A stretch of 64,000 nucleotides of DNA, taken from an uncultured bacterium. Lineage in GTDB: Bacteria > Elusimicrobiota > Elusimicrobia > Elusimicrobiales > Elusimicrobiaceae. Positions 1 through 64,000 of this stretch are shown one piece after another. The stretch covers positions 1-64,000 of the forward strand of contig CASFXV010000004.1 in the NCBI GenBank assembly GCA_949298795.1. Direction: 5' to 3'. The first letter of the stretch is position 1. The number at the start of each line of letters is the position of its first letter. The position numbers were made by a program, and so were the translations under genes. The notes under the pieces are model-generated. The model made no database searches and was not told where the DNA came from. It was given only the letters and a program-made list of their open reading frames with translations.

Positions 1-210
1 CACAGCTTCCACTTCCGCTACCTTGTCAGCTACCGCAAATTTGCCGTTGCGTACCTGCGCACGTACTACCGCTTGCTCTATCCCACTGGCTACCTGGGCG
101 GAAAGACGGGCTTTTTGTTGGGAAATAGAAGAGGCTGCCTCCGCGTAAGAGGGCACCAAGGAGGTGAATATTAATGTGGCACTCAAAAGCAAAGACAGAA
201 ATTTCATCAT
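1..210 (-). CDS. Secreted protein of unknown function, N-terminal part only
   Basis: The reading frame opens at the ATG at 210 and runs off the left edge, giving 70 codons. The first 25 or so residues are a clear signal peptide: a short Met-Met-Lys start, a hydrophobic core, then an Ser-Tyr-Ala-Glu-Ala cleavage region. The mature part begins Ala/Ser/Gln-rich and looks helical. AGGAGA lies 9 bases before the ATG. Nothing in the visible part identifies a family, so no function is given. The gene sits downstream of a long structured leader (211-505) that ends in an intrinsic terminator, so its expression may be attenuated. Confidence 0.75.
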   Translation of the reverse strand, partial: MMKFLSLLLSATLIFTSLVPSYAEAASSISQQKARLSAQVASGIEQAVVRAQVRNGKFAVADKVAEVEAV

Positions 211-505
211 AAAAATATTCTCCTACTGATATTCTTGCAAACAACAGGGCAAAAAAACAGGGCCAAAAGTCCTATATTTATAAGATTTTTGGCCCTATTC
301 GGGATATATGAGAAAAACGGTTCTTCTGTTACATTAAGAGGAGACCGGCGTCTGCAGCGGGTTTGTTCTGAAAATATGCTTTCCCGGGAAAAAGGGAAAA
401 GCAGAGCACGCCCCGCCTTGCAGGAAAAATCCCCGCCCGGCAGGCATGTACGCAGCCGAAACCCTTGTTTCTTGCAGTACATACAATGTCTCCTTTAATT
501 GCTCC
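211..505 (-). promoter_or_regulatory. Long structured leader, candidate cis-regulatory RNA or small RNA
   Basis: A -10 like TACAAT at 512-517 faces left and is followed by about 295 bases with no recognised gene before the secreted protein at 210. On the minus strand the stretch contains several inverted repeats: GUAUGUAC with GUACAUGC near its 5' end, a GCUUUCCCGGGAAAGC-type helix in the middle, and an intrinsic terminator at its 3' end. An SD-like AAAGGAG precedes an ATG at 482 that opens a 91-codon frame ending in an ATGA overlap with the ATG at 210. The predicted peptide has unnatural composition. I cannot match it to a known riboswitch class. Confidence 0.4.
251..296 (-). terminator. Intrinsic terminator or attenuator in the leader
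   Basis: A perfect 10-bp stem, AGGGCCAAAA (296-287) with TTTTGGCCCT (268-259), encloses an 18-base loop containing TATAAATATA. It is followed on the minus strand by G and seven T. It lies about 40 bases before the ATG at 210 in the same direction, so it either ends a small RNA or attenuates the downstream gene. Confidence 0.75.
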
Positions 506-511
506 AGCTAT

Positions 512-517
512 ATTGTA
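512..517 (-). promoter_or_regulatory. Probable -10 box (TACAAT) for the leader and the secreted gene
   Basis: TACAAT on the minus strand sits just upstream of the structured leader. A poor -35 (TTGTGT) lies about 18 bases further upstream, overlapping the end region of coaD. Confidence 0.4.
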
Positions 518-544
518 GTAAACTTGAAAAGAGAGACACAAGGG

Positions 545-579
545 GCCAAAAGACCTAATTTTTTTCTGGGTCTTTTGGA
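545..579. repeat. 10-bp hairpin overlapping the coaD stop codon
   Basis: CCAAAAGACC (546-555) and GGTCTTTTGG (569-578) form a perfect 10-bp stem with a 13-base T-rich loop. The coaD stop codon (555-557) lies in its left half. There is no T-run on the minus-strand exit, so terminator function is uncertain. The half-site resembles those at 259-296 and 5376-5390. Confidence 0.6.
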
Positions 580-1073
580 CCGGAAGGGATATTTTTAGAA
601 GAAAATTTAGCGCGCAGCGCGCGGGCGGTGTATTGGGACACATAACCGGGCAAATCCCTGCCATAGGAAAAACTTTCCCGCACCGCAGACGAACTGACAA
701 AACGAAGACCGGGATCCGCCGGCAGCCACACCACCTCTATAGAGGGCGACAGCAACCGGTTGGCGTAAGCATAGGAGGCTTCTTCTTCCGCGTCCGCCAT
801 GCCGCGCACCCCGCGCACCACCACAGACAATCCTTCCTGCGTTAAATAATCCACCAACAACCCGCTGTAAGCGGCCGCGCTTACGCTTGGGATTTCGGCC
901 GTATTTTTACGGATTAAATCCAGCCTTTCCTCCACAGAAAACAGCGGTTTTTTATGCGGGCTGGACAAAACAACCACCCGCACCGCGCCAAACACGCGCG
1001 CCGCGCGGCGGATAATATCTACGTGTCCGTTGGTAATCGGGTCAAAAGAGCCGGCATATACAACTGGTTTCAT
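555..1073 (-). CDS. coaD: Phosphopantetheine adenylyltransferase
   Basis: This enzyme joins 4'-phosphopantetheine and ATP to make dephospho-CoA, the penultimate step of CoA synthesis, in the cytosol. The 172-residue protein has the family's nucleotidyltransferase signature GSFDPITNGH at residues 8-17 and the downstream SSSAVRE motif near residue 130. Length is slightly above the usual 160 because of a polar C-terminal tail. I chose the ATG at 1073; a GTG at 1085 is in frame, but GGAG abuts it too closely to serve as its SD. A second CoA gene, type II pantothenate kinase, lies at 39111-39947. Confidence 0.95.
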   Translation of the reverse strand: MKPVVYAGSFDPITNGHVDIIRRAARVFGAVRVVVLSSPHKKPLFSVEERLDLIRKNTAEIPSVSAAAYSGLLVDYLTQEGLSVVVRGVRGMADAEEEASYAYANRLLSPSIEVVWLPADPGLRFVSSSAVRESFSYGRDLPGYVSQYTARALRAKFSSKNIPSGPKDPEKN

Positions 1074-1126
1074 ATTAATACACACACTCCAAGCGTAAGG
1101 CCTCTCACGGGGGCTTTATATTATGG

Positions 1127-1132
1127 TATCAT
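1127..1132 (+). promoter_or_regulatory. Leaderless-type -10 box for dgt
   Basis: TATCAT ends 6 bases before the dgt ATG at 1139 and no SD is present, which suggests that transcription starts at or next to the start codon. Confidence 0.5.
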
Positions 1133-1138
1133 AATTTT

Positions 1139-2257
1139 ATGAATAAAAACCCCTTTGCAGAAGAATTGTATTTAAGCCGCACCCATCCGCATACGCCGGA
1201 CGTGCGGGATGAATACTTCCGGGACCAAACCAAAATTATCCATTCCCTTCCGTTTAGAAGATTGAAACACAAAACGCAAGTGTTCTTTGCGCCGGACAAT
1301 GACCACATCTGCACCCGCATAGAGCACGTCCTGCACGTGGCTACCATTGCGGCCAGCATCTGCCGGGGCTTAAATAAAAGCGGAAATTGGGACTTAAACC
1401 AAGACCTGGCCTACGCCATCGGCCTGGGGCATGACATTGGGCACGCGCCTTTTGGGCATGAAGGGGAACGGGCCATTGCCGCCTGCATAGCCCCCAAAAC
1501 TTTTTTGCATGAAATTAACAGTTACCGCGTAGTGGAACACTTGGCAAACTGCGGGGAAGGGCTTAATTTAACTTTTGCCGTAAAAGACGGCATTATCTGC
1601 CACTGCGGGGAAGATTTTGCCACCAACCAGTTACGCCCGGCACAAAAACCCAATGATTTGGAAAAAATTACCGGCCGCAACCAAATGCCCTCCACCTACG
1701 AGGGCTGCATTGTGCGCTTGGCTGACAAAATTGCCTACCTGGGCCGGGATATTGAAGACGCCATAAAAGCAAAACTTATTACAAAAACGGATATTCCCCA
1801 AGCCGTACAGCGGGAACTGGGTACCAATAACGGGGAAATCATCAGCACGCTTTCGCTGGATTTAATACATCACTCGGCAGATAAAGATTATATTGGTTTT
1901 TCACCGGAAAAATTTGAACTGATTTCCTGTCTGCGTACATTTAATTATGAGCATATCTACCACAACGCCCAAATGCGCCAGCGCAAAGAAACCATAGACC
2001 GCCGCATAGCCGATTTGTTTGATTACCTGTGCACGTTGTTTGACCGCTACGGTTTTGATTTCACGGCCTATGACAAAGAAGGCAAACAAACCGCGCGCGC
2101 CTTTGCCAATTACATACGCTCCATGCGGCGGGTGTACACGCAGCCAAGCCAGCGGGACGAAATTATTGTGGATTACATTGCCGGTATGACGGATTCCTAC
2201 GCGCTTAGCGTAATGGAAGACGTGATTCTGCCTAATTCCATCAAGTTTTTAGGATAG
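1139..2257 (+). CDS. dgt: dGTPase-like deoxynucleoside triphosphate triphosphohydrolase
   Basis: The 372-residue protein belongs to the HD-domain dNTP triphosphohydrolases, which cleave dNTPs to nucleosides and tripolyphosphate and so affect dNTP pools. The N-terminal region has the conserved RRLKHKTQVF element. The metal-binding His residues follow: EHVLHV near residue 62 and GHDIGHAPFGHEGE near residues 98-111. A later Asp lies in RLADKIAYLGRDIED near residue 195. It is transcribed away from coaD. No SD is visible before the ATG, but a -10-like TATCAT lies 6 bases upstream. The family is firm; its in vivo substrate preference cannot be read from the sequence. Confidence 0.93.
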   Translation: MNKNPFAEELYLSRTHPHTPDVRDEYFRDQTKIIHSLPFRRLKHKTQVFFAPDNDHICTRIEHVLHVATIAASICRGLNKSGNWDLNQDLAYAIGLGHDIGHAPFGHEGERAIAACIAPKTFLHEINSYRVVEHLANCGEGLNLTFAVKDGIICHCGEDFATNQLRPAQKPNDLEKITGRNQMPSTYEGCIVRLADKIAYLGRDIEDAIKAKLITKTDIPQAVQRELGTNNGEIISTLSLDLIHHSADKDYIGFSPEKFELISCLRTFNYEHIYHNAQMRQRKETIDRRIADLFDYLCTLFDRYGFDFTAYDKEGKQTARAFANYIRSMRRVYTQPSQRDEIIVDYIAGMTDSYALSVMEDVILPNSIKFLG

Positions 2258-2270
2258 AACGCCACGGATT

Positions 2271-4547
2271 TTATTTGCGCTTATTCTTTTTAACCGGGCG
2301 GAGCAGTTTGGCAAATTCCTGCGGTGACAGCGGTTTATAAAACAAATAGCCTTGCGCCAAATCACACCCGATAGACTGTAAAAACTGCGCTTGTTCCGGC
2401 GTTTCCACTCCTTCCGCCACAATGCGGCTGTTTAGCCCTTTAATCATGCTGACTAAACCCGATATAATGACGCGCATGCGGCCGCTGCTTTCTTCGCGCA
2501 TTAAGAATTCTTTATCCAGCTTAATACAGTCAAAATCCAAATTCTTTAATACATTTAAAGAAGAATACCCAGAACCGAAATCGTCCATGGCCACGGAAAA
2601 GCCTTTGGCGTGCAAATCATCTACAAAGCGCTTCATTACGTCCGTATTGCCAAATACCACGCTTTCGGTCAGTTCCGCTTCCAACAAGCGGTGTTCCACT
2701 CCGTATTCGTCCGCCAAGCGGGAAAGCTCTTCCACAAAATGAGAGTCGTCCAAATGCAGGCGGGAAAAGTTAATCCCTACGGGGACCACTTCCAACCCGG
2801 CCTCTTTCCATTGTTTAAGCAAAGACAGCGTTTGCTTAAACATAAACCAGTCTAATTTTAAAATAAAGCCGTTCTTTTCAAAAATAGGAATAAAATGATC
2901 CGGCGCGATAAGCCCCTTGCCGGGCTGTTCCCAACGCACCAGCGCCTCGGCGCCTTCCACCCGGCCCGTTTCAAAATTGCATTTAGGCTGTAAATAAATT
3001 TTGAATTCTTCCGTTTGCAAGGCGGCTTCCATATGGCTTTCTATGTTTTTCTCCGCCACAATGCGGCGGCGGAATTCTTCGTCATAAAAAGCATACACGG
3101 CGCCGGCACGCTGGCGGGCGGAAGAAAGGGCCAGCTTGGCGCGGTCCACCATGATATAAAAAGGAACGTCCTCATCCACCACATACACCCCGCAAGTAAG
3201 GGAAAGGGGCATACATTTACCATCCGCCTGGCAAAAACGCCCGGCACGCTGGGCCACATTTTCTAAACGAAGCGCCAGATCCGTACGGCCGGGGCAGGCA
3301 AGCAATAATAAAAACTCATCCGCGGAAGAACGGCAAAACAGCTCTCCTTCCTGTAAGCCTTCCTGCAAAGCAAGCGCTACTTGTTTTAATATTTTATCGC
3401 CTTCTTCAAAACCGTAAATATCGTTAACGGCTTTAAAACGGTTGATGTTTACCACCACCAAAGCAAAAGGAACCCCTTTCTGTTTAAAACTTTCCACAGC
3501 GGACGTATATTTAAAATGAAAAGCGTTTAAATTGTCCGCTTGAGTGAGCGCATCCACAAACCCCATTTGATACAAAGCCCGTCCGTTTTGGTGCTGCATG
3601 CGCAAAATAAACACAATAAAAACAACCAATACTGCTATGACGGAAAAACAAATCAGCCACGCCATCACCATAAGGCCCAGCGCTTTTTGCGCCACAAAAG
3701 CCGTGGGCAATACGGCAAAAGCATACCATTGGTTAAATTTTAACGGATAATAAGAAGCGAACCGGTGCTCCCCATTAAAAGAATACCCGCTCAGCCCGTT
3801 CCCGCCGGAAGCAATGTCTGCTTTTATTTTAGCGGCAGAAAACCCGCCGTCAAAAACGAAACCTTCCGCCATATCAAAAATATTGCCAAAGGAAGACTTG
3901 GGGGCAGACAGTACTATATCGCCCGATTTATCCATAATAATTCCAATCCCGTTACCTTGCCATAAATTAGCAGTCAGCGTCTGGCGGTAAAAAGAAGCGG
4001 AATGCGTGGCAAAAACAACTCCTGTTTCTTGCCCCTCTTTTAACGGAACGGCAAAAACCAAAATATCATCATTGTCAAATGGATCTGTACGGCGGCCGGA
4101 AACATACCTTTTCTGTTCGTAAACGGTTTTTACCTCTTGGGGAGACAAAAACCAATTGAGTTGTTCTCCGTTAGAAAACCAGGCTGTTCCGTCTGGCGCT
4201 TGATAACCGGTGGAATCAAACAAATTGCGATTGTTTTGCCTTTCTAAATAGGATACCAGCCGCTCCTTATAATTTAACACGGCAGGGGTTTCTAAAGAAA
4301 CGGAAATGGAAGACAAAATTTGAAATTCTGCTTCCAATAAATAATTAAAATTTTCAGCCAGCTCCCGCCCGGCCGAAGCAATAGACTCCCTGGCGTCTTG
4401 GGATAAACGCCGGGTAACTTGCTGCCAAGCCAAAACGGACCCCGTAGCCACCAATACGGCGGCCACTAAAATAAAAACAAACGCCCGTTTAAAACCACGC
4501 AAATTATAACTGTTTTTGCGTATGCGGCCCAATTCTTTGTTTTCCAT
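2271..4547 (-). CDS. Membrane GGDEF/EAL protein, probable c-di-GMP phosphodiesterase
   Basis: The 758-residue protein has a transmembrane helix at about 20-42, an extracytoplasmic sensor region at about 45-285 that looks Cache-like, and a second helix at about 290-316. A GGDEF domain (about 330-490) and an EAL domain (about 500-750) follow. The diguanylate cyclase signature is degenerate (SSADEF, 407-412), so cyclase activity is unlikely. The EAL motif at 534-536 and the downstream DDFGSGYSS and AEGVET motifs are intact, so c-di-GMP hydrolysis is likely. The GGDEF part may bind GTP as an allosteric module, as known for other hybrids. It converges on dgt with a 13-base gap. TAGACT lies 6 bases before the ATG. 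Confidence 0.9.
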   Translation of the reverse strand: MENKELGRIRKNSYNLRGFKRAFVFILVAAVLVATGSVLAWQQVTRRLSQDARESIASAGRELAENFNYLLEAEFQILSSISVSLETPAVLNYKERLVSYLERQNNRNLFDSTGYQAPDGTAWFSNGEQLNWFLSPQEVKTVYEQKRYVSGRRTDPFDNDDILVFAVPLKEGQETGVVFATHSASFYRQTLTANLWQGNGIGIIMDKSGDIVLSAPKSSFGNIFDMAEGFVFDGGFSAAKIKADIASGGNGLSGYSFNGEHRFASYYPLKFNQWYAFAVLPTAFVAQKALGLMVMAWLICFSVIAVLVVFIVFILRMQHQNGRALYQMGFVDALTQADNLNAFHFKYTSAVESFKQKGVPFALVVVNINRFKAVNDIYGFEEGDKILKQVALALQEGLQEGELFCRSSADEFLLLLACPGRTDLALRLENVAQRAGRFCQADGKCMPLSLTCGVYVVDEDVPFYIMVDRAKLALSSARQRAGAVYAFYDEEFRRRIVAEKNIESHMEAALQTEEFKIYLQPKCNFETGRVEGAEALVRWEQPGKGLIAPDHFIPIFEKNGFILKLDWFMFKQTLSLLKQWKEAGLEVVPVGINFSRLHLDDSHFVEELSRLADEYGVEHRLLEAELTESVVFGNTDVMKRFVDDLHAKGFSVAMDDFGSGYSSLNVLKNLDFDCIKLDKEFLMREESSGRMRVIISGLVSMIKGLNSRIVAEGVETPEQAQFLQSIGCDLAQGYLFYKPLSPQEFAKLLRPVKKNKRK

Positions 4548-4580
4548 GATTATAGTCTAGCAAAAAAGTTCGCCCGTGAT

Positions 4581-4615
4581 AAAAACAAAACCCCGGATAA
4601 TTGGGTTATCCGGGG
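4581..4615 (-). terminator. Intrinsic terminator after the secreted ankyrin-like gene
   Basis: A perfect 10-bp stem, CCCCGGATAA with TTATCCGGGG, has a 5-base loop. It is followed on the minus strand by TTTTGTTTTT. Confidence 0.9.
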
Positions 4616-4639
4616 CGGGAGGCTATGAAAAAATACAAG

Positions 4640-5329
4640 TTATAATAAAGAGAAATTTTCGTTAAACAGGAGGGATACTTCTTTCATTCCGGGTTGGCGA
4701 GAAACACGGCGCACCGCCTGCGGAAGGGTTAATCCGCTTAAGTCTTTTGTCTTTTCCAAAATAAACTGTTTTTCGTCCTGGGCCACTTCTGCCACCAGCC
4801 CGCCTTGAGAGAGTTTAGCCTGCACCCGCTGCATACGGGTAAACAAGCGGGTTTTAGGAAAGTATTTTACAAAAATGTCCGCTTTCCCATAATTTAACTG
4901 GGCGCGCAAAGGCGTTTCTTTCAAATCATTTTTTTGTTCCAGCAGTTGCTGCATACGGGCATTAAAATCCTGTGGATAGAAATGACGCAAAGAACGCAGC
5001 AACGCATTAAATGTTTTCATATCCCGCGCTACATGCAAAACGTTGTTCCCGTCTTTGCCTGTACGAAGCAAATATTCCCCATTAGGGGCTATTTGCTGCA
5101 GCCAAGCCAAACCGCGCACGTCCCCTTTCAGGGCGGCCGCAAATACAAGCGTATTGCCATAAGCGTCTTCTTTATTCAAATCAATGGAAGGGGAAAAGCG
5201 CAAATTATTGACCAGCCGCTGCTGGGCAACTGGGCCGGACTGCAACATTTTATGCAAAGATCCTTCCGGTTTAGCTTGTAAACCGACGGCACAAAACAAG
5301 ATAAATAAAATGCCTAAAATCTTTTTCAT
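4640..5329 (-). CDS. Secreted ankyrin-like repeat protein
   Basis: The 229-residue product starts with a signal peptide (Met-Lys-Lys, hydrophobic core, cleavage after Leu-Gln-Ala near residue 20). The mature part shows ankyrin-like helices. One unit near residues 55-90 contains the AYGNTLVFAAALKGD pattern, followed by a second DGNNVLHVA unit. The ankyrin call is therefore fair, but the repeats are few and divergent. AGAGGA lies 5 bases before the ATG, with TATAGT as a plausible -10 further upstream. It resembles the product of 7361-8158 in layout, and a lipoprotein version lies at 44542-45456. Its partner is unknown; it probably acts in the periplasm. Confidence 0.75.
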   Translation of the reverse strand: MKKILGILFILFCAVGLQAKPEGSLHKMLQSGPVAQQRLVNNLRFSPSIDLNKEDAYGNTLVFAAALKGDVRGLAWLQQIAPNGEYLLRTGKDGNNVLHVARDMKTFNALLRSLRHFYPQDFNARMQQLLEQKNDLKETPLRAQLNYGKADIFVKYFPKTRLFTRMQRVQAKLSQGGLVAEVAQDEKQFILEKTKDLSGLTLPQAVRRVSRQPGMKEVSLLFNENFSLL

Positions 5330-5375
5330 AACGTCCTCTTATTTCATACTATAATTTACAACGTAAATACAGCCA

Positions 5376-5429
5376 GGGCCATTAGACCCATTTATCCGTT
5401 TTTTTAGGCCTATATTAAAATGGGACCCA
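5376..5429. repeat. Intergenic copy of the GGNCTWWTGGCCC motif with flanking inverted repeat
   Basis: The minus strand reads AAATGGGTCTAATGGCCC just upstream of the promoter of the gene at 4640-5329. GGGCC/GACCCA on the left and TGGGACCC on the right can pair. A related half-site occurs at 259-296 and 545-579. Confidence 0.45.
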
Positions 5430-5432
5430 AAC

Positions 5433-5463
5433 AAAAAACCCTCAGGCATTCCTGAGGGTTTTT
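5433..5463 (-). terminator. Terminator of tRNA-Gly, usable in both directions
   Basis: The 8-bp stem CCCTCAGG/CCTGAGGG has a CATT loop and is flanked by A6 and T5 tracts. It lies 4 bases beyond the tRNA 3' end. Confidence 0.9.
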
Positions 5464-5466
5464 AAA

Positions 5467-5540
5467 TGGAGCGGGCGAAGAGAATCGAACTCTCGTCTCA
5501 ACCTTGGCAAGGTCGCGTTCTACCATTGAACCACGCCCGC
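5467..5540 (-). tRNA. tRNA-Gly (GCC)
   Basis: The minus strand folds as a 74-base tRNA. The acceptor stem is GCGGGCG with CGCCCGC. The D arm contains GGTTCAATGGTAGA and the anticodon loop is TTGCCAA with anticodon GCC. The T arm contains GTTCGATTC. The discriminator base is T and CCA is encoded (5467-5469). A TATAAT-bearing promoter region lies about 25 bases upstream, in the gap to the gene ending at 5580. Confidence 0.97.
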
Positions 5541-5579
5541 AAAAATCTGTTTCCTGTAACAATACTATTATAACAAATT

Positions 5580-6431
5580 TTATTTTAAAAGTATAGGCGC
5601 AATTTTCTTAAGATACGTGTTCTGCTGCACGGCTTTGCGCACCAGCGGATTATTCTTCATTTCCACTAAATAATGATTGGAATTAATAATCTGGGCCGCT
5701 TCTTTAGGGTGATCCCGGTAATATTTGCCGGATTTGCTGATTAATAAAAACGCCATAAAGCGGCTGTTGGCTATAGTATTTAACAGTTTCTCGTCAGATA
5801 ACACCCGGCGCACCGTTCCGTCTTGGAAGAATTCATCCATGGCGGCTTGGTCCTCCACAAACAGTTTCAGTTCTATGGGGTCATTTAACAGGTTGGCGGC
5901 GTCCGGGCGGGTGATAAAGGCCTTAATCATATCATCGCGGTTAAGCAAATACGGGAGGATTTCCGGGTCATCTGCATTGGATCCGATATTCAGCGTCAGC
6001 GCCCAGGGCGCCGCCCCGATGGTTGCCAAATTACCTTGGTTTAAGGTTTGCAAATTAAAACGGCTGATAATGGGAATGGTGGTGCCCAACCCAATAACGG
6101 TAGCGCTGCGGTTCTGCCCTTCGTTCACCTGCACATAACGAACGCCCGAAGAAGGATTAAAATCTTTCTGCACAGACAGGCCTTTTATGTTTTCCGGATC
6201 TAAGGAAGAGGGAATATTTTCCGCTTTGTTTTTAGACGCCAACACAAAAATGAGCGATAAAAGCAACACCCCCACCGTAACGCCCATGGCTATCATAGGC
6301 AAGAAATCCAGCCACGTCTTGGGGCGCGCGGCTTCTTTGCGGCGGTTTTCCGCCATTTCTGCCTGGCGCGCTTGTTCTTTTACTACTTTTTGCGGGGTGC
6401 GCAAACGTTTTTTTATTTCCTCTAAATTCAT
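5580..6431 (-). CDS. Single-pass membrane protein of unknown function
   Basis: The 283-residue protein has a highly basic N-terminal cytoplasmic stretch (about 1-40, Lys/Arg/Glu-rich) and one transmembrane helix at about 47-68. The rest, about 210 residues, is extracytoplasmic and has no motif I recognise. The topology recalls proteins anchored to face the periplasm. TACAAT ends 6 bases before the ATG and there is no SD, so the mRNA is probably leaderless. It lies upstream of the tRNA-Gly gene on the same strand and diverges from yjbQ, so the 60-base gap at 6432-6492 must hold both promoters. Confidence 0.75.
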   Translation of the reverse strand: MNLEEIKKRLRTPQKVVKEQARQAEMAENRRKEAARPKTWLDFLPMIAMGVTVGVLLLSLIFVLASKNKAENIPSSLDPENIKGLSVQKDFNPSSGVRYVQVNEGQNRSATVIGLGTTIPIISRFNLQTLNQGNLATIGAAPWALTLNIGSNADDPEILPYLLNRDDMIKAFITRPDAANLLNDPIELKLFVEDQAAMDEFFQDGTVRRVLSDEKLLNTIANSRFMAFLLISKSGKYYRDHPKEAAQIINSNHYLVEMKNNPLVRKAVQQNTYLKKIAPILLK

Positions 6432-6437
6432 ATTTTA

Positions 6438-6443
6438 ATTGTA
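6438..6443 (-). promoter_or_regulatory. Leaderless-type -10 box for the gene at 5580-6431
   Basis: TACAAT on the minus strand lies 6 bases before the ATG at 6431, with no SD between. Confidence 0.6.
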
Positions 6444-6479
6444 ACAAATCTAAGCAATAAATTCAGCCCGCATAATAAG

Positions 6480-6485
6480 TATAAT
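6480..6485 (+). promoter_or_regulatory. Leaderless-type -10 box that decides the yjbQ start
   Basis: TATAAT overlaps an in-frame upstream ATG (6484) and lies 7 bases before the ATG at 6493, so the upstream ATG cannot be transcribed from this promoter. Confidence 0.7.
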
Positions 6486-6492
6486 GATATAT

Positions 6493-6909
6493 ATGAAATC
6501 ACATACCGCATATTTGCATATAAACACGCCAAAGAGATACCAAATCGTTAATATTACCCCGCAAGTGGAAGAAGAATTGGCCAAAAGCGGCATTCAGGAA
6601 GGGCTTTGCCTGGTAAATTCCATGCATATTACTTCCAGCGTATTTATTAACGACAATGAATCCGGCCTTCATCATGATTTTTTACGCTGGACGGAAGAGT
6701 TGGCCCCCTACGGAATAGATAAATACCAGCATAACCTGACCGGTGAAGACAACGGCGACGCCCACCTCAAACGCACCTTGCTGGGGCGTGAAGTAGTGGT
6801 AGCCGTTACCAAAGGGCGGTTGGATTTTGGCCCCTGGGAAACCATTTTTTATGCGGAGTTTGACGGACAGCGCAACAAGCGTGTACTTGTAAAAATTATT
6901 GGAGAATAA
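6493..6909 (+). CDS. yjbQ: YjbQ/UPF0047 family protein
   Basis: The 138-residue protein matches the small UPF0047 family throughout its length: a beta strand leading to ITPQVEEEL, then [18 protein letters not shown] near residues 37-54. It ends with [18 protein letters not shown] and a short basic strand. Family members are described as secondary thiamine-phosphate synthases; the physiological role is poorly defined. The start is set at 6493 rather than 6484 because the -10 box overlaps the earlier ATG. ybgC follows 2 bases after the stop, so the two are co-transcribed. Confidence 0.88.
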
Positions 6910-6911
6910 CC

Positions 6912-7298
6912 ATGAAAAAAACCATTTTTTACCACGATACGGACTGCGGCAACGTTGTTTATTACGCCAATTATTTAAAATATTTTGAAGAAGCCCGCAC
7001 TTTATATATGGCCGAAAAAGGCTTCAGCGTACCGGCCTTAATCCAGCGCGGCTTGTATTTTGTGGTGGCCCGGCAGGAAGTGGAATACAAATATTCCGTA
7101 CGTTATGCGGACGTAATTGACGTAAACACCCGCGTATTGGAAGTATCTGACATTAAAATCGTATTTGAAAACATCATCACCAATCAAAACGGACGTTTGT
7201 GCACCAAAGGCAAAACCACGTTGGTCTGCGTAGACAAAACCGGCATGCCCACCCCCATGGGGGCCGACGTAAAAGCGGCCATGGCCCCGGCGGCATAA
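6912..7298 (+). CDS. ybgC: YbgC/FadM-type acyl-CoA thioesterase
   Basis: The 128-residue protein is a single hot-dog domain. The signature HDTDCGNVVYYANYLKYFEEAR, residues 8-29, contains the catalytic Asp (DTDCGNVVY) and the helix that packs against it. Family members hydrolyse acyl-CoA or acyl-ACP and often work near the envelope. GGAG in the last codons of yjbQ, 8 bases before the ATG, serves as SD, so the pair is probably translationally linked. Here it is not next to tol-pal genes, unlike in proteobacteria. A strong terminator follows. Confidence 0.92.
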   Translation: MKKTIFYHDTDCGNVVYYANYLKYFEEARTLYMAEKGFSVPALIQRGLYFVVARQEVEYKYSVRYADVIDVNTRVLEVSDIKIVFENIITNQNGRLCTKGKTTLVCVDKTGMPTPMGADVKAAMAPAA

Positions 7299-7313
7299 CG
7301 CAAAAACCATTTT

Positions 7314-7342
7314 AAAACCCCGGCTTAACAGCCGGGGTTTTT
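7314..7342 (+). terminator. Terminator of yjbQ-ybgC
   Basis: CCCCGGC and GCCGGGG form a 7-bp stem with a TTAACA loop and a T5 tail. Confidence 0.92.
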
Positions 7343-7360
7343 ATTAAGCATTGTAACCGA

Positions 7361-8158
7361 CTAATTAGTAAAAAAGTTACGCAACGCAATGCGTATATTG
7401 CGGGAGCGGCTTTCCGTTTCCGTAAGCTGAATGTCTTTTATTTTTTCAAACGCAATACGGGCTTTTAATTGTTGCGCTAAGTCCAGCGGGGTGCGGCCTT
7501 GCCCGTCTTTCAAGAAAACGCTGTATGGGTCTCCCCGCAAAAAACTCTCCAGCAAATCCAACGCTTTGGGCGCATTGCCGGAACACTGGCGCACCAACAT
7601 ATGCAGCACCGTATCGCCGGCTACGGTTTTGCGGTTTAAATCCGCATTCTTGGTTAAATATAAAAAAGCCACATCATAGCGGCGGGCGCGCACCTGATAC
7701 ATAATCGGAGTTTCAGAGCGCAAATCCCCCGCATTGATTAACGCGGTTTTAAAAGCGCGGCGGTCAAAAACGTCGCTTAAATCATTGGTTTCACGGCCAC
7801 GCAAAACGGCATAAGTTTTCATCAGTTCCAAAGCCGTGTCGTAATCTCCGGCCAGATGGAAAACGTTGCGCTTACGCCCGTCTTTCGCTTGAAAGATACG
7901 CGTATCCGGCAACACCTGGGCTAACTTGGCAATTAACGCCACATCCCGGTTTTGGCTGGCCGCTAATAATAAAGTTTGGTCATTTTCCCGGTAAGATAAA
8001 ACGCGGCGGACTGTTTCTTGTGCCGCCGGGCCTTGTTGCAAAGACATAATTTCATGACGTAAACCCGCCAAGGTTTTAGGCTGCGGGGGCTGTGCCCACG
8101 CAGAAAAAGAGAGAAACAAAAACGACAAGAACAAAAAAATTGCCTTGGTATGTGTCAT
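7361..8158 (-). CDS. Secreted ankyrin-repeat protein
   Basis: The 265-residue product begins with a signal peptide that ends in Ser-Ala-Trp-Ala near residue 22. Ankyrin-type segments follow: NDQTLLLAASQNRDVALIAKL near residues 60-80, a DGRKRNVFHLAGDYD unit, a SETPIMYQVRARRYDVAFL unit, then TVAGDTVLHMLVRQ and DGQGRTPLDLAQQL units. The protein is therefore mostly repeat. I prefer the ATG at 8158 over 8170 because GGAAGG precedes it and the signal peptide then starts normally. It is similar in design to 4640-5329. Protein binding in the periplasm is inferred from the fold only. Confidence 0.8.
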   Translation of the reverse strand: MTHTKAIFLFLSFLFLSFSAWAQPPQPKTLAGLRHEIMSLQQGPAAQETVRRVLSYRENDQTLLLAASQNRDVALIAKLAQVLPDTRIFQAKDGRKRNVFHLAGDYDTALELMKTYAVLRGRETNDLSDVFDRRAFKTALINAGDLRSETPIMYQVRARRYDVAFLYLTKNADLNRKTVAGDTVLHMLVRQCSGNAPKALDLLESFLRGDPYSVFLKDGQGRTPLDLAQQLKARIAFEKIKDIQLTETESRSRNIRIALRNFFTN

Positions 8159-8296
8159 AAATCCTTCCATTTATGGGGCCCCGTACAAGCGGCCTCCCCT
8201 CACTTCCTTTATAACAAATCTTGGCAAAAAAACCAAGCCCCTGTTTGCAAGAAAAGCAAAAAATTGGATTTATCTATAAAAAATAAAGATTTTTTA

Positions 8297-9058
8297 TCAG
8301 CTCGGCTTGTTAAAACAAACATGCCACAGGTATTCTGTGTTGCCGTGTGTGCCTTTGATAGGGCTTTCCATCAGGGCCATGGAGCGGGCGCCAAAACGCT
8401 CTTTTAAATGCTCTTCAAAAAACCCTTGCACGCTGGCGATAGCCGCGCGGCGGTTTTCTTCCGTCTTTACAATACCGTGCGGAACCTGCTTGGGGGAAAG
8501 CTCAAACTGCGGCTTAATTAAAAAAACAATATCCCCTTCCTTCGCCATGGCGTTAAACAAAGGCTCCATAATCATTTTTAAAGAAATAAAAGATACGTCC
8601 ACCGCCGCAAACTGAGGTGCGCTGACAAATAAATCCGGCGTCATATACCGGGCGTTAGTTTCCGGTTTAAAGTGGAAATTTTTATAGCGAAGCATTTCGC
8701 TGGCCAGCTGTCCTTTGCCTACATCTACCCCGTACACTTCTTTGGCTCCGGCCTGCAGCATGCAGTCCGAAAATCCCCCCGTGGCTACACCTATATCCAC
8801 GCATACTTTGTCTTTTACGCTTAGGTTCCACGCTTTCAGCGCGCCCGCCAGTTTAAGCCCCCCGCGGGAAACATACGGACAGCTTTTTTCTTTCACGCTA
8901 AGTACGTCCTCTGGCAGGACGGCGCGGTCCGCGCGGGTGTCCACCTGCCCGTTTACCAAAATTTCACCGGCCATAATGCTGGCTTGCGCGCGGGTGCGGC
9001 TGGGGAAAAATCCCTGTTCCACCAAGGCCATATCCAAACGGAGTTTTTTACTCGGCAT
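8297..9058 (-). CDS. tlyA: TlyA-type RNA 2'-O-methyltransferase (S4 plus FtsJ fold)
   Basis: The 253-residue protein has an N-terminal S4 RNA-binding domain (about 1-65, with SRTRAQASIMAGEILVNG). An FtsJ-type SAM methyltransferase follows, with motif I DIGVATGGFSDCML near residue 85, DVSFISL near 150 and the KPQFE strand near 180. TlyA relatives methylate 16S and 23S rRNA riboses, and the older hemolysin label is misleading. I start at the ATG at 9058, which overlaps the end of xseB by 11 bases and has AGGAAG upstream, rather than the longer frame to 9082. It is the last gene of the zapA-rarA-xseA-xseB-tlyA unit. Confidence 0.93.
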   Translation of the reverse strand: MPSKKLRLDMALVEQGFFPSRTRAQASIMAGEILVNGQVDTRADRAVLPEDVLSVKEKSCPYVSRGGLKLAGALKAWNLSVKDKVCVDIGVATGGFSDCMLQAGAKEVYGVDVGKGQLASEMLRYKNFHFKPETNARYMTPDLFVSAPQFAAVDVSFISLKMIMEPLFNAMAKEGDIVFLIKPQFELSPKQVPHGIVKTEENRRAAIASVQGFFEEHLKERFGARSMALMESPIKGTHGNTEYLWHVCFNKPS

Positions 9059-9293
9059 CGTCGTCTGCTTCCTGCGCGTCAAACGGGGTTAAGGAGAGGT
9101 TTTCCCCCTGGCGCTTTAACGCGTTTACTTTAAATTTTACGTCTTCCAGCTTGGCGCTAAGCGCTTGGGAAAGCGCCATACCCTCTTCAAATAATTTTAC
9201 GGAAGCGTCCAAATCCGTCTGTTCCGCTTCCAGGGCGGAAACAATTTCTTCCAAACGAACAAGCTGCGCTTCAAATGTTTTTTTAGTAGTCAT
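9048..9293 (-). CDS. xseB: Exodeoxyribonuclease VII small subunit
   Basis: The 81-residue protein is almost all helical, with the family pattern of LVRLEEIVSALE followed by LDASVKLFEEGMAL and a short acidic tail (ADDDAE). XseB subunits bind the C-terminal helical region of XseA and are needed for the single-strand exonuclease. GAGGA precedes the ATG. The gene begins 7 bases after xseA and overlaps tlyA, which fits tight co-translation. Confidence 0.95.
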   Translation of the reverse strand: MTTKKTFEAQLVRLEEIVSALEAEQTDLDASVKLFEEGMALSQALSAKLEDVKFKVNALKRQGENLSLTPFDAQEADDDAE

Positions 9294-9300
9294 GCGGTCC

Positions 9301-10506
9301 TCACTTTACTTCGGCGCGGATAGTGCCGTCCTGCACTTGAATAAAAAGGGGTTCCTTTTCTGCGGTTTGCAATACGCGGCTGATAATTTGCCCCTGTGCG
9401 TTGCGCGTAATGCTGTACCCCCGTTTCAGTACTGCCTGCGGATTCAGCGCGCTTAATTTATGGCGGGCGGCCTCCAAACGGTTAAAATAATTTTGTACGG
9501 CCTGCTGCATGTGTTCCTGCAGGGAAAGGGTTAACTCGTCCACGCGCTGTTCTTTTTCGCGCGTTAAGACGGACGGATCCAAAAACACCCGGTTATTCAC
9601 GGCGGCTTCCAACCGGCGGGCGGCGCGCTCATACAAAACAGACACGGCCTGGGCCAAACGTTTGGCCAGCTGGGATACTTTTTCCCGCGTGTTTTGCGCG
9701 TTTTGCACCACCAGCTCCGCCGCGGCGGACGGGGTGGGAGCGCGCAAATCGGCCACAAAATCGGCGATGGTAAAGTCCACCTCGTGCCCTACGCAGGAAA
9801 TCACCGGCACCCGGCTGGCGGCAATGGCGCGGGCGACGGGCTCCTCATTAAACGCCCATAAATCTTCCATACTGCCGCCGCCGCGCCCCACCAGCATAAC
9901 GTCTATGGCGGGTTTTAATTGGTTTAAATCTTTAATGGCCTGCACAATTTGCGGGGCGGCCTCGTCCCCCTGCACCAAAACGGGCGCGATAATGACGTCC
10001 AAATTAGGGTTGCGGCGGCGAAGAACGGACAAAATATCCCGCACCGCCGCCCCGGTGGGGGAGGTAACCACGCCTATGCGTTTGGGATAGGCGGGAATGG
10101 GCTTTTTGCGGGCCTCGTCAAACAGCCCTTCCTGCTGGAGTTTCTTTTTGAGTTTTTCAAATTCTAAAAATAACTTCCCTTGGGAAAGCGGCTCCACCGA
10201 TTTCACCACAATCTGATACCGCCCCTGCTTGGCGTAACAGCTTACGTCCCCCATAACCCGCACGTTTAAACCGTCTTCCAGCATTTGGGCAAAACGCCAG
10301 CCGTATCCTTTAAACAGCACGGCGGCCAGCACGCCGTTTTTGTCTTTTAAGTCAAAATAAATATGCCCGCTGGCGGCCTCACGCAAGTTGGAAACTTCCC
10401 CCTCTACAAAAATGCCGGCAAATACGCCCTCCAGCATTTGTTTGATAACGCCGTTTAGTTCCGATACGGAAAACACCTGCCCACAAAAAGGTCTTTCGGG
10501 TTCCAT
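9301..10506 (-). CDS. xseA: Exodeoxyribonuclease VII large subunit
   Basis: The 401-residue protein degrades single-stranded DNA to short oligonucleotides together with XseB. The N-terminal OB domain (about 5-105) contains VEGEVSNLREAASGHIYFDLKD-like residues. The catalytic domain (about 120-310) carries IGVVTSPTGAAVRDIL, RGGGSMEDLWAFNEEPVARAI and GHEVDFTIADFVADLRAPTPSAAAE, all diagnostic. The C-terminal helical part is shorter than in Escherichia coli (456 residues). It starts directly at the end of rarA, with AGAGGAA as SD. Confidence 0.97.
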   Translation of the reverse strand: MEPERPFCGQVFSVSELNGVIKQMLEGVFAGIFVEGEVSNLREAASGHIYFDLKDKNGVLAAVLFKGYGWRFAQMLEDGLNVRVMGDVSCYAKQGRYQIVVKSVEPLSQGKLFLEFEKLKKKLQQEGLFDEARKKPIPAYPKRIGVVTSPTGAAVRDILSVLRRRNPNLDVIIAPVLVQGDEAAPQIVQAIKDLNQLKPAIDVMLVGRGGGSMEDLWAFNEEPVARAIAASRVPVISCVGHEVDFTIADFVADLRAPTPSAAAELVVQNAQNTREKVSQLAKRLAQAVSVLYERAARRLEAAVNNRVFLDPSVLTREKEQRVDELTLSLQEHMQQAVQNYFNRLEAARHKLSALNPQAVLKRGYSITRNAQGQIISRVLQTAEKEPLFIQVQDGTIRAEVK

Positions 10507-11757
10507 TTATTCCTCTTTCAGTTTTTTAAGGCGTTGGGCCAGGGCAGCTTCTTTGCCCAGTTCCCCGGGGTGGTAAAACTGCACCGGGCTGGGCATGTAC
10601 TGCTGTTTCACATAATGGTTGGGGAAGTCATGCGCGTATTTATAACCGCGGTTTTTGCCGCCGGAGCGCAAATGGTCCGGCACCGGGCGGTAGCGGCCTT
10701 CGCGCACCTCGGCCAGGGCGGAATTAATGGCATTGTAGGCGGAGTTGCTTTTAGGACAGCAGGCAATATAAATCGCCGCGTGCGCCAGCGGAATGCGCAC
10801 TTCCGGCATGCCCAGCACTTCGGCGGCTTTAAAAGCGGCCTCGGCAATCATAATGGCGGCGGGCTCGGCCAGGCCCACGTCTTCGCTAGCGCAAATTAAA
10901 ATACGCCGGGCGATAAAGCGCGGGTCTTCCCCGCTTTCCAGCATGCGCGCCAGCCAGTAGACGGCGGCGTCCGGGTCGGACCCGCGCATGGATTTGATAA
11001 AAGCGGAAATAATATCGTAATGCTCATCGCCTTTTTTATCATAATTTAAGTGGCGTTTTTGAATGCACTCTTTGGCGATATCCAAATCAATTTGTTTAAT
11101 GCCCTGCGCGTCCGGCTCGGTAGTCAGGACGGCTATTTCAAACGCGTTGAGCATTTTGCGCCCGTCCCCGTTGGACTGGGTGATAAAATAATCGGTTGCG
11201 TCATCAGTAAGGGCGGCTTTTTCTTTTTTGGCGGCGCGAAAGAGAATTTGCCGCAAATCGCCCGGACCAAGCGGTTTGAACTCAAACACGCTAAAGCGGG
11301 ACAAAAGCGCCGTATTGATGTAAAAATAAGGGTTTTCCGTCGTGATGCCAATTAAAATAATGTCCCCGCGCTCCACAGACGGAAGCAGTACGTCCTGCTG
11401 GGTTTTGTTAAAATGGTGTATTTCGTCCAAAATCACCAAGGTGCGGCGTTCTTCAAAACCCGGGTTGCGCATGCGTTCTTTGGCTTCGGTCAATACTTTT
11501 TTTAAGTCCGCCACGCCGGCGGCGGCGGCGTTAAGCTCCACCGTTACCGCGTGCGTGCGCGAGGCGATATAGCGCGCCGTAGCCGTTTTGCCGCAGCCGG
11601 GCGGGCCGAAAAACACGGCGGATTTAATGGTGTCCGTTTCCAGCAAACGCCGCAGCATTTTGCCTTTGCCCAGCAAATGCGGCTGACCGGCAAAATCCTC
11701 TAACGTTTTGGGAGCCTGGCGCGCGGCCAGGGGTATTAAATTTTCATCGTCCGCCAT
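10507..11757 (-). CDS. rarA: Replication-associated recombination AAA+ ATPase
   Basis: The 416-residue protein is a clamp-loader-like AAA+ ATPase related to RarA/MgsA/WRNIP1, which acts at stalled forks. Near the N-terminus is the LxxxLRPxxLEDFxGQxH-like segment (APKTLEDFAGQPHLLG). The Walker A GPPGCGKTA follows at about residues 51-59, then Walker B ILDEIHHF and the sensor LIGITTENPYF. The C-terminal tetramerisation part includes SMRGSDPDAAVYWLARML and the HYxxSPGQFYxPGxxG-type region, here QQYMPSPVQFYHPGELG. AAGGAA precedes the ATG, 8 bases after zapA. Confidence 0.96.
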   Translation of the reverse strand: MADDENLIPLAARQAPKTLEDFAGQPHLLGKGKMLRRLLETDTIKSAVFFGPPGCGKTATARYIASRTHAVTVELNAAAAGVADLKKVLTEAKERMRNPGFEERRTLVILDEIHHFNKTQQDVLLPSVERGDIILIGITTENPYFYINTALLSRFSVFEFKPLGPGDLRQILFRAAKKEKAALTDDATDYFITQSNGDGRKMLNAFEIAVLTTEPDAQGIKQIDLDIAKECIQKRHLNYDKKGDEHYDIISAFIKSMRGSDPDAAVYWLARMLESGEDPRFIARRILICASEDVGLAEPAAIMIAEAAFKAAEVLGMPEVRIPLAHAAIYIACCPKSNSAYNAINSALAEVREGRYRPVPDHLRSGGKNRGYKYAHDFPNHYVKQQYMPSPVQFYHPGELGKEAALAQRLKKLKEE

Positions 11758-11765
11758 AATGTTCC

Positions 11766-12050
11766 TTACTGCAGAGAAGATTTTAATTTAGCTATTAAAC
11801 CGTCCACCCGGGTTTCTTCTTCTTTGCGCCGGCCGCCTTCGTTTTCCCCCTGCACATAGGCTTGGGCGGCAAAATAAAGGGCGGCCAGCAAAGCTTGTTT
11901 AAGGGTGTCAATTTCTCCGTTTTCACGGATTTCGGCCATTTTTTTGTCCACTTCCGCCGCCAGGTTGGTAATTTCCACCCCGCCTAAACCTTGCATTTCC
12001 ACATCCAGCGGGATTTTGCGTATTTCCACTTGTATAATATCTTTTGCCAT
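11766..12050 (-). CDS. zapA: ZapA-like cell division protein
   Basis: The 94-residue protein has the ZapA layout: an N-terminal beta part with VEIRKIPLDVEMQGLGGVEITNLAAEVDKKM and a long C-terminal helix that forms the coiled-coil dimer. ZapA binds and bundles FtsZ at the division site. Sequence similarity is moderate, and the call is supported by its size and by the coiled-coil gene just upstream. TAAAAT lies 6 bases before the ATG with TTGCCT 16 bases further back, so it probably begins a leaderless transcript that continues into rarA-xseAB-tlyA. Confidence 0.82.
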   Translation of the reverse strand: MAKDIIQVEIRKIPLDVEMQGLGGVEITNLAAEVDKKMAEIRENGEIDTLKQALLAALYFAAQAYVQGENEGGRRKEEETRVDGLIAKLKSSLQ

Positions 12051-12056
12051 ATTTGT

Positions 12057-12084
12057 ATTTTACCTTTTTAGCGCCGCCAGGCAA
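12057..12084 (-). promoter_or_regulatory. Leaderless promoter of the zapA operon
   Basis: On the minus strand TTGCCT (12084-12079) is followed after 16 bases by TAAAAT (12062-12057) and after 6 more by the ATG of zapA. Confidence 0.65.
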
Positions 12085-12100
12085 GCCCACCAAACCGGCT

Positions 12101-12127
12101 AAAAAAGGGGAGCCGCGCCCCCCTTTT
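12101..12127 (-). terminator. Terminator of the pheS-pheT-coiled-coil operon
   Basis: AAAAGGGG and CCCCTTTT form an 8-bp stem around GGCGCGGCT, with two more T after the stem on the minus strand. The zapA promoter begins just beyond it. Confidence 0.8.
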
Positions 12128-12151
12128 AAAACGTACCCGGGAAGCAAAACG

Positions 12152-12412
12152 TCAAACAATTTCGTTGCGCTTCTCTTGGGCTTTTTGGATTTCTTTGTCC
12201 AAGCGGGAGGCTAAACGTTTCAGCACCGTTTGGGTGTTGCGTTTCCATTCCCGCAAAGATTTCAGTTCGCTTTCCGTTTCACGCAATTTGGCAGAGGCCT
12301 CTTCCAGCTGGCGCACACGCTGGCGCAGGGCGGCGTTTTGGGCCTCGGCCTCTTTGCGCCGCGCCATGACCTGTGAAACCAGCAATTCCAGCTGTTTGAG
12401 TTTTTCCTGCAT
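12152..12412 (-). CDS. Small coiled-coil protein, possibly ZapB-like
   Basis: The 86-residue protein is one continuous charged coiled coil: heptad Leu/Val positions from residue 5 to about 65, Glu/Arg/Lys-rich, no signal peptide and no membrane segment. It starts 3 bases after pheT, with AAGG 6 bases before the ATG, and lies immediately before zapA. That position and the length suggest a division-associated coiled-coil protein of ZapB type, but coiled coils resemble each other and no specific motif proves it. It could equally be a structural partner of another protein. Confidence 0.6.
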   Translation of the reverse strand: MQEKLKQLELLVSQVMARRKEAEAQNAALRQRVRQLEEASAKLRETESELKSLREWKRNTQTVLKRLASRLDKEIQKAQEKRNEIV

Positions 12413-12415
12413 AAA

Positions 12416-14794
12416 TTACCTTAAGCTGGCGCCCAGTTTGGCGCCCAGTTCCGCCACTATTTTATTAAAAGCGGCGTCCGTTTCCGCGTCTTTCAGCGTA
12501 CGCTGCGGGTGGGAAAACGCTAGGCTAAACGTCATGCTCTTTTTGCCGGCGGGGAGGTGTTCCCCTTGGTACAAGTCAATCAGTTCATAGCTCATTTTAA
12601 CGTCCAGCCCGGTTTGGCCCAATACGCTTTCCACCTTGGCGTAGGGGACGTTTTCATCCAGCACGACGGATAAATCCCGCAAAGACGGCGGGAATACGGC
12701 CGGCGCCGTCATGGGTTTAAAATCCTGCGCGCAGAAGGCTTTTTCCAGCGCTTTGCAGGAAAATTCAAAACCCCATACGTCCTGCCCTTTTACGCCAAAA
12801 GTCTTTAGCGTAAGCGGGTGAAATTTGCCCAGCACGCCTATTTTTTTGCCGCCGTCCAAAATATCCATAGAGATTTTGGGGTGCATATACACCGGCGCCT
12901 GGACGCTGGGAACCAGCTTTACCGCCGTACCCAACAAGTTTTGCACCACGCCTTTTACAAAGTAAAAATCCGGCTTAGTCAGCCCGCCCGCAAAGAAAGG
13001 CCGGGTTTGCAAATGGCCCGTAAGCACGCCGGCTACGGTATAATTTTCACCGGGGTAATTTTTAAACAAGGCAAATGTTTTGGTGGCTTCAAAAAACGCC
13101 AAATCATGCTGGCCGTGCTTTTGGTTAAATTCAATATTCTTTAACAAAGAAGGCAGCAGCGTGGGGCGCAAATAATCCCACCCCAGGGCCATGGCGTTTT
13201 TAATGTGTATGCAGTGTTTGGGCTCAAAACCAAAAGCTTTTAATTCTTTCTCACCCAAAAAATCAATGTTTTTGCATTCATAGAAACCCATGCCGATAAG
13301 CTCCGCGCTCATCTTTTTGGTCAGGTCAATGCCTTTGGGGTTATCGGCAAATACCATGGTGGCTTTGCTGGGGGCCAGCGGGATATTGTCATACCCGGCA
13401 AAGCGGGCGGCTTCTTCGGCCAGGTCCCAGCGGGTGGTTAAATCGCGCCGGTAGGTGGGGGCGCGGAATGTCCACTTGTCCGCCCCGGCGTTAAATTCAA
13501 GCGCCAAGCGGGAGAAAATACCTTTTAATGTTTCTTCATCCAGCCGGGTGCCTAAAATACCGTTAATTTGGGCCGGGGTAAATTCCACCGCCGGGTTTTG
13601 GTATACCGCGGGATAAGCGTCGGCCAGTTCGCTGGGGGTGCCGCCGCAAATATCGCAAATAAGCTGGGTGGCGCGGCGCATGGCCAACATGGCGCCTTCT
13701 ATATCCGTGCCGCGTTCAAAACGCTGGGAAGAATCCGAAGAGACGCCAAAACGTTTAACCGTTTTGTTAATGGTGGGCGCGTCAAAATAAGCGGCTTCCA
13801 CAAATACGTCTTGCGTGTCTTCTTTAATACCGGAATTCAGGCCGCCCATCACCCCGGCTAAAGCCGTGGCTTTTTTGTCATCGGCAATGACTAAAGAGTC
13901 TTCCGCCAGTTCCAATTCCCGCCCGTCCAAAATGGTAAACTTTTCACCGGGCTTGGCAAAGCGCACCACTACATTGTCGCCCTCCACTTCCGTGCGGTCA
14001 AACGCATGGAGCGGGTGGCCCAGCTCAAACATCACGTAATTGGTAATGTCCACCAAAGCGTTTTTGGGGTTGAGCCCCATGGCGCTGAGGCGCTCTTGTA
14101 TAAACTCGGGCGAAGCCGTATTTTTTACCCCGCGTATCACGCGGCCGATATACCGCGGGCAGCCCTGCGGGGCTTGAATGTCAATATGCAAAGAAGCGCC
14201 TTGGGTTTTTACTTCCGGTATTTGGGGAAGTTTGACGGGCTTGTTTAATAAAACGCCCAGCTCCCGCGCTACCCCTAAATGGGAAAGCAAATCCGGCCGG
14301 TTGGAAGTGATTTCCAAATCAAACACCGTATCTTTTTTGCCGTACAGGGTGGAAACGTCCGTCCCCAGCGGGATATTTTCATCCAATACCAAAATGCCGC
14401 GGGCGCGGGTGCGGGTAAGGCCCAGCTCATCGGAAGAACAAATCATCCCTTCCGAAGTGACCCCGCGGATAACCGCCGCTTTCAACACCGTCTGCCCCAG
14501 GCGCGCCCCTACATGGGCCAGCGGTACTTTCTGCCCCACCGCCACATTGGGCGCGCCGCATACCACGCGCTGGGTTTTGCCGCCGCCTAAATCCAAATCC
14601 ACCAAGTGGAGGTGGTCTGAATCGGGGTGGTCCTCTATATGGGTAATTTGGGCCACGTAAACGCCTTCAAAATCGGCCCCGGTGGTTTCTACAGAGGCTA
14701 CTTCTATGCCCAAGTGAACAAAGTTCTGCACCATTTCCTCGGGCGTTAAATCCAAATCAATAAAATCTTTTAACCAAGAATACAGTATTTTCAT
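12416..14794 (-). CDS. pheT: Phenylalanyl-tRNA synthetase beta chain
   Basis: The 792-residue chain is full length. An EMAP/tRNA-binding domain occupies about 40-150 (HPDSDHLHLVDLDLG). The B3/B4 editing region follows (about 210-390, with ALVDITNYVMFELGHPLHAFD). Next are B5 (about 400-470), the catalytic-like core (about 480-680) and a C-terminal FDX-ACB anticodon-binding domain (from about 700, PPSLRDLSVVLDENVPYAKV). With PheS it forms the alpha2beta2 enzyme that charges tRNA-Phe. AAGGA precedes the ATG, 12 bases after pheS. Confidence 0.98.
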   Translation of the reverse strand: MKILYSWLKDFIDLDLTPEEMVQNFVHLGIEVASVETTGADFEGVYVAQITHIEDHPDSDHLHLVDLDLGGGKTQRVVCGAPNVAVGQKVPLAHVGARLGQTVLKAAVIRGVTSEGMICSSDELGLTRTRARGILVLDENIPLGTDVSTLYGKKDTVFDLEITSNRPDLLSHLGVARELGVLLNKPVKLPQIPEVKTQGASLHIDIQAPQGCPRYIGRVIRGVKNTASPEFIQERLSAMGLNPKNALVDITNYVMFELGHPLHAFDRTEVEGDNVVVRFAKPGEKFTILDGRELELAEDSLVIADDKKATALAGVMGGLNSGIKEDTQDVFVEAAYFDAPTINKTVKRFGVSSDSSQRFERGTDIEGAMLAMRRATQLICDICGGTPSELADAYPAVYQNPAVEFTPAQINGILGTRLDEETLKGIFSRLALEFNAGADKWTFRAPTYRRDLTTRWDLAEEAARFAGYDNIPLAPSKATMVFADNPKGIDLTKKMSAELIGMGFYECKNIDFLGEKELKAFGFEPKHCIHIKNAMALGWDYLRPTLLPSLLKNIEFNQKHGQHDLAFFEATKTFALFKNYPGENYTVAGVLTGHLQTRPFFAGGLTKPDFYFVKGVVQNLLGTAVKLVPSVQAPVYMHPKISMDILDGGKKIGVLGKFHPLTLKTFGVKGQDVWGFEFSCKALEKAFCAQDFKPMTAPAVFPPSLRDLSVVLDENVPYAKVESVLGQTGLDVKMSYELIDLYQGEHLPAGKKSMTFSLAFSHPQRTLKDAETDAAFNKIVAELGAKLGASLR

Positions 14795-14806
14795 TTTGCA
14801 AAGTCC

Positions 14807-15850
14807 TTAAAATTGGGAAAGCACGCGCACGTCGTTTTCATAAAACGTGCGAATATCGTTAATATTCATCATCATCATGGCCAGGCGTTCCACCCCTACG
14901 CCAAACGCGTAACCGCTGTATACTTCGGGGTCAATGCCGCAGTTTTTAAGCACATTGGGGTGCACCACGCCGGAACCCAGCATTTCAATCCAGCCGCTGC
15001 CTTTGCACACCGGGCAGCCTTTGCCTTGGCAGAATACGCATTTTACGTCCACCTCCGCGCTGGGTTCCGTAAACGGGAAGAAAGACGGGCGGAAACGTAT
15101 TTGCGCTTTATTGCCAAAAAGCCCCTGCATAAAAGCGGTTAAATCTTGCTTTAAATCCGCCATGCTGACGTGTTTATCCACATACAAGCCTTCTATTTGG
15201 TGGAAAACAGGGCTGTGGGTAGCGTCTAAACTGTCGTTGCGGAACACGCGCCCCGGCGCCATAATGCGTATAGGGGGCTGGTGTTTTTCCATATACCGGC
15301 TTTGCACGTTGGAAGTGTGCGTGCGAAGCACCATGGAAAGCATGCCCGTATCGGCAAAAAACGTATCCTGCGCGTCCCGCGCCGGGTGGTGTTTGGGAAT
15401 ATTAAGCATATCAAAGTTATGCTTTTCATCTTCCACCCAAGGGCCTTCCGCCCATTCAAACCCCAAGCGGGAAAGAATGGTGGTCATGCGGTCCATCGCC
15501 ACGGAAAGCGGGTGCCTGTGCCCTTTGGCAACGGGAAAGGCGGGGAGGGTTAAGTCTAAATTGGTTTTATTTAATTCATCATTAATTTGCTTGGCGGCAA
15601 AAAAAGCGGTTTTTTCGTCCAGCGCGGCCGTTAAAGACGCCTTGAGGGCATTGCCCAGCGGGCCGGCGGTTTTTTTGTCTTCAATAGAAAAATCTTTTAA
15701 GCCTTTTAAAAGTTCCGTCAGCGCGCCTTTGCGCCCCAAGGCGGCAACGCGCAGCTCTTCCACGGCGGGCAAATCCGCCGCCGCGGCAATTTTGGTTTTA
15801 TATTCCTGCTCTATGTTAGAGCAAGCGGTTTTGAATTCTGTAATAGTCAT
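14807..15850 (-). CDS. pheS: Phenylalanyl-tRNA synthetase alpha chain
   Basis: The 347-residue catalytic chain has an N-terminal coiled coil (about 1-85). A class II core follows, with GHRHPLSVAMDRM, the motif 2 region (APGRVFRNDSLDATHSPVFHQIEGL) and motif 3 (GYAFGVGVERLAMM) near the C-terminus. Cys residues at CVFCQGKGCPVCKG could bind a metal. TATAAT is exactly 6 bases before the ATG and there is no SD, so the pheS-pheT mRNA is probably leaderless. No Phe-codon leader peptide or T-box is present upstream. Confidence 0.98.
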   Translation of the reverse strand: MTITEFKTACSNIEQEYKTKIAAAADLPAVEELRVAALGRKGALTELLKGLKDFSIEDKKTAGPLGNALKASLTAALDEKTAFFAAKQINDELNKTNLDLTLPAFPVAKGHRHPLSVAMDRMTTILSRLGFEWAEGPWVEDEKHNFDMLNIPKHHPARDAQDTFFADTGMLSMVLRTHTSNVQSRYMEKHQPPIRIMAPGRVFRNDSLDATHSPVFHQIEGLYVDKHVSMADLKQDLTAFMQGLFGNKAQIRFRPSFFPFTEPSAEVDVKCVFCQGKGCPVCKGSGWIEMLGSGVVHPNVLKNCGIDPEVYSGYAFGVGVERLAMMMMNINDIRTFYENDVRVLSQF

Positions 15851-15856
15851 AAATAT

Positions 15857-15862
15857 ATTATA
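15857..15862 (-). promoter_or_regulatory. Leaderless-type -10 box for pheS
   Basis: TATAAT on the minus strand is 6 bases before the ATG at 15850. Confidence 0.65.
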
Positions 15863-15933
15863 GTATTTTACACGTTATATAGGAAATTTAAGCTTTTTTA
15901 AACTTTTTTTGCGCCGTCATGTTAATTTTAGAT

Positions 15934-15957
15934 AAAAAAACGGGCCTCCGCCCGTTT
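15934..15957 (-). terminator. Terminator of glmU-prs-rplY-pth
   Basis: The minus strand reads AAACGGGC, loop GGAG, GCCCGTTT with a following T tract. It lies just after the pth stop codon. Confidence 0.9.
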
Positions 15958-15982
15958 GCCTTTTTACCCGCGTGGCTTGGGG

Positions 15983-16552
15983 TTAGCCGTTAAAGCGGCT
16001 CATGGTTTTTTCCAGCCCGTCGGCAAGCCAGCTTTCCACCGCATCCGCCGCTTTACAAAGCGCCGGGGAGAGCGCGTCCATATCCGCCCGGGAAAAGCGC
16101 GACAGCACAAAAGCCGCCGTATCAAACGCCGCAGGCTTGGGCCCAATACCCACCCGCAGGCGGGCGATATTTTGGGTGCCCATCAGCTCAATAATGTTTT
16201 TCATTCCCTTTTGCCCGCCGGCCGAACCGGACGCGCGCATGCGGATATGCCCCAAATCAAGCGATAAATCATCAAAACAAACCAGCATATTTTGGGCGGG
16301 AACTTTAAAAAACCGGGCCAGACTAGACACCATCCGGCCCGATTCATTCATATAAGTAAGCGGTTTGGCAAATAAAACGTCTTTGCCTTGCAAACATACT
16401 TTGGCGTATTCTCCCAGGTTTTGCCAGGCTTTGCAGTCTGCCCCGTGGCGGCGGATTAATTCATCCAGTACCATAAACCCGGCATTATGCCTGGTTTGCC
16501 GGTACTCCGCCCCGGGGTTGCCCAGCCCGGCAACTAGGAAGAGTTCCGCCAT
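15983..16552 (-). CDS. pth: Peptidyl-tRNA hydrolase
   Basis: The 189-residue protein releases tRNAs from stalled peptidyl-tRNA. The family signature GLGNPGAEYRQTRHNAGFMVLD lies at residues 9-30 and includes the catalytic His. KPLTYMNESGRMV near 65-77 and FDDLSLDLGHIRMRASGSAGGQKGMKN near 92-118 carry the conserved Asp and Asn. It starts one base after the rplY stop. The glmU-prs-rplY-pth order is a common bacterial arrangement. Confidence 0.98.
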   Translation of the reverse strand: MAELFLVAGLGNPGAEYRQTRHNAGFMVLDELIRRHGADCKAWQNLGEYAKVCLQGKDVLFAKPLTYMNESGRMVSSLARFFKVPAQNMLVCFDDLSLDLGHIRMRASGSAGGQKGMKNIIELMGTQNIARLRVGIGPKPAAFDTAAFVLSRFSRADMDALSPALCKAADAVESWLADGLEKTMSRFNG

Positions 16553-16553
16553 G

Positions 16554-17222
16554 TTATTTCTTCTCTTCGGCGTTTTTGGTCAGGTTGCCGTCCTCGTCTT
16601 TTTTGCCCTTGGTGGAAGAGCTTTCCGGCTCAGCGGCGGCATCAGCAGCCGGGGCGGGGGCTTCTTCCTCTTTCGGAATCATCAAGTGAGCCACAGGGGC
16701 TTGCGGATCGGTTACCAATTCTACGCCTTTGGGCAGTTTAATATCGCCCGCTACAATGCCTTTGTTGATGGTCATGGGGGTCATGTCCACTTCAATTTCA
16801 TGCGGAATGGCGCTGACCAAGGCTTTGACTTCAATTTCGCGCAAAATGTGTTCCACCAAAGCGCCGTAGCTTTTCACGTCGGCGGCTTCGCCAATCAATT
16901 TAACCGGCACAACAACGTTCATCTTGTCGGTCAAGGATACGCGCTGGAAATCAATATGAATAGGGGAGTCTTTCACCACGTGGTATTGGATTTCTTTTAC
17001 CAATACTTGTTCTTTGCCGTTAGGCAAGGCAACTTCTACAATGGTGTTTTTACCGGCTTTAATGATTTTTTCCACATCTTTCAAGCTTACGGTAATGCTA
17101 ATAGGTTCTTTATGGCTGCCATAAATGACGCCGGGTACATTCTTTTCCGCCCGGATTTTAGACAAAGCACCTTTTACGCCGATGCCTTCTCTTAAAGAGG
17201 CGGTTACATTCAATTCTTCCAT
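16554..17222 (-). CDS. rplY: 50S ribosomal protein L25/CTC family
   Basis: The 222-residue protein has the N-terminal L25 domain that binds 5S rRNA (about 1-95), with VPGVIYGSHKEPISITV and the KEQVLVKEIQYHVVKD strand. The TL5/CTC C-terminal beta domain follows (about 96-185). It ends in an Ala/Glu/Lys-rich low-complexity tail. AGGAGA sits 7 bases before the ATG. CTC forms are linked to stress response in some bacteria; no stress promoter is visible here. Confidence 0.96.
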   Translation of the reverse strand: MEELNVTASLREGIGVKGALSKIRAEKNVPGVIYGSHKEPISITVSLKDVEKIIKAGKNTIVEVALPNGKEQVLVKEIQYHVVKDSPIHIDFQRVSLTDKMNVVVPVKLIGEAADVKSYGALVEHILREIEVKALVSAIPHEIEVDMTPMTINKGIVAGDIKLPKGVELVTDPQAPVAHLMIPKEEEAPAPAADAAAEPESSSTKGKKDEDGNLTKNAEEKK

Positions 17223-17254
17223 TTTTATTTCTCCTGTATTTCCACTAAGTGAAA

Positions 17255-18199
17255 TTAGTTAAACATATCGCTGATTGAGCGTCCGTCATGGTTGCGCTTA
17301 ATGGCGTCCGCCAATAAATACGAAACGGACAAAACGTCCACCTTCGGCCCTAAGTCCCGAATGGGCAAAGAGTCCGAAATAATCAGCTTTTGAATATCGG
17401 ATTTGTTAATTTTGTCCAAAGCGTTTCTGGACAATAACCCGTGGGTGCACGCGGCGTAAATTTCCCGCGCGCCCCGTTCTTTGATTTTTTGGGCCACGGT
17501 GGTGAGGGTGCCGGCCGTGTCCACGATATCATCAAAAATAATGGCTATTTTGTCTTTTACGTCCCCAATAACGTTATACACCACCGCTTCATTGGCTTTC
17601 GGGCGGCGTTTATCAATAATCACCAGCCCCGCGTCCAACCGGGCGGCAAATTTGCGGGCGCGTTCCACGCCGCCCACATCGGGGGAAACCACTACGATAT
17701 CGGAATGATTTAAGTGGTCAAAATAGTCCAAAAATACTTTGCGCGCGCGCAGGTGGTCCACCGGGATATCAAAAAACCCCTGGATTTGCCCCGCGTGCAG
17801 GTCCACCGTCATAATGCGGTCCGCGCCGGCTTCGGTAATCAAATTGCTGGCCAGCTTGGCGGTAATCGGCACGCGCGGGGAAGCTTTTCGGTCCGCCCGG
17901 GCGTAGCCGAAATACGGGATAACCGCCGTAATTTTACCCGCGCTGGCGCGTTTAAAAGCGTCTATCATAATTAAAAGTTCCATCAAATTTTCATTGACGG
18001 GAGGGCAAGTGGGCTGGATAATATAGCAGTCATGCGCGCGGACGCTTTCCAAAATTTGTACGTCAATTTCGCCGTCGGCAAACTTTTCCACGCGCAATTT
18101 GCCTAATTCCATATTCAGGTGTTCGCAAATTTTGCGGGCCAACGCCGGGTTGGCGTTGCCGGTAAAAATTCTCAAATCGCCGTTTACGCTTTTAGTCAT
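17255..18199 (-). CDS. prs: Ribose-phosphate pyrophosphokinase
   Basis: The 314-residue enzyme makes PRPP from ribose 5-phosphate and ATP for nucleotide, His and Trp synthesis. It shows class I landmarks: FADGEIDVQILESVRAHDCYIIQ near residues 40-62, PYFGYARADRK near 95-105, the DLHAGQIQGFF metal site near 128-138, and the PRPP loop IIFDDIVDTAGT near 215-226. The ATG lies inside the end of glmU (8-base overlap), with AAGG upstream. Confidence 0.98.
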   Translation of the reverse strand: MTKSVNGDLRIFTGNANPALARKICEHLNMELGKLRVEKFADGEIDVQILESVRAHDCYIIQPTCPPVNENLMELLIMIDAFKRASAGKITAVIPYFGYARADRKASPRVPITAKLASNLITEAGADRIMTVDLHAGQIQGFFDIPVDHLRARKVFLDYFDHLNHSDIVVVSPDVGGVERARKFAARLDAGLVIIDKRRPKANEAVVYNVIGDVKDKIAIIFDDIVDTAGTLTTVAQKIKERGAREIYAACTHGLLSRNALDKINKSDIQKLIISDSLPIRDLGPKVDVLSVSYLLADAIKRNHDGRSISDMFN

Positions 18200-19592
18200 G
18201 TTTGATACCTTTTTTCTCCAAAACTACCTGGCGCGAACGGGCTATTGCCAAAGACTCCTGCGGCACCAACTTGGTAATGGTTGACCCCGCGCCGATTTTT
18301 GCATAATTTTCCACCGTTACCGGTGCCACAAAATTGACGTTGGACCCTATAAATACATGGTCCCCTATTACGGTTTTATGTTTGTTTTTGCCGTCATAAT
18401 TGCAGGTGATGGTCCCCGCCCCTACGTTTACGCCGGCGCCCATTTCCGTATCCCCAATATAGCTTAAATGGTTCACTTTGGAGCCTTCCCCAATAACGGA
18501 TTTTTTGATTTCGGAAAAATTGCCCACTTTGGCGCCTTTCTTAAGCACGCTTTGCGGACGCAAATGCGCATAGGGCCCCAGCTGGCATTGTTCCTCTACG
18601 GTGGAGTCCTCTATATACGTCCCCATTTTAAGGGTGACATTATCCCCTATGGTAGAATCTTTAATAAACACATTGCCTTCCAGCATGCAGTTTTTGCCAA
18701 TCACCGTTTTGCCGCAAATATAGCAGCCGGGGCAAATAAAACTGTCCGCCCCTATCTGGGCCTGCGCGTCAATAAATACAGCCTGCGGGTTGGGAATCGT
18801 AACGCCCTCGTCCATCAACCGGCGCGCCACGCGCCCGCGCATAATCAGCTCCGCTTGGGAAAGCTGCAACTTGCTGTTTACGCCAAGGGCTTGTTCATAA
18901 TCTTCGCTGCCGTACACCAGCACGGGATGTTTTTGGGCTTTAATATAAGATAAAGTATCCGTCAGGTAATATTCGTGCTTGGGGCCTTGCGGGGTAAGTG
19001 CTTGCAAGGCTTTGTCTAAATGGGAAAATTTAAAAATATACATGCCGCTGTTAATTTCATGAATTAACAAGGTTTTTTCATCTGCGTCGCTGTGTTCTAC
19101 AATTTTTTCAAAAGTGCCGTCTCCGGCGCGCACTACACGCCCGTAACCGGAAGGATCCGGCACGCTGACGGCCAATAACATGGCACCGGCCTCATTGTCT
19201 TGGAAAGCGCTGTACATTTGTTCCAACGTTTGCGCTTCCACTAAAGGTGTGTCCCCGTTAAGCACCATGACGTCTTCAAAACGTTTCAGTAAAGGCAAGG
19301 CGGCTTTTACGGCAGAACCGGAACCGGACAAATCTGTCTGTTCCACAAACACCAAGGGGGCTTTAACACCCCATTGGGGCAGCCCTTCTTTCACCGCTTC
19401 TTCCATTTTCTTGGCCTCATGACCGACAACAAGGCCAATGGCGGCCGGGTTCAACGCCTGGGCCGCTTGCAAAATATGCGCTATAATGGGAAGCCCGCAA
19501 ACCGGATGTAAGGGTTTGGGGAGAGGGGATTTCATCCTAGTGCCTTTGCCGGCCGCTAAGATGAGAACACACAGATTTTTTTTGGCTACCAT
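18192..19592 (-). CDS. glmU: Bifunctional GlcNAc-1-P uridyltransferase / GlcN-1-P acetyltransferase
   Basis: The 466-residue enzyme makes UDP-GlcNAc for peptidoglycan and LPS. The N-terminal pyrophosphorylase carries LAAGKGTRMKSPLPKPLH at residues 11-28 and VLNGDTPLV near 103. The C-terminal left-handed beta-helix (about 255-450) has hexapeptide repeats and GNFSEIKKSVIGEGSKVNHLSYIGD, which includes acetyl-CoA site residues. Tandem TATAAT-like boxes at about 19640-19660 suggest a normal leadered promoter about 45-60 bases upstream. Confidence 0.98.
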   Translation of the reverse strand: MVAKKNLCVLILAAGKGTRMKSPLPKPLHPVCGLPIIAHILQAAQALNPAAIGLVVGHEAKKMEEAVKEGLPQWGVKAPLVFVEQTDLSGSGSAVKAALPLLKRFEDVMVLNGDTPLVEAQTLEQMYSAFQDNEAGAMLLAVSVPDPSGYGRVVRAGDGTFEKIVEHSDADEKTLLIHEINSGMYIFKFSHLDKALQALTPQGPKHEYYLTDTLSYIKAQKHPVLVYGSEDYEQALGVNSKLQLSQAELIMRGRVARRLMDEGVTIPNPQAVFIDAQAQIGADSFICPGCYICGKTVIGKNCMLEGNVFIKDSTIGDNVTLKMGTYIEDSTVEEQCQLGPYAHLRPQSVLKKGAKVGNFSEIKKSVIGEGSKVNHLSYIGDTEMGAGVNVGAGTITCNYDGKNKHKTVIGDHVFIGSNVNFVAPVTVENYAKIGAGSTITKLVPQESLAIARSRQVVLEKKGIKHD

Positions 19593-19760
19593 TTTGTTTA
19601 ACTCTTGCCTAAAAAGAATCTAACTTGTTAACTAACAAATTATATTAATATTATACCAAAAACAAAAAACGCCGCCAACTGCAAGGGTTTGGTATTTCCT
19701 GCCTAGGCGAAGCATTACCTATATTGTAGCATTAAAATACAATACCCGTTTAGCCCGCTG

Positions 19761-20999
19761 TTACGGCCGGCTGATATACCGCCCGCGGCAAATACCCGCT
19801 TGGGCTTGCTCTATTTCCGCCGTTACCAATCCTTTGGCCCCCTCCGGCGCGCCGCACAGCAACACCTGCTGAAAATTAGAGGTAACGCCTTTTACCTGCC
19901 CCTCATGCCATGTTTCTATAAACACTTCCTGGCGAGTTCCTATTAAAGAGGCGGCTTCGTCCGCGCGGAGCTGTTTATCCAGTTCCCGCAGTTTGTCCGC
20001 GCGGCGTTTGATTTCTTCATGCGGCAGCTGCGGCAGCAGGGCCGCTTTGGTCTTAGGACGGGGAGAATAACTAAATACATGAAGCCCCGCCAAACGCAGG
20101 TCTTTAATAAAAGAAAAAGTTTCTTCAAAGTCCGCTTCGGTTTCCGTGGGGAATCCGGCAATCACGTCCGCAAATACAGCTATGCCCGGCACGCGGGAGC
20201 GGAGAAGCGCCACCTTAGCCCGGTAGGCAAGCGTATCATAATGGCGGTTCATGTCTTTAAGCACTTTATCGCACCCCGCCTGCAGCGGCAGGTGGAAATA
20301 ATTGCAAAACCGGTCCGGCCGGGAAGACATACAGTCTACAACGCCATCGGTTACCGTTTGTAATTCTATAGAGGAAAACCTCACCCGGAACCGCCCCGGC
20401 ATTTGGGCTATTTGGCGGCATAAAGCGGCTAAGTCCGCCCCGGTTTGGGGGCAAAGATAATTGCCTATATTAATGCCGGTAAGGACAATTTCCGCAAAGC
20501 CTTTTTGCTCCAGGGCAGCGATTTCCTGCAATACGTCCGCCGCGGGTTTGGAGCGTTTGTCCGGCCGGGCAAAAGGCACAATGCAATAAGAGCAAAAACA
20601 ATCGCACCCGTCCTGTATTTTGATAAAAGCGCGGCTGTGGCCTTCATGTCCGGAAACCGTCCAGCATAAATCTTGCGTTCCAAACAGGGCTTTGCCCAAA
20701 TCATACTTGCCCACAATTTGCGCTTGGGGAAAAGTTTGGCGGATATGTTCCTGATGCGCCGCCGCGTAGCAGCCCGTAAGCACCAGCCGCGCGGACGGGT
20801 TGCGGCGTAAAATTTGGCGGATTTGTTTTTCCACGTCTTTATCCGCCTGGTGGGTAACGGTACAGGTGTTTAAGAGGCAGAGGTCCGCCTCCTCAAAAAG
20901 AGGGGTTTGCTGCCAGCCGTGACGGCGGCAATTTTCCAGCAAAGCCTGGCTTTCCACCTGGTTCACGCGGCAGCCAAACGTTTTAATAAAAAATTTCAT
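19761..20999 (-). CDS. mtaB: MtaB-type tRNA methylthiotransferase
   Basis: The 412-residue radical SAM enzyme is of the MiaB family and the MtaB (YqeV) group, which makes ms2t6A at position 37 of tRNA. The N-terminal UPF0004 domain has FGCRVNQVES (Cys 9), NTCTVT (Cys 44 region) and LTGCYA. The radical SAM cluster motif is GCDCFCSYCIVP near residues 131-142. The TRAM region is at the C-terminus. The post-cluster segment reads FARPDKRSKP where many homologues have RGRERSRP. It overlaps rsmE by 4 bases (ATGA). Confidence 0.93.
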   Translation of the reverse strand: MKFFIKTFGCRVNQVESQALLENCRRHGWQQTPLFEEADLCLLNTCTVTHQADKDVEKQIRQILRRNPSARLVLTGCYAAAHQEHIRQTFPQAQIVGKYDLGKALFGTQDLCWTVSGHEGHSRAFIKIQDGCDCFCSYCIVPFARPDKRSKPAADVLQEIAALEQKGFAEIVLTGINIGNYLCPQTGADLAALCRQIAQMPGRFRVRFSSIELQTVTDGVVDCMSSRPDRFCNYFHLPLQAGCDKVLKDMNRHYDTLAYRAKVALLRSRVPGIAVFADVIAGFPTETEADFEETFSFIKDLRLAGLHVFSYSPRPKTKAALLPQLPHEEIKRRADKLRELDKQLRADEAASLIGTRQEVFIETWHEGQVKGVTSNFQQVLLCGAPEGAKGLVTAEIEQAQAGICRGRYISRP

Positions 21000-21691
21000 A
21001 AGATTTTAGCCGCTGAGGCAATACAGGCGGTTTCTGCCCGCAAAATATTAACCCCCAGCGTAACGGGAAGCACGCCGTATTGGGCGGCAATCACAATTTC
21101 TTCATCCGTCCAGCCGCCGGCGGGCCCTACATACACGCGCAGCCGTTTGGGGCGTACAAGGCTGTCCAACCCCCAAGCCACAGTATGGGATTCTTCCGCT
21201 TCATAGGTAATTAAAGAAGGGATTTTGTCCTGCACGGCAGTTAAAAAGGAAACCGGCTCCTGGATTTCCGGCAGGCGGGGCGTATCGCACTGTTTGCAGG
21301 CGCTGAGCATAATTTGCCGCCAGCGGGAATATTTATCTTCCCATTTGCGCATTACATCATACTCACTGCGGGCGGTGGCAATGGGGCAAAAGGCCGCCAC
21401 GCCCAATTGGGTGCATTTATCCAGCACGTCCTCCAGCCCGGTGCGGGAGTTAGGCGCAAAATAAAGTTCCAGCTCTACCGGGGGCAGCCGAAGCGGCACT
21501 TTTTTAATTAAAGACCCTCTTATAAATTTTTTTTGTATCCGCTCTATCCGCCCCGTAAATTGAAGCCCTTTGCCGTTAAATACGGTGATTTCGTCCCCTT
21601 CTTTATGGCGCGCGACAGCCGCCACGTGATGGGCTTCCTCCTCTGTAATAAAAAATTCGGTTTCTTTGATATCGGCAAAATATTGGCTCAT
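20996..21691 (-). CDS. rsmE: 16S rRNA m3U1498 methyltransferase
   Basis: The 231-residue SPOUT enzyme has an N-terminal PUA-like domain (EEEAHHVAAVARHKEGDEITVFNGKG, residues 17-42). The C-terminal knotted methyltransferase carries KCTQLGVAAFCPIATARS, a GPAGGWTDEE loop where the family has GPEGGF, and the final LGVNILRAETACIASA. TAAAAT lies 6 bases before the ATG and no SD is seen, so rsmE-mtaB is probably a leaderless dicistronic mRNA. Confidence 0.95.
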   Translation of the reverse strand: MSQYFADIKETEFFITEEEAHHVAAVARHKEGDEITVFNGKGLQFTGRIERIQKKFIRGSLIKKVPLRLPPVELELYFAPNSRTGLEDVLDKCTQLGVAAFCPIATARSEYDVMRKWEDKYSRWRQIMLSACKQCDTPRLPEIQEPVSFLTAVQDKIPSLITYEAEESHTVAWGLDSLVRPKRLRVYVGPAGGWTDEEIVIAAQYGVLPVTLGVNILRAETACIASAAKIL

Positions 21692-21697
21692 AATTTT

Positions 21698-21703
21698 ATT
21701 TTA
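21698..21703 (-). promoter_or_regulatory. Leaderless-type -10 box for rsmE
   Basis: TAAAAT on the minus strand is 6 bases before the ATG at 21691. Confidence 0.55.
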
Positions 21704-21738
21704 ATAAACTTTACGCCCCTGTACCAGCCATACCCAAA

Positions 21739-21765
21739 CAAAAACCCGGAGCGCTGGGCCCCGGG
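21739..21765 (-). terminator. Probable terminator of dnaJ
   Basis: CCCGG and CCGGG pair around a GC-rich loop that contains AGCGCT. The minus-strand exit is TTTTTG. Confidence 0.65.
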
Positions 21766-21785
21766 CTGTTGTTAACCAATGTCAC

Positions 21786-22895
21786 TTACGAAAACAACTC
21801 TTGAAAGAAACTCTTTTTGCCGCCGGTTTCCTTAGCCAGCTGTTCCAAAAGTTCTTTCTGTTTGGCTGTGGGTTTTTTAATCACTTCTATCTTTACGTTT
21901 ACCAACAAATCTCCAAAGCCTTTTTTGCCCAGGCGCGGCATGCCGTTGCCCTGCATTTTAAGCACTTCCCCAAATTGGGTTCCTTTGGGGATATCCACTT
22001 CCAATTCTTTGCCTTCAATGGTGGGCACTTTAATGCTTCCGCCCAAAACGGCCTGCGGATACGTAATGGGCGCGTCTATGATTAAATCATCGCCTTCCCG
22101 GCGGAAAATTTTATGCGGTTTTACACGCACCTCTACATACAAATCCCCAAAACCGCCGCCGTTGGTGCCAATATTGCCGCCGTTTGCCACACGAAGCGTA
22201 ATACCCGTGCGTACGCCGGAAGGAATTTTAACCGTCAGCTTCTCTTTCACCCGCTCCGCTCCGCTGCCGTGGCATTTTAAGCAGGGTTTTTCTATCACGG
22301 TGCCGGTGCCGTTGCAATCCGGGCAGGTTTGCCGCATGGAAATAAAACCCTGAGAATAGGTTACCGTACCGCTGCCCCCGCAGGAACGGCAGGTTTTGCG
22401 CGCGCTTCCTTCCTGTGCGCCGGTACCGTGGCAGACGGAGCAAGTGTCTAAGCGGGTGTAGGAAACTTCTTCCTCTTTGCCGCTAAAGGCTTCCTCTAAA
22501 GAAACTTCTACGTCCACCTTTAAATCTTCCCCGCGCTGGGCCCGGGGCTTGCCCGCACGGCGGCCGAAACCGCCGCCGAAAATATCCCCAAACACGGAAC
22601 CGAAAATATCGTTAATGTCGGCAAAGCCGCCGGCGTTAAAGCCGTTAAACCCGCCAGCGCCGGAAACCCCCTCGTGACCGTATTGGTCATACATCTGGCG
22701 TTTTTGCGGATCAGACAAAACGGAAAAAGCCTCATTTACTTTTTTAAATTGTTCTTCCGCTTGTTTATCGCCGGGGTTGCGGTCCGGGTGGTATTTCATG
22801 GCCTGGCGGCGGAAGGCGGATTTTATTTCCACTTCCGTTGCCGTTCTTTCTACATTTAAAATTTTATAGTAATCTTCTTTCATAGCGGTAGGCAT
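21786..22895 (-). CDS. dnaJ: Chaperone DnaJ
   Basis: The 369-residue type I J protein stimulates DnaK ATPase. The J domain spans about 8-72 with YHPDRN. A Gly/Phe-rich linker follows (about 75-120). The zinc domain has four CxxCxGxG repeats: CSVCHGTG, CRSCGGSG, CPDCNGTG and CLKCHGSG. The C-terminal substrate-binding part ends the protein. AAGAAGG precedes the ATG at 22895 by 10 bases; the ATG at 22883 is a possible alternative. It is detached from hrcA-grpE-dnaK by two genes, and no CIRCE is visible upstream. Confidence 0.97.
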   Translation of the reverse strand: MPTAMKEDYYKILNVERTATEVEIKSAFRRQAMKYHPDRNPGDKQAEEQFKKVNEAFSVLSDPQKRQMYDQYGHEGVSGAGGFNGFNAGGFADINDIFGSVFGDIFGGGFGRRAGKPRAQRGEDLKVDVEVSLEEAFSGKEEEVSYTRLDTCSVCHGTGAQEGSARKTCRSCGGSGTVTYSQGFISMRQTCPDCNGTGTVIEKPCLKCHGSGAERVKEKLTVKIPSGVRTGITLRVANGGNIGTNGGGFGDLYVEVRVKPHKIFRREGDDLIIDAPITYPQAVLGGSIKVPTIEGKELEVDIPKGTQFGEVLKMQGNGMPRLGKKGFGDLLVNVKIEVIKKPTAKQKELLEQLAKETGGKKSFFQELFS

Positions 22896-22976
22896 ACAGT
22901 AAAAACCTTCTTATGTATATTTTATGAAATTTAGCCTCCTCCTGCACGCATTGCTGCGCTGGCATAACGAGTTTGT

Positions 22977-22982
22977 TATAAT
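22977..22982 (+). promoter_or_regulatory. Leaderless-type -10 box for the YdeI-like gene
   Basis: TATAAT is 6 bases before the ATG at 22989. Confidence 0.65.
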
Positions 22983-22988
22983 ACCGTT

Positions 22989-23558
22989 ATGCCTCCCATT
23001 ACGGAAACTTTTTATCCCCATACAAGAGAAGACTGGCGTTTATGGCTTAGCCAAAATCATCAAAATAAAAAGGAGATTTGGCTTCTCTACCCATATAAAG
23101 ACACCGGCCTGCCCGGCATCGCCTACGCTGACGCTGTGCAAGAAGCGATTTGTTTTGGTTGGATTGACGGGCAGAGATGCAAGTTTGACGAAAAATTTTC
23201 CTGCCAACGCTGGACGCCTCGTTCTGCTGTTAGTTCTTGGAGTGAATTAAATAAACATCTTGCCCGTTTGGCGCTAAATAAAGGGATGATGACCCCGGCC
23301 GGGTTAAAAACGCTGCCGGATTTAAACCCTAATTCCTTTGCTATTCCGCCCCTTCTGTTACAAGAACTTAAAAAAGATACGCGGGTTTGGAAGCACTTTT
23401 GTGCATTTCCTGCGTATTACCAGCACATACGCCTGGATTACATTATCCGCCGTATGAACCGCCCCGCGCTATACAAAAAAACGCTGGAGCATTTTATGCA
23501 ACAAACCCGGGCCGGGAAGCGATACGGCCCTTTCAAAGACAGTCCGGATATATATTAA
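22989..23558 (+). CDS. YdeI/OmpD-associated (OmdA) family protein
   Basis: The 189-residue protein has the landmarks of the YdeI/OmdA family: WRLWLSQNHQNKKEIWLLYPYK near residues 15-36, then YADAVQEAICFGWIDGQ near 46-62, and RWTPR with SAVSSWSELNKHLA after it. A conserved helical C-terminal half ends in Lys/Arg-rich residues. Members have been linked to bacteriocin protection or stress tolerance, but the biochemical role is unclear. It is an isolated plus-strand gene between dnaJ and the pilin gene. Confidence 0.85.
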   Translation: MPPITETFYPHTREDWRLWLSQNHQNKKEIWLLYPYKDTGLPGIAYADAVQEAICFGWIDGQRCKFDEKFSCQRWTPRSAVSSWSELNKHLARLALNKGMMTPAGLKTLPDLNPNSFAIPPLLLQELKKDTRVWKHFCAFPAYYQHIRLDYIIRRMNRPALYKKTLEHFMQQTRAGKRYGPFKDSPDIY

Positions 23559-23613
23559 TCACATACCTAAAACACTTGCCAAGCAGCAGGCTGAATCCCC
23601 CTTCCCTGAAAAT

Positions 23614-23638
23614 AAAAAACCCCGCTTTTTAAGCGGGG
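23614..23638 (-). terminator. Terminator of the pilin gene
   Basis: CCCCGCTT and AAGCGGGG form an 8-bp stem with a TTT loop and a T6 exit on the minus strand. Confidence 0.9.
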
Positions 23639-23660
23639 CCACAAACAAATAAAATGAATT

Positions 23661-24143
23661 TTACTCCTCAAGCATTAAACAAAAGTCTCTGCCTTCTTGG
23701 GTAAGGCCTTGGCATTCCCGCAAGCCAGGGTGGGCGGATTGGTCCAGCCAAATTGAATAGAAGAAATTTGCATTGGGAGTACAGGCCGACCATGTGGTGG
23801 CACCCGGACAATGATATATTCTCATAAACAACGCATTTGGGTCCGTTACAATATTTGAACCGCTTATATTATCAATATAAAAGAAATTGTCACACTTCAA
23901 CACGTCCTTACCCGTACAAGAACCTTGGAAATCATAGTCTAAATTGTCCGTATTGGCTACATAATGATTATTAGCTAAAAAATAAATCTCATGCGCTTTT
24001 TTTAAATTTTCCGCTACTTGCAAAGCATTGGAAAAACGCGCCCGAAGCACAGCCTTTTCATACTGCGGAATGGCAATAGAAGCTAAAATGCCAATAATTA
24101 AAACCACTACCAATAATTCTATTAATGTAAAACCTTGTTTCAT
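23661..24143 (-). CDS. Type IV pilin-like (PilE-type) prepilin
   Basis: The 160-residue protein has a very short leader, MKQG, then FTLIELLVVVLIIGILASIA with the invariant Glu5. This is a class IVa prepilin signature, cut by PilD between Gly and Phe. The hydrophobic helix continues into a globular part with six Cys, including a C-terminal pair that could form the D-loop disulphide. GGAGGA precedes the ATG and TACAAT lies at 24163-24168. It stands alone without assembly genes, so it could be a major pilin, a minor pilin or a pseudopilin. Orphan pilin-like genes are common in Elusimicrobium. Confidence 0.92.
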   Translation of the reverse strand: MKQGFTLIELLVVVLIIGILASIAIPQYEKAVLRARFSNALQVAENLKKAHEIYFLANNHYVANTDNLDYDFQGSCTGKDVLKCDNFFYIDNISGSNIVTDPNALFMRIYHCPGATTWSACTPNANFFYSIWLDQSAHPGLRECQGLTQEGRDFCLMLEE

Positions 24144-24171
24144 AATTCCTCCAATACCCGTTATTGTACAA

Positions 24172-24208
24172 TAAAAAAATAAAAAGGGGGCAGGTTTTTA
24201 CCTGCCCC
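24172..24208 (-). terminator. Terminator of hrcA-grpE-dnaK
   Basis: GGGGCAGGT and ACCTGCCCC form a 9-bp stem around a 4-base loop, followed on the minus strand by C, T5, A and a long T tract. Confidence 0.93.
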
Positions 24209-24232
24209 TCTAATCATTTGGGTTGCCTTAAA

Positions 24233-26107
24233 TTATTTGTCAACCACTTCGGCTTCTACCACATCGTCCTTGCCACCGTTGGCACCCGCCTGCTGGGCGT
24301 CAGCCCCCGGCTGAGGGCCCGCCTGTTGGGCGCCCGCCTGGGCGCCGGCCTGAGCCTGCTGGGATTTGTACATCGCTTCACCCAGTTTTTGGCTGGCCTG
24401 CAAGGCGGCGTCCGTAGCGGCCTTCATCTTGGCGGCGTCTTCGCCTTTCAGCGCGTCGCGCAAGTCGCTCAAAGCGCGGTCAATAGCCAGGCGGTCGTCT
24501 TGGGATACTTTATCCCCGTATTCTTTCAGCGCTTTTTCAGTTTGATAGAGTACGCTGTCACCCTGGTTTTTGGCCTCAATGACTTCTTTGTGCTTTTTGT
24601 CTTCATCGGCAAATTTTTCCGCGTCTTTTACAAACTTTTCCACTTCCGCATCGCTCAGCTTGTTGGGAGAGCTGATGGTGATGTGCTGTTCTTTATTGGT
24701 ACCCAAGTCTTTGGCGGAAACGTTCAAAATACCGTTGGCGTCAATATCAAAGGTTACCTCAATTTGCGGTACGCCGCGCGGAGCGGGCGGAATGCCGTCC
24801 AAGTCAAACTTGCCCAAGGGCACATTGTCTTTGGCCATGGGGCGTTCCCCCTGCAAGACGTTAATGGTTACCGCCGGCTGATTGTCAGACGCGGTGGAGA
24901 AAATTTGCGTTTTGCGCACCGGTATCGTGGTGTTGCGTTCAATTAACCGGGTGCATACGCCGCCCAAGGTTTCCAAACCCAAGGAAAGCGGGGTAACGTC
25001 CAGCAAAAGCACGTCTTTTACTTCGCCGGTTAAAATACCGGCCTGTACCGCCGCGCCAATGGCCACGCATTCCATGGGGTCAATGCCGCGTTCAATTTTT
25101 TTGCCTACCAAGTCTTCCACATATTTTTGCACGATAGGCATACGGGTAGGGCCGCCTACCAAAATAATGCGGTCAATCTGGGAAGCCGTTAAACTGGCGT
25201 CAGACAAGGCCTGATTGACGGATTTGCCGCAGCGTTTTACAATTTCATCCACCAAGCTTTCCAGTTTGGCGCGGGAGAGTTTGAGCTCCAAGTGTTTGGG
25301 GCCGTTGGCGTCCGCGGAGATAAACGGCAGGTTGATGTCCGTTTCCATGGTGGTGGAAAGCTCAATTTTGGCTTTTTCGGCCGCATCTTTTAAGCGCTGG
25401 GCGGCTTGTTTATCGTTAGACAAATCAATACCGGTCTGCTTGCGGAACTCGTCCACCATCCAGGCGATAATGGCGTTATCCATATCCGTACCGCCCAACT
25501 GCGTATCACCGGACGTAGCCAACACGTCAAACGTGCCTTCTTTGCCCATTTCCATAATGGTTACGTCCAAGGTGCCTCCGCCCAAGTCAAACACCAAGAT
25601 TTTTTGTTCTTTGCCGGCTTTATCAATACCAAAAGCCAAGGCGGCGGCGGTCGGCTCGTTTACCAAGCGGACCACGTCCAACCCGGCAATACGGCCGGCG
25701 TCTTTGGTGGCTTGACGCTGGTTGTCGTTAAAATAAGCGGGTACGGTGATAACGGCTTTTTCAACCGGTTCGCCCAAAAAGGCTTCCGCATCTTTTTTCA
25801 CTTTCTGCAACACAAAGGCGGACAACTGCTGCGGGGTGAATTCCTGCCCGCGCAAGTTGTATTTGTAGTTTTCCCCCATTTTGCGTTTAAAGGCGGTTAC
25901 CGTCCCTTCCGGGTTGGCAATGGCCTGGCGGCGGGCGGGTTCACCCACCAAACGCTGACCGTCTTTGGTAAAAGCCACATAAGACGGAAACGCTTTCCCC
26001 CCGATAGAGCTTCCCTCGGCGGACGGGATAATAGTCCCGCGGCCGCCTTCCATAACGGCAGCGGCCGTGTTGGAAGTTCCTAAATCAATACCAATAATCT
26101 TTGCCAT
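24233..26107 (-). CDS. dnaK: Chaperone DnaK (Hsp70)
   Basis: The 624-residue protein has [18 protein letters not shown] at the start, [25 protein letters not shown] near residue 140, and the [18 protein letters not shown] phosphate motif near 190. The beta substrate-binding domain contains [16 protein letters not shown] Gln/Ala/Gly-rich linker leads to the terminal acidic EAEVVDK, the usual co-chaperone tail. It folds proteins with GrpE and DnaJ. It starts 35 bases after grpE with an AGGAGA SD. Confidence 0.99.
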
Positions 26108-26142
26108 ACTTATTTCTCCTTACTGTTTCTGTTAAAAAACGG

Positions 26143-26715
26143 TTAATCTTCCGATTCTTGTCCGACAATGACGCGCGCCGGGCGCAGTACATTGCCGTCC
26201 ATCATAAAGCCCATTTGCACTTCCTGCAACACCAAACCGGCTTGTTCCGCAGAAGACGGAATCATAGCCACTACTTCTTGGGTGTTGGGGTCATAAGGCT
26301 TGTCTAATACATCCATGCGGGTAATGCCTTCTGCCGTGAAGGCTTTTTCCAGCTCGCTTAGAATCAGGCGCATGCCGTCGCGCAAGCTTTTTGCTTCCCC
26401 CGTCAGCTCCTCCCCTTTAGGGGCTTTGTCCATTTTCTCGCGCTCGCGCAGCATTACTTCATACGCCGGGAGCAGTTTTTCTGCAAATTGTTTTTTTCCG
26501 TAGGCTAAAAAGGAAGCCTTTTCTCTCTCCGTGCGTTTGCGGTAGTTGTCAAAATCCGCACTTAAACGCACAAATTGTTCATAATAGTCCGGACGGCCGT
26601 CCGGGTGGGATTGCTCCTGCTCGGGCAGGGACCCTTTTTGCGCCTGGGCCTGCGGGGCCTCTGGCGGCTCAAGGGTTTCTTCTTGTTCTGCTTGACTGCG
26701 GTTTTTTTTACTCAT
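26143..26715 (-). CDS. grpE: Nucleotide exchange factor GrpE
   Basis: The 190-residue protein has a disordered Glu/Gln/Pro-rich N-terminus (about 1-45) and a long dimerising coiled coil with RLSADFDNYRKRTEREK near 51-67. The C-terminal beta wing (GLVLQEVQMGFMMDGNVLRPARVIV) contacts DnaK. Its ATG overlaps the last codons of hrcA by 8 bases, which implies coupled translation. Confidence 0.97.
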   Translation of the reverse strand: MSKKNRSQAEQEETLEPPEAPQAQAQKGSLPEQEQSHPDGRPDYYEQFVRLSADFDNYRKRTEREKASFLAYGKKQFAEKLLPAYEVMLREREKMDKAPKGEELTGEAKSLRDGMRLILSELEKAFTAEGITRMDVLDKPYDPNTQEVVAMIPSSAEQAGLVLQEVQMGFMMDGNVLRPARVIVGQESED

Positions 26716-27805
26716 AATCGTCTTCTTTAGCGGGCAGCGCGTTCCAGTTGCGTATGGTCGCTTCCAGCAAACTGCCTATGAAATTCACCAAGCTCATCAC
26801 CCGGGTATATTCCATGTGCTTGGGGCCTATAATGCCCAGCATGCCCACTGTTTTATCCCCCACTTGATAGGCAGAAGAAACAATACTTAAGTTTTTTAAC
26901 TCTTTCAGTTCGTTCTCACTGCCGATGCTTACGTTTAACTTCTGGTTGGATTTCTGCATATCGGTCATCTTCTCGCATAATAAAGAGGAAAACCGTTCGC
27001 GTTCTTCCACCACTCTCATCATTTGTTTCAAATCTTCATAATCGTCAGAGCTGGTATTCTCCAGCAGACGGCCAAAACCTTCCACATACAGTTCGTCTGC
27101 GCTGGCCTGCGGGCGTTCCATATCTTTTAAAACCTGTACGGCTAAATCCGCCACGTCCGCAATTTCTTTATGGCCGGAGTTAATATACTGCCATAATACC
27201 CGCTGGGCCTGCCCCAAAGGCAAACCGGCTATTTCCGCATTGATAAAATGGCTCAACATGCGCAGGCGGTTAGGCGCCAATATATACCCAAAACGTACCG
27301 GCCAATGCCGCACCATGCCGGATTCCGTCACCAACACAGCCAGCACCACACCCGGGGCCAGCGGAATAAAATCCAACCGCCGCACACACTGGTCTTTGAC
27401 GTTGCTGGCGTACACAAACCCCGCAGCGCCCGATAACATGGCCAGCAGGCGGGAAGTTTGCACCATCACGTTGTCCACCTCGTTTACACGCTGGTCATAC
27501 TGGCGTTCTATCTGCTGGCGTTCCTGCGCGGCCATTTTTTGCACGCTGGTCAGATAATCCACATAATACCGGTAGGCTTTATCCGTGGGAATACGCCCCC
27601 CCGAAGTATGCGGCTGGTACAAAAACCCCTCGTCCTCCAAATCCTTTAATATATTGCGAATGGTGGCGCTGGAAACATCCGGCAAAGCGCTGTCCGCTAT
27701 CATTTGCGAACCGACCGGCCGGCGGGTTTCCACATACTGCTGGACCACCCAACGCAGGATTTTTTCTTTACGCTCTTTGGCAACTTCGGGTTTAAGTATT
27801 CTCAT
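26708..27805 (-). CDS. hrcA: Heat-inducible transcription repressor HrcA
   Basis: The 365-residue repressor has an N-terminal winged helix with RRPVGSQMIADSALPDVSSATIRNILKDLEDEGFLYQPHTSGGRIPTDKAYRYYVDYL, all typical of HrcA, followed by a GAF-like dimerisation region. HrcA binds CIRCE and depends on GroEL for activity in other bacteria. A CIRCE-like element 29 bases upstream of its ATG indicates autoregulation of hrcA-grpE-dnaK. Confidence 0.97.
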   Translation of the reverse strand: MRILKPEVAKERKEKILRWVVQQYVETRRPVGSQMIADSALPDVSSATIRNILKDLEDEGFLYQPHTSGGRIPTDKAYRYYVDYLTSVQKMAAQERQQIERQYDQRVNEVDNVMVQTSRLLAMLSGAAGFVYASNVKDQCVRRLDFIPLAPGVVLAVLVTESGMVRHWPVRFGYILAPNRLRMLSHFINAEIAGLPLGQAQRVLWQYINSGHKEIADVADLAVQVLKDMERPQASADELYVEGFGRLLENTSSDDYEDLKQMMRVVEERERFSSLLCEKMTDMQKSNQKLNVSIGSENELKELKNLSIVSSAYQVGDKTVGMLGIIGPKHMEYTRVMSLVNFIGSLLEATIRNWNALPAKEDDYE

Positions 27806-27833
27806 AATTCTCTGAGGTAAACCAGCTTTTATT

Positions 27834-27860
27834 TTAGCACTCTTTACTATCCACTGCTAA
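27834..27860. promoter_or_regulatory. CIRCE operator (one imperfect arm)
   Basis: TTAGCACTC, exactly 9 bases, then CACTGCTAA. The consensus right arm is GAGTGCTAA, so two of nine positions differ. It overlaps the expected transcription start of the hrcA promoter, where HrcA would block initiation. Confidence 0.9.
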
Positions 27861-27861
27861 A

Positions 27862-27890
27862 ATTATAATCAATTATTTTATTTTTGTCAA
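27862..27890 (-). promoter_or_regulatory. Sigma70-type promoter of hrcA-grpE-dnaK
   Basis: On the minus strand a perfect TTGACA (27890-27885), a 17-base spacer and a perfect TATAAT (27867-27862) lie directly upstream of the CIRCE element. This is the best promoter in the window and it has a normal leader. Confidence 0.93.
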
Positions 27891-28006
27891 CCCCTTTTTT
27901 AGACTGCTAGTTTTGAATCCCTTTTCAAAGAACATAAACTACCCTTACAGGATAGAAAGAGTTGGCGCCAAAAACAACGCTCTTTTTATACTAGGCCGCA
28001 AAAAGC

Positions 28007-28012
28007 TAAAAT
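28007..28012 (+). promoter_or_regulatory. Leaderless-type -10 box for tatD
   Basis: TAAAAT is 7 bases before the ATG at 28020, which opens the canonical TatD N-terminus. Confidence 0.55.
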
Positions 28013-28019
28013 AATATAT

Positions 28020-28833
28020 ATGAACCTTTTTATTGATTCCCATGCACACATCAAACGACCCGGCCTTTGACGCAGACCGCCAAACCTTGTTGTCTCAAAC
28101 ACTTCCCCAGGCCGGCATTATACACAGCGTAGAAATAGGCTGCGCGCCGGACGAATGGCAGCCCGCCTTAGCCCTGTGTGACGCTTACCCCCAACTAGTA
28201 TACGCCGTCTTAGGCGTTCACCCGGAATACGCCCCGCAATTAACGACCGGCGGGCTGCAGCAATTAGCCGCTTTACTGCCAAACAAACACAACAAAGCCG
28301 TGGGAGAAATAGGGCTGGATTATACCTGTCAGGACGTTAGCCCCAAAGACCTGCAACAAAACACGTTTATCCAAATGCTGGAACTGGCAAACCAAGTACA
28401 AAAACCGCTGGTTTTGCACGTACGGCGGGAAGGGGAAGATTACAGCGCCTATGAGGATACTTTTCATCTTTTAAAACACAACTGGAAACCCGCCGCAAAC
28501 GCCGTTTTTCCCGGGGTGCTGCATTGTTTCTGCGCCCGGTATGAAGAGGCAAAACGCGCCCTGGATATGGGTATGCTGCTAGGAATAAACGGCTGTTTTT
28601 CTTATAAAAAAAATGAATATATCCGCGAGGCGGTAAAAAAAGCCGGAGCGGACAAAATTATTTTGGAGACGGACTGCCCCTACCTTTCCCCCCAAGGCAA
28701 ACGCGGACAAAGAAACGACCCCTCCAATATCCCGCTTATTGCCAGTTTTGTAGCGGATTATTTAAATATCCCGCTTGCGCAACTGGCCGAAATAACCACC
28801 CGCAATGCAAAAGCATTGTACGACTTGCCTTAA
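28020..28833 (+). pseudogene. tatD: TatD-family metal-dependent hydrolase with a +1 frameshift near codon 12
   Basis: From the ATG at 28020 the frame reads MNLFIDSHAHI, the family's metal-binding HxH N-terminus, but stops after 16 codons. The remaining 260 residues are in another frame and continue exactly where that leaves off (DPAFDADRQTLL). Removing one A from ATCAAACGA at about 28050-28054 restores one frame of about 270 residues. The rest is intact: GVHPEYAP, GEIGLDY, VLHVRREGE, GVLHCFCA and ETDCPYLSPQGKRG. TatD proteins are nucleases or deacylases with a TIM-barrel fold. An intact start in the second frame (about 28033) would lack the first metal ligands. A sequencing error is possible. 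Confidence 0.85.
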
Positions 28834-28863
28834 AATTTGTTATATTGGCTAAAAGAGGGTTTT

Positions 28864-29529
28864 ATGAGAAAAAAACATTTGATACTTTTACTGCCGGCTT
28901 TATTGTTGCTGGGCGGATGCGAAACGAAAGACAAAGTGGTTTCTTTTTGGGCCGGGCAAGCCCAAAAATTGATGGCTACCCCTTATGGCATGGTTCTGTT
29001 AATGGGAGCCATGCAATACAGCGCTAAGGCACAAAAAAATTTGGATCTCTTAGACGTTCCGCAAGAAGCCGAGGAAAGCTTCCCTTGGTTAAATGCCGCC
29101 CAAAAGGCTCAAAATCCAAAGGCCGCTGCTGCACCCAAAGCGTCTTCGCTGCCGGCGGCTTCACAAGCGGCAAACACGTCCAAGCCACGCCCTGCGCCGC
29201 AACAATTTATGGAAATTTCCATAGAGGGAGACACCCCTAAGCTCAAAGGGCAAGCCTCAGAAAAAGACCAACTCATCATGCAGCAAAGTATAGATTTTAT
29301 TAAAAATACCAACCAACAAGCGGTGGGAGACGTGCAGCGTTTGATGGGGGACGCCGCGCGGGATGAGGTTATCCTGTTAAATACCCGTACGGAAAAGAAA
29401 CTGGAAAAAGCCAGCTTGCAGGCAAAAACGCTGAAGCAATATCAACAACAGCAAAACGCTATCCTGCAACAATATAAAACCCAATTTCAAAAAATATTAA
29501 CAAAATACCAACACAAACTGAACAGCTAA
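28864..29529 (+). CDS. Lipoprotein with long helical C-terminus, function unknown
   Basis: The 221-residue product begins Met-Arg-Lys-Lys, then a hydrophobic core and a clean lipobox LLGGC at about residues 14-18. A hydrophobic stretch near residues 38-55 and an Ala/Pro/Lys-rich low-complexity section near 75-110 follow. The second half is a charged, Gln-rich coiled coil. AGAGGG lies 5 bases before the ATG at 28864. The next gene, 27 bases downstream, encodes a membrane-anchored protein that also ends in a Gln/Lys-rich coiled coil, so the two probably act together at the envelope. Confidence 0.75.
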   Translation: MRKKHLILLLPALLLLGGCETKDKVVSFWAGQAQKLMATPYGMVLLMGAMQYSAKAQKNLDLLDVPQEAEESFPWLNAAQKAQNPKAAAAPKASSLPAASQAANTSKPRPAPQQFMEISIEGDTPKLKGQASEKDQLIMQQSIDFIKNTNQQAVGDVQRLMGDAARDEVILLNTRTEKKLEKASLQAKTLKQYQQQQNAILQQYKTQFQKILTKYQHKLNS

Positions 29530-29556
29530 TTACGCAATACGCCATAGAGGTAGCCT

Positions 29557-30267
29557 ATGAGAAAGGGACAGTTAATTGTCATGTTGCTGGCAGTCATGAT
29601 TATCATGACGTTGGTATCCCAAAATTTAAAAAAAATTACCCCGCTCGTCAGCCAATTTGCCTCTGTGAAAAAACAAAACCAAACCGCTGCAGAGGACGCC
29701 AAGCTATTAAAACTGCTGGGTGCGCAGGACTTGCAGGCTCCGCAATACCAACACATACAAAAAATATTCAGCCAACTGGCGGGAACGGCCAATTCGTCTA
29801 CCCCTATTTTGATGAACGAACATCCTGAATTGCAAAAAGAAAACAGCCTGTTTAAAGACTGGATGGATGCGGCCATAAAAAATGTCCAAACAAACTCGCC
29901 TTCTTTAAATAAAGGGGATACCCCGCTGTTTTCTTCTTCTAATAATGCAAAACCTTTTATACAAATAACGCCGGAATTTCCGCCGGAAATTACAAACCCT
30001 AATTTTACGCCGCGCCAGTTGCGAAGCGCCCGCATCCGCCTAAGGGAGATGCGCCTGAATTACCAGGACACGGCAAAAGACGTGCGCTTTCAGTTTGGGG
30101 CCCAAGCCGAAGAAAAAGTAAAACAAGCCGCCGCACAAGCGGAACAAAAAGCGGTCAACGCCGCCCAAACAGCTGAAAATTGGGATTTGTTTGAAAAATC
30201 GCTGCAGAAAATTAATGCCGAATACGAAGCCAAACTAAAACAAATTATCCAAAAACACCTCCGATAA
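29557..30267 (+). CDS. Membrane-anchored coiled-coil protein, function unknown
   Basis: The 236-residue protein has one N-terminal uncleaved-looking hydrophobic segment (about 5-22) preceded by Arg-Lys. A mostly helical extracytoplasmic region follows, with an extended Pro/Asn-rich stretch near 125-150. An Ala/Gln/Lys-rich coiled coil from about 175 to the end has an Ala-Glu-Gln-Lys repeat pattern. No domain is recognised. It is co-directional with the lipoprotein before it. A terminator lies 140 bases downstream. Confidence 0.7.
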   Translation: MRKGQLIVMLLAVMIIMTLVSQNLKKITPLVSQFASVKKQNQTAAEDAKLLKLLGAQDLQAPQYQHIQKIFSQLAGTANSSTPILMNEHPELQKENSLFKDWMDAAIKNVQTNSPSLNKGDTPLFSSSNNAKPFIQITPEFPPEITNPNFTPRQLRSARIRLREMRLNYQDTAKDVRFQFGAQAEEKVKQAAAQAEQKAVNAAQTAENWDLFEKSLQKINAEYEAKLKQIIQKHLR

Positions 30268-30408
30268 TTTGTTACTTACTTGGCCGCCGGCTACATGCTG
30301 CCTTTTATTTGATGTGATTTTCTCTGTTGCCTGCCGTAAAGAGCGGACTCTTTTTAAAAAGAAGAAAACAACCCCGCCAATTGCTGCCCCATACTTTTAT
30401 TGAAAACA

Positions 30409-30437
30409 AAAACCCCCGCCGTTAAGCGGGGGTTTTG
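30409..30437. terminator. Bidirectional terminator between the coiled-coil pair and rplT
   Basis: CCCCCGC and GCGGGGG form a 7-bp stem around CGTTAA, with A5 before and T4 after, between two converging genes. The rest of 30268-30453 shows nothing else. Confidence 0.88.
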
Positions 30438-30453
30438 TGCCTTAAAAAGAAAC

Positions 30454-30807
30454 TTAATTGGCGGCGGCTTTTACCACATCAACCAATTTTTTGAAGGACA
30501 CCGGGTCTTTAATGGCCATTTCAGACAACATTTTGCGGTTAAGCGTAATATTGGCTTTGGCTAAGCCGCAAATGAATTTGGAATAGGAAAGACCTTCTTC
30601 ACGCACAGCCGCGTTGATGCGGGTAATCCACATTTGGCGGTAGGTGTGTTTTTTGTCCTTGCGGTCCACATAAGCATGGACGTAAGATTTGTCCAGCTGT
30701 TGGGTGGCCATGCGTAAGCGGCGGGATTTATCCCCGTAATAACCGCTGGCGCGTTTCAAAACTTTTTTCTTTCTGGCATGTCTTGCGACGCTGAATTTAA
30801 TTCTCAT
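30454..30807 (-). CDS. rplT: 50S ribosomal protein L20
   Basis: The 117-residue protein is highly basic with the L20 landmarks: RKKVLKRASGYYGDKSRR near residues 13-30, then YVDRKDKKHTYRQMWITRINAA. The C-terminal half carries KFICGLAKANITLNRKMLSEMA. It is an early assembly protein that binds 23S rRNA and acts as translational repressor of its own operon in several bacteria. It follows rpmI by 11 bases. Confidence 0.99.
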   Translation of the reverse strand: MRIKFSVARHARKKKVLKRASGYYGDKSRRLRMATQQLDKSYVHAYVDRKDKKHTYRQMWITRINAAVREEGLSYSKFICGLAKANITLNRKMLSEMAIKDPVSFKKLVDVVKAAAN

Positions 30808-30818
30808 GTTCTAACCTC

Positions 30819-31025
30819 TTATTTGGCAACGGGGAGATACTTTTGCAAGGTCTTCCCTTTGGCGGACTCGGGCGTGATGACCCCGGTCGCTCTCATATCA
30901 TGCTTTCTGGAGGCAGAAACAGGCGTAAGCAAGTGTTTTCTGCCGGCTTTGCGATGTTGATATTTACCCGTGGCGGTAATGCGAAATCTTTTCTTCGCGC
31001 CGCTGTGGTTTTTGAGTTTTGGCAT
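30819..31025 (-). CDS. rpmI: 50S ribosomal protein L35
   Basis: The 68-residue basic protein has the typical start [31 protein letters not shown]. The order infC-rpmI-rplT is conserved across bacteria. A 98-base gap with strong inverted repeats precedes it (31026-31124), a likely site of L20 control. SD GAGAGG is 8 bases before the ATG. Confidence 0.98.
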
Positions 31026-31047
31026 TGTATTACCTCTCGTTTTAAAT

Positions 31048-31117
31048 GGTTCTTTTTGACTTACTGCTTGCGCCAGGAGCCGACACTCCCCGCACGCAAT
31101 ACTGCTCCAAAAGAACC
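31048..31117 (-). promoter_or_regulatory. Candidate L20-responsive leader between infC and rpmI
   Basis: On the minus strand GGTTCTTTT (31117-31109) can pair with AAAAGAACC (31056-31048). Nested inside are TTGCG/CGCAA and GGAG/CTCC helices. L20 operons in other bacteria carry such rRNA-mimicking leaders; here that function is inferred from position and folding only. Confidence 0.5.
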
Positions 31118-31124
31118 TGAAAAT

Positions 31125-31670
31125 TTATTTTTCGGTCTTGGGGACAAAGGTCATAGACATCCGGTTGCCTTGGGACTGCAGCCCTCCGTCTACATTGCCT
31201 AAAGGTTCCAAACGTTTGGCCGCGTCGTTTAACAACTGCATGCCCAAGTCTTTATGCTGGTTTTCACGCCCGTGGAAAACAACCGTCAGGCGCACCATGT
31301 CTTTCTTGCGCAGGAACTCTTCTATTTGTCTTAGTTTGACGTCCAAATCATGCGCCGCGATGCGGGATTTAATACGCAATTCCTTCAGCGTTACTTTAGC
31401 CTGCTTTTTCTTGGCGTCTTTGGACTTTTTCCCTTGTTCGTAAACATACTTGTTGTAATCCAGTATTTTACAAACAGGAGGCTCGGCGTTGGGTGAAATT
31501 TCCACCAAGTCAAGCTCTTGTTCTTTTGCCAGAGCGATGGCTTCCGCCACCGGTTTAATTCCAATCATGGTGCCGTCAGAATCAATTAGTCTAACTTCCG
31601 GCACGCGAATATTCTGGTTTCTTCTGTATAAATCTTTTTTAAATTCTCTTTTAATATCGTATCTGGCCAT
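31125..31670 (-). CDS. infC: Translation initiation factor IF-3
   Basis: The 181-residue protein has the two IF-3 domains joined by a Lys-rich linker near residues 80-95. The N-terminal part has RVPEVRLIDSDGTMIGI and DLVEISPNAEPPVCKILDYNKY. The C-terminal part has ELRIKSRIAAHDLDVKLRQIEEFL and VRLTVVFHGRENQHKDLG. IF-3 checks the start codon and splits ribosomes, which is of interest in a genome with many apparent leaderless mRNAs. The start is a normal ATG, not the AUU used in enterobacteria. Confidence 0.99.
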   Translation of the reverse strand: MARYDIKREFKKDLYRRNQNIRVPEVRLIDSDGTMIGIKPVAEAIALAKEQELDLVEISPNAEPPVCKILDYNKYVYEQGKKSKDAKKKQAKVTLKELRIKSRIAAHDLDVKLRQIEEFLRKKDMVRLTVVFHGRENQHKDLGMQLLNDAAKRLEPLGNVDGGLQSQGNRMSMTFVPKTEK

Positions 31671-31691
31671 TTAATTATCTTTATTGTGCAC

Positions 31692-31719
31692 AAAAAATGT
31701 CCCCCCTCTTTAGGGGACC
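31692..31719 (-). terminator. Terminator-like hairpin at the 5' end of the infC mRNA
   Basis: The minus strand reads GTCCCCT, AAAG, AGGGGGGAC, A, T6. It lies between the infC -10 box and its ATG, so it begins within a few bases of the predicted transcription start. It may stop read-through from the lipoprotein gene upstream or attenuate infC. Confidence 0.7.
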
Positions 31720-31724
31720 TTTTT

Positions 31725-31754
31725 ATTATATCAACTTCCGTTTGCCCCTGTCAA
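31725..31754 (-). promoter_or_regulatory. Sigma70-type promoter of infC-rpmI-rplT
   Basis: A perfect TTGACA (31754-31749), 18-base spacer and perfect TATAAT (31730-31725) on the minus strand. The TGA stop codon of the upstream lipoprotein gene is inside the -35 box. Confidence 0.92.
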
Positions 31755-32164
31755 CGAGAGGAGTCCGAAGGGTTGCCCGCTTGGTAGATAAGCAAATCCC
31801 CTTGGTATAAAAACCACCCGTCCGGCATACGTTCCAAACGCAAATCGCCTTTTTTCCATATGGGGCCGTCCGGCGTAATGGTGCGGTTTAATACCACAGG
31901 TTCCCCCTGCGGCAAAAACAGCTCTGTAAGGGATCCATCCGCAGAGATAATGACAAAAGCGGAAGCAGTGGCTTGTGCGTCTTGCGCGTTTTGCAAACGC
32001 ACGCCTGCTTCCCACAAACGCAGGCAGTCCCCCGCTACGCTGCTCCAAGTGTATCCGGCGGAGGCGATACAGCCTTGCGCGTCCCGGTCCGCCCCTGTTT
32101 TGGGGGAGGATGCGCCGCAGGCGCTCAAAACAAGAACAAAAGTTAAAAAGAATAATTGCTTCAT
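31751..32164 (-). CDS. Small lipoprotein of unknown function
   Basis: The 137-residue product has Met-Lys, a hydrophobic core and the lipobox LSAC at about residues 13-16. The mature part has three further Cys and a C-terminal beta-rich section (WKKGDLRLERMPDGWFLYQGDLLIY). No family is recognised. I start at the ATG at 32164, because TACAAT lies exactly 6 bases before it and the lipoprotein signal then begins normally. The longer frame to 32212 would put 16 non-signal residues in front. Confidence 0.75.
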   Translation of the reverse strand: MKQLFFLTFVLVLSACGASSPKTGADRDAQGCIASAGYTWSSVAGDCLRLWEAGVRLQNAQDAQATASAFVIISADGSLTELFLPQGEPVVLNRTITPDGPIWKKGDLRLERMPDGWFLYQGDLLIYQAGNPSDSSR

Positions 32165-32170
32165 AAAAAT

Positions 32171-32176
32171 ATTGTA
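32171..32176 (-). promoter_or_regulatory. Leaderless-type -10 box that decides the lipoprotein start
   Basis: TACAAT on the minus strand is 6 bases before the ATG at 32164 and lies inside the longer alternative frame. Confidence 0.6.
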
Positions 32177-32278
32177 GCAAAATACACCGCGCGCAATACC
32201 CTTTTTACGCAAGACGCAAACGCGTTAAATTTGCTAGAATTTACACAAGATCATTTATAATTTTGAAGGTGGACTGCT

Positions 32279-32689
32279 ATGAGCAACAGAAGAACGGCCA
32301 GAGAAAACGCTTTACAATCCCTTTATTACGCGGACAGCCTAAAAGAATTAGACATAGATGACGTGTTGGATTACGCTCAAGATTACCGCAAAGAACTGGC
32401 GGACTGCTACCCCTTCTGTGAAGATTTGGTAAAAGGCACTTTATCCCATTTGCCGCAAATAGACAAAATGGTGTCCGCCTATGCTAAAAACTGGACGGTA
32501 GCCCGCATGTCCGCGGTGGACCGGTCCATCCTGCGCATGGCCACGTATGAAATGGTTTTCAGCCCGGAAAAAACCCCCGTACCCGCCATTATAGACGAAG
32601 CCATAGAACTGGCTAAAAAATACTCTACCGAAAATTCCAGCAAGTTCATCAACGGCCTGCTGGACCAATTAAAAAAAGAGCGTAAATAA
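32279..32689 (+). CDS. nusB: Transcription antitermination factor NusB
   Basis: The 136-residue all-helical protein has the NusB N-terminus [16 protein letters not shown] at residues 4-19, and the C-terminal [15 protein letters not shown] and [30 protein letters not shown] motifs. NusB with NusE binds boxA and supports rRNA transcription. GAAGGTGG precedes the ATG, with TATAAT about 20 bases upstream. ligA follows after 5 bases. Confidence 0.97.
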
Positions 32690-32694
32690 CGGAT

Positions 32695-34689
32695 ATGGAT
32701 TTTAACCCCAAAGAAGAAATTGAACGGCTTAAAAAGCTGGTCAATTACCATAATAACCTTTATTATAACTTGGACAACCCCATCCTGTCCGACACGCAAT
32801 ACGACGAACTTTACAAACAGCTGAAAGATTTAGAAGAAAAATACCCTCAGTTTCGCACCAAAAATTCCCCCACCCAGCGCGTTGGCGGCAAAGCCAGCGG
32901 GTTATTCTCCCCGGTGGTGCACGCCGTGCCCATGATGTCTTTGGATAATTCTTATTCGGCAGACGACATACGGGAATGGCACGCCCGCGCCGCCAAACTG
33001 CTGGGGCGTGCGGATTTTAAAATGGTGGTGGAAGCCAAAATAGACGGCATTTCCTGTTCCCTTACGTATCAAAACGGGCAATTGGTTACCGCCGCCAGCC
33101 GCGGGGACGGCAAAACCGGGGAAGACATCACCCCCAACGTGCTGACGGTGAAAGATATCCCCCATACACTCAACAACGCCCCCTCCACGCCTTTGGAAAT
33201 ACGCGGGGAAATTTACCTGGAAAAAAAAGATTTGCAAATCTTAAATGAAAAACAACGCCTGCTGGGGGAAAATATTTTTGCCAATACGCGCAACGCGGCG
33301 GCGGGGTCTCTGCGGCAAAAAGACGCTTCTGTTACCGCGCAACGCCCGCTTAAATTTTTTGCCCACTCTTTTGGCGCGGGAGACATCGCGGCGGACAGCT
33401 TCAGCGGGTTTATCAGCCTTTGCCGCCAGTGGGGCTTTGCGGTGGGCCCGGTGCGGCTGGAAACCGCTTCCTTAGAAGAAGTTATCTCTTTTTATAATCA
33501 ATTTAACAATACCCGCCACAACCTGCCGTTTGACGTGGACGGGTTGGTAGTAAAAGTAGACTCTTTTGAATGGCAGCGCGTGCTGGGCAACACGGCCAAA
33601 AGCCCGCGCTGGGCCATTGCATTCAAATACCCGGCGGAGCAAGCCACCACAACAGTAAAAGATATTGTTTTTTCCGTAGGCAGAAGCGGCGTGATTACCC
33701 CGGTGGCGGAATTGGAACCTGTGCCTTGCGCGGGGGTGATTATTTCCAACGCCACGCTGCATAATTTTGATGAGATAAAACGCCTGGGCGTGCGCGTGGG
33801 GGACCAAGTAATTATAGAACGCGCCGGGGAAGTAATCCCCAAAGTAATCAAAGTAGCCCAATCTATAGGAACGCAAGAGGTTATTCCTCCGGTACAATGT
33901 CCTTCCTGCGGCGGCACGGTATATAAAGAAGAAGCCGAAGTGGGTTATTATTGCATCAACCCCGCCTGCCCGGCGCAAATACGCGCGCGCATTTTGCATT
34001 TTGCCTCCCGCGGCGCCATGGATATTGAAGGACTGGGCGAAAACGTGGTGGACCAGCTTTTAGAAAAAAAATACATCACAAACTTTACGGATATTTACCG
34101 TTTAACTTTTCTGCATTTGCTAAGCTTGGAAAATTTTAAAGACAAAAAAGCCCAAAACCTCTTAGATGCCATAGAAGCCAGCAAACACCGCACCTTGGCC
34201 CGGCTGTTATTTGCCGTGGGTATTGCGTTTGTAGGGGCCAAAACGGCCGAACTGCTGGCGGACCGTTTCCGCACGCTGGACGCGTTAATGAACGCCTCTT
34301 TGGAAGAATTGCAGGCTATACCGGAAGTGGGGCAAGCCGTTTCCAAAAGCGTGTATGATTTTATGCGGGACCCTAAAGCCCGCCAACAATTAGAAGAACT
34401 GCGCCAAGCGGGGCTGAATTTCACCCAACCGCAAAAACAAATTTCCTCCAATATTTTTGAAGGGAAAACCTTGGTGTTCACCGGCGAACTAACCACCATG
34501 ACGCGTACCCAGGCCGAATTAAAAGCCAAAGAGTACGGCGGAAAAACCAGCGGCAGCGTGTCTAAAAAAACGGCGTATGTGGTGGCCGGGGCGGACGCCG
34601 GAAGCAAATTAAAAAAAGCGCAGGAGCTGGGCGTTGCCGTACTTACGGAACAGGAATTTTTAGACCTGATAGCCGCGGCGGGGAAATAG
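32695..34689 (+). CDS. ligA: NAD-dependent DNA ligase
   Basis: The 664-residue enzyme seals nicks in replication and repair. The Ia domain has [17 protein letters not shown]. The adenylation domain has the catalytic Lys in [11 protein letters not shown] near residue 110 and [15 protein letters not shown]. The OB fold precedes a Cys4 zinc finger (CPSCGG and CINPACPAQ near 404-430). The HhH repeats follow, and a C-terminal BRCT domain (about 585-664) closes the protein. All parts are present. Confidence 0.99.
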
Positions 34690-34749
34690 TTTTTCACCGC
34701 AACAAGACGCACGGCTTACACCTTACCCAAACAATTTAAAAAGCTTGCA

Positions 34750-35811
34750 TTAACGCCGTTCTTGCTGAGGCAAAATAATTTGCATATCAAATCCGGCAAA
34801 ACGCCCTTCCTGCCGGTTTTTCCACAACAACAGGCCGGGTTTATAAAATTGCCAGTCTGTAAATTCGTGAAAAATCTCTTGTGAAAACATCTCTTTTCTG
34901 TATCCCGCCACCAAAAAAGAAATAACAAAACTTTCCCGCGGGGAAAAATGCCGTGAAACAGAAAACAGCTCATCCAACATACAATGCCCCGCCCCGGTAT
35001 AAATAAAAAATACGGCGTTTGGATATTGCGCGCGCCACATGTTAATACGTTTCAGCCAATGTGCGTTACGTACCGTTATACCCAATACGCTTGCGCTGAT
35101 GTGCATCCCCACAACATTTTTTACGTAAGTATTTATACAAGCTTCTTCTTCCAATCCCGCGGTTTTAATGCTTCTTTTAGGAAACATAGAAAAGAAACGT
35201 CCTAAATAAAAATTCTCTTCTTTTTCATGCAAAGACAAAAAACGCGGATAAGAATCCGTTGCAAATTCCGTCAGCAAAATCACCTGCCGGTCAGGATACA
35301 TCCGCCGGTAAGCTTGCAGCAAAGAGGCCACCTGTATTTGAATTTTAGGCAGATGATATTCCCCTATAAAAATCATTTTCGCTTGGGAAGGGATTTGCTT
35401 TACCCAATCATTGGCGCCGCCTAAAGGCAAACTGAGCGTATTTTCTAAAACGGCTTGTTTGCGCTGAAGCAAACGGCGGGCTGTTTTTTCTTTAACTAAA
35501 CAACGGGCTAGCGCCAGGCGGTTGCTTTGCTGTACCCAGCCGGCAAGCCAGGGTCCGGCGTCCCTGCCCATAAAATCTTCCGCCAAATCCGTCTGTTCCC
35601 GGTAGGAACGCTGCAGCCAAGCGCGCCTGCCTTTTTGCAACGATTTTTCCACTTGCTGCAAAACCTGGGCGCTTTTGTCTTTGGCAGGCATCCGGGCAGC
35701 TATGGCTTCCGTTCTTTTCAGCATACCCTGCCACTCCTGCGCAGACACGAAAGAACAGGATAACAATAAAAAGAAAAATAAATAAATTTTTACAAAGAAT
35801 ATTCTTCTCAT
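34750..35811 (-). CDS. Secreted Tiki/ChaN-like protein, second of a tandem pair
   Basis: The 353-residue product has a signal peptide ending Val-Ser-Ala near residue 24 and a helical region to about 140. A domain follows that matches the Tiki/TraB/ChaN superfamily pattern: GxxH in FIGEYH (150-153), an acidic residue in LLTEF (182), RNAHW (249-253) and a second GxxH in YTGAGH (273-276). Relatives include haem-binding ChaN and metal-dependent proteases. It shares much of its sequence with the gene 5 bases upstream. Function is unproven; a periplasmic metal- or haem-dependent role is inferred. Confidence 0.75.
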   Translation of the reverse strand: MRRIFFVKIYLFFFLLLSCSFVSAQEWQGMLKRTEAIAARMPAKDKSAQVLQQVEKSLQKGRRAWLQRSYREQTDLAEDFMGRDAGPWLAGWVQQSNRLALARCLVKEKTARRLLQRKQAVLENTLSLPLGGANDWVKQIPSQAKMIFIGEYHLPKIQIQVASLLQAYRRMYPDRQVILLTEFATDSYPRFLSLHEKEENFYLGRFFSMFPKRSIKTAGLEEEACINTYVKNVVGMHISASVLGITVRNAHWLKRINMWRAQYPNAVFFIYTGAGHCMLDELFSVSRHFSPRESFVISFLVAGYRKEMFSQEIFHEFTDWQFYKPGLLLWKNRQEGRFAGFDMQIILPQQERR

Positions 35812-35816
35812 AATTA

Positions 35817-36893
35817 TTAACGCTCTAAATGCTCCGGGCGAAGCAAAATTTGCATGTCAAACCCGGCCAGCCGCGCAAAACGGGAAGATTTCCACGCCAA
35901 CACCCCTTGGCGGAAAAACGTCCCCTGCGTAAAAGCATGAAATAACTCACGCGAATAATATAATTCCGGCTCAAAACGCAACGGCAGCGGCACAAAAGAA
36001 ATAACAAAGCTGTCTTTAAAATTTTGGGACAGGGCGCCGGGATACTCATACGCCACATGGTTATTCCCGGCATAAATAAAAAATACCGCCCGGGGATATA
36101 ATTTGCGCCAATTTTTTATACGCCGTTCCCAATGGGCATTACGCGCCGAAAAACCAGCGGCGCTGTTGCCGATAGGGCCGGAAACCGGCAGGTGAGTGTG
36201 ATCCAACAAAAAAGTTTCCTCCTCCAAACCGGCAAATTGAATGTCGTAAAATTCCAAAAACTCCCTAAAATAATTCAAATAAGCATGCGGAATTCCGTAA
36301 GCGAGTTGAAAATTGGGAAATGAATCCGGCAGAAATTCCGTAAGCAAAATGATTTGTCTCGTCGGATATTTTTCGCGGTATGCCCGCAGCAAATCCTCTA
36401 CACGGTATTGAATATGCTGGTTATGATATTCCCCTATAAAAATCATTTTGCTTTGGGGCGGGATTAAAGACACCCACTTCTCCCCATCGCCTAGCGGCAG
36501 CATGCGCAAATTTTTCAGCAGTTCCTCTTTGTGCTTTTGCAAAAGCCGGGCCCGATGTTCCCACCAAATGCGATTGGCAATGTTTTTTTGGTTAGAACGA
36601 ACGGCCCAGCCATTAGCCAAAGCGCAGGAAGAGCTTTTGCCAAGAGGGAATTCCACATGCGAATAATAATTTTTATAAAACCACGCACGGGACCCGCGGG
36701 TAAAAGCCTTTTCCACCGCCTCTAACTGAAGGGCGGTCTGGCAGGCGGCTTTATATTCCCCGTCTTTTCCCAAAGACCGGCCGGCTTTTTGAGCCGTGCG
36801 CCACGCCCTTTGAACGGCACCCCGCCACTCCTGCGCCGCGGAGCCAACCCCCATACACAACAAAAAACTAAACAAAATGATTTTTTTATTCAT
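35817..36893 (-). CDS. Secreted Tiki/ChaN-like protein, first of a tandem pair
   Basis: The 358-residue product has a signal peptide cut near residue 20 (Gly-Ser-Ala-Ala). It carries the same motif order as its neighbour: GEYH at 154-157, TEF with Glu 186, GLEEE near 222-226, RNAHW at 251-255 and GNNH at 276-279. The tail RLAGFDMQILL is almost identical in both. The downstream copy starts 5 bases after this stop, so they form a two-gene unit that arose by duplication. No clear SD or -10 box is seen before the ATG. Confidence 0.75.
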   Translation of the reverse strand: MNKKIILFSFLLCMGVGSAAQEWRGAVQRAWRTAQKAGRSLGKDGEYKAACQTALQLEAVEKAFTRGSRAWFYKNYYSHVEFPLGKSSSCALANGWAVRSNQKNIANRIWWEHRARLLQKHKEELLKNLRMLPLGDGEKWVSLIPPQSKMIFIGEYHNQHIQYRVEDLLRAYREKYPTRQIILLTEFLPDSFPNFQLAYGIPHAYLNYFREFLEFYDIQFAGLEEETFLLDHTHLPVSGPIGNSAAGFSARNAHWERRIKNWRKLYPRAVFFIYAGNNHVAYEYPGALSQNFKDSFVISFVPLPLRFEPELYYSRELFHAFTQGTFFRQGVLAWKSSRFARLAGFDMQILLRPEHLER

Positions 36894-36930
36894 CTACTAA
36901 ACTTCCCGCCTGTCTCCCGAAACGGACCAT

Positions 36931-36962
36931 AAAAAACACCGCCGTATTTTGCGGCGGTGTTT
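36931..36962 (-). terminator. Terminator of the M3-coaW-squalene synthase-TPR unit
   Basis: CACCGCCG and CGGCGGTG form an 8-bp stem, extended by A-T pairs, with a T6 exit on the minus strand. Confidence 0.92.
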
Positions 36963-36979
36963 GAAAATATACAGAAGCA

Positions 36980-38314
36980 TTATTCCCAAAGCTCGCCGTC
37001 ATCTGAACAGACGGAATAATCATACAGCTTATACATTTCAACCAACGAATTCTGCGGCACCTGAACCCGTGGATTGCGCCGGGCCTGCGCTTCCATAAAA
37101 TAATAATACGGTATGGTTTTTTTGTCTTCGTTGGAACGGGTTAAAATAAAATAACGTAAATTGTTTTTAGTAACCGCAAGCACATACACGCCCATTTTTT
37201 TACGCAAAGTATCTAAAGAACATTTAGTTTTATTTTCAATATTTTTTAGGTCCGAACGGGATATTTCTATATAACCGGCGCGCTGTAAATTTTGTGCTTG
37301 CTGTTGTACTTTTTGCAAATGTTCTTTGGTGGGGGGAACCGCCTCATGCGGCAGCAAAAACGCTTTGCGGCGCTGAAGCGCTTCGGAAAACACAAAGAAA
37401 CCGCTGTCTGTAAGGGTAGAATCTTTGTTAAAAATTTTATTGCCGCGCATATCACGCAACTCAAAAATGTCCCGCACCGGAACGCCCGCTTTTTGAAAAG
37501 CCTCCACGGCGTCCTGCCCCAATTGTTTTTGCAAGGCTTTATAACCGGTCAGGGTAAGCACTTCACGGGAAAATTCACTGTCCCGGTACAATTCCACCAC
37601 ATAACCGGGCGGCAGCCGGCTGTGTTTGCTTTTTAAATAGGCCACTCCCTGCAGTTGTTCCGCACGGTGAATTTGCGCAAAAAGTTCTTTGTCTTTTTCG
37701 GCCAATTCTTTTTTATCCGGGGCAACGGCATAGCGCTGTTTTAATGCGTCCAGCATTTCCGCATCCGTTAAATAATAGGGTTCCAAGTTAATTAAACGTT
37801 TCCGGGCTACTAAATTAAGCGGTTCCACCGCCAAGGCGGAACGGTACGCGTCCGAAGCGCCCAGCTTATCCCCTTGATATTCCGTAATAACCCCTTTGCC
37901 AACCAAAGAGTTTACATTCGCCGCGTTATAGGTAAGGGATTGATTGTACAGTTTTAGCGCCTCGTCATATTTTTGGCGTTTTAACGCAATATCCCCCAAC
38001 ATAGAATACGTATATGATAAATAAGGGGAATTGCGCTTCATCTTTTTCAACGCGGAGCGAAAATACTTTTCCGCGCCGTTTAAATCTTCCTGCGTAAGCA
38101 ACACCCCCGCCAGGGAAAGCTCCGCGTCCGGCTTGGTTTTGTCTAATTTAATACAACGGGAAAAAGTATCCTGCGCCAACAGATAATCCTGCGCGGCGAA
38201 TTGCTTTTTGCCTTGTTCCATGCAGTCGTCCCACTCCGCGGCAAAACCGTTTGCCGCAAGTAGGAGCGTTAACAAACAAAAACTGGTTTTTTTATAAATT
38301 TCTAAATAATGCAT
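36980..38314 (-). CDS. Secreted TPR-repeat protein
   Basis: The 444-residue product has an N-terminal hydrophobic signal (to about residue 26, Gly-Phe-Ala-Ala). At least four tetratricopeptide units follow (about 30-165), such as AELSLAGVLLTQEDLNGAEKYFRSAL and YSMLGDIALKRQKYDEALKLYNQSL. The last 250 residues have no recognised domain. The ATG at 38314 lies inside the 3' end of the preceding gene. It probably acts as a protein-binding scaffold in the periplasm. TPR protein 46274-47458 is a different type. Confidence 0.78.
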   Translation of the reverse strand: MHYLEIYKKTSFCLLTLLLAANGFAAEWDDCMEQGKKQFAAQDYLLAQDTFSRCIKLDKTKPDAELSLAGVLLTQEDLNGAEKYFRSALKKMKRNSPYLSYTYSMLGDIALKRQKYDEALKLYNQSLTYNAANVNSLVGKGVITEYQGDKLGASDAYRSALAVEPLNLVARKRLINLEPYYLTDAEMLDALKQRYAVAPDKKELAEKDKELFAQIHRAEQLQGVAYLKSKHSRLPPGYVVELYRDSEFSREVLTLTGYKALQKQLGQDAVEAFQKAGVPVRDIFELRDMRGNKIFNKDSTLTDSGFFVFSEALQRRKAFLLPHEAVPPTKEHLQKVQQQAQNLQRAGYIEISRSDLKNIENKTKCSLDTLRKKMGVYVLAVTKNNLRYFILTRSNEDKKTIPYYYFMEAQARRNPRVQVPQNSLVEMYKLYDYSVCSDDGELWE

Positions 38315-39107
38315 ACACAATGTTGGTCAATTTTTCCATACGGGTCAATTTTATTTTATGTTGAAATATAAAGCCCGCTTCTTCTATTTTAGCAAGATTT
38401 GCCCTATATACCCAGCCCATAATGCGGCAAGGCAGCGCCGCACTCCAAGCGCACCCGGCCAAAGCGTCGCCCGCCCGGCTGTACAGCCCGCGGGATATCT
38501 GCGCCAGTTTTGCCAGCACGGCCGCCAGCTGCTGCGGTTTGGTGTTTTCCAGTACGTCTTGAAAAGCAAGGCCTTGTTCCGCCAGCATATCCGCCGGCAA
38601 ATAAACGCGCCCGGCAAGAGCGTCTTCATGCACGTCACGCACGATATTGGTGGTTTGCACGGCCGCCCCAAGCGCCAAAGAAAGAGCTTGCGCTTTTTCT
38701 CCTTTTACGCCTAAAATATCCAAAGTGGCCAGCCCCACCACCACCGCCACGCGGTATAAATACCATTCCAAATCTTTAAACGTGGCGTAGCGGCGGCCTT
38801 GCAGATCGGCCTCCATGCCTTTTATAAGTAATAAAAAGCGGTCCGACGGAATATCAAAATCTTTTACTACCCGTGTTAACGCCCGCCCTAACGGGGTTTG
38901 AGGATTACCCGCATACACGCGGGCGATTTCTTCCCGCCAAAAAAACAGCTGGGCTTGCGGGTCCGGCACGTCAGGTTCATCAGCGATATCATCCATTAAA
39001 CGGCAAAACGCATAATACACGGCCAACGCCTGGCGTTGTTTTTTGTTTAAGAACAAAAACGCCGGCCCAAAGCTGGATTTTTTATATGCGTTGGCGTCTG
39101 CCTTCAT
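38292..39107 (-). CDS. Squalene/phytoene synthase family protein (HpnD-like)
   Basis: The 271-residue protein has the two Asp-rich motifs of head-to-head prenyl synthases: DDIADE (about 38-43) and NIVRDVHEDALAGRVYLP (about 153-170), with YRVAVVVGL between. Such enzymes join two farnesyl or geranylgeranyl diphosphates to make presqualene diphosphate, squalene or phytoene. No desaturase, HpnC, HpnE or cyclase gene is in the window, so the product cannot be stated. It begins 3 bases after coaW and overlaps the TPR gene. Confidence 0.88.
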   Translation of the reverse strand: MKADANAYKKSSFGPAFLFLNKKQRQALAVYYAFCRLMDDIADEPDVPDPQAQLFFWREEIARVYAGNPQTPLGRALTRVVKDFDIPSDRFLLLIKGMEADLQGRRYATFKDLEWYLYRVAVVVGLATLDILGVKGEKAQALSLALGAAVQTTNIVRDVHEDALAGRVYLPADMLAEQGLAFQDVLENTKPQQLAAVLAKLAQISRGLYSRAGDALAGCAWSAALPCRIMGWVYRANLAKIEEAGFIFQHKIKLTRMEKLTNIVYALFRNL

Positions 39108-39110
39108 TGT

Positions 39111-39947
39111 TTATTTTTTCCCCTTCTTGTGAAGAAAAGACAAAGCCGCCCCGGTAGCCGTGGCGTAAATAGCGTTTTTAGGAATAATAAAATTTACTTT
39201 GTGCATTTTTTGCAAAGCGTCAAACACGCGTTTGGCATAAGGAACCTGGGACAAAGTACCCGTTAAAATAACGTCTTTTACCGCGTCGTTGCGGCAGGCG
39301 AAAACCGCCATCATGCCAATGGTTTGAAACGTCATATTTAAAATACCCAGCGTAATATCCTGCGGGGTGGCGCCATCTTCCATTTTGCCAAAGTTGGACG
39401 CGGTGGTTTCCGGCGGAAGCGTGGGGATAACGCCTTTGCTGATGTCTTCTATATTTAAATCCACGTGGGAGAGTTTCCCCCCTTGGCTCATTTCCACCAC
39501 CGTACGAAAAGAACTGGCCCCGCACATTTTACCGCATAAGCCCAGCACCGTGCCGCCGCCTACGCCGCTGCCGCCAATATGGGTAATGCCGTCTTTGCCG
39601 GCGCGCACAAAAGCCGTACCGGTACCCATGCTGACGATGAGCCCTTCTTTCTTGCCGGACAAAGCCAATCCCCCCAAACCAATGGCGGCAAACTCATCCA
39701 CGCCGGAAGTGGGAATACCGTAAATGTCTTTTTTAAAAAGAGAGGCGCCCACCCCGGTTAAAATGATTTGGGTGACGTCTTTTAAAGATAAATTGTTTTC
39801 ATTAATAAACTTGCCCAACGCTCCATAGGCGGAGGTAAGCGGGTCAGCCGCTTCCACTTTTTGCATGGAAACCAGCTTCCCGTCCGCGCGGTAACCCACA
39901 ATTTTAGTGGTGGAACCGCCTACATCTATACCAATTACAACGCTCAT
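39111..39947 (-). CDS. coaW: Type II pantothenate kinase
   Basis: The 278-residue protein is an ASKHA-fold kinase of the fumble/CoaW group, which commits pantothenate to CoA synthesis. IGIDVGGSTTKIVGY at residues 5-19 is the phosphate-1 motif. GTGTAFVRAG near 107 and GGSGVGGGTVLGLCG near 124-138 are typical of type II enzymes, as is VILTGTLSQVPY near 226. Type II kinases are usually poorly feedback-inhibited by CoA. GGAG lies 5 bases before the ATG. It sits 8 bases after the M3 peptidase gene. Confidence 0.93.
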   Translation of the reverse strand: MSVVIGIDVGGSTTKIVGYRADGKLVSMQKVEAADPLTSAYGALGKFINENNLSLKDVTQIILTGVGASLFKKDIYGIPTSGVDEFAAIGLGGLALSGKKEGLIVSMGTGTAFVRAGKDGITHIGGSGVGGGTVLGLCGKMCGASSFRTVVEMSQGGKLSHVDLNIEDISKGVIPTLPPETTASNFGKMEDGATPQDITLGILNMTFQTIGMMAVFACRNDAVKDVILTGTLSQVPYAKRVFDALQKMHKVNFIIPKNAIYATATGAALSFLHKKGKK

Positions 39948-39955
39948 AAAATCTC

Positions 39956-42004
39956 CTATTTGCTAAGCCCGATGGATTTAAGAAACGGTTCGTTAGAAGC
40001 TTGGCGCCCCAAAAAATTTTCCACCATTTCCTCTTCGTCCAGCGTGCCGCCGCGCTCTAAAATTTCTTTGCGGAATTTCCGCCCGATTTCCGGATTGCGC
40101 AGCCCGGCTTTGGCAAACTCTCCAAAAAAGTCTTCCGCAATCACTTCAGACCACAAATACCCGTAATATCCGGCGTCATACCCGCCCATTAAATGCCCAA
40201 AAGAAGCTTGGGGAATGGTGCCCGGGGTAAGCGGCATGGCCCCACCGCGTATTTTTTTAGTTAAAGAAAAATACAGTTTGGTGGAATCCGGCGTTTTGGC
40301 GCGGGTGTGCAGCGTCATATCGTATTGGGCAAAAAAGTTCTGCCGCAAGTACTGTCCGCCGGCGCCGTAGTTTTTGGCGTTCAGCATACGTTTAATTAAA
40401 TCATCCGGCAGAGGCTCCCCCGTTTTATAATGTTTGCTGATGGATTTTAAAACGGAGGGATCCCACGCCCAGCGTTCCAGCATTTGGCTGGGCACTTCCA
40501 CAAAGTCCCAGCTGACATTGGTGCCGGATAAAGCGGAATACTTGGCCTTGGTCAACGCATTGTGCAAGACGTGCCCAAACTCATGGAACAAGGTTTCCAC
40601 TTCGCTGTGTTTTAAAAGCGAAGGAGTTTCTTTGGACGGCTTATTCATATTGGCCACAATAGCCACAAACGGGGGCTGATAAGTGCCGTCTTCTTTCAGT
40701 TCGCCGGAAACCAAATCAAAACAAGCGGCGTGTTTGTATTTGCCTTCGCGCGGGTATAAATCCATATAAAAATATGCCAACAGCTCTTTGCTTTGCGCGT
40801 CTACAATTTTAAAGGCTTTTACGTCCGGGTGCCAAGTGGGGATATCCACCGGCTCAAAGGCGATGCCAAACACCGTGCCAAAAAGCTCCAGCATGCCGTC
40901 TATCACCACCTGGGAAGGGAAATACTCTTTTATTTTTTCGCTGTCCAGTTCCAAATATTCTTTGCGGTATTTGTTGCTCCAATATCCGCTTTCCCAAGCG
41001 GCCAAGGTTTTGTTTTTGGTACCGGTTTTGGCGTTTTTATAAGCAATAAGCTCTTTGTCTTCTTGCTTGGCCATGGGTTTTAATTTCTTTTCCAAATCTT
41101 TTAAAAAAGCAAAAACCGTTTCCGGGTTTTTGGCCATGCGGTTTTCCAACTTGGCGTGGGCATGGGTTTTGTAGCCCAACAGTTTGGCTATTTTGCGGCG
41201 CAGGGTGACGGTGTCTTCCAACAATGTAATATTTTCTTCCCCGCCGCGGCGGTTGTATTTAAATTCCAGCGCTTTGCGGGCCGGTTCGTCCTCCGCGTTA
41301 AGCATAAAGGGAACATAATCCGGGTAATCCAGGGTAACCAGGTATTTGCCGTCGGGTGTTTTTTCCAGCTTGCCGATATAATCTTCCCCCAGCCCGTTTA
41401 ACTCCTCGCGCGTAACGGGCAGCGGGTCTTTGTATTCCTGCACGTTCTTGTCAAACTTCATAATGTATTCGGCCTTTTGTTTGTTAAGGGCTTTGAATGC
41501 TTCCAAATCCTTGTCATTTAAATCCATACCGCTGTTTTTAAAGCCAATGAGCATGTCCTTAACCAGTTTGGCTTCCTCCCCCTCCAGCTTGGGGTTGGTG
41601 TCCGTATATTCGCGGATAGCGCGGTATACGTCGCGCCGGGTGGCTACGTCCACCATATATTGGCTGATTTGCATTTGCAGGGCCAGGGCCGCGTCCCTAA
41701 ATTCCTTATCCGTGGAAACATAGGAAAGAAAACTGCTCATTCCCAAGGCTTCGCCGTAACGGTCAAAAGCTTTTTCGTAGCCCAAAATGGTATTTTTAAA
41801 CGTGCGCTGCGCGGCGGGAATGGCAATGAGGGCCGCCAGGTCTTTCTCCAGCTGGGCGCGGGCGGCCGCTTCGGCTGGGGCCAAGTCTTCCTTTTTATAG
41901 TCAAAATGCAAAACGCCGTTTCTAAACATGTTTTCCATACAAATCGCTCCCGTGGGCATCGCCCAGACCAGTAAAACCAGTAAAATTATTTTTGTTTTTT
42001 TCAT
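39956..42004 (-). CDS. Secreted M3-family zinc oligopeptidase
   Basis: The 682-residue protein has a signal peptide (Lys-Lys-Thr-Lys, hydrophobic core, cleavage near residue 22). A long helical M3 fold carries the zinc motif HEFGHVLH near residue 477 and the downstream glutamate region near residue 505. The C-terminal FGHLMGGYDAGYYGYLWSEVIAEDFF segment is diagnostic of M3A enzymes such as thimet oligopeptidase and Dcp. Unlike cytosolic PrlC it is exported, so it probably cleaves peptides in the periplasm. TAATAT is 6 bases before the ATG with no SD. Confidence 0.93.
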   Translation of the reverse strand: MKKTKIILLVLLVWAMPTGAICMENMFRNGVLHFDYKKEDLAPAEAAARAQLEKDLAALIAIPAAQRTFKNTILGYEKAFDRYGEALGMSSFLSYVSTDKEFRDAALALQMQISQYMVDVATRRDVYRAIREYTDTNPKLEGEEAKLVKDMLIGFKNSGMDLNDKDLEAFKALNKQKAEYIMKFDKNVQEYKDPLPVTREELNGLGEDYIGKLEKTPDGKYLVTLDYPDYVPFMLNAEDEPARKALEFKYNRRGGEENITLLEDTVTLRRKIAKLLGYKTHAHAKLENRMAKNPETVFAFLKDLEKKLKPMAKQEDKELIAYKNAKTGTKNKTLAAWESGYWSNKYRKEYLELDSEKIKEYFPSQVVIDGMLELFGTVFGIAFEPVDIPTWHPDVKAFKIVDAQSKELLAYFYMDLYPREGKYKHAACFDLVSGELKEDGTYQPPFVAIVANMNKPSKETPSLLKHSEVETLFHEFGHVLHNALTKAKYSALSGTNVSWDFVEVPSQMLERWAWDPSVLKSISKHYKTGEPLPDDLIKRMLNAKNYGAGGQYLRQNFFAQYDMTLHTRAKTPDSTKLYFSLTKKIRGGAMPLTPGTIPQASFGHLMGGYDAGYYGYLWSEVIAEDFFGEFAKAGLRNPEIGRKFRKEILERGGTLDEEEMVENFLGRQASNEPFLKSIGLSK

Positions 42005-42010
42005 TGGAAT

Positions 42011-42016
42011 ATATTA
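42011..42016 (-). promoter_or_regulatory. Leaderless-type -10 box for the M3 peptidase operon
   Basis: TAATAT on the minus strand is 6 bases before the ATG at 42004. Confidence 0.5.
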
Positions 42017-42161
42017 CACTTATTGTATCGGTTTTGGAACCGTTTGGAAAATAAGAAAAATCCGTACCCGGTTATAACGGTAAAAAGAGGATTTTCCTTT
42101 TTTTATTTGTTATAATTTATATTATATTAATTCACAATAGGAATTAGTGGAAAAAATAAAA

Positions 42162-42716
42162 ATGTACGAAGCTTTTGTACCCAAAGAGATATTCCTTACT
42201 AAAGGAATCGGCAGACACAAAGAAAAATTGGCCAGCTTTGAAGAAGCGTTGAGAGACGCCAAAATCGCCAGCTTTAACTTAGTGCCTGTTTCCAGCATTT
42301 TCCCTCCCGGCTGCAAAACGGTGCCTGTTACGAAAGGCCTTAAAGAATTGCGCCCGGGCCAAATTCTGCATTGCGTAATCAGCAGAAACACCAGTAACGA
42401 ATACCGCCGCTTGATTTCCGCGTCCGTCGGGCTGGCTATTCCGAAAGAAGGGCAAAAAACCCACGGTTATATATCGGAACACCACAGCTTTGGCGAGACG
42501 GACAAACAAGCCGGCGATTACGCCGAAGATTTGGCCGCCCTTATGCTTTCCACCACTTTGGGTATTGAGTTTGACAACAATACCACCTGGGACCAGAAAG
42601 AAGAAATCTGGCGCATGAGCGGCAAAATCGTCCGCACCACCAACATTACCCAATCCGCCATCTGCGTGGAAGGAATGTGGACCACCGTCGTCGCGGCTGC
42701 CGTATTTGTGAAATAA
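42162..42716 (+). CDS. pdaD: Pyruvoyl-dependent arginine decarboxylase
   Basis: The 184-residue proenzyme converts arginine to agmatine. The self-cleavage site that creates the pyruvoyl group is in LVPVSSIFPPGC near residues 42-53; the second Ser becomes pyruvoyl. The conserved Glu lies near the C-terminal part in the VEGMWTTVVAAAV strand. I start at the ATG at 42162 with GGAA 9 bases upstream rather than the GTG at 42147. A strong TATAAT lies at about 42109. speB follows, giving a complete arginine-to-putrescine route. Confidence 0.95.
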   Translation: MYEAFVPKEIFLTKGIGRHKEKLASFEEALRDAKIASFNLVPVSSIFPPGCKTVPVTKGLKELRPGQILHCVISRNTSNEYRRLISASVGLAIPKEGQKTHGYISEHHSFGETDKQAGDYAEDLAALMLSTTLGIEFDNNTTWDQKEEIWRMSGKIVRTTNITQSAICVEGMWTTVVAAAVFVK

Positions 42717-42732
42717 TATCACCGGTAACATT

Positions 42733-43605
42733 GTGAGCGATAACGTACAAACCGATAAGTTTATGGGGCTAGAGAGCAAAAACAGCTCTCTGCCCCTTTG
42801 TAAATTTGCGGTAGTGCCTGTTCCGTTTGAGAAAACGGTCTGCTACGGGCACGGCACCGCTAAAGGCCCCGCAGCCGTTATTGAAGCCTCCACCCAAATT
42901 GAGCTTTGGGACGAAGAAACCAAAACCGAAACTTGGGAATTGGGCATTCATACCTGCCCTGCGGTAAATTGCAAAGGTTCCACCAATACGGTTTTTAAAA
43001 ATATTGATAAAACGGTGCGCAACTTAATGCAATACAAAGCCATTCCGTTTTATATCGGCGGGGAACATACCGTCACCCAGGCATTGGCCCAGCCGTATAT
43101 TGAAAAATACAAAAACCTGAGCATTTTGCACTTTGACGCCCATGCTGACTTGCGGGAAACCTTTGAAGGAACCCCCAAAAGCCACGCCTGCGCGTTATAC
43201 CCGGCCAGCCGCCAGGTGCCTGTGGTGCAAGTGGGGATACGTTCCGTTGCCAGCGAGGAAAAACAATACTGCAACGCGGGCAAGGTAACCACTTTTTTAA
43301 TGCACGAACACCGTGACATTAAAAAATTAATTCCCCAAGTGCTTAAAAAATTAACGGACACCGTCTACATCACCATAGACGTAGACGGGTTTGACCCGTC
43401 CGTCATTCCCGCTACGGGTACGCCTCAGCCCGGCGGTTTTATGTGGTATGAAGCGCTGGACTTGTTCCGCGAAGTAATAAAACATAAAAAAATTGTAGCG
43501 GTAGACGTAGTGGAAGCCTGCCAAAGAAAGGCCGACACCATTACCGAATTTAACGTATCCAAACTCATTTACCGTTTAATGGGATATTTGGCGTTAAAAA
43601 AATAA
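42733..43605 (+). CDS. speB: Agmatinase (ureohydrolase)
   Basis: The 290-residue enzyme hydrolyses agmatine to putrescine and urea. Manganese ligands are seen in GGEHTVTQAL (near 107), HFDAHADLRE (near 134-143) and TIDVDGFDPSVIPATGTPQPGG (near 212-234). It starts with GTG, 17 bases after pdaD, with only a weak SD, so translation probably depends on the upstream gene. No spermidine synthase gene is nearby. Confidence 0.95.
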   Translation: MSDNVQTDKFMGLESKNSSLPLCKFAVVPVPFEKTVCYGHGTAKGPAAVIEASTQIELWDEETKTETWELGIHTCPAVNCKGSTNTVFKNIDKTVRNLMQYKAIPFYIGGEHTVTQALAQPYIEKYKNLSILHFDAHADLRETFEGTPKSHACALYPASRQVPVVQVGIRSVASEEKQYCNAGKVTTFLMHEHRDIKKLIPQVLKKLTDTVYITIDVDGFDPSVIPATGTPQPGGFMWYEALDLFREVIKHKKIVAVDVVEACQRKADTITEFNVSKLIYRLMGYLALKK

Positions 43606-43621
43606 AGCCGTTTTATGTCAC

Positions 43622-43649
43622 AAGACCCCGCTTATAAGCGGGGTCTTTT
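43622..43649 (+). terminator. Terminator of pdaD-speB
   Basis: AAGACCCCGC and GCGGGGTCTT form a 10-bp stem with a TTATAA loop and further T. Confidence 0.93.
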
Positions 43650-43676
43650 ACATATAAGGCCGTCTATAATCACTGT

Positions 43677-44391
43677 TTAAAATAAATAGGATAGTTTAAA
43701 TAAACCGGAAAGATATCCGTGATGCTTCTTGCCGGATACCCCAGCCAACTGATATCCTCCGTTATCAAACCAAAAACCTTGGTAGCGTACTTCCAATCCC
43801 CAGGCCCAATGGCTGGCAAATTGTTTTTCCATACCTAAGCCCAAGTAATAGGCAAAAGAGGTATCCATAGCGGTTGTTTTGCTATGAAAATATTGTGATG
43901 TTACCAAATTGGTTTCACTCACTTCCAGCGTCCCTTTGCTGCGGGCCACACCCGCCCCAAACGGAACATAAAAGAGCACCCTGCTTTGCGGGTTAAAAGT
44001 AAAACGCCCCACCGCCAGCATATTATGTACGTTCATGCGGCTTTCTATATCCCGCTCCCACCAGCTAAACGGCGGGAAAAGAATTCCCCGGTTTTGAAGG
44101 GCGTCATCAAAATTATTGCCGTTATATTCCAAGCCAAAAGACCAGCGGTCATGAACCCGATAAATGTATTGCAGACTATAAGAACCGGCTAAAGAGCCCC
44201 AGTCCAAGGCATCATTGCCATCGGAGTCAGGGTCTACCTCTTTTTCCATCAACCCGGAATGACCCAAGGCAACGGCTCTCCCAAAAAAACGCTTACAGCC
44301 TGTTTGGGAGCGGCTATTGCCTGCGCCTGTATGGGGGCCCCCATACGCTTACTATACCCAGCAAAAGGGTAATTGCTAGTTGTTTTTTCAT
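43677..44391 (-). pseudogene. Outer-membrane beta-barrel protein broken by two frameshifts
   Basis: The start at 44391 has GGAG upstream and opens a signal peptide (MKKQLAITLLLGIVSV). That frame breaks at a run of five G inside the palindrome GTATGGGGGCCCCCATAC (44331-44348). A second frame continues as GAPIQAQAIAAPKQAVSV and breaks at a run of seven T (about 44284-44290). The third frame is then open for about 200 residues to 43677. Adding one G and one T would give one protein of about 238 residues like the barrels at 45512-46219 and 50413-51066, with alternating strands and a terminal aromatic (YLF). The indels may be real, phase-variable or sequencing errors. Confidence 0.8.
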
Positions 44392-44510
44392 ACTCAATCT
44401 CCGTATCTTTCACACGTTATGCATCTTGTTATTAACGAACCGACAAACACTGCTTATCTACTTGCCTTATATGCAATGGGAATGGTACTTTGATTACTTT
44501 TCCTGCAAAC

Positions 44511-44537
44511 AAAAAACCCGTCTAACAGACGGGTTTT
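44511..44537 (-). terminator. Terminator of the ankyrin lipoprotein gene
   Basis: AACCCGTCT and AGACGGGTT form a 9-bp stem with a 3-base loop and T6 on the minus-strand exit. Confidence 0.9.
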
Positions 44538-44541
44538 CAAA

Positions 44542-45456
44542 TCATAATTTCGGACAAGGCACTACCGTGCCGTCTTCCTTGCGGATGAAACAATCTCCCC
44601 GGCCGGCGCGCTTCCTTGCCGCGGCTTTTTTGCGGGCCAGCACCGCCGCATATTCTTCCACGCGGATGCGTTCTTCTTCCGCCACCAATTTATCTGCCAA
44701 GTCTTTAAACCCGGCTTTTAGCGCATAATAAGAGGCAGTATACCCGGCCTTGTCCCGCTTGGTGGCATTTGCCCCTAATAACAGTAAACTGGAAGCCAGC
44801 TTTTCGTTTCCTTGTTTTACGGCAACAAGCAGAGGAGAATCTTCCCCAGAATCCGGACAGCCATTAATGGGCAAAATATTACGAATCAGCAAAGAATCCA
44901 CTACCATTTGGTTTTTGCTAATCAAAGCCGCCGGCCAAAAACACCGGGATGAAAAATCAGGAAAAGTCTTTGCTTTTTCCAAGAAGTATTCTACGGCAAG
45001 ATCGCTTGGATTATAAGCAATAGCGCCAGATAACGCCTGGTATACCTCCGTTGCCGAAGCATCGCCCGGCATCATAAAACGCACCATATCCGGAGGGATG
45101 CTGCCCGCATACGCCACCCACAAAGGCAGGCCGTCTTTCCCTATGTCTTTGCCGCTGGCCCCATTTTGTAAAAGAAATTTAATACTGCGGTCATTATTTA
45201 CCTGAAGAGCCACTTCTAAAGGGGAAAAGCCGTCCGCATTAAGGGCATGCGGATCAGCCCCCTGTGTTAACAGCAACTGCATAGAGGGAATATTACCGGA
45301 AATAGCGGCCTCATGCAAAGTAAAAACAGGGTGTTCCTCTTCTTGAGGAACAGCCGGCGGGTTTTGCTGCATGGGTGTATCTGTTTTCCCGCACCCTGCG
45401 CCAAACCCTAATAATAAAATTAACATGGCTATATAAAAGATGTGGTTTTTTATCAT
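44542..45456 (-). CDS. Ankyrin-repeat lipoprotein
   Basis: The 304-residue product has an N-terminal hydrophobic segment ending Gly-Ala-Gly-Cys near residue 22, a probable lipobox, then a Pro/Glu-rich linker. Ankyrin repeats follow: FTLHEAAISGNIPSMQLLLTQGADPHALNADGFSPLEVALQ near residues 46-86, the next unit to about 120, and SPLLVAVKQGNEKLASSLLLLGANA near 205-230. The tail is basic and Arg/Ala-rich, then ends GDCFIRKEDGTVVPCPKL with two Cys. It would sit on the inner face of the outer membrane and bind another protein. Confidence 0.82.
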   Translation of the reverse strand: MIKNHIFYIAMLILLLGFGAGCGKTDTPMQQNPPAVPQEEEHPVFTLHEAAISGNIPSMQLLLTQGADPHALNADGFSPLEVALQVNNDRSIKFLLQNGASGKDIGKDGLPLWVAYAGSIPPDMVRFMMPGDASATEVYQALSGAIAYNPSDLAVEYFLEKAKTFPDFSSRCFWPAALISKNQMVVDSLLIRNILPINGCPDSGEDSPLLVAVKQGNEKLASSLLLLGANATKRDKAGYTASYYALKAGFKDLADKLVAEEERIRVEEYAAVLARKKAAARKRAGRGDCFIRKEDGTVVPCPKL

Positions 45457-45511
45457 AGATAGTTATATTACCGCGTTCTTTCACCCTTCTGCCAAACAAG
45501 TGCGCTTGGCA

Positions 45512-46219
45512 TTAAAATTTATACCCAAGTCTTACCATTAAAGACAGGAAACTCAAGTTTTTTTTAGGCAAACCATCAGAAAACTTGCCGTAATCAAATT
45601 GAAAACCTTGATAGCGCCCCTCTATGCCTATAAATACGTTTTCTTGCGTTTCAGCTTCCCAACCTAATCCTACATAATAAGTAAAAGAAGAAAAACTTTC
45701 AGACAAACGGTTGTCTATTTCATTAATTAAGAAAGGATTATATTGCTTGGTGTTCACGTCCACGGTAGCTTTGGAAAAAGCTTTCCCTATGCCAAAAGGA
45801 ATATAAATACGGCCGGATTCGCTGGGGAAAATAGTAAAACGGCCCGCCGCCAGCAGCGAGTATACGTCCATTCTGGTCTTAAGCGTAGTATAATCCCACT
45901 GCATGCCGGTAGACCAACGCATCCGGTTGTGTTCCGCCCAGCCGAAATTATTGCCGCCGGCTTCCACCCCAATTGCCAAAAAAGGAAGAAGCGCAATTAA
46001 ATATTGAATATTATACGCAAAGCCACCGTCCCCCCAGTCTAACTTCATTGTACCGTAGTCATTTGGCAGGACGTCTTGAAAGCGAAGCCCAGAAGACCCC
46101 GTAGGGCCGGAAGCCCCTAAACCAATAGAAATAAGCTGATTGCCCGCTTGAATTCCGCCGCCAAAAGCCGGAAGGCTCATAACGATTAAACCCAATAACA
46201 AGAACGCCTTCTTTCTCAT
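45512..46219 (-). CDS. Outer-membrane beta-barrel protein
   Basis: The 235-residue product has a signal peptide cut near residue 21 (Ala-Phe-Gly). Alternating hydrophobic/polar strands with many Gly and aromatic residues follow, and the last residue is Phe (LMVRLGYKF), typical of barrels folded by Bam. Related segments in the two other barrels are LLAAGRFTIFPSESGRIYIPFGIG and YYVGLG followed by EGRYQGFQFDYG. It is intact, unlike its neighbour at 43677-44391. GGAG lies 5 bases before the ATG. Function is unknown; small barrels of this size often serve as adhesins, gates or lipid enzymes. Confidence 0.8.
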   Translation of the reverse strand: MRKKAFLLLGLIVMSLPAFGGGIQAGNQLISIGLGASGPTGSSGLRFQDVLPNDYGTMKLDWGDGGFAYNIQYLIALLPFLAIGVEAGGNNFGWAEHNRMRWSTGMQWDYTTLKTRMDVYSLLAAGRFTIFPSESGRIYIPFGIGKAFSKATVDVNTKQYNPFLINEIDNRLSESFSSFTYYVGLGWEAETQENVFIGIEGRYQGFQFDYGKFSDGLPKKNLSFLSLMVRLGYKF

Positions 46220-46273
46220 AGAAGCTCCGTTAGATAATAATCTTAATCTAATGATAGCAAAATTTATTTATAT

Positions 46274-47458
46274 TTACAGCGGCGGAAGGGGCCCCGGGTT
46301 GCCGTCCTCCGGCAAAACATAAGGCTTTTTCAGTAAAGATTTGGCTAAATCATCAAAACCCCATTTATCTTTGAAAGACAATACATATTTATATTGTTTT
46401 ACAGCCAAATCCCTTTCCCCCAGCAAGTCATATACCTGCCCCAGGCGCAGCTCATTCCACAGGCCCCAGCGGCTCACCGCTTGGTCTTTTAAGGCGGCTC
46501 TGCCTTGTTCAAATAACACACGGGCTCCTTGCAAATCCCCGCGCGCCATAGCCGCCGTGCCCAACGCCGTATAAGCGCGGGATATATAAATATCTTTATA
46601 AAAGGGGTCTTGGCCTATCAGTTGTAAAAACTGATTCGCCTGTTGGGTCACTTCATCTAAATGACCGGTCTCATACAGGCAAATAATTTCCACGTAGTGC
46701 ATGAGCGGATTTTTGGGGTACTTGGCGCGCAGCTGCCGGATATACTCCAAAGACTTTTGCGGATTATAATATTTGCTCCCTCTTACATTTTGTATTTCAA
46801 TTAAAATCAGCTTGGAGCTGTCCGCCGTGAACATGGCCTTCTCCCGGGACAGGTTTAACTGTTTTACCCCTTCGTCCGGGTTGCCTTTAATGGCTACGAT
46901 TTTGGCTAAAATTTTAATAACGGAAGGCAGCGTCCCCGCATAGTATTGGTAAATACCCAGGCCGAAGTAAGCGTCGTAATAGGTAGGGTCCAACTCCAAG
47001 GATTTTTCCAAATTGGAAATGGCTTTTCGCCCGGAAAAATAGGCCGTAATCCAGCTGCGGTTGCGCATGCTAAACATGGCGCGCAAACCATACAAAGCGC
47101 CAATACCCATATAGGCGTTGGGATCATCGGGGTGCTGTTTCATCCAGCGTTTGATGCCGGAAATGGAATCGTCTAAAATCTGCTCAAAAACTTTTTGTTG
47201 TTTTTCGTCGCTTTTTTCAAACTCGTATTCATAGCGGGACCAGGCAATCATGGCGTTGCCAAAATGAGCGAAGGGATGATCCGGATATTGGGCAAATACT
47301 TTTTGAATGTTTTGCTGGGCGACGTCAAAATCCAAGCTATACACGCCGTTAATGCCTTCGCGCGCCTGGACCATTACGTCCGCAGGGAGCTGTATCTCCG
47401 CATAAGACGGGGCGGCCAGCAACGCCGCCCCTATAAAACCTGCCAGCCATTTACGCAT
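46274..47458 (-). CDS. Secreted TPR-repeat protein encoded after serS
   Basis: The 394-residue product has a signal peptide ending Pro-Ser-Tyr-Ala near residue 20. TPR units follow, for example LDFDVAQQNIQKVFAQYPDHPFAHFGNAMIAWSRY (about 42-76), AISNLEKSLELDPTYYDAYFGLGIYQYY (about 145-172) and AMARGDLQGARVLFEQG near 310. It ends in a Pro-rich tail. Its ATG overlaps the serS stop codon (TAATG), which implies coupled translation. Why a periplasmic TPR protein should be coupled to a tRNA synthetase is not clear. Confidence 0.78.
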   Translation of the reverse strand: MRKWLAGFIGAALLAAPSYAEIQLPADVMVQAREGINGVYSLDFDVAQQNIQKVFAQYPDHPFAHFGNAMIAWSRYEYEFEKSDEKQQKVFEQILDDSISGIKRWMKQHPDDPNAYMGIGALYGLRAMFSMRNRSWITAYFSGRKAISNLEKSLELDPTYYDAYFGLGIYQYYAGTLPSVIKILAKIVAIKGNPDEGVKQLNLSREKAMFTADSSKLILIEIQNVRGSKYYNPQKSLEYIRQLRAKYPKNPLMHYVEIICLYETGHLDEVTQQANQFLQLIGQDPFYKDIYISRAYTALGTAAMARGDLQGARVLFEQGRAALKDQAVSRWGLWNELRLGQVYDLLGERDLAVKQYKYVLSFKDKWGFDDLAKSLLKKPYVLPEDGNPGPLPPL

Positions 47459-48747
47459 TATTTCTTGGCCTCAATTTTATCTTTGCCAAAATACGGGCGC
47501 AAGGCCTGCGGAATAATGACAGACCCGTCTTCCTGCTGGAAGTTTTCCAATATGGCGGCAAACGTGCGGCCCACGGCCAAACCGCTGCCGTTTAACGTAT
47601 GCACATACTCCAGTTTGCCTTGGGCGTTTTTAAAACGCATGCCCATGCGGCGGGCCTGGAAGTCCAAACAGTTGGAGCAGGAGGAAATTTCTCTAAAGCG
47701 GTTTTCACTGGGCATCCAAACTTCAATATCATAGGTCTTGGCGGAAGAAAAACCGATGTCCCCACTGCATAATTCAACCACATGATACGGCAGACCCAAT
47801 TCTTTTAACACTTCCTGCGCGTCAGAAACCATAATTTCCAACATTTGATAAGAATGCTGCGGGTGGGAAAGCATCACCAGTTCCACCTTGTTAAACTGAT
47901 GGTTGCGGATTAAACCGCGGGTGTCTTTGCCGTAAGTGCCGGACTCTTTGCGAAAGCACGGCGTGTAAGCGGTTAATTTAATCGGCAATTCCGCTTCGGA
48001 GATAACGCGGGTGCGGTTTAAATTGGTAAGCGGAATTTCCGCCGTGGAAATTAAAAATTGTTTGGGTTCGCCCACCAGCTCGTACATGTCTTCGCGGAAT
48101 TTAGGCAGCTGCCCGGTACCCACCAAAATTTCTTCATTAACAATGACCGGAGGCAAAATTTCCGTATAGCCTTTTTTGGCGTGCATATCCAACATAAAAG
48201 CAATAATGGCGCGTTCCAAGCGGGCGCCGTCCCCTTTATACAAAGCAAACCGGCTGCCGGATAAAGAAGACGCGGCGGCAAAATCCAAAATGCCTAATTT
48301 TTCCCCAATGCTTTGGTGGTCCAGCGGTTTGAAATTAAACTTGGGCAAAGCAATCGTGCAGGGCAGATATTCCGGGTTGTCCGCGTCCGAAGTACCTACG
48401 GGAATATGCTCGTTAGGAATATTGGGAATGGATAACAAGGCGTCGTCTATTTGTTTTTTAAGCGGTTCCAATTCCGCTTCTTTGGCGGCCATTTCTTCTT
48501 TTAGTTTGCCCACCTGGGCCATGGCTTCTTTAGCGGCTTCGTCCCCTTGTTCTTTCTTAATTTTACCGATGTTTTTAGACATTTCGTTGCGTTTGGCGCG
48601 AAGTTCTTCCACCTTGGCCAATACGGTTTTATAATGGGAATATTGTTCCAGTACGCAATCAATTTGTCCGGCCAGTTCCGGCTTGCGCAACGCAAGGCGT
48701 TTTTTTACTTCTTCCGGGTTTGCAACGATATACTTAATGTCTAACAT
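47458..48747 (-). CDS. serS: Seryl-tRNA synthetase
   Basis: The 429-residue class II synthetase has the N-terminal antiparallel coiled coil (about 25-105) that binds the long variable arm of tRNA-Ser. The catalytic core includes LISTAEIPLTNL, motif 2 FRKESGTYGKDTRGLIRNHQF near 260-280 and motif 3 GSGLAVGRTFAAILENFQ near 390. AGAGG lies 5 bases before the ATG. It is the third gene of a unit that begins with a CsgG-like lipoprotein. Confidence 0.98.
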   Translation of the reverse strand: MLDIKYIVANPEEVKKRLALRKPELAGQIDCVLEQYSHYKTVLAKVEELRAKRNEMSKNIGKIKKEQGDEAAKEAMAQVGKLKEEMAAKEAELEPLKKQIDDALLSIPNIPNEHIPVGTSDADNPEYLPCTIALPKFNFKPLDHQSIGEKLGILDFAAASSLSGSRFALYKGDGARLERAIIAFMLDMHAKKGYTEILPPVIVNEEILVGTGQLPKFREDMYELVGEPKQFLISTAEIPLTNLNRTRVISEAELPIKLTAYTPCFRKESGTYGKDTRGLIRNHQFNKVELVMLSHPQHSYQMLEIMVSDAQEVLKELGLPYHVVELCSGDIGFSSAKTYDIEVWMPSENRFREISSCSNCLDFQARRMGMRFKNAQGKLEYVHTLNGSGLAVGRTFAAILENFQQEDGSVIIPQALRPYFGKDKIEAKK

Positions 48748-48760
48748 AAAATACCTCTTA

Positions 48761-49015
48761 TTACTCCTCTTCTTCTAATTGGATTAAATACGGCTGCGGG
48801 AAATACGGGCGCAACGGTTTTAAATTTTTGGAAGCGTACTCAATCGTCAGCGCCGTAAGCAAACGGCTGCTTACCGGCGCTACGGAACTTTGCGCAGCCA
48901 CCAACGCCGCCACAGCCAATACCGCCAGAACGGTTACCGCTTTAAAAAAAATAAAAATAGCTTCTATACAGGCTTGGGTATAACCGCCTTCCAGCCCTTG
49001 GTTTTTGCGTTTCAT
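48761..49015 (-). CDS. Small single-pass membrane protein
   Basis: The 84-residue protein has one hydrophobic segment at about 22-42 rich in Ala and Val. A short extracytoplasmic part follows that ends with four Glu. No family is recognised. It overlaps the end of the CsgG-like gene by 4 bases (ATGA) and lies 13 bases before serS, so it is expressed with both. Confidence 0.65.
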   Translation of the reverse strand: MKRKNQGLEGGYTQACIEAIFIFFKAVTVLAVLAVAALVAAQSSVAPVSSRLLTALTIEYASKNLKPLRPYFPQPYLIQLEEEE

Positions 49016-49689
49016 TCTTTCTGTAAGTTAGCTAATTCTTTGGTGAAACTTTTTACCAGCACGCGGGCCAAATAATCCGCGGCGGACAAAGCGCTGGAAC
49101 CTTCGGCGTCATCTGAACCAATCCACACCACCTCGCCGGTTTCTACGTCTACCAGTTTGGCAATCACGCCTACTTGGGCGTTAATGGTGTATTCTTGGGG
49201 GGTGACTTCGCTGGAATGGGAATATTCCGTCCCCACCCGGCGGGAATACGCCGCGTATGACCCGTCCGGCAGCTGCATCACTTCCTGCGTGTATACCGGG
49301 CGGCTTTCCGTACGGCGGGTGGCTACCATGGTCAGTTCTGTGCGGGTTGGCGTGTAAGCGGTTACTTCGCCCACTAAAAGCACATCCACCCCTAAAATTT
49401 TGCCTATTTGCCGGGTGGTTTGCGGGGATAAATAACCCGATACGGAAATATTATGCTCTTGCAGTACGCTTTCCAGTTGGGCGCGTTCCACCACTTTAAA
49501 CCCGGCGCTGATCAAATATTTGGCAAACAGGTTTTCCACCCCTTGCAACGAAGACCAGCTGCTTTCAAACGACATAATCCCTATGCGTTTCATTTGATTG
49601 AAATCATAGGTGCGGCTGATGACTGTTTTGGGCGTACACCCTGTAAACGTCAGGCAAAAAGCCAAAAGAGACAGGCAATATTTCTTCAT
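49012..49689 (-). CDS. CsgG-family lipoprotein
   Basis: The 225-residue product has a lipoprotein signal ending Phe-Thr-Gly-Cys near residue 18. A CsgG/HfaB-type fold follows: KRIGIMSFE, LFAKYLISAGFKVVERAQLESVLQEHN near 55-81, GKILGVDVLLVGEVTAY near 96-112, and VIAKLVDVETGEVVWIG near 177. CsgG forms the secretion pore for curli; many shorter relatives have no curli genes and unknown roles. No curli subunit is in the window. The start at 49689 is fixed by TATAAT 6 bases before it. Confidence 0.85.
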   Translation of the reverse strand: MKKYCLSLLAFCLTFTGCTPKTVISRTYDFNQMKRIGIMSFESSWSSLQGVENLFAKYLISAGFKVVERAQLESVLQEHNISVSGYLSPQTTRQIGKILGVDVLLVGEVTAYTPTRTELTMVATRRTESRPVYTQEVMQLPDGSYAAYSRRVGTEYSHSSEVTPQEYTINAQVGVIAKLVDVETGEVVWIGSDDAEGSSALSAADYLARVLVKSFTKELANLQKE

Positions 49690-49695
49690 AATTTC

Positions 49696-49701
49696 ATTAT
49701 A
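49696..49701 (-). promoter_or_regulatory. Leaderless-type -10 box for the csgG-like/serS unit
   Basis: TATAAT on the minus strand is 6 bases before the ATG at 49689 and excludes the longer frame to 49722. Confidence 0.65.
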
Positions 49702-49758
49702 TAATTTTCCAACAGGGCGCACACCAATAAAAGCTATAATTTATATTAGGAACCTGTT

Positions 49759-50349
49759 ATGAATGATATCCTGTTTGAACAAAAAGCAAAACAAATTAAA
49801 ATGTTTTTAACCGATGTGGACGGCGTAATGACGGACGGCACCCTCAGTTTTTTTACAGACCACACCGGCACCGCGCGGGAAATTAAACGTTTTGAATCTT
49901 TAGACGGCATGGGCCTGTTGTTTTTAAGATATTGCGGCATTTCCACCGGCATTATATCCAAAGGAAACAGCCCGACGCTAGAATTTTGGGCAAAAGCCTT
50001 GGGAATGGATGTTTTATATTACAATATATCCGCAAAAACCCGCGCGCTGGAACATGTACAAAAAACCCGCGGCATTTCCCCGCAAGAAATTGCTTTTGTG
50101 GGAGACGATTTAATAGATTTAGGCGTTTTAAAACAAGTAGGCCTGCCGTTAAGCGTACCTAACGCCGTGCCGGAAGCCAAAGAAGCCTCTGTATACGTCA
50201 CCAGCAAAACCGGCGGGCGGGGCGCCGTGCGGGAACTGGCTGAAAAAATACTCAAAGCGCGCGGCCAATGGCAACAAGTGGTAAAAGATGTGGAAAGCGG
50301 CGTTTTTCAAAATCCGCAAAGCCCGCTGGCCATTGTGCGCGGGCTATAA
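49759..50349 (+). CDS. kdsC: KDO-8-phosphate phosphatase, HAD family
   Basis: The 196-residue HAD phosphatase has the nucleophile motif FLTDVDGVMTDG at residues 16-27, the cap-less layout typical of KdsC and the acidic motif VGDDLIDL near 113-120. KdsC releases phosphate from KDO-8-P for LPS core synthesis. It supports a diderm envelope, although kdsA, kdsB and waaA are not in the window. AGGAA lies 6 bases before the ATG, with TATAAT at 49734-49739, so this gene has a normal leader. Confidence 0.9.
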   Translation: MNDILFEQKAKQIKMFLTDVDGVMTDGTLSFFTDHTGTAREIKRFESLDGMGLLFLRYCGISTGIISKGNSPTLEFWAKALGMDVLYYNISAKTRALEHVQKTRGISPQEIAFVGDDLIDLGVLKQVGLPLSVPNAVPEAKEASVYVTSKTGGRGAVRELAEKILKARGQWQQVVKDVESGVFQNPQSPLAIVRGL

Positions 50350-50412
50350 TGTATTGTAAAAATGCTTTAAAACAGTTACAATAATTTAACTTATCTCTTG
50401 TAAAGGAGCGGT

Positions 50413-51066
50413 ATGAAAAAACTCATTTTGTTGTGTGCTGTATTAACGGTGGCCCCCTTGGGCGCTTTTGCCAAGGACGCTTACCATGATTATTACGGCC
50501 TGGAAGAATACGGGCTGCGCAATAACACCACCCGCGTAGAATTTTACGGCGGCGTGGCCGAACCCCAAAGCAGTTGGACCCATAACGGGCAAGAAGTGGA
50601 AATCGGCAAAACCGGTTTTTCCGCCGGGCTTGCTTTCCTGCGCAACATTGGGCCGTACTTTACTTTAGGTTTAGACGGTAACTATACCGGCTTTGCCAGC
50701 GGAGATAAATTTAACGCCGGCACACAAGAGGCAAAATACACTTCTGGTGTCGCGACGGGGTTAATTATCGGGCGTTTAAATCTCTTTCCTTCTCAGCCTA
50801 CCCGCTTGTATATTACTTCCGGTTTAGGTATTGGGCATATGTTCTCTAAAGAGAAATTTGAAGACGACACCCACGAAACGTTCAACAGCACCAGCTGGGC
50901 GGGTATGATTGGCGCCGGGGTGGAATTTGATATTGATGATACGGTCATCTTTGGCGTGGAAGGACGTTATAATTTGCTGGATTTAAATGATTCCTATTCG
51001 GATGCCTTGGGCAAAGGCAGTTATCACTATTTAAGCGCCATGTTGAAAATCGGCTGCCGCTTTTAA
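50413..51066 (+). CDS. Outer-membrane beta-barrel protein
   Basis: The 217-residue product has a signal peptide cut near residue 20 (Ala-Phe-Ala). Gly- and aromatic-rich beta strands follow, ending YLSAMLKIGCRF with terminal Phe. It shares strand patterns with 45512-46219, such as GLIIGRLNLFPSQPTRLYITSGLGIG and FGVEGRYN. AAGGAG lies 5 bases before the ATG. It is the plus-strand member of a three-gene paralogous group. Confidence 0.8.
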   Translation: MKKLILLCAVLTVAPLGAFAKDAYHDYYGLEEYGLRNNTTRVEFYGGVAEPQSSWTHNGQEVEIGKTGFSAGLAFLRNIGPYFTLGLDGNYTGFASGDKFNAGTQEAKYTSGVATGLIIGRLNLFPSQPTRLYITSGLGIGHMFSKEKFEDDTHETFNSTSWAGMIGAGVEFDIDDTVIFGVEGRYNLLDLNDSYSDALGKGSYHYLSAMLKIGCRF

Positions 51067-51083
51067 TTGGCAATACCTAATAC

Positions 51084-51117
51084 AAACCCGTTGCCCTAAC
51101 GGACAGCGGGTTTTTTT
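51084..51117 (+). terminator. Terminator of the beta-barrel gene
   Basis: AAACCCG and CGGGTTT enclose a partly paired 16-base loop, followed by further T. Confidence 0.82.
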
Positions 51118-51152
51118 ATAATATAAAATCTTTTGCAACAGGAGACTTCTTT

Positions 51153-52211
51153 ATGGAATTACAAACTTATTCCATATTTACCATGGGAGCCTTGGCTCTC
51201 GTTGTGCTGGCCGCGCTGACTTTGCCCTTTTTAATACACAAAATAGAAGAAGAACTGGAAATATTTTTGCTGGTGTGCGGCGTAACGGCCGTCAGTATTT
51301 CCGGCCTATGGTCTGGCCATTTAATAGAAGAAGGATTAAAAGAACCCCTTACTATTACTGCCGCCGTGTTGGTGTTGGGCGTATTGTTTAAACAATTTGG
51401 CGCCTATCTGGCGCATGCCATACATTGGCTGGAAGAAAAAACCGGCCCCCGGGTTTTGTTGTTTTCCGCCGTGCTGATACTAGGGTTAACGTCTAGTATT
51501 ATTACCGCCATTGTAGCGGCGCTGGCCGCGGCGGAAATTGTAAAACTGCTTGATTTGGAAGCCCGCCTAAAAACCAAATTGACCGTATACATTTGTTTTG
51601 CCATCGGCTTAGGCGCGGTGCTGACACCTATTGGGGAGCCGCTTTCCACCATTATCGTAGCCAAATTAAAAGACGCCCCGTATTATGCGGACTTTTTCTT
51701 CCTGCTTAAATTAATGGGCGCGTGGATTTTACCCGGTATTTTGCTTTTTGCCATATTAGCGGCACGTTTAGGCAAAGGCAAAAAACTCACCCAGCCCGTG
51801 CAGGAAAACAGCCGCGGGGAAACATACAAAACCATTCTCATGCGTGCGGGCAAAGTGTATCTGTTTGTGGCCGCGCTTATTTGGTTAGGGGAAGGATTAA
51901 AACCGCTGGCCGCGCAAACCATTACCAAACTTTCCAAATACGCTTTATATTGGATAAACTCGCTCTCCGCCGTGTTGGACAACGCCACCCTGGCCAGTAT
52001 AGAAATTATGCCGGCTTTAGGGCAGGAAACATTGGTGTTTTTAACCATGTCTTTAATTTTAGCCGGGGGGTTGTTAATCCCGGGCAATATTCCCAACATT
52101 ATCTGCGCTTCTAAACTAAACATCAAAAGCAAAGAATGGGCGCGCGAAGCACTGCCGGTGGGAATTGTTCTCATGGTAATTTACTTTGCCATAATGTCTA
52201 TGGTATTATAA
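51153..52211 (+). CDS. DUF1646-family membrane transporter
   Basis: The 352-residue protein has about nine or ten hydrophobic helices and little else. LTSSIITAIVAALAAAEIVKLL near residue 113 and GLGAVLTPIGEPLSTIIVAKL near 152 are features of DUF1646 and of the wider ion-transporter superfamily with re-entrant loops. Members are predicted cation or organic-anion carriers; the substrate is unknown. AGGAGA precedes the ATG. mgtC follows 4 bases after the stop, which suggests an ion-related role for both. Confidence 0.82.
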   Translation: MELQTYSIFTMGALALVVLAALTLPFLIHKIEEELEIFLLVCGVTAVSISGLWSGHLIEEGLKEPLTITAAVLVLGVLFKQFGAYLAHAIHWLEEKTGPRVLLFSAVLILGLTSSIITAIVAALAAAEIVKLLDLEARLKTKLTVYICFAIGLGAVLTPIGEPLSTIIVAKLKDAPYYADFFFLLKLMGAWILPGILLFAILAARLGKGKKLTQPVQENSRGETYKTILMRAGKVYLFVAALIWLGEGLKPLAAQTITKLSKYALYWINSLSAVLDNATLASIEIMPALGQETLVFLTMSLILAGGLLIPGNIPNIICASKLNIKSKEWAREALPVGIVLMVIYFAIMSMVL

Positions 52212-52215
52212 AGCT

Positions 52216-52845
52216 ATGGATGAAATTTTAATTAAAGTGGTGCTGTCGTTAATTTTGGGCGGGGCCTTGGGTATGGAACGCCAATACCATGACAAACCCG
52301 CCGGCTACGCCACCAACTGTTTAATTTGTTTGGGGGCTACGCTGTTCACCATTCTTTCGCAATATATGAGCGAATTTGGCGGAGACCCGGGCCGTATTGC
52401 CGCGCAAATTGTAACCGGCGTAGGGTTCATTGGCGCGGGTTCTATTTTGCGTGACGGAAACAAAATATCCGGCTTAACCACCGCAGCCGGCGTGTGGCTG
52501 GTGGCCGCTATCGGCATGGCGGTAGGATATGGGGAGTATATCTTGGCGTCTTTATTTGCCGCTTCCATTCTGCTTATTCAGCTGGGTGTGCGCAAAACCA
52601 TTAAACTGCTGGAGTTTGTAAAACATTATGACACCATTTACTTGCTCTGCACCCCAAAATGGGCCGTGGTAGAGGAAATCTGCCGCCGGATTGAAAGCCA
52701 CAATATATCCATTTTAAAACAAGAAATTACCAAACAGGATAATTTGTTTGTGGTAGCCATTACCGCCACATTCACCGGGCGGGAATTTTATAAAATTACA
52801 AAAGATTTGTTAGAAATGCCTGAAGTGAAATCTTTATATAAATAA
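52216..52845 (+). CDS. mgtC: MgtC/SapB-family membrane protein
   Basis: The 209-residue protein has four hydrophobic helices in the first 130 residues, with GALGMERQYHDKPAGYATNCLICLGATLF (about 16-44), IVTGVGFIGAGSIL near 72-85 and GLTTAAGVWLVAAIGMAVGYG near 91-111. A soluble ACT-like C-terminal part follows. MgtC proteins support growth in low Mg2+ and restrain ATP synthase in pathogens. The exact role in this organism is unknown. Confidence 0.92.
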   Translation: MDEILIKVVLSLILGGALGMERQYHDKPAGYATNCLICLGATLFTILSQYMSEFGGDPGRIAAQIVTGVGFIGAGSILRDGNKISGLTTAAGVWLVAAIGMAVGYGEYILASLFAASILLIQLGVRKTIKLLEFVKHYDTIYLLCTPKWAVVEEICRRIESHNISILKQEITKQDNLFVVAITATFTGREFYKITKDLLEMPEVKSLYK

Positions 52846-52861
52846 ACAGCAGGAGCATGTT

Positions 52862-53995
52862 ATGCCAGACGAGCCGATTCCTCTATTTAATTTACAAGCC
52901 CAGTATCAATCTTTAAAACCCCACATTCACCAAGCGGCTTTGGAAGCGTTGGATTCCAACCAATGGCTGCTTGGCCCGCAAACCCAACAATTTGAAGCTG
53001 AATTTGCCGAGCTAATTGGCGTAAAACACTGCATATCCTGTTCCAGCGGCGCCAGCGCGCTGCAAATTGCCTTGCTGGCCGCCGGCATTGGCCCGGGGGA
53101 CGAAGTAATCACCACGCCTTTTACGTTTATGGCCACCTCTTCTTCCATTTCATTAACGGGGGCCCGCTTTGTATTTGCCGATATTGACCCGCGCACCTAT
53201 AACTTAGACGTGCAGGATATAGAACGCAAAATCACCAAAAACACCAAAGCCATTTTACCGGTGCACTTATACGGCTATCCCGCCAATATGGAAGCCATTA
53301 TGCACCTGGCCAATGAACACGGGTTAAAAGTGATTGAAGACTGCGCGCAAGCCCATTTGGCCCAAGCGGACGGTGTTTGCGTGGGCGGCATAGGCACGGC
53401 GGGAGCGTTTAGTTTTTACCCCAGCAAAAATTTAGGCGCCTGCGGAGACGCCGGCTGCGTAACCACCAATGACGACGACGTAGCCGCCAAAGCCCGTTCT
53501 TTACGCCATTGCGGGCGCGCGCCGGACAAAGCCTACGAATATTTGTGGGAAGGGTCCACCCTGCGCATGGACGAAGTACAGGCGGCTATTTTGCGCGTAA
53601 AACTGCCGCTGTTGGAAGAATGGACAGACGCCCGCCGTAAAGCCGCCGCCTGGTATGAAGAGGGCCTGGCCGGGGTACCGGTAACGCTTCCCCCCACGCC
53701 GCCGGCTGGCTGGAGCCAGTCTTTTTACGTTTATACCATACGTGCGGAACGGCGCGACGAATTGATGGATTTTTTGCGTAAGCGCTCCATCGGCTGTGCG
53801 GTGTATTACCCTATGCCGCTTTACATGCAGCCGGCGTATGCCCACTTGCATTTGGACCCGCAAGACTTTCCGCACACACAAAAAGCCTGCCAGGAAGTAC
53901 TTTCTTTGCCGATGTTTCCGGAAATTACTCCCCAGCAAGTGCAGCGCGTATCTGACGCCATACGGGAATTTTACGAAGCGGACGCAACCGTATAA
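52862..53995 (+). CDS. DegT/DnrJ/EryC1/StrS aminotransferase
   Basis: The 377-residue PLP enzyme has VKHCISCSSGASALQIALLAAGIGPGDEVITTPFTFMAT near 54-92, the VIEDCAQAH motif near 156-164 and the PLP lysine in FSFYPSKNLGA near 183-193. Such enzymes aminate a nucleotide-linked keto sugar for LPS or glycan. No sugar dehydratase lies next to it, so the substrate is open. AGGAG precedes the ATG, 16 bases after mgtC. Confidence 0.92.
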   Translation: MPDEPIPLFNLQAQYQSLKPHIHQAALEALDSNQWLLGPQTQQFEAEFAELIGVKHCISCSSGASALQIALLAAGIGPGDEVITTPFTFMATSSSISLTGARFVFADIDPRTYNLDVQDIERKITKNTKAILPVHLYGYPANMEAIMHLANEHGLKVIEDCAQAHLAQADGVCVGGIGTAGAFSFYPSKNLGACGDAGCVTTNDDDVAAKARSLRHCGRAPDKAYEYLWEGSTLRMDEVQAAILRVKLPLLEEWTDARRKAAAWYEEGLAGVPVTLPPTPPAGWSQSFYVYTIRAERRDELMDFLRKRSIGCAVYYPMPLYMQPAYAHLHLDPQDFPHTQKACQEVLSLPMFPEITPQQVQRVSDAIREFYEADATV

Positions 53996-54010
53996 ATTTA
54001 CCATAAACAA

Positions 54011-54041
54011 AACCCCGCCTGTTTTTACGGCGGGGTTTTTT
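54011..54041 (+). terminator. Terminator of the DUF1646-mgtC-degT unit
   Basis: CCCCGCC and GGCGGGG form a 7-bp stem with a 9-base loop and T6. Confidence 0.93.
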
Positions 54042-54055
54042 ATTTTGGAAAAATT

Positions 54056-54328
54056 TTAATCGTTTTTCTTCCAACGTTTTAACGAAGAAAGCACCCGGCG
54101 CATCATTTCATGGGCTTGGCGGGCAGAAAGCTCCGGGTGACCTTGCATCATAAACGGCACGCAGGTTTCTATCATTTCATCCATGGTCAAATCGGCCGTA
54201 AAGTCCCCTTTTTGAAAACAATACGCGCAATATTGCGGGTTGGGAGAGCCGTCTTCATTGGTGCCTAAAGATTCTTTGTCTAATAAAGGCATGCCGCAGC
54301 TTTGACAAAAAACGATTTTGTTATCCAT
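54056..54328 (-). CDS. Small zinc-ribbon protein
   Basis: The 90-residue protein has FCQSCGMPLLDKESLGTNEDGS at residues 7-28 and QYCAYCFQKGDFTADLTMDEMIETC at 32-56, so two CxxC pairs form one zinc site. This matches the putative zinc-ribbon family seen in many anaerobes, often of about 80-90 residues. The second half is helical. The start at 54328 is fixed by TATGAT exactly 6 bases before it; the longer frame to 54445 adds 39 residues without conservation. Function is unknown. Confidence 0.82.
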   Translation of the reverse strand: MDNKIVFCQSCGMPLLDKESLGTNEDGSPNPQYCAYCFQKGDFTADLTMDEMIETCVPFMMQGHPELSARQAHEMMRRVLSSLKRWKKND

Positions 54329-54334
54329 GTTAAA

Positions 54335-54340
54335 ATCATA
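54335..54340 (-). promoter_or_regulatory. Leaderless-type -10 box for the zinc-ribbon gene
   Basis: TATGAT on the minus strand is 6 bases before the ATG at 54328. Confidence 0.55.
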
Positions 54341-54766
54341 CCAAATCAAAAAAGAAAACTCAGCAAAAGTATGGAATTTAAAATTTAGTTTCACTAACTT
54401 TTTGGTTTTTTGTGCTTCTTTTCTCTCCAAAAGTGTTTTTTGCAACTAAAAAGAGGGAAAAAGCCGTTTTTTATCGTCGGAGAATTTTATTTTAAGCAAA
54501 AAACCCCGTCTTTATTATTTTTACAGGGCAGGCAATATACTTTGTTGGTTTTCCACCCATCCGCCCGCTCAGCCCTCTTTTTGCTCAAAATCGGCTTTTT
54601 TCTTTCTATATGGCTAAAAAGGGGCCTCTTCTTATGTATTTTTATTCATTTATACCCAATGCATGACTTACAGCCATGATGAGCAAATTTTTCCACTTCA
54701 TCATTCAGCCGGCCTGGGAAAATTAACAATCACTCCCCATCCCCGCCGCCACGATTTTGATAACAT
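54341..54766. other. Non-coding gap with interleaved inverted repeats
   Basis: No convincing gene is seen. AAAAAGAGGG (54448-54457) and AAAAAGCCG (54458-54466) have complements CCCTCTTTTT (54573-54582) and CGGCTTTTT (54592-54600) in the same order. A transcript could therefore form either helix or a pseudoknot. No known RNA family is recognised. Confidence 0.4.
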
Positions 54767-54793
54767 AAAAAACCCCGGGAATTTTTCCCGGGG
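54767..54793 (-). terminator. Terminator of parB
   Basis: CCCCGGGA and TCCCGGGG form a strong stem with a short A/T loop. The minus-strand exit is T6. Confidence 0.93.
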
Positions 54794-54810
54794 CCCTGTA
54801 GGAAGGTTTT

Positions 54811-55701
54811 TTATAATAATTTATTTTTTAAACGGCCGGCTATGTTATCCAGTTCATCTAAGGAATGATAGTGGATAACCAGCGTGCCCTTTTTGGGGTT
54901 TTTGCCGCATTTTACTTCTACCTTGGTGCCCAGGGCGGTTTGCAAGTCAGACTCAAAAGCCGTAATTTCCACCGGTTTTGCGGCTTTGCTGGGCTTGCCG
55001 GCCGGCACCATCAAGGCGCGGGCGGCGTCTTCCACCTGGCGGACGGACATTTTATTCTTTTGCAGTTTGGTAAATAAAGCCGTTCTTTTGGCTGCGTCCG
55101 TTACCATCAAAAGCGCCTTGCCGTGCCCTTCCGTAATCACACCGTCTTGCAAGGCTTGCTGCATTTCTTCCGGCAATTCCAACAAGCGAAGCGAATTTGA
55201 CACCGCCGCCTTGGACTTGCCGCAATACGCCGCCAGCTCCGTCTGCGTAACATAAAACTTGCTCATTAAGCTTTTATAGCCCAGGGCGGTTTCTATGGGG
55301 TTTAAATCCTCGCGCTGTATATTTTCAATAAGCGCCAGGGCGCACATTTGTTTATCATCCAAATGTTTATGGATAATGGCGTCAATCTCCGTCAGCCCGG
55401 CCAGCTGGCTGGCGCGAAAACGCCGTTCCCCCACCACAATTTCATATTTATCCAAGCCCGCGTCATACACCACCACAATGGGTTGGGTAAGGCCGTGTTC
55501 TTTGATGGACTGAGCCAGTTCAGCCAGTTTTTCATCATTAAACACCCGGCGGGGCTGAAAACGGTTGGGAACGATTTTAGATACGGCAATTTTAGCTACT
55601 TGGTTGCCGCTTCCTTGTATGGCGGAGACGGGGTTTTCCACCATTTCCCGGGTTTGTTTGAGTAAGGCGTCAAGGCCTTTGCCTAAAGCTTGTCTGGACA
55701 T
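54811..55701 (-). CDS. parB: Chromosome partition protein ParB
   Basis: The 296-residue protein starts KGLDALL-like (SRQALGKGLDALLKQ), then the CTPase domain with GERRFRASQLAG near residues 92-103. The helix-turn-helix region follows, with YVTQTELAAYCGKSKAAVSNSLRLLELP near 151-178. The C-terminal dimerisation domain closes it. ParB loads on parS and slides as a CTP clamp. Two parS-like palindromes lie about 0.9 and 1.9 kb upstream. GGAGG precedes the ATG, 5 bases after parA. Confidence 0.97.
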   Translation of the reverse strand: MSRQALGKGLDALLKQTREMVENPVSAIQGSGNQVAKIAVSKIVPNRFQPRRVFNDEKLAELAQSIKEHGLTQPIVVVYDAGLDKYEIVVGERRFRASQLAGLTEIDAIIHKHLDDKQMCALALIENIQREDLNPIETALGYKSLMSKFYVTQTELAAYCGKSKAAVSNSLRLLELPEEMQQALQDGVITEGHGKALLMVTDAAKRTALFTKLQKNKMSVRQVEDAARALMVPAGKPSKAAKPVEITAFESDLQTALGTKVEVKCGKNPKKGTLVIHYHSLDELDNIAGRLKNKLL

Positions 55702-55706
55702 ACAAA

Positions 55707-56540
55707 TCAGCCTCCAAAATCATAATTATAGGCCGCCGGGCCGGTAAAGGCGGCGTTTTTATAATCGGTTACATCAATGCCGCGGCGGCTTAAAAATTCC
55801 GCCGCTAAATCGATATAAGCCGCGGCTCCCCGGCAAGCGGGGTCATAATCAAAAATAGACTGACCAAAGCTGGGGGCTTCCGCCAAACGGATATTGCGCG
55901 GAATGGGGGTTTTATACACTTTATCCCCAAAGAAATGGCTTACTTCTTCCAACACCTGTTTGGAAAGATTCATGCGGGAATCATACATAGTAAGGATACC
56001 GCCGTCCAGCTTTAAACGGGGGTTTAAAAATTGTTTAATCTTGCCAATGGTGGTCATAAAATGGGCCAAGCCTTCCATGGCATAATATTCACATTGTACG
56101 GGGGTAATGACGCTGTCCGCCGCCATTAAAGCGTTTAACGTAAGCAAACCCAAAGAGGGAGGACAGTCTATCAAAATAAAATCATACATGGAGCGCAAGG
56201 GGTTTAACGCTTCCGCCAACATATTTTCCCGTCCGCTGACGTTTACTAGTTCCACTTCCGCCCCCGCCAAATTTTTACAAGCGGGAAGCACGTCCAGCAT
56301 TTCATTAGCGGTTTGGCGGACCACTTCTTCAAAGCGGGCCGTTTTGGTAAGCAGGTGATAGACGGATTTATCCGTTTCTTCTAAATTTACCCCTAAACCG
56401 GAACCGGCATTGCCTTGCGGATCAAAATCTACCAATAAAACTTGGCGGTTTAAGGTAGCCAACGCATAGGCTAAGTTAATAGATGTAGTGGTCTTACCTA
56501 CTCCGCCTTTTTGGTTGGCAATACAAATTATTTCTCCCAT
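55707..56540 (-). CDS. parA: Chromosome partition ATPase ParA (Soj)
   Basis: The 277-residue ATPase has the deviant Walker A KGGVGKTTTSINLAYAL at residues 10-26, the DFDPQGNAGSGLG motif near 39-51, and DCPPSLGLLTLNAL near 124-137. Its C-terminus extends about 20 residues beyond typical Soj proteins and ends in a Tyr/Asn/Gly-rich tail. It moves ParB-parS complexes. GGAGGA lies 6 bases before the ATG. Confidence 0.97.
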   Translation of the reverse strand: MGEIICIANQKGGVGKTTTSINLAYALATLNRQVLLVDFDPQGNAGSGLGVNLEETDKSVYHLLTKTARFEEVVRQTANEMLDVLPACKNLAGAEVELVNVSGRENMLAEALNPLRSMYDFILIDCPPSLGLLTLNALMAADSVITPVQCEYYAMEGLAHFMTTIGKIKQFLNPRLKLDGGILTMYDSRMNLSKQVLEEVSHFFGDKVYKTPIPRNIRLAEAPSFGQSIFDYDPACRGAAAYIDLAAEFLSRRGIDVTDYKNAAFTGPAAYNYDFGG

Positions 56541-56602
56541 AGAATTCCTCCGTAAGCTCCCTATATATTAAACCATAAAACAAAAATGAAAAGCAACAGC
56601 CT

Positions 56603-56620
56603 AGTTTTCACGTGAAAACT
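56603..56620. other. parS-like palindrome 1
   Basis: AGTTTTCACGTGAAAACT is a perfect 18-bp palindrome whose central 12 bases equal those of the classical parS TGTTTCACGTGAAACA. It overlaps the TAG stop codon of lepB and lies 63 bases upstream of parA. Confidence 0.75.
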
Positions 56621-57590
56621 ATTGAATCATTCTCCAGCGGGATATTGGCCAATGAATAAACCAGGCCTTTCCTTTTATATTCTCCCGCGGGACGGGGCCC
56701 CAAAAGCGGGAATCGCAGGAATCGTCCCGATTATCCCCCATAACAAAATAGCTGTTTTCAGGCACAATGACCGGGCCCATGCTGTCACGCAGTTCCAATC
56801 CCAGTTCATTATCCAACTGATGTTTGGCCCATAAAATTTGATAGGCTTCCTGGTCATATTCCGCTTCCGGGGTGATTCTTTCTACGTCTTGGTATTTTTC
56901 ATACGGCTGGGAAGGAAGTAATTCATCATTTATCCATACGCGCCCTTGGCGTATTTCCACTTTATCGCCCGGCATACCAATTACGCGCTTTACATAATCT
57001 TTGCCATATTGATAACCGCCGCAGTTAATTTGTTTTTTGTCTTTGGCCGGGAAAGAAAAAATGACAATATCCCCCTTTTCAATAGGTTTAAATTGCCAAA
57101 AACGGATATCCGTTAATGGAATGCGAAAGCCATACACCGCCTTGTTTACAAACAAATGGTCCCCCTCCAGCAATGTATCGCGCATGGAAGCTGAAGGAAT
57201 TTTAAAAGCCTGTATAAAAAAGAACATCACAAAAGAAGCTACAAACCCGGCAAAATAAACCGTATTGGCCCAATCTAAATCCGCCTTTTGGATTTTATCC
57301 CGCTTATCTTGGTTTGCCTCATAACCTGCTTTTAAACCGTAAAATGCGGCCGCTAAAATAAACAAATAAGCCAATGCCTGTTTACCGGGGGCAATAGCCT
57401 CCCCCTCTAAACCATTAGACATAATAAAAGATATTACATACCAACCACATCCTAAAATACACAATAAAAAAGCGCTGTGCCATATGCCAAAGTGCCAAGA
57501 AGTATGCAACACTTTCTTTTTATTAAGGTAACGGGTAATTAGGGCAAAAACATACATCACACACGCAATAGTAAATAAACGTTGTTCCAT
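56619..57590 (-). CDS. lepB: Signal peptidase I with an extended membrane N-terminus
   Basis: The 323-residue protein has the catalytic Ser in FKIPSASMRDTLLEGDHLFVNK near residues 129-150. The catalytic Lys is in YGKDYVKRVIGMPGDKVEIR near 196-215, and YFVMGDNRDDSCDSRFWG lies near 284-301. Before the usual membrane anchor (about 108-128) it carries three or four additional hydrophobic helices (about 5-100), longer than common Lep. It removes signal peptides of the many secreted proteins here. AGGAG lies 6 bases before the ATG. Confidence 0.94.
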   Translation of the reverse strand: MEQRLFTIACVMYVFALITRYLNKKKVLHTSWHFGIWHSAFLLCILGCGWYVISFIMSNGLEGEAIAPGKQALAYLFILAAAFYGLKAGYEANQDKRDKIQKADLDWANTVYFAGFVASFVMFFFIQAFKIPSASMRDTLLEGDHLFVNKAVYGFRIPLTDIRFWQFKPIEKGDIVIFSFPAKDKKQINCGGYQYGKDYVKRVIGMPGDKVEIRQGRVWINDELLPSQPYEKYQDVERITPEAEYDQEAYQILWAKHQLDNELGLELRDSMGPVIVPENSYFVMGDNRDDSCDSRFWGPVPRENIKGKAWFIHWPISRWRMIQ

Positions 57591-57601
57591 AAATACTCCT
57601 A

Positions 57602-57619
57602 AGTTTTCACGTGGAAACT
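57602..57619. other. parS-like palindrome 2
   Basis: AGTTTTCACGTGGAAACT differs from site 1 at one position. It overlaps the TAG stop codon of the GT4 gene. The bases that follow (ATTNAA) are also shared with site 1. Confidence 0.72.
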
Positions 57620-58712
57620 ATTTAACTAATTTATTATAAGCCTTCTGATAAGCTTGTTGGTTATTGATGAGTTTCTTTTCCGCTATTTGCAGGGAAATTT
57701 CCCCCATCTTCTTGCGTAAGGGTTCATTCACAGCCAGTTCCGTCATCACACAGCTAAGCATGGTTTCATCCCCCGGTTTAAATATAAAGCCGCTGCGGCC
57801 ATGTTCCACAAATAAAGGCATATCCCCCACTTTGGTTACCAAACAAGGCAAGCCGGCAGCCAGGGCTTCCAATAAAGCCAAAGGCAAGCTTTCTACATTA
57901 GAGGGCAGAACAAATACGTCCGCGCCGGATAAAAAAGCGTCTACTTGGGTTTTTTGCCCTTCAAAAATTACTTTATCGGTTAAGTCATTAGACGTAACAA
58001 ATATTTCCAAATCCGTCTTTTCCGGTCCATCTCCTACCAATACCACACGGGCGGAAGGAACTTTAACCAGCATTTTTTTAAATGATTTTAATAAAAGTTT
58101 TTGGTTCTTTTCAGGGGCTAAACGCGCCACGCAAATAAACACCGTTTCCCGCATGGAAACCCCCCACTTGGCGCGTATTTGCTGGCGTTTGGTAAAATCC
58201 CGCGCAAAACGGGTGCGGTCTATACTATTAGGCAGCAAATAAACCCGGTCCTTTAAATACTTCTGGTTGCCTATTAAATATTGCGCCGTATAGAGAGATT
58301 CAGCAAAAGACATGGTATCCATACTTTTTAAGGTACGGTCCAACGCTTGTAAGAAAGCCGGTTGTTTAGACATATCAAAATGCGGTGTAGTAACTAACGT
58401 AAACTTAGTTACATAACGCAAAGCACGGCACAATTCTATAGCCGTATACAACATGGCGTGTACCAAATCCGGCTTAAAAGAAGTAATGATTTGACGTAAT
58501 TTAAAAGCTTGCATAGGGGTAGGGATATTTTCCATATCCAGGGTGTCTACTTTAAACCCTTCTTTGGCCAGCTGCACCCCTACTGCACCCGGCGTGCGTA
58601 AAGAAACAATTCTCACTTCCGCCTTTTGCTCTTTCATATAAGCGGCTAATTGGGCCATGGATTGTTCCGCGCCCCCCACACAAGTGGTTGTAATCACATA
58701 TAAAATTTTCAT
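57618..58712 (-). CDS. Family 4 glycosyltransferase
   Basis: The 364-residue GT-B enzyme has an N-terminal Rossmann half with VGGAEQSMAQLAAYM near residues 12-26, and a C-terminal half with VARLAPEKNQKLLLKSFKKM near 194-213. FVLPSNVESLPLALLEALAAGLPCLVTKVGDMPLFV, near 271-306, carries the EX7E motif. It would transfer a sugar from a nucleotide donor during envelope glycan synthesis; donor and acceptor are unknown. TATAAT is 6 bases before the ATG with no SD, and lepB-parA-parB follow on the same strand. Confidence 0.9.
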   Translation of the reverse strand: MKILYVITTTCVGGAEQSMAQLAAYMKEQKAEVRIVSLRTPGAVGVQLAKEGFKVDTLDMENIPTPMQAFKLRQIITSFKPDLVHAMLYTAIELCRALRYVTKFTLVTTPHFDMSKQPAFLQALDRTLKSMDTMSFAESLYTAQYLIGNQKYLKDRVYLLPNSIDRTRFARDFTKRQQIRAKWGVSMRETVFICVARLAPEKNQKLLLKSFKKMLVKVPSARVVLVGDGPEKTDLEIFVTSNDLTDKVIFEGQKTQVDAFLSGADVFVLPSNVESLPLALLEALAAGLPCLVTKVGDMPLFVEHGRSGFIFKPGDETMLSCVMTELAVNEPLRKKMGEISLQIAEKKLINNQQAYQKAYNKLVK

Positions 58713-58718
58713 AAGTTT

Positions 58719-58724
58719 ATTATA
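58719..58724 (-). promoter_or_regulatory. Leaderless-type -10 box for the GT4-lepB-parAB unit
   Basis: TATAAT on the minus strand is 6 bases before the ATG at 58712. Confidence 0.65.
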
Positions 58725-58807
58725 GCAAGTTCTTGGTAATTAGGTACTAAACTATCCCAATTATTTAAATTAGAAAGCCTGACAAAACCCTGAACAGATA
58801 GAAGCAT

Positions 58808-58837
58808 AAAAAGGCACTGAAAAAACAGTGCCTTTTT
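58808..58837. terminator. Distal terminator of the oxygen-defence operon, bidirectional
   Basis: AAAAAGGCACTG and CAGTGCCTTTTT form a 12-bp stem around A6. Confidence 0.9.
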
Positions 58838-58845
58838 GATATCAT

Positions 58846-58872
58846 AAAAATGCTTAAATTTTAAGCATTTTT
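58846..58872 (-). terminator. Proximal terminator of the oxygen-defence operon
   Basis: AAAAATGCTTAAA and TTTAAGCATTTTT form a near-perfect A/T-rich inverted repeat just after the rubredoxin stop codon. It is one of two hairpins in tandem. Confidence 0.7.
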
Positions 58873-58891
58873 TTCAAATCTGCGTTTTACG

Positions 58892-59053
58892 CTAGTTTTG
58901 AGCCTTAAACTGATCCTTACCTACCCCGCAAACCGGGCAAACCCACCCCTCCGGGACATTTTCCCAAGCGGTTCCGGCCGCTACGCCGTTATCCGGGTCA
59001 CCCACGGCTGGATCATACACATAACCACAAACTTCGCAAACATATTTAATCAT
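58892..59053 (-). CDS. Rubredoxin
   Basis: This 53-residue gene is easily missed because of its size. The iron site is complete: YVCEVCGY with Cys 6 and 9, and [11 protein letters not shown] with Cys 39 and 42. The conserved [30 protein letters not shown] segment links them. Rubredoxin passes electrons to superoxide reductase and flavodiiron protein, both encoded upstream in the same operon. A strong GGGGAGG lies 6 bases before the ATG. It is the last gene of the unit. Confidence 0.97.
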
Positions 59054-59085
59054 ACGTAACCTCCCCTAAGGGTATCTTTTAAAAA

Positions 59086-59601
59086 TTAACGGTGCGTGGC
59101 ACCTTTGGGCGTTTTCCCTTTAATAACGGTATGATAATATTCATACGTTAACGGAACGCCGTGTTCACAGCATAAAATATCCGCATCGGTTACATCCCCG
59201 ATAAATAAGGTATGCGTGCCCATATCTACCGTATTAAATACTTTTACTTCCATATACGAAAGCGTATCCTTTAATACTATCGGGCAGCCCGACGGGCCCA
59301 TCTTATACGGCACATTGGCAAATTTATCAAAATTACGCCCTGTGCGGAAACCAAAAATTCCAATAAAAGGCAAAGTAGTGTTTTGAGCCAGCGGCATGGC
59401 CGCAAACTTACCGCTTTTGGATATATACTCGTGCGTTAAACTGTTCTTATTTACAGAAATAGCCACGCGCGCCGGTTCCGCCGTTACCTGGAAAACGGTA
59501 TTCACAATCAAACCGTTTTTCTTTTCCCCGTCCACCGACGTAACGATATACAAACCGTATGTAATATAACTAAGCGATTCCCCTACTTCTTTGGGCAGCA
59601 T
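59086..59601 (-). CDS. Flavin reductase-like FMN-binding protein
   Basis: The 171-residue protein has the flavin reductase fold: LSYITYGLYIVTSVDGEKKNGLIVNTVFQVTAEPARVAISVNKNSLTHEYISKSG near residues 9-63, then a helix and a beta section. It resembles the NADH:flavin module of high-molecular-weight rubredoxin (Hrb), but the rubredoxin part is a separate gene 32 bases downstream. Its likely job is to reduce rubredoxin or the flavodiiron protein with NAD(P)H. GGGGGG lies 3 bases before the ATG. Confidence 0.88.
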   Translation of the reverse strand: MLPKEVGESLSYITYGLYIVTSVDGEKKNGLIVNTVFQVTAEPARVAISVNKNSLTHEYISKSGKFAAMPLAQNTTLPFIGIFGFRTGRNFDKFANVPYKMGPSGCPIVLKDTLSYMEVKVFNTVDMGTHTLFIGDVTDADILCCEHGVPLTYEYYHTVIKGKTPKGATHR

Positions 59602-59613
59602 AGCCCCCCCTTT

Positions 59614-60807
59614 TTATTGTAGTTTTTTGGCAATTTCCCGGCTGACTAAAAGGCCTAATTCGCGGCAGGCAGCCAGCACTTTTTCATCCGGCACAAATAA
59701 CGATTTGACCGCCGGAGCCACTACCTGTACACCCATACCTTCCAACATGTTGGTAAATTCATCTATCGGGGCACCGTTCCACCCATAAGAACCAAACGCG
59801 GCCCCCACCAAACCTTTTTTGCGCAATCCTTTTAGATAGCAAAGCACATCCGCCATGGAAGGGAAAATGCCGCTGTTTAATACGGGCGTTCCAACAATCA
59901 GCGCGCTGCTGTCTAACATTTCCGTCGCCACATCGCTTCTGTGGCAGCTGTGCATGGAAAGCTGTTTCACTTCCGTACCGCCTTGGCGCAGCCCTTCGGT
60001 GATTTGCACGGCCATTTTTTCCGTGCTGCCCCACATGGTATCATACAATACCACGGCTTTGTTTTTAGGGGCTTGGGCTGCCCATTTGGCGTATAACTGA
60101 ACGATTTTAGAAGGGTCTTTGCGCCAAATAAAACCGTGGTCCGGCGCGATAATTTTAGGAGAAAGACCCATCTTGGTCACTTGGTCTAAAAAGCGAAGCA
60201 CAATATCGGAATACGGCAACACGATATTGGCGTAATATTTTTCCGCTTCATAGAGCCACATGCGTTCTTCGTTCTCGTCATCAAATAATTGGGAAGTGGC
60301 GTAATGCATACCAAAAACGTCGTTTGTGAACAATACGTCTTCTTTTTCCAGGTAAGAAAACATACTGTCCGGCCAGTGCAGCATGCGGGCTTCCACAAAA
60401 GAAATGGTGTCCCCCCCTACGTCAATGCGGTCACCGGTTTTTACTATTTTTAAATTTAAATCCTGGTGAAATTGGGCGGTAATATCTTTCATCCCCATGG
60501 CGGAAACATACACTTCTTTCGGCTCAATAGCCGCTACGGCCTGGGGCAATGCGCCGGAATGGTCCATTTCCGAATGGTTGGAAATGATAATTTCTATTTT
60601 TTTCGGGTCAATCACGCTTTGAATACGCGCCATCATTTCCCCATAAAATTCCTTTTTCACCGTATCAATCAGCGTGGGCTTGTCACCCAACACCAAAAAC
60701 GCGTTGTATGTAGTGCCTTTCTTGGTGGAATACCCGTGAAAATCACGGATATTCCAATCAATGGCGCCTACCCAATATACTTTGTCTGTAATTTTAACAG
60801 CTTGCAT
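59614..60807 (-). CDS. fprA: Flavodiiron protein (oxygen reductase)
   Basis: The 397-residue protein has an N-terminal metallo-beta-lactamase-like diiron domain with ISNHSEMDHSGALP near residues 77-90 (the HxExDH ligands), HWPDSMF near 145 and the later DHG near 225. A C-terminal flavodoxin domain begins at LYDTMWGSTEKMA near 256. It reduces O2 to water (or NO to N2O) using reduced rubredoxin. I start at the ATG at 60807 with GAGGA upstream rather than the frame to 60864. It lies between dfx and the flavin reductase gene. Confidence 0.96.
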   Translation of the reverse strand: MQAVKITDKVYWVGAIDWNIRDFHGYSTKKGTTYNAFLVLGDKPTLIDTVKKEFYGEMMARIQSVIDPKKIEIIISNHSEMDHSGALPQAVAAIEPKEVYVSAMGMKDITAQFHQDLNLKIVKTGDRIDVGGDTISFVEARMLHWPDSMFSYLEKEDVLFTNDVFGMHYATSQLFDDENEERMWLYEAEKYYANIVLPYSDIVLRFLDQVTKMGLSPKIIAPDHGFIWRKDPSKIVQLYAKWAAQAPKNKAVVLYDTMWGSTEKMAVQITEGLRQGGTEVKQLSMHSCHRSDVATEMLDSSALIVGTPVLNSGIFPSMADVLCYLKGLRKKGLVGAAFGSYGWNGAPIDEFTNMLEGMGVQVVAPAVKSLFVPDEKVLAACRELGLLVSREIAKKLQ

Positions 60808-60827
60808 AAAATCCTCAGCAATCATCC

Positions 60828-61214
60828 TTAATTTTCTTTTTGCCACAAACCGTGCAGGTTGCAATATTCCCGCACCAGCACTTTGTTGGACGGAGTTTTA
60901 AAATCCGCTTCCGGCTTGTCCCCGGGTTTTAAATATTTGCGCTGGATTTTACCGCATTCTTCACAAATGAGCTCAATCCATTCAATCCAATGTACATCCT
61001 GCATGGGGTGTTCCACGGAACCTACCTTTACATGATACCCACCTTCTATTTTTTCAATAACGGGTACGTGTTTTTCGGTAGCGGCGTCCGTTTCGCCGGG
61101 TACTTGCAGTTTCATCGGTTGCCCGCAGCACACCAGCTCCCCGCCGGCTGCGTGTAATACTTCCACTATATTTCCACAAACACTGCATTTATATACTTCA
61201 TATTGTTTGGTCAT
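60828..61214 (-). CDS. dfx: Desulfoferrodoxin / superoxide reductase
   Basis: The 128-residue protein is a two-centre type. The N-terminal desulforedoxin domain has YKCSVCGN and VCCGQPM, which give four Cys. The C-terminal neelaredoxin domain has the catalytic iron ligands in [26 protein letters not shown] and CNLHGLW. It reduces superoxide to peroxide with electrons from rubredoxin. GAGGG lies 7 bases before the ATG at 61214. It is the first gene of the operon. Confidence 0.97.
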
Positions 61215-61580
61215 AATATACCCTCTTTTCATCCTTTGTATTGAATATACCTTTTTGTATTTCTTTTGTCTATTATGTCAGTTAAAACTATCTTATTAAT
61301 AATTTTTCTTATTTATTTTATAATATATTCTATCCCGCTGACAATGCTATTATATATCCCTCCAGCCCATTTAACAAGGATTAAAAGTAATTAGGCTTTT
61401 TAATGATTTTTAAGGCTATTTTTCATTTTAAGCGTTTTTAAAATACCACCAGCAGGGTGAATAGCCAAAAATTTTAAAAATTCCAATAAACCCGTTTTTT
61501 ACGCTTTTAACGTTATTTTGCAGTTTGGTTTAATTGACGCGCAGGCCGGATAAGTAGTATCATATACCATATATTTTTGA
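61215..61580. other. AT-rich gap between dfx and dnaA
   Basis: No gene is seen in these 366 bases. The gap holds the divergent promoters of dfx and dnaA, and A/T-rich direct repeats such as GGCTTTTTAATGATTTTTAAGGCTATTTTT-like segments. It contains no close match to the DnaA box TTATNCACA, so the origin more likely lies on the other side of dnaA. Confidence 0.5.
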
Positions 61581-62951
61581 ATGGCGGAATATGTTGTGGA
61601 TAATGTAACTTCAAACGGTATACCTGCTGCTATTTTAACAGAAATTGAAACTATTTTGGGTACAGACAGCTTTGATATGTGGTTAAAGCCGGCTGTGTTC
61701 CGTTACGCCAATAATGTATTGGATATTGAGCTGCCTAACCAATTCTGGGGCAAAACCATTAAAGAGCGCTATGAACATATTATTAAAGACGCTTTTTTAA
61801 AACACGCCGGCGCACAAATCACCGTTAATTACATTATAAAAGAAACGGCTCCCGCGGCTCCCACTGTGGCAGAACCCGCTGTGGCGGCCCCCATACGACG
61901 CAATCCGTTTATATCCAATTTAAATTCTTCTTTTACGTTTGATAATTTTATTGAATCGGCTTCCAACCGTTTCGCTTACCGCATGGCGGAAGCCGTGGTA
62001 AATAAATTAGGAAACCGCCAAAACAATCCTTTATTTATTTACAGCACGCCCGGACTAGGCAAAACCCATTTACTGCACGCCATAGGAAATAAAATTTTAC
62101 AAACCAATCCCAACGCCCGCGTGCTGTATAAATCCGGCGAAGAATTTGTAAACGATTACGTGGATTCCGTAGTAAACAAAGACCGGGAAAACTTCCGCAA
62201 AAAATATCATCAACTGGATTGTTTTTTAATGGATGATATACAATTTGTCGTCGGTACCACTAAAGTGGGAAGCGAGGCTGAGTTTTTCTATACCTTTAAC
62301 GCTTTGTTTGACAATAAAAAACAAATTGTTTTAACTTCCGACAAAACCCCGCAGGAATTACAACTGGAAGAACGTCTTTCTTCCCGTTTATTATCCGGTA
62401 TTGTAACGGAAATTAAACTGCCTAATGTGGAAACCCGCATCGCCATTTTACGCCAAAAAAGAGACAGTATTAATTTTGATATTGGAGACGATGTATTGGC
62501 GTTTATCGCCGAAGGCATTAGAACCAATATTCGTGAGCTGGAAGGTTCTTTTTTCAGCTTGGTGTCTTTCTGCACGTCCCACGGCATTACACCCACTATC
62601 GGCGTAGCGCAGGAAGTGTTGGCGGATACCTTAGCCAAAGAAGAACAAAAACTGGCTATTAACGTAAATTTGATTAAAAAAGTGGTGGGTAAACATTTTA
62701 AGATTAATATGGAGGATTTTAACTCCAAACGCAAAACCCAGTCCATCACTTGGCCGCGGCAAATAGCCATGTATTTGGCTACGGAATTAACGGATTTATC
62801 TCTGCCGGAAATTGGCCGGGAATTTAACAGAGACCACAGCACCGTCGTCCACGCGCGGGACTTAATTAAAGAAAAAATAGACACAGACCCCTTTTTTACA
62901 GCGGAAATCAACCAAATTATTTTGGATATTAAGGCTGTGGATAAAAAGTAA
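61581..62951 (+). CDS. dnaA: Chromosomal replication initiator DnaA
   Basis: The 456-residue AAA+ protein has a helical domain I (about 1-85), a short Pro/Ala-rich linker and the ATPase core with [17 protein letters not shown] near 112 and Walker [12 protein letters not shown] near 155. Walker B is in [11 protein letters not shown] near 218. The C-terminal DnaA-box reader has [24 protein letters not shown] near 411-434. No SD precedes the ATG; TATATT lies 5 bases upstream, so it may be leaderless too. A DnaA box overlaps its last codons. Confidence 0.99.
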
Positions 62952-63125
62952 ACAAGCTGTGGATAACCCTTGTGTATAAATCCGTAACAAAGGGAATAAA
63001 AATTTTCATTGTGGAGCGTGTTTATAACATAACCGGGTTATGCACACACGGCACACCCGGAAACGTATAGGCCAGTCCACAAAATAAACACTATCAACAG
63101 GACATTAATAATAGGATTAATAGAT
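62936..63125. other. oriC: Probable oriC with DnaA-box cluster
   Basis: TGTGGATAA at 62936-62944 and 62958-62966 are perfect boxes (reverse of TTATCCACA). TGTGTATAA at 62971-62979 and TTATGCACA at 63038-63046 fit TTATNCACA, and TGTTTATAA at 63019-63027 is a weaker match. An A/T-rich stretch at about 63080-63125 could be the unwinding element. Position between dnaA and dnaN is classical. Confidence 0.82.
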
Positions 63126-64000
63126 ATGAAAATAAATATAACTAAAGAGACCTTTTTGGAAGGAATTCAAATTGTTTCAGCCGGGGTATCTTCCCGCACC
63201 ACGCTCCCTATTTTGCACAATTTTTTGCTGGAAGCCCAAGACGGCAAATTAAAGATGGTCCGTACCGATATGGAAATGGCCACCGTGCATTATATTAACG
63301 CGGAAGTGGAAGAAGAAGGCAGCATTACGGTACCCATGAAAGAATTTTCTGAAATCATTAAAAACCTTCCCAATGACAAAGAAATTAATCTCTATAGTGA
63401 TGAAAACAATAAATTTCATATCAAATCCGGCAAAAGCAAATTTTGGGTGATCGGGACGCCTAAGTCCGAATATCCCGCCATTCCGGAAGTGGATAAATCC
63501 AACAGCTTGTCTATGGACCCGCTGGAACTGAAAAATATGATTGAAAAAACCGCTTTTTCCGCTTCCACCCAAGAAACCCGCTATATTTTAAATGGGCTTT
63601 TATGGAATAACACGGCGGAAAAATTTGAAATTGTAGCGACTGACGGCGGCCGCTTGGCTTTGGCTACGCACGCGCCGTTGGAAGGCTCCAAAGAATTTAA
63701 AATTATTATCCCTACCAAAATTTTAAACGAAGTATGCCGCTTTATTTCCATCGCCAAGCCGGAGAAAGACGCCCGTTTGGAAGTAAACGTTTCTTCCAAC
63801 CAGGTCAGTTTTTGCATGAATGAAACAACCTTTATTTCCCGTTTGATTGAAGGAAATTTTCCCAACTACAACCAAGTCATCCCCACTAAGAAAAACTTGG
63901 GTTTTGAAGTGTTTACCAAAGATTTACTGGCTTCCACCCGCCGTTCCGCCCTGTGCTCCGGCGAGTTTGGCAGCACGGTAAAATACAAAATGGAAAATAA
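63126..64000 (+). CDS. dnaN: DNA polymerase III sliding clamp beta subunit, partial
   Basis: The gene begins at the ATG at 63126 with AGGA upstream and runs off the right edge after 291 codons. It shows the clamp N-terminus with TLPILHNFLLEA near residues 26-37, VRTDMEMAT near 45, and the second domain with ATDGGRLALA near 172. RLIEGNFPNYNQVIP near 240 matches the region before the third domain. The clamp holds polymerase III on DNA. The last third is outside the window. Confidence 0.97.
   Translation, partial: MKINITKETFLEGIQIVSAGVSSRTTLPILHNFLLEAQDGKLKMVRTDMEMATVHYINAEVEEEGSITVPMKEFSEIIKNLPNDKEINLYSDENNKFHIKSGKSKFWVIGTPKSEYPAIPEVDKSNSLSMDPLELKNMIEKTAFSASTQETRYILNGLLWNNTAEKFEIVATDGGRLALATHAPLEGSKEFKIIIPTKILNEVCRFISIAKPEKDARLEVNVSSNQVSFCMNETTFISRLIEGNFPNYNQVIPTKKNLGFEVFTKDLLASTRRSALCSGEFGSTVKYKMEN

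What the first reader, a model, noticed from the sequence alone, without database searches (positions are those of the whole stretch)
34750..36893. Tandem secreted proteins of the Tiki/ChaN fold
Two adjacent paralogues keep two GxxH motifs, a Glu between them, an RNAHW element and a nearly identical tail, within otherwise diverged exported proteins. The clan includes haem-binding ChaN, plasmid TraB and metal-dependent proteases. This subgroup has a long helical N-terminal extension and no known role. It may be a periplasmic haem or metal handling pair.
Basis: partly seen in the sequence, partly recalled or inferred. Interest (0 to 1): 0.55.

Follow-up and report, generated by a model that had tools for sequence, protein, structure and literature searches.

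The report
Fast-evolving family of exported TIKI-fold hydrolases
Two neighbouring genes of a gut bacterium encode exported proteins that keep the active-site residues of a known enzyme superfamily, and they belong to a family of about twenty diverging copies in this small genome, some inside a phage-like gene cluster, so they look like a set of outward-facing enzymes rather than a haem-handling pair.

Summary
Gene A (35817-36893, -) and gene B (34750-35811, -) are 42% identical, apparently exported paralogues with GEYH...E...RNAHW...GxxH. AlphaFold2 plus structure alignment places residues ~125-358 in the TIKI/EreA/ChaN superfamily. The seven most conserved columns of 181 relatives are E155, H157, E186, R251, H279 and two glycines; the five match the 2His/2Glu and Arg of the TIKI endopeptidase RRSP, and 174 of 181 keep all five.

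The 'haem or metal pair' reading is not supported, though untested: ChaN of the phylum mostly carry Trp instead of the Arg, none was found in the genus, and this genome gave no ferrochelatase or TonB-receptor match. Nor is it a pair: this 1.56-Mb genome (Elusimicrobiaceae, by its relatives) holds 20 copies, in arrays at recurrent loci; copy number in the genus runs from 0 to about 30. In 13 species an array lies between terminase and portal genes of a phage-like element. Syntenic orthologues of A and B are 48-57% identical where seven neighbouring genes are 74-99%.

Best reading: exported, quickly diverging hydrolases (probably peptidases), substrate unknown. New variant of a known superfamily.

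The parts
35817..36893 (-). Gene A: exported TIKI-superfamily protein, 358 aa, first gene of the two-gene unit
   Evidence: ORF; AF2 pLDDT 87.4, pTM 0.87; fold match
34750..35811 (-). Gene B: paralogue, 353 aa, second gene (5 bp after A)
   Evidence: ORF; 42% identity to A; profile match E 2.2e-90; not modelled itself
36834..36893 (-). A: signal-peptide-like segment (residues 1-20, ...GSAAQ)
   Evidence: sequence; 128 of 139 relatives have a hydrophobic N-terminal segment by a simple rule, not SignalP
35740..35811 (-). B: signal-peptide-like segment (residues 1-24, ...SFVSAQ)
   Evidence: sequence; same rule
36504..36833 (-). A: N-terminal helical region (residues 21-130)
   Evidence: AF2 of the full protein and of this part alone, pLDDT 82, pTM 0.55, all helix
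36423..36434 (-). A: first GxxH, GEYH (E155, H157)
36336..36338 (-). A: E186, second Glu of the 2His/2Glu site
36129..36143 (-). A: RNAHW 251-255 with the conserved Arg
36057..36068 (-). A: second GxxH, GNNH (H279)
35353..35364 (-). B: first GxxH, GEYH (E151, H153)
35266..35268 (-). B: E182
35056..35070 (-). B: RNAHW 248-252
34984..34995 (-). B: second GxxH, GAGH (H276)
36934..36962 (-). Terminator-like hairpin (11 pairs, 7 GC, T tail) between the upstream TPR gene and A
   Evidence: consensus scan; 8 sites found in the region against a mean of 4.9, sd 2.2, in shuffles, so only suggestive
36980..38320 (-). Flanking TPR protein (context, not part of the family)
   Evidence: neighbour in G005 and G046 too
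32695..34689 (+). Flanking ligA, convergent (context)
   Evidence: neighbour in G005 and G046 too; gene name recalled, not scanned

Best explanation
A and B are exported hydrolases of the TIKI/EreA/ChaN superfamily. After Sec export (inferred), an N-terminal helical region is followed by a TIKI domain whose two Glu and two His activate water and whose Arg positions the substrate, to cut a peptide (most likely) or an ester bond outside the inner membrane. They are two members of a largely genus-restricted family that multiplies by tandem duplication at recurrent loci and diverges quickly while the active site is held. Each copy therefore probably acts on its own, non-self or changing, substrate (peptides or proteins of competitors, phages or the gut host). 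Shown: signal-like N-terminus by a simple rule, predicted fold, intact site residues, family size, faster divergence of A and B than of their neighbours. Inferred: hydrolysis, substrate class, biological target.
For: Fold: AF2 pLDDT 87.4, pTM 0.87. Structure alignment: EreC 6xcq Z 13.1 (199 residues, rmsd 3.5), 2qgm Z 13.0, ChaN 2g5g Z 12.7 (179 residues, rmsd 3.5), HopBA1 5t09 Z 11.0, RRSP 5w6l Z 8.6, PMT 2ebf Z 8.5; unrelated folds start at 7.7. Sequence: PF04187 matches 36 of 54 relatives at E <= 0.1, best 2.8e-7; hhalign to a ChaN profile of the phylum 96.1%, E 2.9e-9 for that one comparison. Site: E155/H157/E186/R251/H279 correspond in order and near spacing to RRSP E3900/H3902/E3930/R4001/H4030, all needed for Ras cleavage in vitro (PMC6254334, passages). 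All five are kept in 174 of 181 relatives (in one of the 174 E and H stand 4 apart), and 4 of the 7 exceptions are one orthologous locus that lost the site. Divergence, same locus against G005/G046: LigA 92-93%, Fumble-like kinase 95%, TPR 81-86%, SQS_PSY 74% identical, but A 53-57% and B 48% (dN 0.37-0.48 against 0.03-0.20). Family: 20 copies in 1.56 Mb.
Against: ChaN itself keeps E/H, E and H (invariant in 23 of 23), so the 2His/2Glu residues alone do not tell an enzyme from a haem binder; the Arg is the one discriminating residue, and it rests on an alignment and one paper. In that paper two of the four site mutants (E3900, H3902) kept some activity in cells, and PMT has the fold without the site. 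No member has been assayed. The structural matches share 7-14% identity, and Foldseek alone gives only two hits at E <= 0.001. dS of A and B is 1.5-2.2, near saturation, so no positive selection was shown; dN/dS is about 0.22-0.26. One neighbour, SQS_PSY, is also only 74% identical. At one locus 4 of 5 orthologues have a dead site, so a role without catalysis exists in the family.
Confidence: 0.55

Rival explanations
1. Haem- or metal-binding proteins that work like ChaN: exported carriers that scavenge haem or a metal.
For: ChaN is among the four best rows by structure (Z 12.7), is the closest Pfam family, and keeps the same two His and two Glu.
Against: No TonB-receptor barrel and no ferrochelatase match in this genome at E <= 0.001 (the 14 control genomes ring in 3 and 8; the assembly is 92% complete, and only these two markers were sought). 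No PF04187 match at E <= 1e-8 in any genome of the genus in a sample of 149 genomes of the phylum. Twenty copies, two of them shown to diverge fast, are odd for a haem carrier. Trp/Arg difference at the site. The haem ligand of ChaN was not tested.
Confidence: 0.12
2. Peptide-shutdown proteins that work like TraB/PrgY: each copy destroys one peptide signal or bacteriocin, own or foreign, outside the cell.
For: PrgY is described as a membrane-localised peptidase, similar to human Tiki, thought to degrade endogenous pheromone (PMC7117660, passages). A multi-copy, diverging set fits many peptides.
Against: No PF01963 match at E <= 1e-8 in 99 genomes of the phylum. No gene for a peptide signal was recognised beside A and B, but none was searched for systematically. 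This is a special case of the best explanation without direct support.
Confidence: 0.15
3. Binding proteins rather than enzymes: surface decoys or variable antigens (or superinfection-exclusion proteins) on a TIKI scaffold.
For: Faster divergence than neighbours, variable copy number, arrays in a phage-like element, and an orthologous locus with a dead site.
Against: The catalytic-type residues are the most conserved columns of the family, which a mere scaffold would not need. No PADLOC match.
Confidence: 0.13
4. Effector-like proteins that act on eukaryotic cells of the gut, as HopBA1- and RRSP-type TIKI domains do.
For: Those are structural relatives (Z 11.0 and 8.6).
Against: A Sec-type start; no delivery domain seen in the model; no injection apparatus was searched for. 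Resemblance is at superfamily level only.
Confidence: 0.05

Closest known systems
ChaN / Pfam PF04187 Cofac_haem_bdg (PDB 2g5g)
   Same: Fold (Z 12.7), GExH, Glu and GxxH in register; nearest Pfam family
   Different: Arg251-Asn in place of the Trp found in 23 of 26 ChaN-type proteins of the phylum; extra N-terminal helical region; multi-copy; window proteins below the Pfam cut-off
Erythromycin esterase family EreC/Bcr135 and relatives (PF05139; PDB 6xcq, 6xcs, 3b55, 2rad, 2qgm)
   Same: Highest structural scores (Z 12.2-13.1); a His-Glu pair (H85/E113 of Bcr135, PMC6254334, passages)
   Different: 12-14% identity; no PF05139 match in 149 genomes of the phylum at E <= 1e-8 and none for A or B. 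That 2qgm is Bcr136 is recalled
TIKI/TraB/PrgY peptidases and RRSP
   Same: 2His/2Glu plus Arg in the same order and near-identical spacing as RRSP
   Different: No PF01963 match at E <= 1e-8 in 99 genomes; substrate and delivery unknown

Membership tests
[quoted passage not shown]
   AF2 model and structure alignment: the first 13 VIA rows are EreC, Bcr135-type, ChaN, HopBA1, RRSP-type and PMT entries; two of them (6a7h, 6a8j) are titled only as bacterial protein toxins and taken as RRSP by their residue numbers
TIKI/EreA/ChaN superfamily | Two GxxH motifs and a conserved Glu | tested here: met
   174 of 181 relatives keep E155, H157, E186, R251 and H279; both window proteins do
ChaN (PF04187) | Score above the curated Pfam cut-off (27.7 bits) | tested here: not met
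   A: 14 bits, E 0.051; B: not listed. One own-genome paralogue reaches 28.4 bits with its neighbours in the frame
ChaN (PF04187) | Site residues of ChaN of the phylum, including the Trp at the Arg251 position | tested here: not met
   Arg invariant in A3; Trp invariant in the 23 rows of A4, aligned by hhalign. Three of 26 ChaN-type proteins (L160:2132-3349, L170, L171) were left out of A4; with them Trp is 23 of 26
ChaN (PF04187) | Cofacial haem binding by a dimer | not testable with these tools
   needs protein
Catalytic TIKI hydrolases | 2His/2Glu plus conserved basic residue | tested here: met
Catalytic TIKI hydrolases | Hydrolysis of a peptide or ester bond | not testable with these tools
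   needs protein
TraB/PrgY/GumN (PF01963) | Match to the family profile | tested here: not met
   no match at E <= 1e-8 in G000 or 98 other genomes; no Pfam listing for A or B up to E 5
Erythromycin esterase (PF05139) | Match to the family profile | tested here: not met
   no match at E <= 1e-8 in 149 genomes; no Pfam listing for A or B up to E 5
Known anti-phage defence proteins | Match in PADLOC-DB | tested here: not met
   0 of 6 proteins (A, B and the four own copies in the phage-like element) at E <= 0.1

The most novel reading that the evidence does not exclude
The family is the diversifying, exported enzyme arm of a domesticated phage-like element (a candidate gene transfer agent) of this gut genus. 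The element was captured once and is kept in nearly all species. In at least 13 of them its late gene cluster carries one to eight or so TIKI-type genes between terminase and portal, and copies such as A and B are offshoots seeded at chromosomal loci, acting on envelopes or peptides of kin or rivals during particle release or DNA exchange.
Probability: 0.12. Interest if true: 0.8.

Novelty: new variant of a known kind. Interest (0 to 1): 0.55.

Why it matters
A 1.5-Mb gut bacterium that keeps some twenty genes for exported, diverging TIKI-fold proteins with the active-site residues intact would give a natural library of specificities for a superfamily in which, to my knowledge, few bacterial substrates are known. 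The link of the same family to a phage-like element kept in nearly every sampled species of the genus makes a testable connection between exported hydrolases and phage-derived particles in the little-studied Elusimicrobiota.

Tried and rejected
Single-protein search: phmmer against PDB chains gave only noise (8pq7, E 1.9), and the family profile likewise. NCBIfam gave no match for A or B. tblastn of A against phage and plasmid records: no match at E <= 1. The viral-contig scan with the broad alignment found no relative (one loose pattern, so weak evidence of absence). N-terminal region alone: Foldseek best E 2.7 and VIA best Z 6.4, within the range of chance for helices, so no fold is claimed. 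Solved TraB/PrgY/Tiki structures were not among the structural rows; that excludes nothing. A weak LprI hit of B (E 0.34) was dropped. N-terminal-only matches of the family profile to other exported proteins were taken as signal-peptide or compositional likeness and not counted as members. A count of intact sites on an alignment cut to the last 250 residues (160 of 181) was replaced by one on whole proteins (174 of 181). Before both, 9 of 190 collected members were dropped because they were under 270 aa or their profile match ended early. The 190 come from 27 genomes chosen because they had matches, not at random. Papers: the listings showed me no paper on this family or on a gene transfer agent of Elusimicrobiota; one search was badly posed, and the library lacks most subscription journals.

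Full report
WHAT IS THERE. The window carries two leftward ORFs 5 bp apart: A (35817-36893, 358 aa) and then B (34750-35811, 353 aa), 42% identical over their length (E 2e-79). A terminator-like hairpin at 36934-36962 lies between the upstream TPR gene and A, and ligA converges from the other side, so A-B looks like one two-gene unit (inferred). Both start with a signal-peptide-like segment ending ...AQ. By a simple rule, not SignalP, 128 of 139 relatives have a hydrophobic N-terminus, 80 an A-x-A-Q-like site and 3 a lipobox pattern.

FOLD. A 54-sequence alignment (A3) gave an AlphaFold2 model of A with pLDDT 87.4 and pTM 0.87: N-terminal helices, then an alternating beta/alpha domain. VIA-align ranks EreC 6xcq (Z 13.1), 2qgm (13.0), ChaN 2g5g (12.7), Bcr135 3b55 (12.2), HopBA1 (11.0), RRSP 5w6l (8.6) and PMT 2ebf (8.5) above every unrelated fold, which start at 7.7; the matches mostly span residues 125-358, at 7-14% identity. 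Foldseek alone is weaker: two hits at E <= 0.001, EreC (6e-4) and Bcr135 (9e-4). PF04187 (ChaN) touches A with 14 bits, under its cut-off of 27.7, and 36 of 54 relatives at E <= 0.1, best 2.8e-7. hhalign between the family and 23 ChaN of the phylum gives 96.1%, E 2.9e-9 for that one comparison, with GExH, Glu and GxxH in register. The N-terminal part folded alone (pLDDT 82, pTM 0.55) is all helix with no significant structural match. B was not modelled.

ACTIVE SITE. In 181 relatives the seven most conserved of 358 columns are R251, E186, H279, G276, H157, G154 and E155. RRSP, a TIKI endopeptidase, needs E3900, H3902, E3930, H4030 and also R4001 for cleavage in vitro; in cells the E3900 and H3902 mutants kept some activity; PMT has the fold without the site (PMC6254334, passages). 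Order and spacing agree: E-x-H in RRSP and in 180 of 181; H to E 28 in RRSP and 29-30 in 172 of 181; E to Arg 71 in RRSP, 65 in A and variable in the family; Arg to His 29 in RRSP, 28 in 129 of 181 and 32 in 40. All five are kept in 174 of 181 (one of these, the C2 copy of this genome, has E and H 4 apart). Four of the seven exceptions are orthologues at one locus (comEC/deaminase side to a nagZ-anmK-murQ-ampG-like run, gene names recalled from the sequences) in G007, G021, G024 and G029; in this genome the copy at that locus is intact. The other three are in G000 (C13), G003 and G009. A caution: ChaN also keep E/H, E and H (23 of 23); what they lack is the Arg, with Trp in 23 of the 26 ChaN-type proteins found. 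I left the other three (L160:2132-3349, L170, L171) out of the ChaN profile; L171, from G179, itself resembles this family (RN..W).

A FAMILY, NOT A PAIR. The genome (1.56 Mb, 37 contigs, 92% complete) gives 23 matches to the family profile at E <= 0.01; three cover only the first 70-103 of 396 positions and are set aside, leaving 20 copies: contig C4 six, C7 six, C8 four, C13 two, C14 and C2 one each. In the genus 40 of 61 genomes match A at E <= 1e-3, with 0 to 33 matches (some matches are pieces: the 33 of G003 are 27 by profile). In the phylum 37 of 247 genomes and 3 of 76 genera match at E <= 1e-5: 35 of 46 genomes of the own genus and one each of two other genera of the same family (only about seven candidates per genome were scored there, so it shows presence, not number). 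The genome itself is unnamed. Named relatives are mostly Elusimicrobiales, Elusimicrobiaceae or Elusimicrobium metagenome assemblies, two titles naming rumen (23 loci). No relative was found in phage or plasmid records.

RECURRENT LOCI, VARIABLE COPY NUMBER. Members sit at recurrent places: rplK-rplA-[1 to about 6 copies]-trypsin-like protein-obg; birA/tilS side to uvrB side [2-4]; the comEC locus [1]; and the window's ligA-[1-2]-TPR (most gene names recalled from sequence). On a FastTree of the last 250 residues the window copies and those at the same place in G005 and G046 form one clade (support 0.96), sister to the birA-uvrB clade (0.94 for the two together). A pairs with one G046 copy and B with the other (residues 144-302: 62% and 59%), so the duplication is older than these species.

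RAPID DIVERGENCE. At the very same locus, compared with G005/G046, LigA is 92.9/91.9% identical, NusB 93.4/89.7, IF3 98.3/98.9, the Fumble-like kinase 95.0/94.6, the peptidase c41 94.0/92.4 (partial), TPR 86.0/81.2, SQS_PSY 74.2/73.8, but A is 57.1/53.4 and B 48.0 (G046 only; G005 has one copy there). dN is 0.37-0.48 for A and B against 0.005-0.20 for the neighbours. At the rplA-obg locus, where RplA of G000 and G048 are identical, the six own copies find best matches of 36-83% in G048, the trypsin-like neighbour 85% (best matches need not be orthologues). dS of A and B is near saturation, so this shows faster amino-acid change, not positive selection.

PHAGE-LIKE ELEMENT. The four C8 copies lie between a large terminase and a head-tail adaptor (portal-type) gene, followed by a protease/scaffold-like protein, major capsid and tail genes (PHROGs: phrog_2 E 1.5e-47, phrog_332 6.8e-136, phrog_458 1.7e-31, phrog_212 4.5e-62, phrog_376 4.3e-179). 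The capsid protein is 40% identical to that of Burkholderia phage BcepC6B; all 90 phage records matched are under 60%. Both flanks of the array were seen in 13 genomes (G000, G003, G021, G024, G028, G029, G031, G035, G046, G048, G050, G093, G220; in G029, G035 and G093 across two adjoining stretches). By nearest neighbour 61 of 190 collected members are in the element; two more arrays (G007, G012) were counted as 'other' but group with it in the tree. The capsid gene is present in 57 of 61 genomes of the genus (32 of 34 that are at least 90% complete and at most 5% contaminated), 84-99% identical for the main copy; G010 gave only a fragment, and G007, G026 and G050 have a second, more divergent copy. 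It was in 0 of the 15 sampled genomes of other genera of the family; four genomes of another family match at 29-33%. In the eight pairs compared, capsid divergence is of the order of that of Obg or RplA, while portal and terminase diverge more. The element has at least two or three chromosomal surroundings. No integrase or replication gene was recognised, but none was searched for systematically; in G035 an M15 peptidase (PF13539, E 2.1e-7) and a small ORF without a Pfam match follow. In 20 further genomes of the genus only one (G031) has a family member between terminase and portal (in G030 no terminase was seen in the stretch). None of 26 related viral contigs holds a member; in the three with capsids 67% identical and both genes present, terminase and portal stand without one between them. 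So the array looks like an addition to a widely kept element. That the element is a gene transfer agent is a hypothesis only.

MECHANISM AND LIMITS. Signal-like start, fold, intact 2His/2Glu/Arg residues, tandem multiplication and rapid divergence together favour exported hydrolases with changing substrates (0.55). Haem or metal carriage (0.12) is weakened by the missing TonB-receptor barrel and ferrochelatase matches (incomplete genome, two markers only) and by family size and rate, but no haem-binding residue of ChaN was tested. TraB/PrgY-like peptide shutdown (0.15; PMC7117660, passages) and non-enzymatic surface variation (0.13) remain open. A Tiki/TraB peptidase and an erythromycin-esterase homologue near RiPP genes have been noted elsewhere (PMC8939145, passages), which fits peptide substrates but is no evidence here.

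Noticed in passing
L132 (G000:C8:1-20000), L135-L137, L139-L142, L144-L149, L241-L260: A phage-like cluster (terminases, portal, capsid, tail, M15 peptidase) whose capsid gene is in 57 of 61 genomes of the genus, main copy 84-99% identical: a candidate domesticated phage or gene transfer agent; no integrase recognised, none searched for systematically. In nine genomes it follows a GspE/GspF/pseudopilin-like operon (names recalled).
   Followed up: partly
L051:4234-5241, L055:5268-6284, L060:5737-6747, L063:4827-5846: Orthologous family members beside a nagZ-anmK-murQ-ampG-like run (names recalled) that lost the first GxxH and the second His but keep the GFDAQ tail; the copy at the same place in this genome is intact.
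   Followed up: partly
L029:2340-3350 and nine other loci: A trypsin-like exported protein (PF00089 E 2.9e-8 for L029; the others by BLAST clustering) lies beside the family genes at the rplA-obg locus in all ten loci where it was seen.
   Followed up: no
L177:476-1456 (G000:C18): A protein with a signal-like start whose N-terminus resembles that of the family (E 2e-6); its middle recalls ADP-ribosyltransferases by eye only, no Pfam match.
   Followed up: no
L133:2-427, L134:6776-7264, L139:3-686 and others: Short type IV pilin-like genes (by eye) scattered near the arrays and the phage-like element, in G011, G015 and G059 even between terminase and portal.
   Followed up: no
L184:3128-6115 (G090:C1, single contig of 1,643,562 bases): Three tandem distant relatives in another genus of the family; the contig length is that of Elusimicrobium minutum as I recall it, which would give a cultured source.
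   Followed up: no
L171 / L185:3553-4566 (G179:C3): A protein of another genus that scores over the PF04187 cut-off (E 5.7e-9) yet has the RN..W of this family: a possible link between ChaN and the family.
   Followed up: no
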